NCBI GenBank assembly: GCA_003141525.1
Contig: PLML01000241.1
Coordinates: forward strand, 7,591 to 40,656
Source: Bacteroidales bacterium
GTDB lineage: Bacteria > Bacteroidota > Bacteroidia > Bacteroidales > VadinHA17
Length of the DNA: 33,066 bases
Direction: 5' to 3'
In this document: in pieces, positions 1 to 33,066 of the stretch
Numbering within the stretch: the first letter of the stretch is position 1
How the letters are laid out: the number at the start of each line of letters is the position of its first letter
Notes under the pieces: generated by a model
What the model was told of the DNA's origin: nothing
Seen by the model: only the letters and a program-made list of their open reading frames with translations
The model's database searches: none
Made by a program: the position numbers and the translations under genes

Positions 1-3000
1 ACAAACTTCCGGATCCTGTTTTTTATATTGACGATATAAAAGAATATAATAGAAGAGAGGGACTGGCCCTCAGTTCTGAAGAAGTAGCATATCTCGATAG
101 GTTAAGCAGCACAATAGGACGCGAACTAACAGATAGTGAGGTATTTGGCTTTTCACAGGTTAATTCTGAACACTGCCGTCATAAAATCTTCAATGGAACG
201 TTTATTCTGTCCGGTATTGAAAAAGAACAAACTCTTTTTCAGATGATTAAGTCTACAACCAGAACCAATCCAAATAGCGTAATATCAGCATATAAAGATA
301 ATTGTGCCTTCGTACAGGGCCCGGTTGTTGAGCAATTTGCTCCCGGGGCACAGGACAGACCTGATTTTTTTAATGTAACAGATTATGAATCTGTGCTTTC
401 AATTAAAGCTGAAACACATAATTTCCCAACTACTGTAGAACCTTTCAACGGGGCTTCAACCGGTACCGGTGGTGAGATCAGGGATCGGATTGCAGGAGGC
501 AAAGGGGCTTTTCCTATTGCCGGTACAGCTGTTTACATGACATCCTATCCCCGTCCTGCCGGAAACCGCCCGTGGGAGAAAGCCACACAGGAAAGGCCCT
601 GGCTTTATCAGACACCTGAAGATATATTAATAAAAGCATCAAATGGAGCCAGCGATTTTGGAAATAAATTCGGACAACCGCTTATTTGTGGTTCGGTTTT
701 TACCTTCGAACATTTTGAAAATCTGAAAAAATTTGGTTACGATAAGGTTATTATGCTTGCGGGGGGAATTGGAATAGGTAAAAAGAAAGACAGTGAGAAA
801 AATATTCCTGAAAAGGGCGATCTTATTGTGTTGCTTGGAGGTGATAACTACAGGATAGGAATGGGAGGCGGAGCTGTTTCATCCGTGGATACTGGTAAAT
901 TTGACAGCTCGATCGAATTAAACGCTGTACAAAGGGCCAATCCCGAGATGCAGAAAAGAGTCTATAATGCAATCAGGGCATTAAGTGAATTAGAAAACAA
1001 TCCAATTGTATCAATCCATGACCATGGCGCAGGTGGTCATCTTAATTGTTTGTCGGAGCTTGTAGAAGCAACAGGAGGCAAAATTGATATCAGCAAATTG
1101 CCTATAGGTGACCCTACCCTCTCGGCCAGGGAAATTATCGGCAATGAGTCCCAGGAACGCATGGGTCTGGTAATGAAAAAGACTGATGTCGATACTTTAA
1201 TGAATATTGCCGAAAGAGAAAGAGCTCCAATTTATATCATCGGCGAAGTAACCGGAGATATGCAGTTTACTCTTGAAAATCCTGTCACGAATGAAAAACC
1301 GATAGATTTAGCACTCTCATCGCTTTTCGGAGACCCACCGAAAACAATAATGAATGATGTAATAGTTGAAAACAGATACAAAAAACTTGAATACTCGATC
1401 CAAAAAATCGAGGAGTATATTGAACAGGTTCTTCAGCTTGAGGAGGTTGGCTGTAAAGACTGGCTTACCAACAAAGTGGACAGGTCAGTAACCGGAAGAC
1501 TCGCAAAACAGCAATGTGCCGGCCCTCTTCAGTTGCCGTTGAATAATCTTGGAGCAATTACACTTGACTACAGGGGGAAAAAGGGTATGGCCACCTCAAT
1601 TGGGCATGCTCCGGCTGCAGGACTTATTGATCCCTCAGCAGGTTCAGTACTATCCATTGCAGAGGCTCTCACAAATATCATATGGGCTCCTCTCGCAGAT
1701 AAATTAAAAAGTGTTTCCCTTTCGGCTAACTGGATGTGGCCATGTAGAAATCAGGGTGAAGATACTAGGCTCTATTCAGCTGTCAAAGCAGCAGGTGATT
1801 TTGCAATTGCCCTGGGCATAAACATTCCGACCGGGAAAGACAGTCTTTCGATGACACAGAAATATAAGGATCAGGTTGTGTATTCGCCCGGTACGGTAAT
1901 AATCTCTGCCGCAGCTGAGGTTGATAATATCAGAAGAATTGTCGAACCGGTAATAGTGAACGACCCTTACACGAGTCTCCTTTATATAGATATGAGCCGG
2001 GATCATCTCAAAACTGGAGGAAGCAGCTTTGCCCAGATTCTGAACAGGCTTGGCGATGAGGTTCCCACTGTTGCTGATCCTGAATATTTTAAAGAAGTTT
2101 TTAATACAATTCAGGACCTGATACATAAAGGCAAGATTCTTTCGGGCCATGATATATCAGCCGGTGGAATGCTGACAACCCTTCTTGAAATGTGCTTTTC
2201 AAACACCAGCGGGGGAATAACTGTTAATCTTTCATCTCTTGACGAAAGCGATACAGTTAAGATACTCTTCAGCCAAAATCCTGGGATTATTATTCAGGTA
2301 AAAGATGAGAATGAAGCAGCTGAAATCCTTCTTGAAAACGGGGTTTCATATTTCTCTATTGGTCACCCGGTTAACGAAAGAACATTATTTGTTTCGAACA
2401 ATAATGACTCACTGACATTCGATATTGATAAACTTCGTGATAAATGGTACTATACTTCATATCTTCTCGACAGGCGTCAATGCGGACCGGAACTTGCGCT
2501 TGAGCGATTTCTGAATTATAAAAATCATGAATTGAATATCAAAATAACAGATTTTGACGGGACATTTAAATCTTTGGGAATAACACCTGATAGAAGGAAG
2601 AAATCTGGAATCAGGGCTGCAATAATAAGGGAAAAAGGTGTAAATGGCGACAGGGAGATGGCTTATGCCCTCTATCTGGCTGGTTTCGATGTGAAGGATG
2701 TTCATATGACGGACCTCATATCGGGTAGAGAAAACCTGGAGGAAATCAGTATAATAGTTTTTGTCGGAGGCTTTTCAAATTCCGATGTATTAGGATCTGC
2801 CAAAGGGTGGGCAGGCGCTTTCAGATATAATGTGAAAGCACGCATCGCTCTTGATAATTTCTATAAAAGAACTGATACTCTTTCACTTGGGGTATGTAAT
2901 GGCTGTCAGTTAATGGTTGAGCTGGATCTCTTGTATCCACATCACAAGGATAAGCCAAAACTTCTACTTAATAAATCACATAAATTTGAATCAGGTTTCT

Positions 3001-3359
3001 TTGAAGTGAAGATTTTAAAAAATAACTCTGTGATGCTTGGTAACATGACAAATATGGAGCTCGGAATATGGGTAGCTCATGGAGAGGGGCAATTCAGCCT
3101 GCCTTATCCTGAAAAAAAGTATCAGATACCATTAAAATTCAACAAACATACCTATCCGGCTAATCCAAACGGGTCTGATTATGATGTTGCCGGATTATGT
3201 TCAGAAGATGGTCGTCACCTTGTAATGATGCCACACCTTGAAAGGGCATATTTCCCATGGCAATGTGGCTTTTATCCGGAAGAAAGAAAAAATGATGAAG
3301 TTACTCCTTGGATAAAAGCTTTCGTAAATGCAAGGGAATGGATTAAAATCAACGGGTAA
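1..3359 (+). CDS. purL: Phosphoribosylformylglycinamidine synthase PurL (5' end outside window)
   Basis: PurL makes formylglycinamidine ribonucleotide from FGAR, glutamine and ATP in de novo purine synthesis. The reading frame (codons starting at position 3) is open to the left window edge, so the gene begins upstream. The first in-frame ATG at 243 is internal, because the conserved PurL segment FSQVNSEHCRHKIFNG is encoded before it. About 1118 residues are visible; large single-chain PurL proteins have roughly 1230-1300. Visible parts are the synthase core with KAETHNFPT and the nucleotide-binding AGGIGIGKK segment, then a C-terminal class I glutaminase. The glutaminase has the nucleophile Cys in GVCNGCQ (codon at 2895), a His in AHGEGQF and a His-Glu in PHLERA. 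The stop codon overlaps the 3' end of the converging lipoprotein gene by 11 bp. Confidence 0.97.
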   Translation, partial: KLPDPVFYIDDIKEYNRREGLALSSEEVAYLDRLSSTIGRELTDSEVFGFSQVNSEHCRHKIFNGTFILSGIEKEQTLFQMIKSTTRTNPNSVISAYKDNCAFVQGPVVEQFAPGAQDRPDFFNVTDYESVLSIKAETHNFPTTVEPFNGASTGTGGEIRDRIAGGKGAFPIAGTAVYMTSYPRPAGNRPWEKATQERPWLYQTPEDILIKASNGASDFGNKFGQPLICGSVFTFEHFENLKKFGYDKVIMLAGGIGIGKKKDSEKNIPEKGDLIVLLGGDNYRIGMGGGAVSSVDTGKFDSSIELNAVQRANPEMQKRVYNAIRALSELENNPIVSIHDHGAGGHLNCLSELVEATGGKIDISKLPIGDPTLSAREIIGNESQERMGLVMKKTDVDTLMNIAERERAPIYIIGEVTGDMQFTLENPVTNEKPIDLALSSLFGDPPKTIMNDVIVENRYKKLEYSIQKIEEYIEQVLQLEEVGCKDWLTNKVDRSVTGRLAKQQCAGPLQLPLNNLGAITLDYRGKKGMATSIGHAPAAGLIDPSAGSVLSIAEALTNIIWAPLADKLKSVSLSANWMWPCRNQGEDTRLYSAVKAAGDFAIALGINIPTGKDSLSMTQKYKDQVVYSPGTVIISAAAEVDNIRRIVEPVIVNDPYTSLLYIDMSRDHLKTGGSSFAQILNRLGDEVPTVADPEYFKEVFNTIQDLIHKGKILSGHDISAGGMLTTLLEMCFSNTSGGITVNLSSLDESDTVKILFSQNPGIIIQVKDENEAAEILLENGVSYFSIGHPVNERTLFVSNNNDSLTFDIDKLRDKWYYTSYLLDRRQCGPELALERFLNYKNHELNIKITDFDGTFKSLGITPDRRKKSGIRAAIIREKGVNGDREMAYALYLAGFDVKDVHMTDLISGRENLEEISIIVFVGGFSNSDVLGSAKGWAGAFRYNVKARIALDNFYKRTDTLSLGVCNGCQLMVELDLLYPHHKDKPKLLLNKSHKFESGFFEVKILKNNSVMLGNMTNMELGIWVAHGEGQFSLPYPEKKYQIPLKFNKHTYPANPNGSDYDVAGLCSEDGRHLVMMPHLERAYFPWQCGFYPEERKNDEVTPWIKAFVNAREWIKING

Positions 3360-3900
3360 TCGGGGTCAGAAAGACTGATAAAAGTTTTGAATTTGCAGAA
3401 CCTGATGACTCTTCTTTCTTAATTTCCTCAGGAACAATTTTCTCGCTGATTATCTGAATATTATATAGACCTGTATCTTGTATATAAAGTGACCCTATAA
3501 ATGAATCTGCCCTGAAATAAGGATATGTGACATCACTTGAGTTATGTATTATCTTATCACACGCAGGACGGGCTTCAATCCTGTTATCAAGAATGCTCAG
3601 CATAACCGAATTATCATATTTCAGATCAGTTGTATCTTTGGTAGCGCTCGACAACCAGACATTAAAACGTCCTGATTTCGAAACAACAACATTCCATTCA
3701 GCAGTATTGCTAGAAGGATTTACCATATCCTGGTAACAGTCTGCTTTATCAACTTTTAAAGAAATGGTGCCATCTTCCTGCTGCAATATCTTATTCTGAA
3801 CAAGTTTCATTTTCGCTTCCTTTTGCTCACCTGTGGTATTGCAGGAATAGAATAAAACGATCCCGACTAATATCAGCAACCCATATGTTTTACTTGCCAT
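3349..3900 (-). CDS. Small putative lipoprotein, function unknown
   Basis: This 183-residue protein starts with a short hydrophobic segment ending in LFYSC, a lipobox with Cys20 as the likely lipidated residue. It is therefore probably anchored to a membrane facing the periplasm. The mature part looks like beta-rich extracellular sequence (for example GRFNVWLSSATKD), with no motif I recognise. It converges with purL and the two coding regions overlap by 11 bp. It is separated from the Hdr-like operon by about 90 bp and is not obviously part of it. The N-terminal signal supports a real gene. Confidence 0.75.
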   Translation of the reverse strand: MASKTYGLLILVGIVLFYSCNTTGEQKEAKMKLVQNKILQQEDGTISLKVDKADCYQDMVNPSSNTAEWNVVVSKSGRFNVWLSSATKDTTDLKYDNSVMLSILDNRIEARPACDKIIHNSSDVTYPYFRADSFIGSLYIQDTGLYNIQIISEKIVPEEIKKEESSGSANSKLLSVFLTPITR

Positions 3901-3991
3901 TTTTGAAAATTTTGGATTAGTTCAAGACTTGCGTTTATAACGTGGAAAAAACAATTTCAGTATATGAATTGTTTGAAATGTCAAAATAAAA

Positions 3992-5890
3992 TCAAATATT
4001 TGCCAGCGCTTTTATTGAGTTGATATGGCTGCCATTATTTATTTTTATCGATTTCCCTACTAAAGCTTCAGCCACAATCTCAGAAATATCAGCAACTCTT
4101 GTTGCTGTAACAGAAGAGAAAGTCTTTTTACAAAGAGGACAAGCAGTAGCAAGAATATCGGGATTATTTTTGGTAAGCTCATTGGCAGCATCGAGAGCTA
4201 TTTTCTTTTTATCAGTGGAGCTTATTTTCATGTTAGCCAGACTTCCTCCGCAACAAAGCGAATTTCCATCTTCAAAATTGCTTCTCTCAAGCCGGGAAAC
4301 ATACCCAAGAACCTCCTTTGGTTCATCATAAACGCCTGATCCTCTTCCCAGATCACATGGAGAATGATACACAACCTTTTTATGCAGAAAATTCATTTTC
4401 ACTGATCCGTCATCTATCAGTCTCTTGATAAATTGTGTGTGATGAAGGACTTCCACATCAAGATAATAACTCTCCTTAAACACTTTATAACATATGGGAC
4501 ATGATGTGACAAGCGTGTGGGCGCCTGATTTCCATATCATCTGCGAATTAAAATTAATAAGCTCCCTTGCTTCCTTATCCTGCCCAGCAAGCATTAACGG
4601 ACGTCCGCAACAAACACCTCCCTGCTCGTCAATAAAATTGTATTTCACTTCAGAAGCATCAAGAATTTTTATCATGGAATTCTTAATGGCAGGAGTCAGG
4701 TGAGACATGCAACCTGCAAAATACAATATGTCAGCCTTTCCATGATCGGTTTCCTGAAGAAAATTATAATTTGAAGATCCATTAGTTTTTTCTGAAATAT
4801 TAGTCTGCCGGCTCCTGAAATAACCTTTATAAATATTTCTGAAATCATTTTCAGTTTCATCTCCCCTTCGCTGGATCATCCTGATTTGAGATAGTTCTAT
4901 TCCCACAGGACATTTCTGATCGCACCTGCCACACATAAGACAGTTATGAGCGATTTCAGAAACGTCATTGTTATTTCGAATAGCTTTCATAAGGTAAGCT
5001 GACTGAATATTGGTAATCCCGGCTGAAAAATTAAGCTGGCATGAATCAAGGCAGATTCCACATGAAGAGCAGGAGTAAGTCTGAACCTCTGAATAAGTAC
5101 CAGCCTGATCGCCCGTTTTTATTCCGGAATTTCTCATGAAAATAAGGAATAATTCTGTGGGAATGTGCATATATCTTGTAATCGGAAGAAGAATGAAAAA
5201 AGTTCCCAATGAAATTGAATAAAGCCACCAGAAAGGATATGCCATCTGTTGTGCCGGAAGAAATGTTGCAAGCCAGGCTCCAAGTGATCCCGTAAGAAAA
5301 CTGCCTGTACCATAAGCACCACAGGTGAAGCTTTCTGCCAGGAGACGGCTGGGGAAAATTAGCCATAAAGAAGTAAGTGCTATTTTATCGATGATTTTCA
5401 GACGGGTTGTCTTCTTCATCCCTACAATTTTCGAATAGATCCTTTTTGCAACAGCCAGGAACAGGCCTGATAGTATGAATGCAAGTATGAGATCCATTAA
5501 AAATCCATAAGCTGACTCAAAACTTGTCCTGCCGTGATTGGGATTGAAAAACCTGAAAAAGATAGCTTTATATGGAGCATTCAGGTGTTTAGCACTAAAA
5601 ATATCAGCTTCAATTGTACCAAATAATATAAGTAAAAACCAGCCAAATGCCAGACTCATGTGCATATAACCCAGACGGAAGTTTGTTTTAAGTATCTTCC
5701 TGTGTATCAGACTTTCCATGAATATCTCTTTAAGGCTCAGTCCAAAAGCAATACCAAAAAACCCGCGTTGCAGCCTCAGCTTATCAGGTTTCGACAGGTC
5801 ACGAAACCATATTACGCTTCTCGTAACAACGTAGATGAGAATAAAGTACAATCCAATATTAAATGGTATTATGAAAGGATCAAATTTCAT
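3992..5890 (-). CDS. Membrane-anchored Hdr-like FeS protein (heme-b-like membrane domain + 2x4Fe-4S + two CCG domains)
   Basis: This 632-residue protein has about five or six hydrophobic segments in residues 5-255, with possible heme ligands H77 and H242. Two 4Fe-4S motifs follow (C274/277/280/284 and C317/320/323/327). Two complete CCG domains end it: C394-X32-CC427/428-X35-C464xxC467 and C512-X33-CC546/547-X36-C584xxC587. These spacings match the non-cubane 4Fe-4S site of HdrB/HdrD. The layout resembles HdrE-HdrD, DsrM-DsrK and EtfAB:menaquinone oxidoreductase (EMO) proteins, so electron exchange with the quinone pool at the inner membrane is likely. An upstream in-frame ATG at 5980 would overlap the previous gene by about 100 bp. 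I chose the ATG at 5890, which gives an 11-bp overlap typical of translational coupling. It is the last gene of the five-gene Hdr-like operon. Confidence 0.88.
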   Translation of the reverse strand: MKFDPFIIPFNIGLYFILIYVVTRSVIWFRDLSKPDKLRLQRGFFGIAFGLSLKEIFMESLIHRKILKTNFRLGYMHMSLAFGWFLLILFGTIEADIFSAKHLNAPYKAIFFRFFNPNHGRTSFESAYGFLMDLILAFILSGLFLAVAKRIYSKIVGMKKTTRLKIIDKIALTSLWLIFPSRLLAESFTCGAYGTGSFLTGSLGAWLATFLPAQQMAYPFWWLYSISLGTFFILLPITRYMHIPTELFLIFMRNSGIKTGDQAGTYSEVQTYSCSSCGICLDSCQLNFSAGITNIQSAYLMKAIRNNNDVSEIAHNCLMCGRCDQKCPVGIELSQIRMIQRRGDETENDFRNIYKGYFRSRQTNISEKTNGSSNYNFLQETDHGKADILYFAGCMSHLTPAIKNSMIKILDASEVKYNFIDEQGGVCCGRPLMLAGQDKEARELINFNSQMIWKSGAHTLVTSCPICYKVFKESYYLDVEVLHHTQFIKRLIDDGSVKMNFLHKKVVYHSPCDLGRGSGVYDEPKEVLGYVSRLERSNFEDGNSLCCGGSLANMKISSTDKKKIALDAANELTKNNPDILATACPLCKKTFSSVTATRVADISEIVAEALVGKSIKINNGSHINSIKALANI

Positions 5891-6239
5891 AATTGTCTGA
5901 TTTTTGAAAGGCTTTGATTGCAAGAACCACAATATTTCTCGTATTGACTCCACGAGGACAAACCAGCGTACACTTACCACAGAGCATACATTTTTTTAAA
6001 TTCTGCCGCACCTGGTCGTTTTCACCACGTTTAATAAGAATATTAAGTTCCCGGAGGCTAAAATCTGTAAAACTGGCTGTTGTGCATGTTGCCGAACACC
6101 CGCCGCATTCAATACAGAGTCTGAAGCTGGGTTCCTTCTCAAAAATGTAGGAGGCTACCCCTCTGTTATTGGAATCGTAGTCGATTTGACGCTCTTTTGA
6201 TATAGTATAGCCGAATTTATCCATATCCTTATTTGCCAT
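5880..6239 (-). CDS. HdrC-like 4Fe-4S ferredoxin subunit (second HdrC of the operon)
   Basis: This 119-residue soluble protein has two classical 4Fe-4S motifs, C42xxC45xxC48xxxC52 and C84xxC87xxC90xxxC94. The second is followed by PRG, as in HdrC proteins. HdrC subunits carry electrons between the flavin subunit HdrA and a CCG subunit. Here the neighbours are the HdrA-like protein (start overlaps its end by 11 bp) and the membrane CCG protein (11-bp overlap at the other end), which implies fixed stoichiometry. It lacks the helical C-terminal extension of the first HdrC-like protein in this operon. By position it corresponds to sHdrC2 of sHdr operons. Confidence 0.87.
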   Translation of the reverse strand: MANKDMDKFGYTISKERQIDYDSNNRGVASYIFEKEPSFRLCIECGGCSATCTTASFTDFSLRELNILIKRGENDQVRQNLKKCMLCGKCTLVCPRGVNTRNIVVLAIKAFQKSDNYEI

Positions 6240-7254
6240 CTTTCAGATAATCAATTACCTCTACAACAGCTGCACGGGCATGGGAAATTGTTTCCGTAAT
6301 ATTCATTGGCGCCGTACATGTTCCAGCGAAGAATACTCCTTCAATATTGCTTTTGTTGCTGCCAAAATGATTATCAGCAGCAGCAAAAAATCTATTTTCA
6401 CCTGTATTAAGACCTCCTAATCCGGCAATTTTTTCCCCGCCTTCCGACATTTCCATTCCTGCCATAAGCACAAGCATATCAAGTTTCATCTTTAGCGGTC
6501 TGCCAGCAAGTGTATCTTCGACTTTAATTAAAAGTTTATTTTCAATCGTCTCACTTGCTTCTGACACCTTGCCTCTGATAAAGCTTACTCCCCATTTTTC
6601 CTGGGCTTCACGATAAAGCTCTTCATAAAAAGCGCCACCCATTCTCATATCCATATAAAAGCAAAAAACTTTTGATTCCGGAAGATATTCCCTAAGCTCG
6701 ACTGCCTGTTTAACGGCAGTTACACAACATAACTTGGAACAATAAAAATTGCCAACCTTTTCATCACGAGATCCAACACAATGTACTATCCCTATCGTGT
6801 CCGGGACAGATCCATTAGCCAACGTAATCTTACCTGTCCGGAACATCTCCTCCAGATCAGCAGAAGTAATAACGTTATCGTAAATACCATAACCGTACTC
6901 TTCTTTCCTGGCACTCTTAAATAGATCAAATCCAGTCGCAACAATAACTGCATCAGCAGTCAGTTCTCTTCCTTCATTTGTAGTAATAGAAAAATGACCT
7001 TTGTTCCTGTTAAACCTTTCTATTGTTGTATTAGTTAGTAGTATAATTCTTTGATTATGAGTCATTCCGTCGAGGTACTCCTTTACTTCAATACTATTCC
7101 TTCTGTCTGGAAAAAGCCTGTGCCAGTTATTCAGATGCCCTCCGGTTTTGGATTCTTTTTCTATGAGGCTGACCTCAATTCCTGCTCTTGACAACTGACC
7201 TGCAACTTCAAGGCCTGCCACCCCACCTCCTATTACCACAACATGCTTGCTCAT
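6229..7254 (-). CDS. Short HdrA-like FAD protein
   Basis: At 341 residues this is about half the size of methanogen HdrA (about 650 residues) and close to the short HdrA of sHdr complexes. It has an N-terminal dinucleotide fold with GGGVAGLE (from residue 9), a GGHLNNW segment near 38-44, ATGFD near 106-110, and a conserved Cys patch at C159 (HCVGSRD) and C172/C176/C177 (YCSKLCC), as in HdrA. A late GVFFAGTC segment closes the FAD fold. It likely binds FAD and a 4Fe-4S cluster and acts as the electron hub between the HdrC/HdrB pair before it and the HdrC/membrane protein after it. Six bases separate it from the HdrB-like gene. No extra ferredoxin domains are present, unlike full-length HdrA or QmoB. 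Confidence 0.88.
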   Translation of the reverse strand: MSKHVVVIGGGVAGLEVAGQLSRAGIEVSLIEKESKTGGHLNNWHRLFPDRRNSIEVKEYLDGMTHNQRIILLTNTTIERFNRNKGHFSITTNEGRELTADAVIVATGFDLFKSARKEEYGYGIYDNVITSADLEEMFRTGKITLANGSVPDTIGIVHCVGSRDEKVGNFYCSKLCCVTAVKQAVELREYLPESKVFCFYMDMRMGGAFYEELYREAQEKWGVSFIRGKVSEASETIENKLLIKVEDTLAGRPLKMKLDMLVLMAGMEMSEGGEKIAGLGGLNTGENRFFAAADNHFGSNKSNIEGVFFAGTCTAPMNITETISHARAAVVEVIDYLKDGK

Positions 7255-7260
7255 TTAAAA

Positions 7261-8322
7261 TCAGACATTTATTAAATTATGTTTTTCTGAGTATGCAGGA
7301 AGTATATTAAGTTTATATTTGTCTTCAGGGGCATATTCTATTCCTATCTTATCAAGAACTGGTTCACAATCTGTCTGATGCATCTGAAGACCTAAATCCC
7401 ATGGATCATAACCAAGAACCAGACCTGCAACCTCTTCATATGTAAAAACAGGGATTCCTTCTCCGTTCTGACCATATCTTTTGCCCTCCATCTCATTTAT
7501 AACATACTGCCATCTGTCGAGAAACATCGGGCAACCCGGACAATTTGTTATTATCATATCGGGCTTGAACGGCTTCATAGATTCGAATTTTTCTTTTGAA
7601 CAGGCTATAGAGAAACCCCTGTTTGCCTGTACAAGATATTGTCTGAAGCCAAATCCGCAACAGTGCCTTCTTTCAGGATAATCAATTATCTGCCCGCCCC
7701 ATTCTTCAATCATGCCGGTAAGAACATATGGATATTCTGCCCCACCAATTCCCCTGGAAGGGAACATCTTAGCGTAATGACATCCGATATGATCAACAAC
7801 TTTCAGAGGTTCTCCCGTGTTTTTATTAATAAGTTTATATCTAGCTTTTGCGCCAATCTCCTTCCTGAATTTAAAGATCACATCGCTTGCATGAGCAAGG
7901 TTTTTTGGTATTTTGAATTCCCTTCCGGTTGCTTTTTTCAATTGTTTTCTCACTTTTTTCTCAACCTCGGGAAAATGATGCCAGGTGTCCAGTATTTCTG
8001 TGTATAATCCGAAAGAGGTTATGCACGATGGCAAGAGATTCTCATACCCTGCTTCTGTCATTAACGCAAACTGACGGGCAACAACCGTCATTGTTGTTTC
8101 AACAGGAACTATATCACCATGATAACCAATTCCGGTGCAGGTTGTATGACAGGGATGTTCATATACATCCTTGTTAAGCTCTTCGCGCATTATTTTAAGG
8201 AACGCCGTTTCTGATCCGGGAAAGAAATTCTGTCTTACACAGCTTCTTACATAATAATAATTATTGTCAGCTATCTCCTTCTGATAATCATTCCAAACAG
8301 CTTTCTTCCCTTTTATTATCAT
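7261..8322 (-). CDS. HdrB-like CCG protein (sHdrB1-like)
   Basis: This 353-residue protein has one complete C-terminal CCG domain, C181-X39-CC221/222-X38-C261xxC264, able to hold a non-cubane 4Fe-4S cluster. The N-terminal repeat is altered: it shows PCHTTCTGIGYHGD (C58, C62) and LPSC100 rather than a CCG motif. In heterodisulfide reductases HdrB is where the disulfide is cleaved; in sHdr systems a persulfide on a carrier protein is the proposed substrate. It lies 12 bp after the HdrC-like gene and 6 bp before the HdrA-like gene, so the C-B-A order is clear. Assignment to the sHdrB1 branch rests on my memory of the family and on gene order. Confidence 0.85.
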   Translation of the reverse strand: MIIKGKKAVWNDYQKEIADNNYYYVRSCVRQNFFPGSETAFLKIMREELNKDVYEHPCHTTCTGIGYHGDIVPVETTMTVVARQFALMTEAGYENLLPSCITSFGLYTEILDTWHHFPEVEKKVRKQLKKATGREFKIPKNLAHASDVIFKFRKEIGAKARYKLINKNTGEPLKVVDHIGCHYAKMFPSRGIGGAEYPYVLTGMIEEWGGQIIDYPERRHCCGFGFRQYLVQANRGFSIACSKEKFESMKPFKPDMIITNCPGCPMFLDRWQYVINEMEGKRYGQNGEGIPVFTYEEVAGLVLGYDPWDLGLQMHQTDCEPVLDKIGIEYAPEDKYKLNILPAYSEKHNLINV

Positions 8323-8334
8323 CGTGTGAAAATA

Positions 8335-9042
8335 TTATCTTGTGTGACGTCCATTGTTAGTTTTATAGATATGCCGGAAGTATTCATTTTCAATACCTTC
8401 ATCCAGTTGCATATTTAGCTCTACTGCTTTTTTCCTTGAAAATTCTTCAATATTTTCAAATCTTTTCATGCCGCCGGTTACCTTAAAAATCTCCCTGATT
8501 TCATCCATTGCCTCTTCCGGAATTCTCCTGAGTATCCCCGGGCCATCACCCTGGTAATTTGCACCCATTTTTTTAAAAAGGTCTCTCCAGTTATCCTGAA
8601 TCCAGTCCCAGACTGGTCCCTGTTCGGGATGCATTGTTGTACCAACTCCTTCAAGATAAAGACAATAACCGTACGTTAGTATCCAATGACCAACTATCCT
8701 TTTAATGACAAGCTGTTGTCTTCCTTTTTCTGATTCTGTAAAAAACCCAAGATCCTGTGAAAGCGATCGCAATGCCATGATTATCAATCCGGGAGCATTC
8801 CCACGCGGACAACGGGTTTTGCACGACATGCATTCTCCGCAGTACCAGATCGTTTCAGACTTTAAAAGGTCAGTTATTTTATCGTCATCCTTTGTTTGAA
8901 CTTCAACAACAATTTTCCTGGGATCGTAATTATAAAACTCTGCTGCCGGACAGATAGCTGTACAAACTCCGCAATTCATACAGGCATTCAGTCCTTCTTC
9001 AAACCTTACATCTTCCAATAACAGATCGTACAGTTTTCCCAT
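8335..9042 (-). CDS. HdrC-like 4Fe-4S protein with helical C-terminal domain
   Basis: This is the first gene of the Hdr-like operon, 235 residues long. Two 4Fe-4S motifs are visible, C21xxC24xxC27xxxC31 (CMNCGVCTAICP) and C68xxC71xxC74xxxC78 (CGECMSCKTRCP). The remaining 150 residues are soluble, charged and mostly helical, with no membrane segment. The length and position match HdrC1 of sHdr clusters. Its role would be to carry electrons between the HdrB- and HdrA-like partners. The start is supported by an exact TACCTTTG -7 box about 40 bp upstream, and no good alternative start is available. Confidence 0.86.
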   Translation of the reverse strand: MGKLYDLLLEDVRFEEGLNACMNCGVCTAICPAAEFYNYDPRKIVVEVQTKDDDKITDLLKSETIWYCGECMSCKTRCPRGNAPGLIIMALRSLSQDLGFFTESEKGRQQLVIKRIVGHWILTYGYCLYLEGVGTTMHPEQGPVWDWIQDNWRDLFKKMGANYQGDGPGILRRIPEEAMDEIREIFKVTGGMKRFENIEEFSRKKAVELNMQLDEGIENEYFRHIYKTNNGRHTR

Positions 9043-9063
9043 CAGTCTTTTATGAATGGCAAT

Positions 9064-9079
9064 TTTTAAAAGATTAACA
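9064..9079 (-). promoter_or_regulatory. Candidate operator TGTTA-N6-TAAAA
   Basis: Directly after the -7 box the minus strand reads TGTTAATCTTTTAAAA. It matches the perfect inverted repeat before the SQR-like gene (11318-11333) at 13 of 16 positions and has the TGTnA-N6-TnACA form of Crp/Fnr-family sites, with one imperfect half. AT-rich sequence makes chance matches likely, so this is only a candidate. Confidence 0.3.
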
Positions 9080-9087
9080 CAAAGGTA
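9080..9087 (-). promoter_or_regulatory. -7 box TACCTTTG of the Hdr-like operon
   Basis: Reading the minus strand, 9087 to 9080 is TACCTTTG, an exact match to the Bacteroidota TAnnTTTG -7 element, 38-45 bp before the ATG at 9042. No clear TTG -33 element is visible at the usual distance. The predicted start of transcription lies within the TGTTA-N6-TAAAA sequence that follows. Confidence 0.55.
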
Positions 9088-9120
9088 ATTCGTATAAAAA
9101 GAGGAGGAAAGAAGATTAAA

Positions 9121-9158
9121 GCCTATTTATAAGGGGTATTTATACTTATAGGAAAGGC
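9121..9158 (-). terminator. Possible weak terminator of the GPx operon
   Basis: An imperfect inverted repeat (GCCTAT..ATAAG and CTTATAGG..AGGC) lies just after the GPx stop codon on the minus strand. The stem is bulged and the following T stretch is short, so termination is uncertain. Confidence 0.25.
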
Positions 9159-9170
9159 AAAAGGTGGAAG

Positions 9171-9656
9171 TCAGATTCTTAAAAGTTTCTCAATGTCATT
9201 AACAAGTTTTTCTGGCACTGTTGACGAAGATAATCTTTTCACAGGCACTCCGTAACGGTCAATTAGAAATTTCGTAAAGTTCCATTTGATTCTTTTGTTT
9301 AAGAATCCTGGAAGCTTATCTTTCAGATATTTATATATTGGATGAGTATTTGCACCATTTACTTTAATTTTTGAGAACATTGGGAATGAGACTCCGTACT
9401 TAATCAGACAACCTTGCTCTATCTCATTTTCAGTTCCGGGTTCCTGATTTCCGAACTGGTTACAGGGAAATCCAAGTATGATCAATCCCTGATCTTTGTA
9501 TTTTTTGTAGAGGCTTTCAAGGCCCTCATACTGTGGGGTAAATCCGCATTTGCTTGCAGTATTTACTACCAGAACAACTTTCCCCTTATAGGTATCCATG
9601 CTGATGTCTTTACCCTGAAGAGATCTTGCAGTAAACTGATAAAAATTATTTTCCAT
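9171..9656 (-). CDS. Glutathione peroxidase-family thiol peroxidase, cytoplasmic
   Basis: This 161-residue protein reduces peroxides through a cysteine (not selenocysteine) active site. The peroxidatic residue is C37 in NTASKCGFTPQY. The catalytic tetrad partners Q71 (NQEPG) and the Trp-Asn of KWNF are present. C83 in the QGCLIKYGVSFP segment sits where the resolving Cys of thioredoxin-dependent GPx proteins lies, so thioredoxin rather than glutathione is the likely reductant. There is no signal peptide, in contrast to its paralogue at 25466-26011. It lies 18 bp after the DUF3788 gene and is probably co-transcribed with it. Confidence 0.93.
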   Translation of the reverse strand: MENNFYQFTARSLQGKDISMDTYKGKVVLVVNTASKCGFTPQYEGLESLYKKYKDQGLIILGFPCNQFGNQEPGTENEIEQGCLIKYGVSFPMFSKIKVNGANTHPIYKYLKDKLPGFLNKRIKWNFTKFLIDRYGVPVKRLSSSTVPEKLVNDIEKLLRI

Positions 9657-9674
9657 TCCTGATTTTGAGAATTA

Positions 9675-10106
9675 TTACTTTAACCTGCTCTTTATATCTA
9701 TCATTTTCAGCACATTATCGACATCTGATTTATCATTAATAATGAATGAAACCGGTCTGATCAATCCATATCTTTTTGCTGTTCTGAATTCTTCTTTTAT
9801 GCTCTGAGGCAGATCGCTGTTTTCAATTATAGGTTCAGCTTTATTCCCAAGATAAAAGGTAATACGGAATGTGTCATTTAAGATACTGGCCCAGAAAATA
9901 GTTTTCTTTTTATGGACCATTTTATAAAGCCATCGTTCCCCATCGTTATAAAAATTCCATTGACCCATTGAATCTTTATAGCTATTGTACATATAGTCCA
10001 TTATATTCTTCCACAAGTGCTTTTTATCACCTATAATTGAAAAGATAAGTTCATCCGTTGGGTAGATCTCCTTATCGGTGAGTAAAATATTTTCTTTTCC
10101 TGACAT
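9675..10106 (-). CDS. DUF3788-family protein
   Basis: This 143-residue soluble protein shows the pattern of DUF3788: a central W-N-F-Y-N-D-G-E-R-W-L segment, then KKKTIFWASIL and an ITFYLG strand. The function of the family is unknown. It has no signal peptide or cysteine motif. It is followed after 18 bp by the GPx gene, so it may be part of a small stress-related operon. The family assignment is from pattern recognition. Confidence 0.75.
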   Translation of the reverse strand: MSGKENILLTDKEIYPTDELIFSIIGDKKHLWKNIMDYMYNSYKDSMGQWNFYNDGERWLYKMVHKKKTIFWASILNDTFRITFYLGNKAEPIIENSDLPQSIKEEFRTAKRYGLIRPVSFIINDKSDVDNVLKMIDIKSRLK

Positions 10107-10179
10107 GATTATTTATATTAGTAATCTACTACAAAGGGACACAAAGGTTATCACGAAGGCACACCATGGGTTTTTTCAA

Positions 10180-10518
10180 TCAATTCAAATTCTTTAAATT
10201 CGCTAAAGCCTCGGGGGAGTATTTTAGGACTCCTGAAATGATACTGCATTCTTCCAGGTCTTTGCACTCTCCGCAGGTTTTAAATCCTTTTGAGATTGCA
10301 CAGCCTCTGATCTGACACATACTCCAGTGTCCTATCTTCACTCCTTCCTCTCTGCATCCGGTGCAATTTATCATAGCCGGTGACATATCAGCTACATTAT
10401 AAAGTTTTTTCCATTTTTCCGCAGTTGCTTTTCTGAGTTCATCATCGTTATTAATGGTTGCATTTCTTGCCTCACAGGTGGCACAATTTAATCCGCAACA
10501 TGCAACGAGTTTTTCCAT
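10180..10518 (-). CDS. Cys-rich DUF3795-family protein
   Basis: This 112-residue protein has thirteen cysteines, arranged as C7-C8-x3-C12-xx-C15 near the start, NCTGC in the middle, and further pairs (MCQIRGC, CGEC, EEC) near the end. This is typical of DUF3795 and suggests bound zinc or an iron-sulfur cluster; the function is unknown. The gap to the DUF3788 gene is 73 bp and contains a degenerate ACAAAGG-type repeat common in Bacteroidota spacers, so it may be transcribed separately. Confidence 0.78.
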   Translation of the reverse strand: MEKLVACCGLNCATCEARNATINNDDELRKATAEKWKKLYNVADMSPAMINCTGCREEGVKIGHWSMCQIRGCAISKGFKTCGECKDLEECSIISGVLKYSPEALANLKNLN

Positions 10519-10759
10519 AGTTCAAAGTTTTTAGTAAATTAAATAATTGAACGAGCGTTGACTAATTATTAATCAATTTTCATCTATCAAGTTACAAATT
10601 TTTGGGAAAACAAAATAAAAATTATGAAAACAAATAGATATTGTCTTCTAATGATGTATATACCAATGCTAATCCGAACAGAGTAAGAATCCATGTACGA
10701 ATTGATCTGGGGAAGCCGTCAGGAAATAAATTATAATGTATTATAAACGAGCTAAAACC
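10519..10759. other. Spacer of 241 bp without a convincing gene
   Basis: AT-rich spacer between the DUF3795 gene and the small secreted protein gene. On the minus strand the frame stays open after the TAA of the upstream gene and would encode about 45 residues with a hydrophobic stretch (TWILTLFGLALVY), but it has no ATG, GTG or TTG start. It could be a decayed small membrane gene or chance. Confidence 0.4.
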
Positions 10760-11161
10760 TTATTGCTTTACCTCTGCTTCAGACGCCAGGGTTTTGGTAA
10801 GTGAAAAAGGGACTTCTCCTTCAGAATATACCGCTTTACCAGACATTAATGTATCATTCTCAATTTTCAGCATTACATTAACATCCTGTCCCTGAATATA
10901 TACAGAAAACAATATGCTGTCTTTTTCAGCTTTAACGTTTTCGCCGGGATATTTAAAATCATTTCCAGTGAATGACATTGTTGCAGATGGTTTTTGTTCA
11001 ACCATTCCGACTACTATTATTCCCGAATTGTATCCTTCAGGTGCATATGGGGCATCAAATTTCCAGGTACCGGCAGAGTCAATTTTTGGTTGTTTATTTT
11101 GAGCCGTTAAAACCGGCAGACAAAGAACAATAAACAGAATAATCACAAATCCTTTTCTCAT
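10760..11161 (-). CDS. Small exported protein, function unknown
   Basis: This 133-residue protein begins MRKGFVIILFIVLCLPVLTAQ, a normal Sec signal peptide with likely cleavage after TAQ. I chose this start at 11161 over the ATG at 11191, which would add ten residues before the signal. The mature part is a compact beta-rich domain (GTWKFDAPYAPEGY; ATMSFTGNDFKYPG), probably periplasmic. I do not recognise the family with confidence. Confidence 0.7.
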   Translation of the reverse strand: MRKGFVIILFIVLCLPVLTAQNKQPKIDSAGTWKFDAPYAPEGYNSGIIVVGMVEQKPSATMSFTGNDFKYPGENVKAEKDSILFSVYIQGQDVNVMLKIENDTLMSGKAVYSEGEVPFSLTKTLASEAEVKQ

Positions 11162-11306
11162 AAGGTTATCATTTAAATAATAAAGAAACAATGATTTTTT
11201 TTAATGATCAAATGTACTTTGTTTTTTTAAATATTGCTTTCCAACATGTAAAAAAACAGAAAACATCATAAATATCATAAATATCTAGATAGTTCAATAT
11301 ATAGCA

Positions 11307-11314
11307 TACATTTG
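11307..11314 (+). promoter_or_regulatory. -7 box TACATTTG of the SQR-TusE-DsrE2 operon
   Basis: TACATTTG matches TAnnTTTG exactly and lies 35 bp before the ATG at 11349, directly upstream of a perfect inverted repeat. No strong -33 TTG is visible. Confidence 0.5.
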
Positions 11315-11316
11315 TT

Positions 11317-11334
11317 CTGTTAATAATTTAACAG
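11317..11334 (+). promoter_or_regulatory. Perfect inverted repeat CTGTTAA-N4-TTAACAG, candidate Crp/Fnr-type operator
   Basis: This 18-bp palindrome contains TGTTA-N6-TAACA, the form of sites bound by Crp/Fnr-family redox and nitrosative-stress regulators such as HcpR. It covers the predicted transcription start, which would suit repression. A related sequence occupies the same place in the Hdr-like operon promoter (9064-9079). The regulator is not encoded in this window. Confidence 0.5.
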
Positions 11335-11348
11335 TAGAAAACTTAATC

Positions 11349-12581
11349 ATGAAAAAACTTTTGATTCTGGGCGCCGGGACAGCTGGAACGATAATGGCCA
11401 ATAAGATGCAAAAAAAGCTTCCAGTCAACGAATGGAGCGTAACAGTTGTAGAAAAGGAAATAAATCATTTTTACCAGCCCGGTTTTTTGTTTATCCCTTT
11501 TGGTTATTACCAGAAAAAAGATATCCTCAAACCAAGCCTTAAATTTTTCCCGAGAGGAGTTCAAGTAATAAACACTGAAATTGAAAAGATTGATCCTTCA
11601 CATAATAATATAACTCTTATTAATGGCCTTGAGATAGCGTATGACATCCTTATTATTGCCACAGGAACAAGGATTAGTCCTGAGGATACGCCGGGTTTAA
11701 AAGGAGAGTTATGGCAGAAAAACATATTTGATTTTTATACTATTGATGGATCTGAAGCTCTGGCAGAGTTTTTCAAGACCTGGCCTGGAGGAAACCTTGT
11801 AATCAATGTAGCCGACAACCCTATCAAATGCCCTGTCGCTCCTCTGGAATTCGCCTTTCTTGCCGATTATTATTTTACCCGGAAGGGGATGCGCAACAAG
11901 GTTAATATAACTTACGTCACACCATTGTCAGGCGCTTTTACAAAACCAAAAGCATCCAGGATGCTGGGATCACTTCTTGAAAGAAAAAACATAAACCTGG
12001 TGAGTGATTTTTTTATTGGAGAGGTTGATAATGCCAATAAAAAAATACTCGATTTTGGCGGAAGAGAAGTTCCTTTCGATTGTCTTATTTCAGTACCGCT
12101 TCATTCCGGTGATCCCGTTATTTCAAAGAGCGGACTGGGCGATGAGTTCGGATTTGTAAAAGCTGATAAGAATACTCTTCAGTCGGCATTGTTCAAAAAT
12201 ATCTTTGTTATCGGTGATGCCGGAAATTTCCCCTCTTCAAAAGCAGGATCTGTTGCACACTTCCAGGCAGATGTATTGGAGAAGAACATCGTTAATTATA
12301 TAAACAATGAACCATTTTCAGAATCTTTCGATGGGCACTCTAATTGCTATATCGAGACAGGTTTCGGCAAGGGTATCCTTATAGATTTTAATTATGCTAC
12401 CGAGCCTCTCCCCGGATTATATCCATTACCCGTCGTTGGTCCATTCTCACTATTAAAGGAGTCAAAGTTAAATCATCTTGGAAAGCTATTATTTAAATGG
12501 ATTTACTGGAATATTCTGCTAAAAGCAAGAAAACTTCCTGTAACCAATTACATGTCGATGGTCGGGAAAAAAATGGAATAA
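11349..12581 (+). CDS. Sulfide:quinone oxidoreductase-like flavoprotein
   Basis: This 410-residue protein has an N-terminal FAD fold (LGAGTAGTIMANKM), a central ATGTRISPED segment and a C-terminal IGDAG motif. SQR oxidises sulfide to zero-valent sulfur or polysulfide and reduces quinone at the membrane surface. Two cysteines align with the essential SQR pair: C161 in NPIKCPVAPLEF and C333 in SNCYIETGFGK. The third Cys seen in some SQRs (near residue 128) is absent. The C-terminal 60 residues are amphipathic and hydrophobic (LGKLLFKWIYWNILL), consistent with membrane association. It is the first gene of an operon with TusE/DsrC and DsrE2 genes, which supports a sulfur role. The alternative would be a type II NADH dehydrogenase-like enzyme, but the Cys pair argues against that. 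Confidence 0.85.
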   Translation: MKKLLILGAGTAGTIMANKMQKKLPVNEWSVTVVEKEINHFYQPGFLFIPFGYYQKKDILKPSLKFFPRGVQVINTEIEKIDPSHNNITLINGLEIAYDILIIATGTRISPEDTPGLKGELWQKNIFDFYTIDGSEALAEFFKTWPGGNLVINVADNPIKCPVAPLEFAFLADYYFTRKGMRNKVNITYVTPLSGAFTKPKASRMLGSLLERKNINLVSDFFIGEVDNANKKILDFGGREVPFDCLISVPLHSGDPVISKSGLGDEFGFVKADKNTLQSALFKNIFVIGDAGNFPSSKAGSVAHFQADVLEKNIVNYINNEPFSESFDGHSNCYIETGFGKGILIDFNYATEPLPGLYPLPVVGPFSLLKESKLNHLGKLLFKWIYWNILLKARKLPVTNYMSMVGKKME

Positions 12582-12606
12582 TTATTCAATTAAATGATAT
12601 GAATTC

Positions 12607-12654
12607 ATAACTTAATAACTTATCAACTTATAAACTTATCAAACTAATAACTTA
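12607..12654 (+). repeat. Degenerate 8-bp tandem repeat, six copies
   Basis: The spacer between the SQR-like and TusE/DsrC genes is built of six 8-bp units of the form ATAACTTA: three exact copies and the variants TCAACTTA, TAAACTTA and TCAAACTA. The strict 8-bp phase shows it arose by tandem duplication. Confidence 0.75.
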
Positions 12655-12665
12655 ATTTCTAAACT

Positions 12666-12977
12666 ATGGCACAGAAAACTTATGCAGGTGTAACAGTTGA
12701 TGTAAACGAAGAGGGCTATTTTACAAATCCCTCTCAATGGACTAAAGAGATTGCAGTTGAAATTGCTAAAGAAGAAGGCATTATCCTTACAGGACAGCAT
12801 TTTGCAATAATGGAATTTCTTCGCAACAGATTTAACGGAGGTGAAGCTTTATCTATAAGAAGCATTAATCACTCGGGAGTAATTGATGTTAAAACATTCT
12901 ACCAGCTTTTTTCTGGTGCACCTCTGAAAAAAGCTACAAAAATAGCGGGGATACCAAAACCAGCAAGTTGCGTTTAA
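12666..12977 (+). CDS. TusE/DsrC-family sulfur carrier with a single C-terminal cysteine
   Basis: This 103-residue protein has the family hallmarks: an early GYFTNPSQW segment, IILTGQHFAIMEFLR in the middle, and the flexible C-terminal arm AGIPKPASCV with the penultimate C102 (CysA). The second arm cysteine of true dissimilatory DsrC (CysB, about 11 residues earlier) is replaced by T91, so it cannot form the intramolecular disulfide or trisulfide loop and is TusE-like in chemistry. It most likely carries a persulfide. It sits 84 bp after the SQR-like gene and 21 bp before the DsrE2-like gene. No TusBCD or MnmA gene is nearby, so a role in tRNA thiolation is not supported by context. Confidence 0.92.
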   Translation: MAQKTYAGVTVDVNEEGYFTNPSQWTKEIAVEIAKEEGIILTGQHFAIMEFLRNRFNGGEALSIRSINHSGVIDVKTFYQLFSGAPLKKATKIAGIPKPASCV

Positions 12978-12998
12978 ACTTTTATAAAACTTAGTCTT

Positions 12999-13496
12999 AT
13001 GGAACAAAAATTTCCAATAAAAAAAGTAAGTCTCATTTGTGCCAAAGGCTCAATTGAGGATGTCTATGCTACCCTTATATTGGGAAATGGGGCAGTAATG
13101 GAAGGACTTGAAGCAAACCTTTTTTTTACCTTCTTTGGTATGGATGCAATAACAAAAAACAGGATGGATAAACTGCATACAGGAGTTGTGGGCAACCCGG
13201 CACTACGCCTTCCCGGAGGGATGAGAATGCCGACACTTTTAGGTATTATTCCGGGAATGGAAGCTTTTACTTCATGGATGATGAAGGGCCAAATGGAAAA
13301 ACTTGATATTCCTCCTGTGAGTGAATTTCTTGATCTTATTACAGCAGGAGGAGGTAAGATATATGCCTGTAAGACTGCTGTGGATATGTTTAAGTTAAAA
13401 AAAGAAGATCTTAGTGACCATGTCAGTCGGATCCTGACTGTTGGGGAGTTTTATGAACTTGCAGGTGGCGAAGGTTCCCAGATAATTTTTACATAA
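12999..13496 (+). CDS. DsrE2-like (DsrE/F/H superfamily) sulfur-transfer protein
   Basis: This 165-residue protein has the DsrE fold pattern: VSLICAKGSIEDVYATLILGNGA near the N-terminus and LDLITAGGGKIYACKTAVDMF near the end. Its two cysteines are C14 and C124. C124, in the IYAC segment before a helix, is the position used for persulfide binding in DsrE proteins. The hydrophobic GMEAFTSWMMKG region (about 87-97) fits DsrE2-type proteins, some of which are membrane-associated. DsrE2 proteins often accompany sHdr and sulfur-oxidation genes and pass sulfane sulfur between carriers. It is the last gene before a strong terminator. Confidence 0.85.
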   Translation: MEQKFPIKKVSLICAKGSIEDVYATLILGNGAVMEGLEANLFFTFFGMDAITKNRMDKLHTGVVGNPALRLPGGMRMPTLLGIIPGMEAFTSWMMKGQMEKLDIPPVSEFLDLITAGGGKIYACKTAVDMFKLKKEDLSDHVSRILTVGEFYELAGGEGSQIIFT

Positions 13497-13525
13497 AAAA
13501 TTCTTTTCCTTTATAATAAATAAGA

Positions 13526-13554
13526 AGAGACGTTGAATTCAGCGTCTCTTTTTT
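13526..13554 (+). terminator. Intrinsic terminator of the SQR-TusE-DsrE2 operon
   Basis: A 24-nt near-perfect palindrome (arms AGAGACG and CGTCTCT plus an inner GAATTC, with one G-T pair) is followed at once by a run of six T. It lies 30 bp after the DsrE2-like stop codon. Confidence 0.88.
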
Positions 13555-13570
13555 CACAACGGAAAGTGAT

Positions 13571-13578
13571 TACCTTTG
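13571..13578 (+). promoter_or_regulatory. -7 box TACCTTTG before the desulfurase-like gene
   Basis: An exact TAnnTTTG match lies 17 bp after the terminator and 49 bp before the ATG at 13627. It indicates separate transcription of the PLP enzyme gene. It is identical to the -7 box of the Hdr-like operon. Confidence 0.55.
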
Positions 13579-13626
13579 TCATACATAATCTTTAGTATTT
13601 CTTCTGTTCAAAATTAGTTATTAATT

Positions 13627-15132
13627 ATGTCTGATCTTGAAATATATTTTGATCAATACCGCAGGAATATTATTGGAATTGATGCAGAAATAACAACACC
13701 CTTTGGATCCAGGAAGCTTATTTACGCCGACTGGATAGCGAGTGGCAGACTGTACAGACCGATCGAAAACAGGATTACTGAAGAGATTGGTCCTATGGTA
13801 GGAAATACTCATTCAGAATCAACATCTACCGGGAAGGCAATGACTGACGCCTATCACCTTGCTCAGAAAATAGTGAAGCACCATGTGAATGCCAGTGAAA
13901 ATGATATTTTGATCTTTACAGGCACAGGGATGACTTCCGCAATTTCAAAGCTCCAGCGACTTCTTGGATTAAAGGTACCCGAACAGGCTATTCATTTCTG
14001 CGCATATGCTCATGGAAATTATAACAACTGTAAAGATATCCCGAATGACAAGCGTCCTGTTGTTTTTTTAACACATACCGAGCATCACTCAAATCACACC
14101 TCCTGGTTCGAAACGCTTGCTGAAGTTGTTGTTCTGGAGCCTTCTTCTGATCTTAAAGCCGACCCTGACACTCTGCGAAAAGAGATTGTTAAATATAAAG
14201 ACCGCCCATTACTTATTGGTTCTTTTTCAGCTTGTTCAAATGTGACAGGCTATTTTCCTCCTTATCATGAACTGGCTCAGATAATGCACGAGCATAACGG
14301 GTACTGCTTTGTAGATTTTGCAGCATCTGCTCCTTATGTAGATATAGATATGCATCCTGCTGATAAAATGCAGCAGCTCGATGCCATCTTTTTTTCCCCG
14401 CACAAGTTCCTTGGGGGGCCAGGCAGTTCAGGAGTTCTGATTTTCAATAAAGATCTCTACAAAAATAATATCCCCGACAACCCTGGCGGAGGAACAGTGA
14501 AATGGACAAACAGGTGGGGAGGTTATAGATATATAACTGATATAGAGGTCAAGGAAGATGGAGGCACTCCCGGATTTCTGCAGGGGATCAAAACTGCCCT
14601 GGCTATCACATTGAAAGAAAATATGGGCACTTTAAGCATCCGGAAGCGTGAAAATGAGCTGATTGACATAGCTTTCAATGAATTATCAACAATAAAAGGG
14701 CTTCATATCCTTGCTCCTGAAATAAAAGAGAGACTCGGAGTTTTCTCTTTTTATATTGACAATATACATCACAACCTGGTTACCACTCTTCTTAACGACC
14801 ATTTTGGGATACAGGTAAGAGGGGGATGTTCCTGTGCCGGAACTTATGGTCATTTTCTTCTGAATGTTGACTTTAAAATGTCTAAAGAGATCACAGATAA
14901 AATAGATGCCGGAGACCTGTCAATGAAACCGGGCTGGATAAGATTATCCCTCCATCCGACTATGACCAATGATGAATTATTATATATTACTGACGCTATA
15001 AGGCAGACAGTTGAAAAAGCGGATGAATGGAAGAAAGATTACTGTTACGACAGCCATACTAATGAATTCTCTCACTGTAAATTCCCTGAACAAAACGATT
15101 CAGGTTATACAAACTGGTTTAAATTACCCTGA
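13627..15132 (+). CDS. Large class V aminotransferase, cysteine-desulfurase-like
   Basis: This 501-residue PLP enzyme belongs to the fold-type I class V family. K260 in FFSPHKFLGGPGSSG is the Schiff-base lysine, and THTEHHSNHTSW matches the region contacting PLP in SufS/CsdA. A Cys-containing loop RGGCSCAGTYG (C401 and C403) is where group II desulfurases keep the Cys that accepts sulfur. SufS is about 405 residues; this protein has about 95 more, mostly in the N-terminal third and a C-terminal tail rich in Cys, His and acidic residues after residue 470. It could release persulfide from cysteine to the neighbouring DsrE2 and TusE proteins, or act on another amino acid. No SufE, SufU or IscU gene is adjacent. 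Confidence 0.8.
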   Translation: MSDLEIYFDQYRRNIIGIDAEITTPFGSRKLIYADWIASGRLYRPIENRITEEIGPMVGNTHSESTSTGKAMTDAYHLAQKIVKHHVNASENDILIFTGTGMTSAISKLQRLLGLKVPEQAIHFCAYAHGNYNNCKDIPNDKRPVVFLTHTEHHSNHTSWFETLAEVVVLEPSSDLKADPDTLRKEIVKYKDRPLLIGSFSACSNVTGYFPPYHELAQIMHEHNGYCFVDFAASAPYVDIDMHPADKMQQLDAIFFSPHKFLGGPGSSGVLIFNKDLYKNNIPDNPGGGTVKWTNRWGGYRYITDIEVKEDGGTPGFLQGIKTALAITLKENMGTLSIRKRENELIDIAFNELSTIKGLHILAPEIKERLGVFSFYIDNIHHNLVTTLLNDHFGIQVRGGCSCAGTYGHFLLNVDFKMSKEITDKIDAGDLSMKPGWIRLSLHPTMTNDELLYITDAIRQTVEKADEWKKDYCYDSHTNEFSHCKFPEQNDSGYTNWFKLP

Positions 15133-15201
15133 TTAAACATATTTGAACCAATACTGTTCTATCCTAAGGATAATATAAATATTAAAACAGGAGATCAGAG
15201 A

Positions 15202-16860
15202 ATGAGTTATATCGATATTATATCCTCGGATGTGTTAATAATCGGAGGTGGTCCATCCGGATTAGCCGCTTCAATTCGTCTTGCTGACATCTTAAAACAA
15301 AGAGGCCAGAACAAAAGAATATTACTCATTGAAAAAGGTCGTTCAATAGGCAGCCATATATTATCAGGTGCAGTAATCAAACCATCTGTTTTTAAAGAAT
15401 TATTGCCTGAAGTGGATTTCTCAGAGATCCCATTCAATGCTAAAGTAACTAATGATAAAACGATATTGCTCACAGAAAAAAGGGCCATAGCTCTGCCATT
15501 TCACCTGCCGTACATGAGTAATAGAGGCAATTACACCGCCTCATTAGGTCAGATATGCAGGTATTTAGCATTAAAAGCAGAGGAGAAAGGTGTAGAGATC
15601 TATACAGGTTTTGCCGTAGATGAGATTTTGTACAAAGATGGGAAAGTAATAGGTGCCAAAACCAAAGATACTGGTCTGGATCACCATGGACATCAGTTGG
15701 AAAATTTTCAGGCGGGCACCCGGATTGAAGCTAAAATTACCATTTTTGCAGAAGGAACACGTGGCAGTCTGACCAAAATGCTTATTAAAAAATTTAACCT
15801 GGATAAGGACAGAAATGAACAGGTTTACTCCTTAGGCTGCAAGGAATTATGGACAGTCCCGCAAGGTAATATTGAGGCAGGACAGATTTTTCATACAATG
15901 GGTTATCCTCTCGATAATGATGAGTTTGGCGGAGGCTTCATCTATGGATTAAAAGATAATAAAGTAGCTATAGGTCTTGTTGTCGGACTTGACTTCAAAG
16001 ATCCAACCTTTGATGTTCATGATGCATTCCAGATATGGAAAACCACCTCATTTGTATCCAGGATTTTAAAAGGTGGAAAACTGGTGGAATATGGCGCTAA
16101 AACCCTTCCTGAAGGAGGTTATTATGCAATACCTAAATTGTTTGTCGACAATGCTATAATCATAGGGGACAGCGCAGGTTTGGTTGCTATGCCTGCCTTA
16201 AAAGGTATACATTTAGCGATCAGATCCGGAATGTTAGCCGCACAAACCGCAGCCAATGCATTGTCACACAACGACACTTCTGAAAAAAGCCTTGAACAAT
16301 ATCAAAACCTGCTGAATAACAGTTCTATCCACAAAGAAATGTATGCTGTCCGCAATTTCAGACAGGGATTTGCAAAAGGATTAATTGCCGGAGGATTGCA
16401 TTTTGGGACTCAATTAATAACAGGAGGAGCTGGTTTCTTTGGCAGACTACGATCTGATGCCGACTATAAGACAACACTTAAATTGAGCGAACTAAAAAAG
16501 AAGCCATTTAAAGAACGGTTCAAAGGTAAACTGGAGTTCGACAAAGTCCTGACATTCGATAAAGCAACCGATGTTTACTACTCAGGAGTATATCATGATG
16601 AGCAACAAGTTGTGCATCTTCAGATTAACGACATGGAGAAATTTAATTCCATTAACATTGAACAATATGGTGCACCTGAGCAATTTTTTTGTTCGTCTGA
16701 GGTATACGAGCTTCATACCAGCAAAACCGGTCAGAAAGAGCTTAGAATTCATGCTGAAAATTGTATGCATTGCAAAACCTGTGACATAAAATCTCCAGGA
16801 GAAGCTATTACTTGGGTTGTACCAAATGGCGGTAATGGTCCGGATTTTCAAAATATGTAA
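15202..16860 (+). CDS. Electron-transfer flavoprotein:quinone oxidoreductase (FixC-FixX-type fusion)
   Basis: ETF-QO takes electrons from reduced ETF and reduces quinone at the membrane. The 552-residue protein opens with an FAD fold (G15GGPSGLAAS) and ends with a single 4Fe-4S domain: C497, then C521, C524 and C527 in NCMHCKTCDIKSPG, followed by the family ending WVVPNGGNGPDF. FAD-contact segments GDSAGLVAMPALKGIH and YSLGCKELW are visible. A hydrophobic glycine-rich stretch (FAKGLIAGGLHFGTQLITGGAGF) probably meets the membrane. An AGGAG sequence lies upstream of the ATG, and a TATCC-TAA-GGATA palindrome at 15160-15172. The fused EtfBA gene follows after 21 bp, so the two are an operon and functional partners. 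Confidence 0.94.
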   Translation: MSYIDIISSDVLIIGGGPSGLAASIRLADILKQRGQNKRILLIEKGRSIGSHILSGAVIKPSVFKELLPEVDFSEIPFNAKVTNDKTILLTEKRAIALPFHLPYMSNRGNYTASLGQICRYLALKAEEKGVEIYTGFAVDEILYKDGKVIGAKTKDTGLDHHGHQLENFQAGTRIEAKITIFAEGTRGSLTKMLIKKFNLDKDRNEQVYSLGCKELWTVPQGNIEAGQIFHTMGYPLDNDEFGGGFIYGLKDNKVAIGLVVGLDFKDPTFDVHDAFQIWKTTSFVSRILKGGKLVEYGAKTLPEGGYYAIPKLFVDNAIIIGDSAGLVAMPALKGIHLAIRSGMLAAQTAANALSHNDTSEKSLEQYQNLLNNSSIHKEMYAVRNFRQGFAKGLIAGGLHFGTQLITGGAGFFGRLRSDADYKTTLKLSELKKKPFKERFKGKLEFDKVLTFDKATDVYYSGVYHDEQQVVHLQINDMEKFNSINIEQYGAPEQFFCSSEVYELHTSKTGQKELRIHAENCMHCKTCDIKSPGEAITWVVPNGGNGPDFQNM

Positions 16861-16881
16861 CAATGAATTGATAATGCAATT

Positions 16882-18828
16882 ATGGCTCTGACGATAATAA
16901 GTTTAATAAAACAAGTTCCGCTACCAAGCGAAATGAGAATGGGAGAAGATGGTTTAATGGACCGGACAAAAGCAAAATCAATAATTAATATTGATTGCCA
17001 GTATGGTCTTGAAGCCGGATTGCAGCTCAGAAAACAACATCCCGATGCCAGATTAGTTGTCTGCTCGATGGGTCCGAAATCATTTGAAACATCTCTAAGA
17101 ACAGCAATTTCCATGGGCTATGACGAAGCTTATCTGTTATCCGATCGGAAGCTGGGCGGAAGTGATACTTATGCTACCGGCCTGGCAATTTCTAAAATGC
17201 TAAATCACTTAGGTTTTACAAAAGATTCTAAAGATCCTTTTATTATTTTAGCCGGCCGGCAAACCAGTGATGGCGATACTGCACACGTTCCATCACAGGT
17301 AGCCGAAAAGATCGGAATTCCTCAGGCCACTTTTGTAGAGAGTTTAAAAGCTGACGGCTCTGGAAATGTAATTGCAAAAAGGATTATAGAGGGTGGATAT
17401 CAAATTTTGAAATTGCCCATTCCCTGTGTTATATCATTGACTCCAACCGGAATTCCTCCCCGTAAGCCTTCATTAAGTGGAGCCATCAAAGCCCGCACCC
17501 TTGAAATTACAACATTTGGAATTGACAATATTGGTTTGGGAACCGAGAAAATTGGTATTAACGGTTCCCCGACTATTGTGGTAAAAGTAGTTAATATTGT
17601 AAGTGAACGTCCTCCTGTAACAATGTCGGAAGGTCATAATGAGGCTTCATTAGTTGATAGCTTTATCGTTAACTTTAAAAAAGGTGGAAATGTTCTGGAG
17701 AAGAAGGATAAAGCAGCCAAAAAAGAAATAGAACGTCCGCATTTCCCTGAAAAAGACTTCAGGAATGGCGCAAGAGGAATTATCACCTGGGCTGAGGTGA
17801 CCAACGGTAAGATATCCAGACCATCAATTGAACTGTTAACTCCGGCCAGAAACCTGGCTGCCCAGTTAGGTAACGACACTAAAGTAATGACATTAATTAT
17901 TGGAAAAAATGTTCAACATTTGGCACAAACTCTTATCGAACATGGTTCAGATGAGGTTATACTTGTTGAAAATGATAAGCTTGAAGAATATCTTGTTCTT
18001 CCATTTTCATCAATTTTTGCTCAGGTGATTAAGGAAAGAAAACCGGAAATTGCTCTTTTTGCTGCAACAACATCAGGACGGGAATTAGCTCCCCGGATAG
18101 GCATGAAAACCAATAGCGGAGTAACAGCAGACTGCACCGGGCTTGAAATTGGAGAATATATAGATAAAAAAGAAAAAGTGATTTATACTCCAATTCTTGA
18201 ATCGCGACGTCCAACTTATGGTGAAAGCAAGTTGGCTACTATTCTTGGTTTTGTTTGTCCGCAAATTTCAACAGCCAGGGCAGGTACATTTGAAGTTCCA
18301 AAACGTGTTGAGGGACGACAAGGTATTGTTTCAAGGTTCAACCCTGTTTTAAATGATGAAGATTTTGTTGTTGAAATTCTGAAAACGGTAAGAGGTGAAG
18401 GTGGATTACAGAATCTTTTCGATGCTGACATTGTAATTTCAGGTGGCAGAGGTACAACAAGCGATAGTTTAGGGCTGATAAAAGCACTTGCCGAAGCATT
18501 AAAAAGTCAGGGAATAAATGCTGAATGGTCCTGTAGCCGTCCGGTTGTTGACGAAGGTGTTTCAGAATATGCCAGACAAATCGGACAAACAGGTAAAACC
18601 ATTCGTCCTAAAGTATATATTGCAGTTGGTGTTTCAGGTGCAATTCAGCATATTGCGGGTATGAAAGAATCTGAAACGATAATTGCCATAGACCATAATC
18701 CTAAAGCACACATCTTCCATTATGCAGATTTTGGAATTGTGGGTGAATATCAAGACCTTTTGCCAGAATTAATTGAACGCGTTAAAACCGGATTTAAATT
18801 CGGTATTGAAGCCAGGAAAAATCAGTAA
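16882..18828 (+). CDS. Fused electron-transfer flavoprotein, EtfB-EtfA in one chain
   Basis: Residues 1 to about 260 are an EtfB (beta) domain, including AGRQTSDGDTAHVPSQ with D130-G-D-T-A at the second nucleotide site. A charged linker (about 265-290, KKDKAAKKEIERP) leads to an EtfA (alpha) domain to residue 648. The EtfA domain has the FAD-binding segment GQTGKTIRPKVYIAVGVSG from residue 568 and IIAIDHNPKAHIF. Separate EtfB and EtfA proteins are about 250-260 and 320-350 residues, so both are complete. The protein carries electrons from a flavin dehydrogenase to the ETF-QO encoded just upstream. No acyl-CoA dehydrogenase gene is present here, so the donor is unknown. The DGDTA segment resembles FixA and bifurcating EtfB proteins, which leaves FixABCX-like chemistry possible. 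Confidence 0.93.
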   Translation: MALTIISLIKQVPLPSEMRMGEDGLMDRTKAKSIINIDCQYGLEAGLQLRKQHPDARLVVCSMGPKSFETSLRTAISMGYDEAYLLSDRKLGGSDTYATGLAISKMLNHLGFTKDSKDPFIILAGRQTSDGDTAHVPSQVAEKIGIPQATFVESLKADGSGNVIAKRIIEGGYQILKLPIPCVISLTPTGIPPRKPSLSGAIKARTLEITTFGIDNIGLGTEKIGINGSPTIVVKVVNIVSERPPVTMSEGHNEASLVDSFIVNFKKGGNVLEKKDKAAKKEIERPHFPEKDFRNGARGIITWAEVTNGKISRPSIELLTPARNLAAQLGNDTKVMTLIIGKNVQHLAQTLIEHGSDEVILVENDKLEEYLVLPFSSIFAQVIKERKPEIALFAATTSGRELAPRIGMKTNSGVTADCTGLEIGEYIDKKEKVIYTPILESRRPTYGESKLATILGFVCPQISTARAGTFEVPKRVEGRQGIVSRFNPVLNDEDFVVEILKTVRGEGGLQNLFDADIVISGGRGTTSDSLGLIKALAEALKSQGINAEWSCSRPVVDEGVSEYARQIGQTGKTIRPKVYIAVGVSGAIQHIAGMKESETIIAIDHNPKAHIFHYADFGIVGEYQDLLPELIERVKTGFKFGIEARKNQ

Positions 18829-18833
18829 TGAGG

Positions 18834-18868
18834 TTAAGGATTTAATAAACTCAGGTTTCCTTAATTTT
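18834..18868 (+). terminator. Possible weak terminator after the ETF operon
   Basis: A 7-bp inverted repeat, TTAAGGA at 18834-18840 and TCCTTAA at 18858-18864, with a 17-nt loop and a short T run follows the EtfBA stop codon. The stem is AT-rich, so termination is uncertain. Confidence 0.3.
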
Positions 18869-18891
18869 CCCAGTTATTTGTGATCCATTTC

Positions 18892-18922
18892 TTGACTTCG
18901 TAAAAAATGATTAGTAACTTTA
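18892..18922 (+). promoter_or_regulatory. Promoter of the Fur/PerR-family gene (TTG-N20-TAACTTTA)
   Basis: TTG at 18892-18894 and TAACTTTA at 18915-18922 are spaced by 20 bp, close to the Bacteroidota -33/-7 arrangement. The -7 box differs from TAnnTTTG in the last base only. The same TAACTTTA box and 20-bp spacing occur before the TIR gene. Confidence 0.6.
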
Positions 18923-18933
18923 ATTGTTCTTAA

Positions 18934-18950
18934 ATAAGAATTATTCTTAT
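18934..18950 (+). promoter_or_regulatory. 17-bp perfect palindrome, likely Fur/PerR box (autoregulation)
   Basis: ATAAGAAT-T-ATTCTTAT is a perfect 8-1-8 inverted repeat in the style of Fur/PerR boxes. It covers the expected transcription start, 18 bp before the ATG at 18968. A repressor bound here would block its own promoter. Confidence 0.75.
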
Positions 18951-18967
18951 CTAATATTTTTTATCAA

Positions 18968-19390
18968 ATGGCAAATAAATCCATCATAAAAATTCTGGTT
19001 CAGAATGATTTAAAAGTAACTCCTCAAAGAATTGCTATTCTCGAAATTATTCTTACGCTTGAAAATCATCCAACTGCTGATAATATTACTGAATATCTCA
19101 GACTCAGCCACCCTAACATATCACTTGGAACAATTTATAAAACTCTTGATACTTTCTCAAAAAAAGGTATTATTCACAAAGTACTCAACGACAACGACTC
19201 AATGAGATACGACCCCATTATTGAAAAACATTATCATTTATACAGCTCAGAATCAGATAGGATTGATGACTATGTAGATGAAAAACTTAGCGACATTATT
19301 GAAAAATACTTTGAAAAAAAAGAGATACCAGGCTTTACAATTGAAGATATTAAACTACAGATAACAGGCAGGTTTACTGATAAAGGATAA
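18968..19390 (+). CDS. Fur/PerR-family metal-dependent repressor lacking structural zinc cysteines
   Basis: This 140-residue protein has the Fur-family winged helix (LKVTPQRIAILEII and ISLGTIYKTLDTFSKKGII). Residues aligned with the PerR sensing site are kept: H34, D82, H88, H90 and D101. The first structural-zinc pair is changed to serine (S93 and S96, in YSSES where PerR has C-x-x-C), and the second CxxC is absent; the whole protein contains no cysteine. It therefore must fold without the usual Zn(Cys)4 site. A perfect palindrome sits at its promoter. The next gene is a broken ferritin-like gene, which points to iron or peroxide control. Confidence 0.9.
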   Translation: MANKSIIKILVQNDLKVTPQRIAILEIILTLENHPTADNITEYLRLSHPNISLGTIYKTLDTFSKKGIIHKVLNDNDSMRYDPIIEKHYHLYSSESDRIDDYVDEKLSDIIEKYFEKKEIPGFTIEDIKLQITGRFTDKG

Positions 19391-19408
19391 AGGCTAAAGG
19401 TTAAAGGT
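19381..19408 (+). repeat. 7-bp tandem repeat, four copies of TAAAGGN
   Basis: Four consecutive 7-bp units TAAAGGA, TAAAGGC, TAAAGGT and TAAAGGT begin in the last codons of the Fur-family gene, whose TAA stop is part of the repeat, and run into the spacer. Confidence 0.75.
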
Positions 19409-19435
19409 AAAAGTCATAATTAAAATTAAGATATT

Positions 19436-19753
19436 ATGGGACAAAAAGGAAGATCAATTGTTGAAATGGATGTGGATGAATTAATCAACTTACTGAATAG
19501 AGCTTTATCTGACGAATAGCTAGCTTACTACCCATACTGGGTGGGTGCTAAAGTAGTTAAGGGAACCATGAAAAATGCAGTGATTGCTGAACTAATCTTG
19601 CATGCAACAGAGGAACTTGGTCATGCAGAATTGCTGTCCGCCAGAATAATACAGCTTCGCGGGACACCCGTATTGTCGCAGGAAGTAGAACATGAAGAAG
19701 ATCTGTCCGCATTAAAAGAAGACCTTGAACTGATGCTTGAAAGAAGCAGATAA
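19436..19753 (+). pseudogene. Ferritin-like gene, broken by an amber codon and an internal deletion
   Basis: Starting at the ATG at 19436 the frame encodes MGQKGRSIVEMDVDELINLL and continues to residue 27. A TAG at 19517-19519 follows, and then the same frame runs on as LAYYPYWVGAKVVKG to 19753. Intact members of this ferritin/bacterioferritin-like family have Trp at the stop position (DE-W-LAYY), so TGG has become TAG. After RIIQLRGTPVLSQ the text jumps straight to EVEHEEDLSALKEDLELM. About 60-70 residues usually lie between these parts, covering most of the third helix and part of the fourth with some metal ligands. Two independent lesions make a working iron-storage protein unlikely. A GTG at 19541 could start the remnant, but no function would be expected. 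Confidence 0.8.
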
Positions 19754-19812
19754 TTTACGGATTGAGACAGTACAATTCGACCGGTAGAGAGTAGCACTAA
19801 AGTTGAGATAAA

Positions 19813-20694
19813 TTATATTACCAGCAGCTTGAATCCCAAAACATTTACTAGTTTCTGACCCGGACAGAAAATCTGATAAGCAATCGGCCAGACTTTTGCA
19901 AGATAACGGTCCTGTGCTTCACGGAACTTGATTATTAATTCATCCAATGCAGGCGGGTTTTTGCCTTCTTTATAATTGTACTCCAAAACTTTTATAATTT
20001 GAGTAAGGTCATTGAATTTTCCAAGATTCTGTGTCAAACTGTCAAGTTGCTTTTCAAGGGATTTTACGACCGGTGGGTTTAAAGGTCTGAATATGTAGAG
20101 TTGATACCAAAAATCTTTGGCTTTTTTTCTGAATTTATGCAATGTCGCCGGTTTCGGATTATTCCTGCACGATACATAAATATCTGTTATCATTGAATAA
20201 GTTATCTCGAGTTCTTTTATCAGAAGTTTGGGATCTACCATCTTCATTGATTGAAAACGTATGCGATAACCGGTTTTATGAAGGAGAGTACCAATCTGTT
20301 CCAGAGCTGCTTTCATTTCCACTGATGGTTCAGTCACAGACTCATGTTTCTCAAGCAGAAGAGTGAGCCTGACATTTTCACTCAGACGGGAAAAGATATC
20401 AGGATATTCTTTTCTGAATGCTTTAAGAGTTTTTCTCTGAACTGATGTTTCGCGCCACGAACTCATTATTGTGCCGACTTCCCTGAAAGCGCCAGCATCT
20501 CTTTGCTGAAGTGCCTCATCTAGCTGAAGTGCTGCCAGCTTCAATACCGCTCTTGATTTCTTCATCAGAACACGAACATCATGGACAGTTTTCTCATCGG
20601 GTATAACAGATTTGTTCATTAAAGTCTGTGCTTCTCTGATATACCCTGCAAGTGCAGGCTTGATCTCCTTCAATTTCACATAATCCAGCTCCAT
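19813..20694 (-). CDS. CHAD-domain protein (polyphosphate-associated)
   Basis: This 293-residue helical protein shows the two CHAD signatures: HDVRVLMKKSRAVLKL near residue 38 and LHKFRKKAKDFWYQL near residue 200. CHAD domains are positively charged helical bundles that bind polyphosphate, often on polyphosphate granules. No CYTH domain is attached, so it is a stand-alone CHAD protein. It is divergent from a plus-strand group with SixA phosphatase and polyphosphate kinase genes about 1.4 kb away, which fits a polyphosphate role. A TAACTTTA box at 20715-20722 (minus strand) is a possible -7 element. Confidence 0.88.
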   Translation of the reverse strand: MELDYVKLKEIKPALAGYIREAQTLMNKSVIPDEKTVHDVRVLMKKSRAVLKLAALQLDEALQQRDAGAFREVGTIMSSWRETSVQRKTLKAFRKEYPDIFSRLSENVRLTLLLEKHESVTEPSVEMKAALEQIGTLLHKTGYRIRFQSMKMVDPKLLIKELEITYSMITDIYVSCRNNPKPATLHKFRKKAKDFWYQLYIFRPLNPPVVKSLEKQLDSLTQNLGKFNDLTQIIKVLEYNYKEGKNPPALDELIIKFREAQDRYLAKVWPIAYQIFCPGQKLVNVLGFKLLVI

Positions 20695-21049
20695 TTGTAA
20701 TATTCTATGCTTGATAAAGTTACAAAAAAATGAAATCCATTAACCGCAAAGGTCGCAAAGGTTTATGCAAAGATCACAAAGAACTGAATTAGATTGTTTT
20801 ATCTTTGCGTGCTTTGTGCCTACCCTGTCCACATGACAGGCAGGTTTGCGCACTCTGAGGTTAAAAAGATCTTTTTGTACCAGGGAAATGGGTTTATAAA
20901 TACCATAAAAAAAAAGGGGGTTAGCTCATGTAAGAATAAAAGCCATACGGGAAGTTCCAGAGAAAATCCAAATATTTGTAACAATTTATTGACTCCATTA
21001 TACTTATAAAGAGTTAAATTTGCTTAAAACTAATTTTAAAAGTTTAATA
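20695..21049. other. Intergenic region with a decayed palindromic repeat and the pfk promoter
   Basis: This 355-bp spacer has no gene. Near 20741-20781 it carries AACCGCAAAGGTCGCAAAGG-type sequence, and near 20800-20863 the roughly complementary CTTTGCGTGCTTTGTGCC and TCTGAGGTTA. The right arm is split by a small CCTGTC-N8-GACAGG palindrome. The rest is AT-rich leader of the phosphofructokinase gene. Confidence 0.55.
21015..21022 (+). promoter_or_regulatory. -7 box TAAATTTG of the phosphofructokinase gene
   Basis: An exact TAnnTTTG match lies 27 bp before the ATG at 21050. It overlaps a TTG codon at 21020, which argues against that codon being the start. Confidence 0.5.
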
Positions 21050-22093
21050 ATGGGTAAAATAACGAGAGGACAGAGGATCGGGATTCTTACTGCAGGAGGT
21101 GATTGTCCGGGTATCAATGCAGCTATCCGGGGAGTAGGAAAAACCGCTATAGTTAAATATGGCATGAAACTGATTGGGATCAGTGATGGATTTACAGGGA
21201 TGATAAATAAAGAATACCGGGAACTTACTGAAAGCGATCTTTCAGGGATACTTACTCTTGGAGGTACAATTCTCGGAACGTCAAGGGAGAAACCTTTTAA
21301 GAGCAGCGGGAAAGGAAAGAATGAAATAAGTAAACCTGTACTGATAAAAGAGCATTACGAACAAATGGGACTCGATTGCCTTGTCTGTATTGGCGGAAAC
21401 GGCACTCTTAAAACTGCGCACCTTCTTGCACAGGAAGGACTTAATGTTATAGGTATACCAAAAACAATTGACAATGATGTCTGGGGCACAGACCTGACAT
21501 TCGGATTCGATTCAGCTGTAAATATTGCTACCGAAGCTATTGATCGTCTGCACTCAACGGCCAACTCCCATAAACGGATAATGATTATTGAACTCATGGG
21601 ACACAATGCCGGATGGATAGCATTGTATTCAGGAATTGCAGGAGGCGGAGATGTGATTTTGATACCTGAGATTCAGTATGACGATACGAAGGTCGCGGAA
21701 TATCTTCTGCATCGTGTCAGCGAGAATAAACCGTACTCAATAGTTGTTGTGGCAGAAGGAATAAAAAATCCAATAAAGGACAGTTGCTCGGCTGCTCAAT
21801 CTTTAAGCAAAAGAATAAATGAACTGACCGGACTTGAAACAAGGGAAACAGTACTTGGTTACATACAGAGAGGAGGCACTCCCTCTCCCATGGACCGGAT
21901 ACTGGCAACAAGGTATGGCTCTGCGGCTGCCGATATGATTGCAGAACGCGACTTTGGTAAAATGGTTGCTCTGAAAAATACCGAAATTGTATCTGTTCCC
22001 CTCTCTGAAGTTTCAGGAAAACTGAAACTTGTTGATCCAAAAGATCCTCTTGTGATACAAGCACAAAAAATGGGCACAAACTTCGGCATTTAG
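21050..22093 (+). CDS. 6-phosphofructokinase, group III type
   Basis: This 347-residue enzyme phosphorylates fructose 6-phosphate in glycolysis. Motifs are GILTAGGDCPGINAAIRG, the nucleotide loop IGGNGTL, the catalytic PKTIDND and MGHNAGWIA. The ATP/PPi-determining positions are mixed: Gly at the site equal to E. coli G104 (ATP type) but Lys at the site of G124 (PPi or group III type). The Mg-contact Asp103 of E. coli is Asn here. The phosphoryl donor thus cannot be named from sequence; a PPi or ATP donor would both fit polyphosphate-linked metabolism. The ATG at 21050 aligns with the family start. The SixA gene follows after 39 bp. Confidence 0.92.
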   Translation: MGKITRGQRIGILTAGGDCPGINAAIRGVGKTAIVKYGMKLIGISDGFTGMINKEYRELTESDLSGILTLGGTILGTSREKPFKSSGKGKNEISKPVLIKEHYEQMGLDCLVCIGGNGTLKTAHLLAQEGLNVIGIPKTIDNDVWGTDLTFGFDSAVNIATEAIDRLHSTANSHKRIMIIELMGHNAGWIALYSGIAGGGDVILIPEIQYDDTKVAEYLLHRVSENKPYSIVVVAEGIKNPIKDSCSAAQSLSKRINELTGLETRETVLGYIQRGGTPSPMDRILATRYGSAAADMIAERDFGKMVALKNTEIVSVPLSEVSGKLKLVDPKDPLVIQAQKMGTNFGI

Positions 22094-22132
22094 ACCTTCA
22101 CTACACATTTGTTATTCAATTGATTGGAGAAA

Positions 22133-22630
22133 ATGAAAAGGTTAATTTTTATACGACACGGTAAAGCAGAAGATGATTCGCCAGAGATATCTGACATCGA
22201 AAGATCTCTCACTCTTAGGGGGAAAGTTATCTCAAGACTTACGGCCCGTAAGCTTGTTGAAAAAGAAAAGCATTTAGGGATCATTCTTTCAAGCCCGGCA
22301 TTCAGGGCTCTTGAAACAGCATTAATTTTTGCAGGGGAGTATGGGATTAATGCTGATAATGTCATTATAAACAGCAACCTTTATTATAAGATGAGCCTGC
22401 GGAATCTGCCGGCTATACTTTCAGGTATCAATGAAGACATAGAAGTTGTGACTCTTTTTGGTCATAACCCTTCATTTACACAGGTAGCAAAAAACCTGAG
22501 TAAGGAAGGTTGCGATTTTATTCCTAAATGCGGGGTAGTCTGTATCTCCTTCAATATCACTAAATGGTCGGAGATCGGTCGCAACATCGGAAAGATGGAA
22601 TATTTTCTTAAACCCGAAAATATACTATGA
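22133..22630 (+). CDS. SixA-type histidine phosphatase
   Basis: This 165-residue histidine phosphatase begins MKRLIFIRHGKAEDD. The RHG triad carries the catalytic His, and a second His lies in LFGHNPSFTQVA, both as in SixA proteins that dephosphorylate phosphohistidine domains. I chose the ATG at 22133; a TTG at 22124 would add three residues that include the GGAGA ribosome-binding sequence. Its stop overlaps the start of the polyphosphate kinase gene in ATGA, so the two are translationally coupled. Pairing of SixA with polyphosphate kinase suggests control of phosphate transfer. Confidence 0.9.
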   Translation: MKRLIFIRHGKAEDDSPEISDIERSLTLRGKVISRLTARKLVEKEKHLGIILSSPAFRALETALIFAGEYGINADNVIINSNLYYKMSLRNLPAILSGINEDIEVVTLFGHNPSFTQVAKNLSKEGCDFIPKCGVVCISFNITKWSEIGRNIGKMEYFLKPENIL

Positions 22631-24684
22631 GCAAAACATACATTCCAAAGGAAATCAGTTGGTTATCATTCAATGAACGTGTTTTACAGGAAGCTGAAAA
22701 CAAAGAAGTGCCAATAATTGAAAGGTTTAAATTTCTTGGTATCTACTCAAATAACCTCGATGAATATTTCAGAGTGAGGGTAGCAACATTGAAAAGACTT
22801 TCACAATTTGGAGCAAGATCGAAAACTATTCTTGGATACAGCACCAAAGCCACTTTGAAAAAGATACAAGAAATAGTTCTTTCACAAAACACCAAGTTTG
22901 AAAAGATATACTCAGGATTAATCCGCGAGCTGGATAATCATAAAATACATATTATCAATGAAAAGCAATTAAGCACAGAACAGGCTGAATTTGTGCAGAA
23001 GTATTTCCACCGGGAAGTTCGTACAAGGCTCATGCCTTTTCTTATAGAAAAGGATACAGAGTTACCAAATCTTACAGATGACGCAATCTATTTTGCAATA
23101 TATCTTCTCAAAAAAGAGACGCAGAAGAAAAGATTTGCGCTTCTTGAAATCCCTACTCATGTCCTTCCAAGATTTATAGTTCTGCCTGAATACGGAGATG
23201 ACAAATATGTAATGTTTATTGACGATATTATCAGGTTTGGATTAAAAGAGATCTTCTTTATTTTTGATTTTGATGAGTTTTCTGCTTATACAATAAAACT
23301 GACTAAGGATGCCGAACTCGAAATAGTTGACGATATCTCGGAAAGTTATATCGATAAACTTTCACGAAGCCTTCAGCAACGGAAATGGGGTACACCTGTC
23401 CGGTTTATTTACGACAGGAAAATGCCTGATGAGCTTTTGAAAATACTGACAAAAAAACTCAATTTTGGCCCCGATGATGTCGTAATTCCGGCCGACAGGT
23501 ATCATAACTTCAAGGACTTCATGAATTTTCCAAACCTGGGACGTAAAAAATTCTATTATGAACCCATGGTTCCTGTTTCCCACCGGGATATTCTGTCCGG
23601 AAAAAGTATTCTTTCAGCTATCAAGAAAAAGGATATCATGCTTTTCTTCCCGTATCATCCTTTCGACCATTTTATCGATCTGTTAAGAGAAGCTTCAATC
23701 GATCCGAATGTAACAGCAATCCAGATAACACTTTACCGTTTAGCCAGAAACTCAAGTGTCATCAATGCACTCCTTAATGCAGTGAGGAATGGCAAGAATG
23801 TTACAACAGTAGTTGAATTACAGGCACGGTTCGATGAAGAGGCTAATATTCTCTGGGGGAACAAACTCATGGAAGAGGGAGTCAAGGTAATATATGGTGT
23901 TCCGGGACTAAAGGTTCACTCCAAATTATGCCTTATAACGAGGGTTAAGAATGAAGTTTCCCAGCGCTATGCAGCAATCGGCACAGGTAACTTTAATGAG
24001 GATACAGCAAAAATATATACCGATCACCTTCTTTTAACTACAAATAAGAAGATAACTAATGAGGTTTTTAAGGCATTTAATTTCTTCAATGTCAATTACA
24101 AAAAGGATAACTTTTATCACCTGGTGCTCTCACCTTTTTTCCTGCGGAATAAAATTACACTACTTATAGAGAACGAAATAAAGAACGCCCGATCTGGAAA
24201 GAAAGCTTTTATATATCTCAAATTAAATAACTTAACCGATAACGAAATCATAAATCATCTTTATGAAGCCAGCAAATCAGGTGTAACTGTCAGGCTTATT
24301 ATCCGGGGAATGATTTCTCTTGTACCGGGTTTGAAAGACATTAGTGAAAACATAAAGGCAATAGGTATAGTTGATCGTTTACTTGAACATACCAGATTCA
24401 TGATATTTTGTAACGGAGGTGATGAGGAGTGTTATATTTCTTCCGCTGATCTTATGACAAGAAATATAGAACACAGAATAGAAGTAACGTGTCCAATTTT
24501 TGACAAGAGTATTAAATGTGAAATAAGGAGAATATTTGATATCCAATGGGCTGATAATGTTAAAGCCAGAGTATTTGATGAAAACCAATCAAATAAATTT
24601 GTCAAACCCGGTAAAAATGTCATAAACCAATCTCAGATTGAAGTTTATAAGTGGCTTAAAAAGGTTAATGAAAAGACAAGTTAG
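22627..24684 (+). CDS. ppk1: Polyphosphate kinase PPK1
   Basis: PPK1 makes polyphosphate from ATP, through an autophosphorylated histidine, at the membrane. The 685-residue length is normal. The N-terminal domain has EISWLSFNERVLQEAENKE and the conserved FLGIYSNNLDEYFRVRV. The core shows FFPYHPFDHFIDLLREA and H431 in GLKVHSKLCLI, aligned with the phospho-accepting His435 of E. coli. A second conserved His is in EHRIEVTCPI. It overlaps the SixA gene by 4 bp and is followed after 3 bp by an ICMT-like gene, so the three form one operon, probably including phosphofructokinase. Confidence 0.96.
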   Translation: MSKTYIPKEISWLSFNERVLQEAENKEVPIIERFKFLGIYSNNLDEYFRVRVATLKRLSQFGARSKTILGYSTKATLKKIQEIVLSQNTKFEKIYSGLIRELDNHKIHIINEKQLSTEQAEFVQKYFHREVRTRLMPFLIEKDTELPNLTDDAIYFAIYLLKKETQKKRFALLEIPTHVLPRFIVLPEYGDDKYVMFIDDIIRFGLKEIFFIFDFDEFSAYTIKLTKDAELEIVDDISESYIDKLSRSLQQRKWGTPVRFIYDRKMPDELLKILTKKLNFGPDDVVIPADRYHNFKDFMNFPNLGRKKFYYEPMVPVSHRDILSGKSILSAIKKKDIMLFFPYHPFDHFIDLLREASIDPNVTAIQITLYRLARNSSVINALLNAVRNGKNVTTVVELQARFDEEANILWGNKLMEEGVKVIYGVPGLKVHSKLCLITRVKNEVSQRYAAIGTGNFNEDTAKIYTDHLLLTTNKKITNEVFKAFNFFNVNYKKDNFYHLVLSPFFLRNKITLLIENEIKNARSGKKAFIYLKLNNLTDNEIINHLYEASKSGVTVRLIIRGMISLVPGLKDISENIKAIGIVDRLLEHTRFMIFCNGGDEECYISSADLMTRNIEHRIEVTCPIFDKSIKCEIRRIFDIQWADNVKARVFDENQSNKFVKPGKNVINQSQIEVYKWLKKVNEKTS

Positions 24685-24687
24685 AAT

Positions 24688-25212
24688 ATGAGTTATTTTG
24701 CTCTTTTAATCGGAACTATTTTGATTGTTCTCTTCTCCTGGTTTTTATCTCTCAGATATAAAAGATATCATGGTATTGCCAGGTTCTTCGCATTTGAAAG
24801 TGTTTTTATCCTGGTCTTATTAAACTATAAGGTCTGGTTCATCAATCCGTTTTCTCCGCTTCAGCTAATCTCCTGGATCCTTCTGATTCTTTCAGCTTAT
24901 GTAGTTATTGCAGGTTATCTTTTACTTAAGAGGAAAGGGAAACCCGACAGTAATTTCGAGAACACATCAGTGCTTGTGAAATCGGGTATTTACGGTTATA
25001 TAAGGCATCCGTTGTACTTTTCAATATTCCTTCTTGGTACCGGAATTATGTTTAAAGATCCTCAGCCGGTTCAATTGGTTCTGGGAGCCACTAACCTGAT
25101 AGCTGTATACATCACAGCACGTATTGAAGAAAATGAGATGATTGTAAAATTTGGGGATGACTACAGGATTTATATGAAAGAGACTAAGATGTTTATTCCG
25201 TATATTGTCTGA
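24688..25212 (+). CDS. ICMT-family membrane methyltransferase-like protein
   Basis: This 174-residue integral membrane protein has about five hydrophobic helices. It carries the isoprenylcysteine carboxyl-methyltransferase-like pattern in the second half: GIYGYIRHPLYFS, then an Glu-Glu-Asn-Glu segment and FGDDYRIYMKE near the end, which form the S-adenosylmethionine site. Bacterial members methylate various small molecules or lipids; the substrate is unknown here. It starts 3 bp after polyphosphate kinase, so it is the last gene of that operon. Confidence 0.85.
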   Translation: MSYFALLIGTILIVLFSWFLSLRYKRYHGIARFFAFESVFILVLLNYKVWFINPFSPLQLISWILLILSAYVVIAGYLLLKRKGKPDSNFENTSVLVKSGIYGYIRHPLYFSIFLLGTGIMFKDPQPVQLVLGATNLIAVYITARIEENEMIVKFGDDYRIYMKETKMFIPYIV

Positions 25213-25221
25213 CAGTCTTGA

Positions 25222-25285
25222 GCTCGGCGTTACGACTTCCAAAGTTTAGTGTTTAGAGTTTAGAGCTTGGCGTTCAGAGTCTAGT
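25222..25285 (+). repeat. Degenerate 7-bp tandem repeat (GTTTAGA-type)
   Basis: From 25244 to 25285 there are six 7-bp units in register: GTTTAGT, GTTTAGA (twice), GCTTGGC, GTTCAGA, GTCTAGT. Weaker units (GCTCGGC, GTTACGA) precede them from 25222. A pyrimidine-rich stretch follows at about 25370-25420. Confidence 0.7.
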
Positions 25286-25465
25286 ATATAGTTTTGAAGA
25301 TCAATAACTTATGTTATCACAGGATTAAACAGAATTGTCACTGAGTCACACTGTTTCAAATCTCAAGGTCTCATCTTCTCTTCGTCTCCCATTCTCCTCT
25401 TCTCCCCTTCTTTCTTTTATAGCCTCATCTGTTATGCTGTTGTGCCATTACGCCCTATACCTTAA

Positions 25466-26011
25466 TTATTTTGACGTAATCCATGCAATAACCTTGTCTG
25501 AAGTCGGCTTGTCTTTTGAATATACTATGTCCACAAGTTTCCCATTTTCATCTATAAGATATTTCTGAAAATTCCATTTTACTTCAGAGTCCATAACCCC
25601 GTTCTTTGTTTTGGAAGTGAGCCACTGGTAAATTGGAGCCATATCATTTCCCTTGACTGATATTTTCTCCATAAGTGGAAATGTGACACCATAGTTTTCT
25701 GTACAGAATTTTCTTATCTCTGCGGCAGTTCCTGGTTCCTGGCTTGCAAAATTATTGGCGGGGAAGCCTATTATTACAAAATTATCCCGATACTTCTCAT
25801 ACACCTCTTCAAGATCCTTATATTGTGGAGTAAATCCACATTTGGAGGCCGTATTGACAATCATTACTTTCTTTCCTCTAAGAGAACTGAAATCAAAATT
25901 GTCTCCTTCCAGAGTCTTTACCTTGAAATCATAAAATCCTGAAGTCTGTGAAAAAGCAGTGAAAGAAAAAAGCATCAACGAAAATAGCAAGCTCAGTTTA
26001 TTTTTTTTCAT
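25466..26011 (-). CDS. Exported glutathione peroxidase-family protein
   Basis: This 181-residue protein is a paralogue of the enzyme at 9171-9656 with a Sec signal peptide (MKKNKLSLLFSLMLFSFTAF, cleavage near FSQ). The peroxidatic residue is C59 in NTASKCGFTPQY, with Q91 and the Trp-Asn of KWNF as catalytic partners. C103 in KFCTENYGVTFP is the likely resolving Cys. The Cys of the FPCNQFG segment in the paralogue is Ala here. It would remove peroxides in the periplasm, needing an exported thioredoxin-like reductant. It is divergent from the CAP-domain gene with 45 bp between starts. Confidence 0.92.
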   Translation of the reverse strand: MKKNKLSLLFSLMLFSFTAFSQTSGFYDFKVKTLEGDNFDFSSLRGKKVMIVNTASKCGFTPQYKDLEEVYEKYRDNFVIIGFPANNFASQEPGTAAEIRKFCTENYGVTFPLMEKISVKGNDMAPIYQWLTSKTKNGVMDSEVKWNFQKYLIDENGKLVDIVYSKDKPTSDKVIAWITSK

Positions 26012-26022
26012 GTCTAATAATA

Positions 26023-26030
26023 TAAATTTG
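26023..26030 (+). promoter_or_regulatory. -7 box TAAATTTG of the CAP-domain gene
   Basis: An exact TAnnTTTG match lies 26 bp before the ATG at 26057, inside the short divergent spacer shared with the exported peroxidase gene. Confidence 0.5.
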
Positions 26031-26056
26031 CACCTTTAACAATCCGGAGAGACGTT

Positions 26057-27043
26057 ATGTTCAAAAAGACGTGGAAACAGATAAAGATATTCACAATACT
26101 GATCATCACTTTAGTCTGTCTTCCTCATTCAATCTTTCCGAACCGGACAGATGATACCGTAAGAGATGATCTGGAAAATTATAAGAAGCTGAATGAAAGT
26201 GAACAGAGACTCACAGAATATAAAGATACTGATGAATCCCTGAAATTAAAGTTAGTTCAGCTCGATATCATAAATAAAAGCAGGAAGAGAAACAATGCTT
26301 CACCGGTAAAGCTTGACATTCTCGCCTCGCGAGTTGCGAATAAAATATGCAGGGAAGCTTCAGAGAATGAATACATCGGGCATTGGAATCTGGCAGGGGA
26401 AGAACCATATCTCAGGTACGCATTTGCCGGAGGATATGACCATGTTTCTGAAAACGCTTATGGAGAATGGTCATCAAATAATTACAACTTATCAGCTTCA
26501 CTTATCGGTCCTATGATGAAATCGGGACATAATAAATTCATGGCGGAAAGAGCTCCATATGATGGCCATAAAAAAAATATAATTGACAAATCACATAATT
26601 TCGTTGGCATCGGTTACTATCTTGCAGGGAAACAATTCAGGTACTATGAGGAGTTTATTGACAGGTATTTTGAATTTGAGAATATTCCTTCAGAGGTGAG
26701 AGTTGGAGAACCTTGCAAAATAACGATAAGAACCAACGGGCTGAACTTTTTATATTATATTATTATCTATCGGGAGAATTGGCCACAACCTCTTACACCT
26801 GAACAAATAATCAAAAGAGGAAGTTACCGGGATTATACAAATGAAATATACAAAGAAATTGCTGCCTGGGAACTCTCAAGGTACAGGAACGGGAATATAT
26901 ATGAGATTCCATTAAGTTTTTCTCAGGAAGGGTTATTCTATATTCAGATTTATTCCAATGAAAAAGAGATAACAAAACCGGCGTCTCTCAATACAAAAGG
27001 AAAGGCGCCGGGAAGTGGTATTGTAATTAAGGTTAATAAATAA
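26057..27043 (+). CDS. Exported CAP-domain (SCP-like) protein
   Basis: This 328-residue protein has an N-terminal hydrophobic signal (about residues 10-27). A CAP domain spans about 65-215: LVQLDIINKSRKRN, GHWN with H109, VSEN with E132, and the second His in DGHKKNIIDKSHNFVGIGY. These His and Glu residues form the usual CAP cavity. A C-terminal beta-rich region of about 110 residues follows, possibly a separate binding domain. Substrate and role of bacterial CAP proteins are mostly unknown. The stop codon is 9 bp from that of the converging DUF6263 gene. Confidence 0.87.
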   Translation: MFKKTWKQIKIFTILIITLVCLPHSIFPNRTDDTVRDDLENYKKLNESEQRLTEYKDTDESLKLKLVQLDIINKSRKRNNASPVKLDILASRVANKICREASENEYIGHWNLAGEEPYLRYAFAGGYDHVSENAYGEWSSNNYNLSASLIGPMMKSGHNKFMAERAPYDGHKKNIIDKSHNFVGIGYYLAGKQFRYYEEFIDRYFEFENIPSEVRVGEPCKITIRTNGLNFLYYIIIYRENWPQPLTPEQIIKRGSYRDYTNEIYKEIAAWELSRYRNGNIYEIPLSFSQEGLFYIQIYSNEKEITKPASLNTKGKAPGSGIVIKVNK

Positions 27044-27052
27044 GCTAACCGT

Positions 27053-27934
27053 CTATTTTACAATTTCATTTGTGGATGTTATTGTCATGACCACAGGGAA
27101 TGACATATTCTGATCGGGTATATCAATATTGCCTGTCATCTTGGAAACAACAGATTGCTTAATAAAATAACCTTCATTTACAGCAAAAAGCAAAGTTTGA
27201 GTTCCGGTAAATGGTCCGCTTGTATGTATTTCCATGCCCTGAGATTGAGTAGTCATTTTTCTGGTTCCCGTAAGTGTTGCAGAAATCTTTGCGCAGTCAA
27301 CTCCATTTATTTTTTCAATTCCTTCAAATTTGTAACTGGTCGCTACCGGCATCCATATTGTATTGGTTTGTGTTTTGCTGTCAATAGTATCATTTGAAGT
27401 CCATGTGTCCCCTTCTATAACAGGGTTGTTCGGCAAAGCAGGAAAATAGCCTAGAAATGATTGACCCAGATTACTTTCTCCGCTTCCTTCAACATTAAAA
27501 ACAATTTTAGAAGCGCCTGAAAGGTCTACAATTTTACCTGAAGGTGAGATTACCAAATTAAGTACTTTTCCTATAACATCATTGACAGATCCGCCTCCGG
27601 TTCCCTGTGGAGATTCTACACTTTGTCCCATGGTATCAATCTTTATTTCCAGGTTCAGGTTTTCACCTAGTTTCCCTGCTGATTTTACCTCGCATCCGAA
27701 TGCCATTGATACATTAACCAGCATCGATTGTCCATTGACATCCATATCCTGAACCATTTTAGTTTCGGAAAGATATTTGACATAATCGGCTGCCGGATAG
27801 TTGTATTCAAGTTTAACGCCTCCTCTTTTAAGAGCTTCGCCAGATTTTTTTTGTGAATAACCTATAGAATTGATCCCGGATAATGCCAGGATCAATCCTG
27901 TAATAACTAAATTCTTTACATTTAGATTTTTCAT
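27053..27934 (-). CDS. Exported DUF6263-family protein
   Basis: This 293-residue protein has a signal peptide (residues 1-27, ending in GYSQ) and a long beta-rich mature part. The sequence VLNLVISPSGKIVDLSG and the segment FPALPNNPVIEGDTWTSNDT are typical of DUF6263 proteins of Bacteroidota. No catalytic motif is visible. It is probably periplasmic or surface-exposed. The gene converges on the CAP-domain gene with 9 bp between stops. Confidence 0.75.
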   Translation of the reverse strand: MKNLNVKNLVITGLILALSGINSIGYSQKKSGEALKRGGVKLEYNYPAADYVKYLSETKMVQDMDVNGQSMLVNVSMAFGCEVKSAGKLGENLNLEIKIDTMGQSVESPQGTGGGSVNDVIGKVLNLVISPSGKIVDLSGASKIVFNVEGSGESNLGQSFLGYFPALPNNPVIEGDTWTSNDTIDSKTQTNTIWMPVATSYKFEGIEKINGVDCAKISATLTGTRKMTTQSQGMEIHTSGPFTGTQTLLFAVNEGYFIKQSVVSKMTGNIDIPDQNMSFPVVMTITSTNEIVK

Positions 27935-28219
27935 TTATAAATGATTTTTTTAAAATATTCGAAAGTTTTTGGTAATCTTATTCACAAATATCACACTTTT
28001 ATTTTAATTATCTGGTAAATAAGAGCGAAGATAATCTTGATGATTGAGTTATATAATAGATAAATATTCAGATTCTTTACTTCACGATTTGCTGAAATGT
28101 TACATAATGGACATAATGATTTATCTTATGCCCATCAAATATATCCATATTGTTTAATTTAGCTTAGGATAAACTTTTGGGATAGCGGTCTTTTAATATA
28201 AAACCTAAATATATAAATT
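27935..28219. other. Divergent spacer of 285 bp
   Basis: AT-rich spacer between the divergent DUF6263 and PQQ-propeller genes. I see no gene, RNA or strong repeat. TGTTA-N6-GGACA at about 28099 is a weak partial match to the Crp/Fnr-type form. Confidence 0.4.
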
Positions 28220-29539
28220 ATGACAAAATTTAAATCAATTATCATTTGTATTTCAGTTGCACTGCTCATGGCGTGTAAAAGCAACATAAATAAAGAATCC
28301 GCTTTCTTTCATGCAGATTCCAGTCATTCCGGATTCTACAACACATTGGGTATAAAACAACTTCATGGGGTAAAATGGAGTTTCAAGACAGCAGGAAGGG
28401 TATTTTCATCTCCTCTGATTTGCGATAACACAGTATTTATTGGCAGCGATGACAGCTCATTTTATGCACTGAATGCGAAAGACGGTAAATTATTATGGAA
28501 ATTAAGAACAGCCGGACGTGTAAGTTCCTCAGCAGCAATTTATAACTATAAAGTATATGTGATTAGTTTTGATGGATATATCTATTGTCTTGACCAGGAT
28601 TCAGGTAAAGAATTATGGAAATTCAAAACTGCAGGAGAAAGTGTTTTTGCAGCGCCAGGCATACATGGAATACCTGAAAGAGACAAGCCTTTGGATGATC
28701 CATGAGACATGTACCTTTCTTCACCGGTTGTTGCAAATGGAAATGTATATTTTGGATGTGGTGCAGGAGTATTTTATGCTCTTGATTGCATTACAGGCAA
28801 AAAAAAATGGGAGTTTAAAACAAATGGGGTAATTCATTCTTCCCCTGCTTATTCTGACAGCACAGTGTTTTTTGGAAGTTGGGACAGCTACATGTATGCT
28901 TTGAATTCAGTAAATGGATCGTTGAAATGGAAGTTTAAAACCGGAATTGATACAGTATATTATAATCAAGTTGGATTTCAATCTTCTCCTGTAGTGTATA
29001 AAGGAGTTGTCTATTCAGGCTGTCGTGATGCAAATGTCTGGGCAATTGATGCAATAACCGGAGAACTGAAATGGAAATATTATAATAATGGCTCGTGGGT
29101 AATAGTTACCCCCGCCTTACACAATGATACACTTTACTTTACAACTTCTGATACTCACAAATTCATTGCTTTAAGTGCAACTGATGGAAAAATTTTGTAC
29201 ACGGGCAATTGCAAGACCTTTGGTTTTTCATCGCCTGCTATAACCGATGGTACTGTATACCTGGGAAATTTCGGTGGCAGTTTAATGGCTTTTAAATCGA
29301 AAAATGGAGATCCGATATGGGAATTCAGGACCGAAGCCGCCAAAATCAATAAGGATTCAGTAATTACCAGCAAAGGGGAATTTGATTTGCCTAAAATATT
29401 TAAAGAGGACAGTTACTCCGGCATGATGAAAGCTATGGATATCTTGTATTCTCTTGGATCCATCCTTTCATCACCTGCGATCGCCAATGGTATAATTTAT
29501 TTTGGTAGTACCGATGGAAACGTTTACGCATTATATTAA
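28220..29539 (+). pseudogene. PQQ-type beta-propeller lipoprotein (BamB-like), interrupted by a single TGA
   Basis: The frame encodes a lipoprotein signal (lipobox LMAC, C19), then repeated propeller blades of the form V-Y-x-G-S-x-D-x-x-x-Y-A-L-x-x-x-x-G-x-x-x-W-x-F. Codon 162 at 28703-28705 is TGA in the context LDDP-stop-DMYLSSPVV, and the same frame continues with more blades to 29539. Related proteins have Trp here, so TGG has probably mutated to TGA. Full length would be 439 residues with about seven blades. TGA is a normal stop elsewhere in the window (SixA, HdrC-like). It is either a recent pseudogene, a sequencing error, or a gene needing readthrough. It resembles BamB, or YncE-like and alcohol-dehydrogenase-like propellers, but has no evident PQQ-binding dehydrogenase residues. 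Confidence 0.8.
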
Positions 29540-29547
29540 TTGAGGCT

Positions 29548-29567
29548 CTTCGCAGCAAGCTATGAAG
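29548..29567 (+). repeat. Small hairpin repeat, copy 1 (loop CAGCAAGCTA)
   Basis: CTTCG-CAGCAAGCTA-TGAAG folds as a 5-bp stem with one G-T pair. Its loop matches that of the hairpin exactly 60 bp downstream except for one base. Confidence 0.6.
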
Positions 29568-29607
29568 AATCTTCGATCCCCTAATGTAAATTCTTAATGC
29601 TCGCTGA

Positions 29608-29627
29608 CTCCGCAGCAAGCAACGGAG
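29608..29627 (+). repeat. Small hairpin repeat, copy 2 (loop CAGCAAGCAA)
   Basis: CTCCG-CAGCAAGCAA-CGGAG folds as a perfect 5-bp stem. Compared with copy 1 the middle base pair changes from T-A to C-G on both arms, a compensatory change. Both copies are followed by AAT. Confidence 0.6.
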
Positions 29628-29764
29628 AATGCGCTCGCGGGGATTCAACAATGACAAATTGGGAAAAGGCATTTCATTACATTTGTATATATACTGCTGA
29701 AGTGGAACTTCATAGAAAATTATCAAATTGCCCATGATATATTATGAAATCAGGAAATTTATGA

Positions 29765-29772
29765 TACTTTTG
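29765..29772 (+). promoter_or_regulatory. -7 box TACTTTTG of tRNA-Pro
   Basis: An exact TAnnTTTG match lies 42 bp before the first base of the tRNA. No -33 element is clear. Confidence 0.45.
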
Positions 29773-29814
29773 CGCTTCAATTTATTGCCTTCATCAAGGT
29801 TTCGGCGGTCGAAG

Positions 29815-29889
<75 letters not shown>

Positions 29890-29890
29890 C

Positions 29891-30016
29891 AAAAGAAAAA
29901 GCCTGGAACGATAGTGCCGGGCTTTGTTTTTCCGTAGCGTTGAAAGCTTGCTTTTAAAAACGTAAGGAAAAGCAAAGCCCGAAAATGAGCGCAGCGAATG
30001 GCAGGCTTTTTCTTTT
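29891..30016 (+). repeat. Nested long palindrome directly after tRNA-Pro
   Basis: A perfect 15-bp outer inverted repeat, AAAAGAAAAAGCCTG at 29891-29905 and its complement at 30002-30016, encloses a 16-bp inner inverted repeat (29918-29933 with 29966-29981, one G-T pair). The 126-nt unit begins one base after the tRNA (discriminator A, then C). The 3' end is T-rich and may also end tRNA transcription. Confidence 0.85.
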
Positions 30017-30078
30017 AGTTTCCCTCCCAAAGGATCACCGAAAGTAATCCTGCTTCCTCAACAATTGAATATCAATAT

Positions 30079-30102
30079 GTTAGAATAGTCTAACTTTTTT
30101 TT
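30079..30102 (+). terminator. Possible intrinsic terminator
   Basis: A 6-bp perfect stem GTTAGA-ATAG-TCTAAC is followed by eight T. The stem is short and AT-rich. It would end transcripts coming from the tRNA-Pro region. The remaining sequence 30103-30256 is AT-rich with nothing else I can name. Confidence 0.4.
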
Positions 30103-30256
30103 AATTTGATAAATTGCATACTATTTGTATACAATTCCAAGCATCATAATACTCTGAAATATTACTGTTAATAACACACATTTAAATAATAAGTCACCGG
30201 AGATGATTTCCGAGAGCTTCCAATAACTTAATGTTTTCAATATATTATATTTCTTC

Positions 30257-32611
30257 CTAAAGCATCCCCTGCTCTTCCATCCATTTCCTTACTCTTTCAT
30301 GCCCTGCCTGATATTTTGCTTCAACGTTTTGCAGAATCTTTTGAAATCTTTCTTCGTTGCGGATGCTTTCAAAAAGGGGATCATTCTTTAAATAGGTTAG
30401 CCACCACAATGGATAAAAATTCATTGTATTAAAATCATCAAGATATTGATAAGCCTTTGTCTTGTTGCCTAAAAAAGCATAAACACCTGCCAGATCATAT
30501 TGAGCTCGTTTGGTACTTGCATTATCTCTGTTCAGTTTAATACTTTCTGTACCGTACTTGATTTGTTCATTAAAATAGTATTCTGCTTCTTTATGTTTGC
30601 CCACTTTCCAAAAAGCATATCCGACACGATCAGATGAGTAAAGATTTAACTTTTCTGTTTTTTTATAATACTCAACATTTTTTTTTGCAAGAATGTATGC
30701 TTCTTCGTCATGACCTGCCATACTATACCAATCAATATTAGGAATAAATGTTGAGTCAATTCTATTTGCCTTCTCATTAAAAAGTATAGCATTTTCAAAA
30801 TTTTCACTTTCAAATTCCGGATACGCTAAACAAGAGAAATATTCTAATGAATCTTTATCCAATTTAAATTTTTCCTCAATATAGTATTTTGCCTTTTCAA
30901 TGAATCCAAGCCACCCATATACATCAAATAAATTTCGTAATAAAGCTGGACGCTCATCTCCACGAATGAGGTTTAATGCTTTATAATAGCTTTCCAGACC
31001 TTTGACATAATCGTTTATTATCCATGTAAGAATGAATCCCTTTCTTTCGTACGCTGCATAATAATTTGGATTAATTTTTAATGCTTTATCAAAATTATTT
31101 AAGGCTTCTTCAAAGTTTCCATTCTCATAGTAATACTTGCCTTTTAAAAAATATGCTTCATCCAGTTGATCATCAATGGAAATAGCCTTATTGACCAGAA
31201 CAAGACAAGAATCCAGAAAACCTACTTTGAAATAATTTTGATAGTAGTACCTGCCGTAATATGCACTTGCTAAACCAGTATAAGCCTTAGCGAAAACAGA
31301 ATCTATTACCAGGGCAGCTTTATAAAAAGTAGCAGCATCTTGATAAGAACTTATATTTCGGGTTTTCTGATAATCTTTCTGATAATCGTTTGCTTTGAGG
31401 TATAAATTATACGCTGCAAGATTAGCAGTTGGGACTTTTTTAATCAGTTCCTTTTCAGCAGGGGTAATTATTGTGTGCAATTCACCAGCAATTGTTTCTG
31501 CCACTTCACTCTGGACAGAAAAAATGTCTTTCCAGTTTCTGTCATATTCATTTGCCCATGCATGACTTTCTTTATTACTTGCTTTTATTAGCTGGACAAT
31601 TAACCTTACGTTATCTCCAGATTTTTGAAAACTACCTTCGAGTAAATATGCTACTCCAAGTTCCTGACCAATGGTATAAGTGGTTTTTTTAGTACTACGG
31701 TATTGTTCCACTGATGTTCTGGACAATACCCTCAAATCATTAAACTTTTGCAGGTGAAGCAGAATTGCATCCATCGTACCATCAGCAAGGTATTGTTGAG
31801 CAGGGTCATCACTTAGAGATTTAAATGGTAGTACTGCAATTGATTTTTCAAGCTGTTCTTTTGGTTTAGAAAGTGTCGGGATTAAGAAATACCCAATCAT
31901 AATCAGTGCTAATATTATAACAGATGAAATAATGATTTTTGCTTTAAGATTCTTTTTGGGTTTAGGTGTTGAAGTAACAATCTCTTTTAAAGACTCTCCA
32001 TCTTGCTGATTATGTTTCTTTATTGCGTGAATAATCTCTTTAACAGCATTTGCCACCTTGTTAATCTGATCACGATAATAAGCTTTATTAAGGTTTTTGT
32101 CAGGATTATCTGAAGGGTTTAATGGTCTGTTCACACCTGATGCCTTATAAATAAATTCTATGCATCGCAGCACTCCGCCTATTTCATTTTCAAGAAGGGT
32201 TTTATCTTCGGGGTCAAGATCATTAATCTTAATTGGCAATATCCTGCTTGCTACATTTCCACTTGAAAGTCTGATATCTCTTCCGAACTGATCTTCCTTT
32301 GCCCGTTTGTTAAAGGCAACAAACTCATGTTGCCATGCAAAACTTTTTAAGTCACAATAGGTTTGTGAGATTATGGGGATGAAAATTAGACATTTTAGTT
32401 TCTTAGCCAACGATTCGTCTACAATATGCGTTTCAAGCAGACCATCTTGTGGATTGACATCGAAGTAAATGGATATGTCTTCTTTAAAGGTGGCATGTAG
32501 CTCCCGTTTTAAATTATCTACAAACTCTGTCACCCAGCCATCGTATTCATTGTCTTTCTGACGGTAGCTGATGAAGATATCATATTCGTAGCCTTGGACG
32601 AGACTTGCCAT
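30257..32611 (-). CDS. TIR domain - TM - TolB-like - TPR protein
   Basis: This 784-residue protein has an N-terminal TIR domain (about 8-165, EYDIFISYRQKD). It includes a C-x6-W-x-x-E-like helix in which E96 (FAWQHEF) is at the place of the catalytic Glu of TIR NADases. One membrane helix follows (about 224-246), then a TolB-like/FlgO-type N-terminal domain (256-355, KSIAVLPFKSLSDDPAQQYL and LADGTMDAILLHL). TPR repeats fill about 385-760. The TIR side should be cytoplasmic and the TPR side outside. Similar domain orders occur with adenylate cyclase or kinase heads in signalling proteins of Bacteroidota. It could be a stress or phage sensor, or simple signalling; no partner effector gene is nearby. 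It stands alone with its own promoter. Confidence 0.88.
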   Translation of the reverse strand: MASLVQGYEYDIFISYRQKDNEYDGWVTEFVDNLKRELHATFKEDISIYFDVNPQDGLLETHIVDESLAKKLKCLIFIPIISQTYCDLKSFAWQHEFVAFNKRAKEDQFGRDIRLSSGNVASRILPIKINDLDPEDKTLLENEIGGVLRCIEFIYKASGVNRPLNPSDNPDKNLNKAYYRDQINKVANAVKEIIHAIKKHNQQDGESLKEIVTSTPKPKKNLKAKIIISSVIILALIMIGYFLIPTLSKPKEQLEKSIAVLPFKSLSDDPAQQYLADGTMDAILLHLQKFNDLRVLSRTSVEQYRSTKKTTYTIGQELGVAYLLEGSFQKSGDNVRLIVQLIKASNKESHAWANEYDRNWKDIFSVQSEVAETIAGELHTIITPAEKELIKKVPTANLAAYNLYLKANDYQKDYQKTRNISSYQDAATFYKAALVIDSVFAKAYTGLASAYYGRYYYQNYFKVGFLDSCLVLVNKAISIDDQLDEAYFLKGKYYYENGNFEEALNNFDKALKINPNYYAAYERKGFILTWIINDYVKGLESYYKALNLIRGDERPALLRNLFDVYGWLGFIEKAKYYIEEKFKLDKDSLEYFSCLAYPEFESENFENAILFNEKANRIDSTFIPNIDWYSMAGHDEEAYILAKKNVEYYKKTEKLNLYSSDRVGYAFWKVGKHKEAEYYFNEQIKYGTESIKLNRDNASTKRAQYDLAGVYAFLGNKTKAYQYLDDFNTMNFYPLWWLTYLKNDPLFESIRNEERFQKILQNVEAKYQAGHERVRKWMEEQGML

Positions 32612-32629
32612 GATAGTTATTTATTATGA

Positions 32630-32661
32630 TAAAGTTACGAAAGACAACAACGTAAGCCAAA
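32630..32661 (-). promoter_or_regulatory. Promoter of the TIR gene (TTTG-N20-TAACTTTA)
   Basis: On the minus strand TTTG (32661-32658) and TAACTTTA (32637-32630) are 20 bp apart, as in the Fur-family promoter. The -7 box ends 18 bp before the ATG at 32611. A TCCATCCA/TGGATGGA inverted repeat (32668-32675 and 32693-32700) lies just upstream. Confidence 0.6.
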
Positions 32662-33066
32662 TAAAAATCCATCCACCACAGTTTAACTAAGATGGATGGA
32701 AGATGCTTTAACTAACTCGTATGACTATTGTTGCTTGTAACGTTCGATGCTATTTTAAGTAAGAAATTGTTGACTTCGTACTTGTCAGCCGTCACAAAAG
32801 TTAATGCGGGGCAGAATGCTCGAATACCCACTGAAACCCTTTTTACTGCTTCACTTTGTAACATCCGTGTTATTTGACACTTTTATGTCAGAAGAATTAT
32901 CGTCCTTAATAAAAGCTAATGTTGAGTATTTAGTAAGTTTATATTTATAAATTGAGTAAAACAACATATCAACATACCTAAACAATAAAATGATGACACA
33001 CGGAAGAATATAATACTCCCCAAAATAAGGAACACTGGTTAAGTTGAAAATTATCAATTAAATTTA
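32662..33066. other. Right-hand intergenic region, no convincing gene
   Basis: About 400 bp of spacer run from the TIR promoter to the window edge. Apart from the small inverted repeat near 32668-32700 and a low-confidence small ORF (32851-33057, minus), I see no recognisable RNA, repeat or mobile element. Confidence 0.4.
32851..33057 (-). CDS. Possible small membrane protein ORF (uncertain)
   Basis: This 68-codon ORF would encode a hydrophobic segment (YYILPCVIILLFRYVDMLFY) followed by a polar tail. It matches no family I know. The start is close to the window edge, so upstream support cannot be judged. It may be chance in AT-rich sequence. Confidence 0.2.
   Translation of the reverse strand: MIIFNLTSVPYFGEYYILPCVIILLFRYVDMLFYSIYKYKLTKYSTLAFIKDDNSSDIKVSNNTDVTK

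Follow-up and report, generated by a model that had tools for sequence, protein, structure and literature searches.

The locus raises two questions: what is the function of an Hdr-like gene cluster whose last product appears to sit in the membrane, and does the cluster belong to the sHdr systems that it resembles. The window, i.e. the whole stretch of 33,066 nucleotides of Bacteroidales DNA that was analyzed, carries at 3992-9042 on the minus strand a compact operon of five ORFs, hdrC1-hdrB-hdrA-hdrC2-hdrDm. These genes and three sulfur-related genes nearby are listed in Table 1.

Gene content, conservation and the fifth subunit

All five ORFs of the original prediction (HdrC, HdrB, short HdrA, HdrC and a double-CCG protein, tightly spaced) were confirmed, with intergenic gaps of 12, 6 and -11 bp from hdrC1 to hdrC2. 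Pfam analysis of the operon proteins identified 4Fe-4S, CCG and flavin folds, and their top NCBIfam matches were the HdrA, HdrB and HdrC models, every one below its cut-off. C127 and the eight motif cysteines of HdrC1 are invariant in an alignment of 104 rows, and HdrA, at 341 aa, is of insufficient length for the additional domains of bifurcating HdrA. For hdrDm, the ATG at 5890 (632 aa) is the more probable start codon than the GTG at 5980 (662 aa), because the homologues begin at the former.

Table 1. Operon genes and neighboring sulfur-related genes in the window
Gene or product	Position	Strand	Characteristics
hdrC1	8335..9042	-	235 aa; two 4Fe-4S motifs
hdrB	7261..8322	-	353 aa; CCG site complete C-terminally, 3/5 Cys N-terminally
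hdrA (short)	6229..7254	-	341 aa; FAD fold and invariant four-Cys motif
hdrC2	5880..6239	-	119 aa; two 4Fe-4S motifs
hdrDm	3992..5890	-	632 aa; membrane domain, two 4Fe-4S, two complete CCG motifs
Type III sulfide:quinone reductase (SQR)	11349..12581	+	NF049943, 611 bits (cut-off 525)
DsrC/TusE-like	12666..12977	+	103 aa; C-terminal end PKPASCV
DsrE2-like, sulfur carrier candidate	12999..13496	+	165 aa; NF047629, 97 bits (below cut-off 210); Pfam DrsE_2, 87 bits (above cut-off)

A survey of gene order by tblastn found the exact order C1-B-A-C2-Dm in 34 of the 38 loci of the order (L079-L116), the departures being L089, L101, L103 and L115. A cruder ORF caller recovered the five genes in order at 68 of 119 loci and left only the small hdrC2 uncalled in 17 more; the conservation of gene order is thus beyond chance. 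The operon is widespread, being present in 78 of 247 genomes of the order, and its carriers include many gut and wetland Bacteroidota. The best 80 of at least 584 relatives in a scan of genome contigs were all from Bacteroidota, and therefore its occurrence outside the phylum is known from the plasmid collection only.

The fifth subunit had been predicted to be a membrane-anchored, HdrD-like protein, and HdrDm indeed combines a five-helix membrane domain with two [4Fe-4S] sites and two CCG sites; its predicted structure resembles menaquinone-linked EtfD. The latter protein (EtfD/EMO, PDB 9ojn), which has the same overall fold, with a five-helix membrane domain, two 4Fe-4S clusters and two CCG domains, was the best fold match (E 1e-20, TMq 0.66, rmsd 8.8 A across the whole length); no match was found in PHROGs. 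Three membrane-domain histidines (93, 107 and 272 in the 662-aa numbering), eight ferredoxin cysteines and ten CCG cysteines of HdrDm are invariant in 100 rows, and the spacing of His 107-272 resembles that of residues 78-241 of EtfD. Both the fold and the conserved histidines suggest that HdrDm transfers electrons to menaquinone, possibly via a b-type heme. According to the available text of PMC13083937, the non-catalytic CCG sites of EtfD carry Thr539 and His583, at which positions HdrDm has Cys458 and Ile496. Unlike EtfD/EMO, HdrDm has both CC pairs, an Ile for the ligand His583 and an hdrCBA operon setting; its cysteines are HdrD-type, and the EtfD-type closed cluster residues are absent.

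Relationship to sHdr and other Hdr systems

In the HdrA tree, 20 Bacteroidota rows and the cyanobacterial row formed one clade (support 99/99), and three sHdrA rows (6tjr and two type II) formed a separate clade (100/99). Both clades were jointly split from 13 Qmo/HdrA rows at a fork with support of 88/89, which places the operon HdrA outside the sHdrA clade and sister to it, with only three sHdr rows in the tree. Reference sequences for sHdr were limited to a single type I HdrA (6tjr), a plasmid HdrB1 and two clusters of type II. The HdrB tree, of which only the main split was used because its branches are long and the cyanobacterial B1 is unplaced, put the operon HdrB beside sHdr and away from the Qmo and methanogen rows. 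A placement with Qmo or methanogen HdrABC, which had been named as the outcome against an sHdr-like identity, did not occur among the rows available, and membership in either group was ruled out by the two trees. QmoABC and bifurcating HdrABC have the HdrA, HdrB and HdrC superfamilies in common with the operon, but their HdrA is located elsewhere in the tree, and the operon has neither a long HdrA nor an MvhD-like gene. The window's own genome also contains a Qmo-like cluster (identified by eye), which carries a paralogue of HdrB (64%).

The cysteines at positions 41 and 81 (HdrB 5odc numbering) are lost in all 20 Bacteroidota HdrB rows, as well as in the genome's own paralogue, the cyanobacterial B1 and 3 of 3 sHdrB1-type rows, and are retained in 5 of 5 canonical HdrB rows. 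At position 231, Bacteroidota HdrB retains the cysteine, which is lost in the sHdrB1-type rows in favor of Asp; with three such rows, loss at 41, 81 and 231 may be taken as the defining sHdrB1 pattern.

sHdr is described as "inevitably associated" with the lipoate-binding protein LbpA in the available text of PMC6067878. The LbpA gene, noted as missing in the original prediction, was not found by tblastn with two LbpA queries at any of the 119 Bacteroidota loci including the window; among the 123 sequences searched (the window, the 118 other Bacteroidota loci, L132, L077, L078 and L247), matches were found in L077, L078 and L247 only. In 19 hdr genomes, only 28-39% matches were found in 17 and none in G313 and G514. 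The description of the operon as sHdr-like stands with respect to the C1-B-A-C2 order, protein sizes and tree position beside sHdr, but membership in sHdr was rejected because the LbpA gene was not found at the loci and HdrA forms a separate clade, and the operon is accordingly named a sister of sHdr.

The operon shares with sHdr type I (C1B1A-H-C2B2 with LbpA, e.g. Hyphomicrobium denitrificans) the C1-B-A-C2 gene order, the short HdrA, the neighborhood in the HdrA tree and the loss of two N-terminal-site cysteines as in sHdrB1, but it differs in its separate clade, in the lack of LbpA and of the hyp gene between A and C2, in the membrane protein in the B2 place, and in the absence of Asp 231. 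The type II clusters (C1B1A-H-B3 with etfAB; L077 and L078) have the C1-B1-A core and a membrane EMO-like CCG protein in common with the operon; the three core proteins are just 25-37% identical to those of the operon, and type II has, unlike the operon, a soluble fused C2B2, ETF, a separate EMO and LbpA. The nearest relative found outside Bacteroidota is a plasmid cluster of Picosynechococcus sp. PCC 7003 (NZ_CP016476.1; C1-B1-A-C2-B2 and a flavoprotein), with identities of 47% (C1), 40% (B1) and 43% (A) and an HdrA in the same clade, but with a soluble 290-aa B2 (ten cluster cysteines) and a 203-aa C2 in place of the short C2 and HdrDm.

Sulfonolipid genes and the exchange with cysH

At 17 of the 118 loci, a gene for cysteate synthase, for a threonine-synthase-like protein or for a sulfonolipid-type acyltransferase runs in the same direction as the operon, mostly within ~100 bp of it. 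The cysteate synthase gene is co-directional and 11-90 bp downstream of hdrDm in 12 of 118 loci (that of L171 scored 461 bits with TIGR03844, cut-off 325), and the threonine-synthase-like gene is co-directional with the operon in 4. The gene for the putative acyltransferase, a label of our own for proteins that score below the serine-palmitoyltransferase cut-off, is co-directional in 7. None of the sulfur or lipid neighbors looked for were found in 96 of the 118 loci.

Furthermore, six genomes without hdr have the same acyltransferase and threonine-synthase-like genes beside cysH, the gene of a sulfite-forming enzyme, and one of these clusters also holds cysD, cysN and cysQ; genome G460 has both the hdr operon and a cysH-containing lipid cluster. 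An acyltransferase homologue was found in 72 of 78 hdr genomes and in 102 of 169 others (p 7.6e-8). Among the acyltransferase-positive genomes, CysH was found in 49 of the 72 that carry hdr and in 88 of the 102 that do not (OR 0.34, p 0.005), an exclusion with a median p of 0.065 at one genome per family. The TIGR03844 cysteate synthase was rejected as a universal partner, with just 27 of 78 hdr genomes having it (p 0.06), and the presence of either this enzyme or the threonine-synthase-like gene (40/78 versus 72/169 others) gave a p of 0.22. In the window's genome neither of these two genes was found and cysH is present; the lipid link in this organism is indirect.

Proposed function and alternative explanations

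It is on balance probable that the operon encodes a membrane-anchored Hdr-like complex, sister to sHdr, which oxidizes sulfane sulfur to sulfite, passes the electrons to menaquinone and, in the lipid-linked lineages, provides sulfite for sulfonolipids. HdrB would bind and oxidize carrier-bound sulfane sulfur with release of sulfite. The electrons would travel along HdrC1, HdrA (through its FAD) and HdrC2, continue over the CCG sites, 4Fe-4S clusters and putative b-type heme of HdrDm, and finally reach menaquinone. Where the operon is linked to the gene for cysteate synthase or for the acyltransferase, which may catalyze the first step of capnine formation, the sulfite would be converted to cysteate and further to sulfonolipids. 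For the organism of the window, sulfane sulfur could plausibly be delivered by the proteins encoded nearby, namely SQR (a possible sulfur source for the complex) and the DsrC-like and DsrE2-like proteins, and sulfide disposal or energy metabolism may be further uses of the product.

The sulfonolipids of gut Alistipes and Odoribacter have been studied for their effects on host inflammation. The source of the sulfonate sulfur is apparently not addressed in PMC9304779 and PMC11211663, the words "sulfite" and "heterodisulfide" being absent from the available text of both. We give an even chance to the broader proposal that an undescribed menaquinone-linked Hdr is the Bacteroidales sulfite synthase for sulfonolipids (capnine/sulfobacin), replacing sulfate-derived sulfite (CysH), and that the threonine-synthase-like enzyme represents another type of cysteate synthase. 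If true, strict anaerobes of the gut or of sulfidic environments could build sulfonates from sulfide-level sulfur, an assimilatory role would be added to machinery that has until now been associated with dissimilatory sulfur oxidation, and lipid chemistry would be linked to respiration, with a clear gene set for knock-out. The complex would also be a natural membrane-anchored variant useful for learning how sHdr complexes oxidize sulfur.

Alternatively, the complex might oxidize SQR-made zero-valent sulfur to sulfite mainly for sulfide disposal or for the menaquinone pool, the lipid neighbors being incidental. Consistent with this possible but less likely role, genes for type III SQR, DsrC-like and DsrE2-like proteins adjoin the operon in the window and L079, and SQR and DsrC genes do so in L142; the last gene of the cyanobacterial cluster encodes a flavoprotein whose best match, below cut-off, is SQR III; and DsrC is somewhat more frequent in genomes with hdr (OR 2.3, p 0.005). 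However, besides the window, SQR or DsrC adjacency was found in only 2 of 118 loci, on the opposite strand, and the cysH exchange is left unexplained. DsrC was found in just 34 of the 78 hdr genomes and not in the other 44, so that it was rejected as an obligatory partner and no fixed sulfur carrier was found.

The Cys458 and Ile496 residues of HdrDm, in place of Thr539 and His583 of EtfD, would also fit a HdrDE-like protein with two catalytic-type CCG sites, and thus a menaquinol-driven disulfide reductase or a low-molecular thiol oxidase that forms no sulfite, as would the methionine gamma-lyase gene adjoining the operon in 3 of 118 loci. This is improbable, as the N-terminal site of HdrB is sHdrB1-like and not canonical, the operon is linked to a sulfite user, and a sulfite maker replaces the operon in the same lipid clusters. 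Least probable is an EtfD/EMO-like module that serves electron transfer for ETF or for the oxidation of acyl-CoA and to which HdrCBA would add a further input; the fold match to EtfD and the ETF-QO-like flavoprotein and fused ETF encoded 6-10 kb from the operon in the window would speak for it. The missing closed cluster residues in HdrDm argue against it, and another locus of the same genome (L120) was seen by eye to carry genes for EtfB and EtfA, for a split EMO and for an acyl-CoA dehydrogenase. Moreover, the ETF and ETF-QO queries from the window matched only 1 of the 38 loci of the order (L079, ETF-QO), and L077 EtfA matched only L134 and L078, apart from the window and itself.

A group of genes omitted from the original prediction is located 2.3 kb from the operon on the opposite strand and encodes SQR III, the DsrC/TusE-like and DsrE2-like proteins, a class V aminotransferase and ETF-related proteins. 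DsrC has a two-cysteine rule; the DsrC/TusE-like protein of the window has the penultimate cysteine and a Thr at the second DsrC cysteine position.

Composition and distribution of the five-gene operon

All five open reading frames of the original prediction were found in place on the minus strand, and the intergenic distances as far as hdrC2 are 12, 6 and -11 bp. HdrC1 and HdrC2 each contain two 4Fe-4S motifs by profile search, HdrB one Pfam CCG domain, the short HdrA a flavin fold, and the membrane-anchored fifth protein, HdrDm, a ferredoxin part followed by two CCG domains; none of the NCBIfam Hdr models scored above its cut-off against the five proteins. The start of HdrDm is most likely the ATG at 5890 (632 aa), which matches the starts of its homologues. 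The window also carries a run of sulfur-related genes (Table), in which the SQR III was named as the selenoprotein subtype by its family model, with no in-frame stop in the window's reading, and the DsrC-like protein has one Cys at its C-terminal end. A second Hdr locus of the same genome, L118, was recognized by eye (Table), and its HdrB paralogue is 64% identical to the window HdrB.

A phylum-level survey of 296 genomes (E <= 1e-20) detected full-length short HdrA only in the window's own genome and in two remoter ones (36-38%), which carry type II sHdr clusters; the remaining matches have longer open frames, except one partial frame in genome G129. Within the order, 78 of 247 genomes encode a short HdrA when the table is read by E <= 8.6e-80 and an open frame < 410 aa (41-63% identity, excluding the own copy). 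In the family, HdrA is matched in 85 of 117 genomes at E 1e-50, and we take the 79 of these with matches better than 1e-80 to encode putative short HdrA.

The order C1-B-A-C2-Dm was present in 34 of the 38 loci read around HdrA; L103 has C1-C2-Dm-B-A, L101 and L115 have B-A alone, and C1 and B are missing from the stretch in L089. The HdrDm gene is on a separate contig in genomes G296, G414 and G511, and in G414 it comes after VOC-HdrC1-HdrC2, so that this operon is split rather than lost. The contig scan, in which 584 of 595 stretches encode a relative and the best 80 were listed, yielded at least 80 loci in named genomes, every one listed being Bacteroidota by title, including Alistipes, Butyricimonas, Cryptobacteroides, Prolixibacteraceae and Lentimicrobiaceae. 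Because some genomes occur in both locus sets (e.g. L080/L141, L088/L153 and L092/L202), locus counts are not counts of independent genomes.

The hdrB gene of L081 and the hdrDm gene of L116 are each spread over two reading frames, by assembly error or decay. Two loci, L093 and L182, have a Qmo-like set ahead of the five hdr genes. Shortly before hdrC1, about 12 loci (such as L091, L092, L094, L105 and L114) carry, by eye, a LuxR-type response regulator and a membrane histidine kinase, a possible regulator pair.

Relationship to sHdr and the membrane subunit

In Picosynechococcus sp. PCC 7003, a plasmid carries a C1-B1-A-C2-B2 cluster with a flavoprotein gene, identified by searching a plasmid collection with tblastn; the top match of the flavoprotein is SQR III, below the cut-off. 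Its C1, B1 and A proteins are 47, 40 and 43% identical to the window proteins, and core proteins of type II sHdr are 25-37% identical to them. The Picosynechococcus cluster is the nearest relative found outside Bacteroidota. In the HdrA tree (37 rows, midpoint root only), the cyanobacterial row grouped in one clade with all 20 Bacteroidota rows (99/99), three sHdrA rows formed a separate clade (100/99), and together these split from 13 Qmo/HdrA rows at 88/89, below the tool's star. In the HdrB tree (30 rows), 25 rows, comprising Bacteroidota, the own paralogue, sHdrB1-type and cyanobacterial B1, split from five canonical rows with full support; inner branches were long, and cyanobacterial B1 may go with either Bacteroidota or sHdrB1.

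The cysteine pattern is more telling than the HdrB tree. Two of the five cluster Cys that lie in HdrB's N-terminal half (5odc positions 41 and 81) have given way to other residues in each of the 20 Bacteroidota rows, the own paralogue, cyanobacterial B1 and the three sHdrB1-type rows, and are kept in 5/5 canonical rows. In the C-terminal half, a Cys stands at position 231 (5odc) in 27 rows, against Asp in the three of sHdrB1 type. The group of the window operon thus has an altered HdrB active site in common with sHdr, but it is not nested within sHdr among the rows available. Neither type I nor type II sHdr, as defined in PMC11582611, has the make-up of the window operon.

Neither the window nor the cyanobacterial locus nor any of the 118 Bacteroidota loci yielded an LbpA-like gene, some of these loci being short contigs; LbpA matches occurred in only three of 123 sequences searched (type II sHdr loci L077 and L078, and Acidithiobacillus ferrooxidans plasmid L247). 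Among 19 hdr-bearing genomes searched, 17 had matches at the ordinary GcvH-like level of 28-39%, and G313 and G514 had none. The absence of a lipoate-binding protein gene, noted in the original prediction, was borne out at the window and the loci searched. Hdr-like sulfur oxidation genes are said to be "inevitably associated" with LbpA (PMC6067878), and the operon therefore lacks a defining feature of sHdr. In the A. ferrooxidans plasmids, an sHdrB1-type gene was observed (Table), and a search for HdrA gave no match.

Across 100 rows of HdrDm there is no variation in His 93, 107 and 272 of the membrane part (662-aa numbering), in the eight Cys of the ferredoxin part or in the ten of the two CCG motifs. 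In an AlphaFold2 model built from 31 sequences (mean pLDDT 85.3, pTM 0.81), the membrane part contains five long helices. Foldseek matched this model to M. smegmatis EtfD from end to end (TMq 0.66, E 1.1e-20, rmsd 8.8 A); next came a LutA-LutB model (E 6e-7), then HdrB chains, at E 2e-5 or weaker. In EtfD, His78 and His241 hold a b heme with a putative menaquinone close by, His583 closes the CCG clusters, and Thr539 stands where a Cys is missing (PMC13083937); HdrDm, in contrast, has Ile496 at the His583 place and Cys458 at the Thr539 place. HdrDm therefore looks EtfD-like in its modeled fold and HdrD/HdrB-like in its reactive sites, and we infer that it binds heme and quinone.

Starting from the gene content and fold established here, we infer all chemical steps from sHdr and EtfD. 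Sulfane sulfur on a carrier protein would be delivered to HdrB, whose intact C-terminal non-cubane site and altered N-terminal site (as in sHdrB1) would oxidize it with water to sulfite, and the four electrons would pass from HdrC1 via HdrA (FAD), HdrC2 and HdrDm to menaquinone. DsrC is present in 34 of the 78 hdr genomes of the order and in 42 of the 169 others, so lineages may use different sulfur carriers.

Lipid and sulfur genes beside hdr

Selected sulfur and lipid genes were sought at 118 loci with short HdrA, distances being taken between tblastn match ends. A TIGR03844 cysteate synthase follows hdrDm co-directionally at 11-90 bp in 12 loci. CFAT, our label for an acyltransferase of the sulfonolipid type, is related to the serine-palmitoyltransferase model, below its cut-off, and occurs at seven loci; a threonine-synthase-like (ThrS-like) gene, below the TIGR03844 and NF006050 cut-offs, at four; methionine gamma-lyase at three; and SQR with DsrC, on the opposite strand, at two besides the window. 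None of the genes sought was found at 96 loci. A lipid-type gene adjoins hdr at 17 of the 118 loci, always co-directionally, or at 15 of 116 without L252 and L253, which were chosen for known adjacency. Besides the lone cysteate synthase after hdrDm, five arrangements were observed (Table), in most of which the closest lipid-type gene is <= 102 bp away (727 bp in L253).

Features and gene arrangements of the loci compared
Locus	Coordinates	Feature
Window	11349-18828 (+)	Single run: SQR III, DsrC-like, DsrE2-like, class V aminotransferase, ETF-QO-like flavoprotein, fused ETF beta-alpha
L118 (C15), own genome	1-19001	Qmo-like flavoproteins, QmoC-like, then HdrC and HdrB paralogue
L132, cyanobacterial plasmid	13113-18853	C1-B1-A-C2-B2 and SQR-like flavoprotein
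L247, A. ferrooxidans plasmids	3491-7194	sHdrB1-type gene, GcvH/LbpA-like gene, hemerythrins
L081	9089-10151	hdrB in two frames
L116	9474-11185	hdrDm in two frames
L093 (also L182, L186)	11974-13155 (L093)	Co-directional methionine gamma-lyase-like gene following hdrDm, at 81-102 bp from last match
L103	15450-16670	ThrS-like PLP enzyme, sulfonolipid-type cluster
L258	4441-5763	ThrS-like PLP enzyme, sulfonolipid-type cluster
L263	14393-15721	ThrS-like PLP enzyme, sulfonolipid-type cluster
L263	4136-15721	Sulfate activation/reduction and transporter-like genes within acyltransferase/VOC/ThrS-like cluster
L264	4562-14551	As preceding row
L171 (Alistipes sp.), L195		VOC-CFAT-SDR-[hdr]-cysteate synthase
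L099		CFAT-ThrS-like-[hdr]-SDR-VOC
L103, L253		CFAT-ThrS-like-SDR-VOC-[hdr]
L113		CFAT-ThrS-like-[hdr]
L252		[hdr]-CFAT

The substrates of cysteate synthase are phosphoserine and sulfite. The route from phosphoserine to sulfobacin B proceeds via Cys, CFAT and a ketocapnine reductase (PMC11211663). With neighbors from this cysteate synthase/CFAT pathway, hdr is located where a source of sulfite is needed. The ThrS-like PLP enzyme is a candidate second kind of cysteate synthase; the proteins scanned, from L103 and L113, were below both the cysteate synthase and threonine synthase cut-offs, and none of the 46 of 247 genomes with the gene has TIGR03844.

The link between hdr and sulfonolipids is not universal. 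Cysteate synthase occurs in 27 of the 78 hdr genomes, and either cysteate-synthase candidate in 40 of 78 versus 72 of the 169 others. In the window's genome, which has CysH, neither TIGR03844 cysteate synthase nor a ThrS-like gene was found, and its acyltransferase homologue (58%) lies away from any recognized sulfur gene. The 55-59% homologues of G000, G358, G319 and G441 lie, by eye, in a neighborhood with recN-like and coaBC-like genes, and perhaps not every such acyltransferase homologue acts on cysteate.

A literature search, with most subscription papers outside its reach, found no work joining sulfonolipids and heterodisulfide reductases. The nearest mention found is in PMC11129491, which reports a complete heterodisulfide reductase gene set in Black Sea isolates including Labilibaculum and Ancylomarina, offers these genes as a possible sulfide detoxification, and cites capnine lipids for both genera. 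Sulfite supply would thus probably be a new role for an Hdr complex of the window type.

CysH as a proposed alternative source of sulfite

Under the hypothesis that hdr supplies sulfite, sulfonolipid makers that have no hdr are expected to obtain it elsewhere, and CysH is the simplest alternative. Over all 247 genomes there was no association between hdr and CysH (53/78 versus 103/169, p 0.32). Among 174 acyltransferase-positive genomes, CysH was present in 49 of 72 with hdr versus 88 of 102 without (OR 0.34, p 0.005), a figure inflated by relatedness, since sampling one genome per family (94 families) gave a median OR of 0.36 and a median p of 0.065, with 43% of resamples below 0.05. Among 66 cysteate-synthase-positive genomes the counts were 15/27 versus 32/39 (OR 0.27, p 0.03).

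Among the positions listed, read by hand, hdr lies <= 10 kb from CFAT or cysteate synthase in seven genomes of five families (G303, G517, G336, G375, G402, G435 and G478), and CysH is missing in six of these seven versus 19 of the 71 other hdr genomes (p 0.004). Gene order is more direct evidence than these co-occurrence counts. Seven other genomes (G439, G533, G363, G379, G351, G356 and G460) have cysH <= 5 kb from the acyltransferase among the positions listed; a ThrS-like gene is also present in these stretches, with an SDR or VOC gene in most, and short HdrA is absent in six of the seven, G460 having both hdr and the cysH cluster. No genome has both hdrA and cysH <= 10 kb from the acyltransferase among the positions listed, which cover part of the acyltransferase and cysH matches. 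By these cluster gene orders, the partner of the same lipid module is either hdr or the enzymes that turn sulfate into sulfite; we read this as one sulfite source having been replaced by a non-homologous other. In L263 the order is VOC-cysH-cysD-cysN-transporter-like-cysQ-ThrS-like, with the four cys genes assigned by family models; in L264, cysH was assigned by family search and the others by eye.
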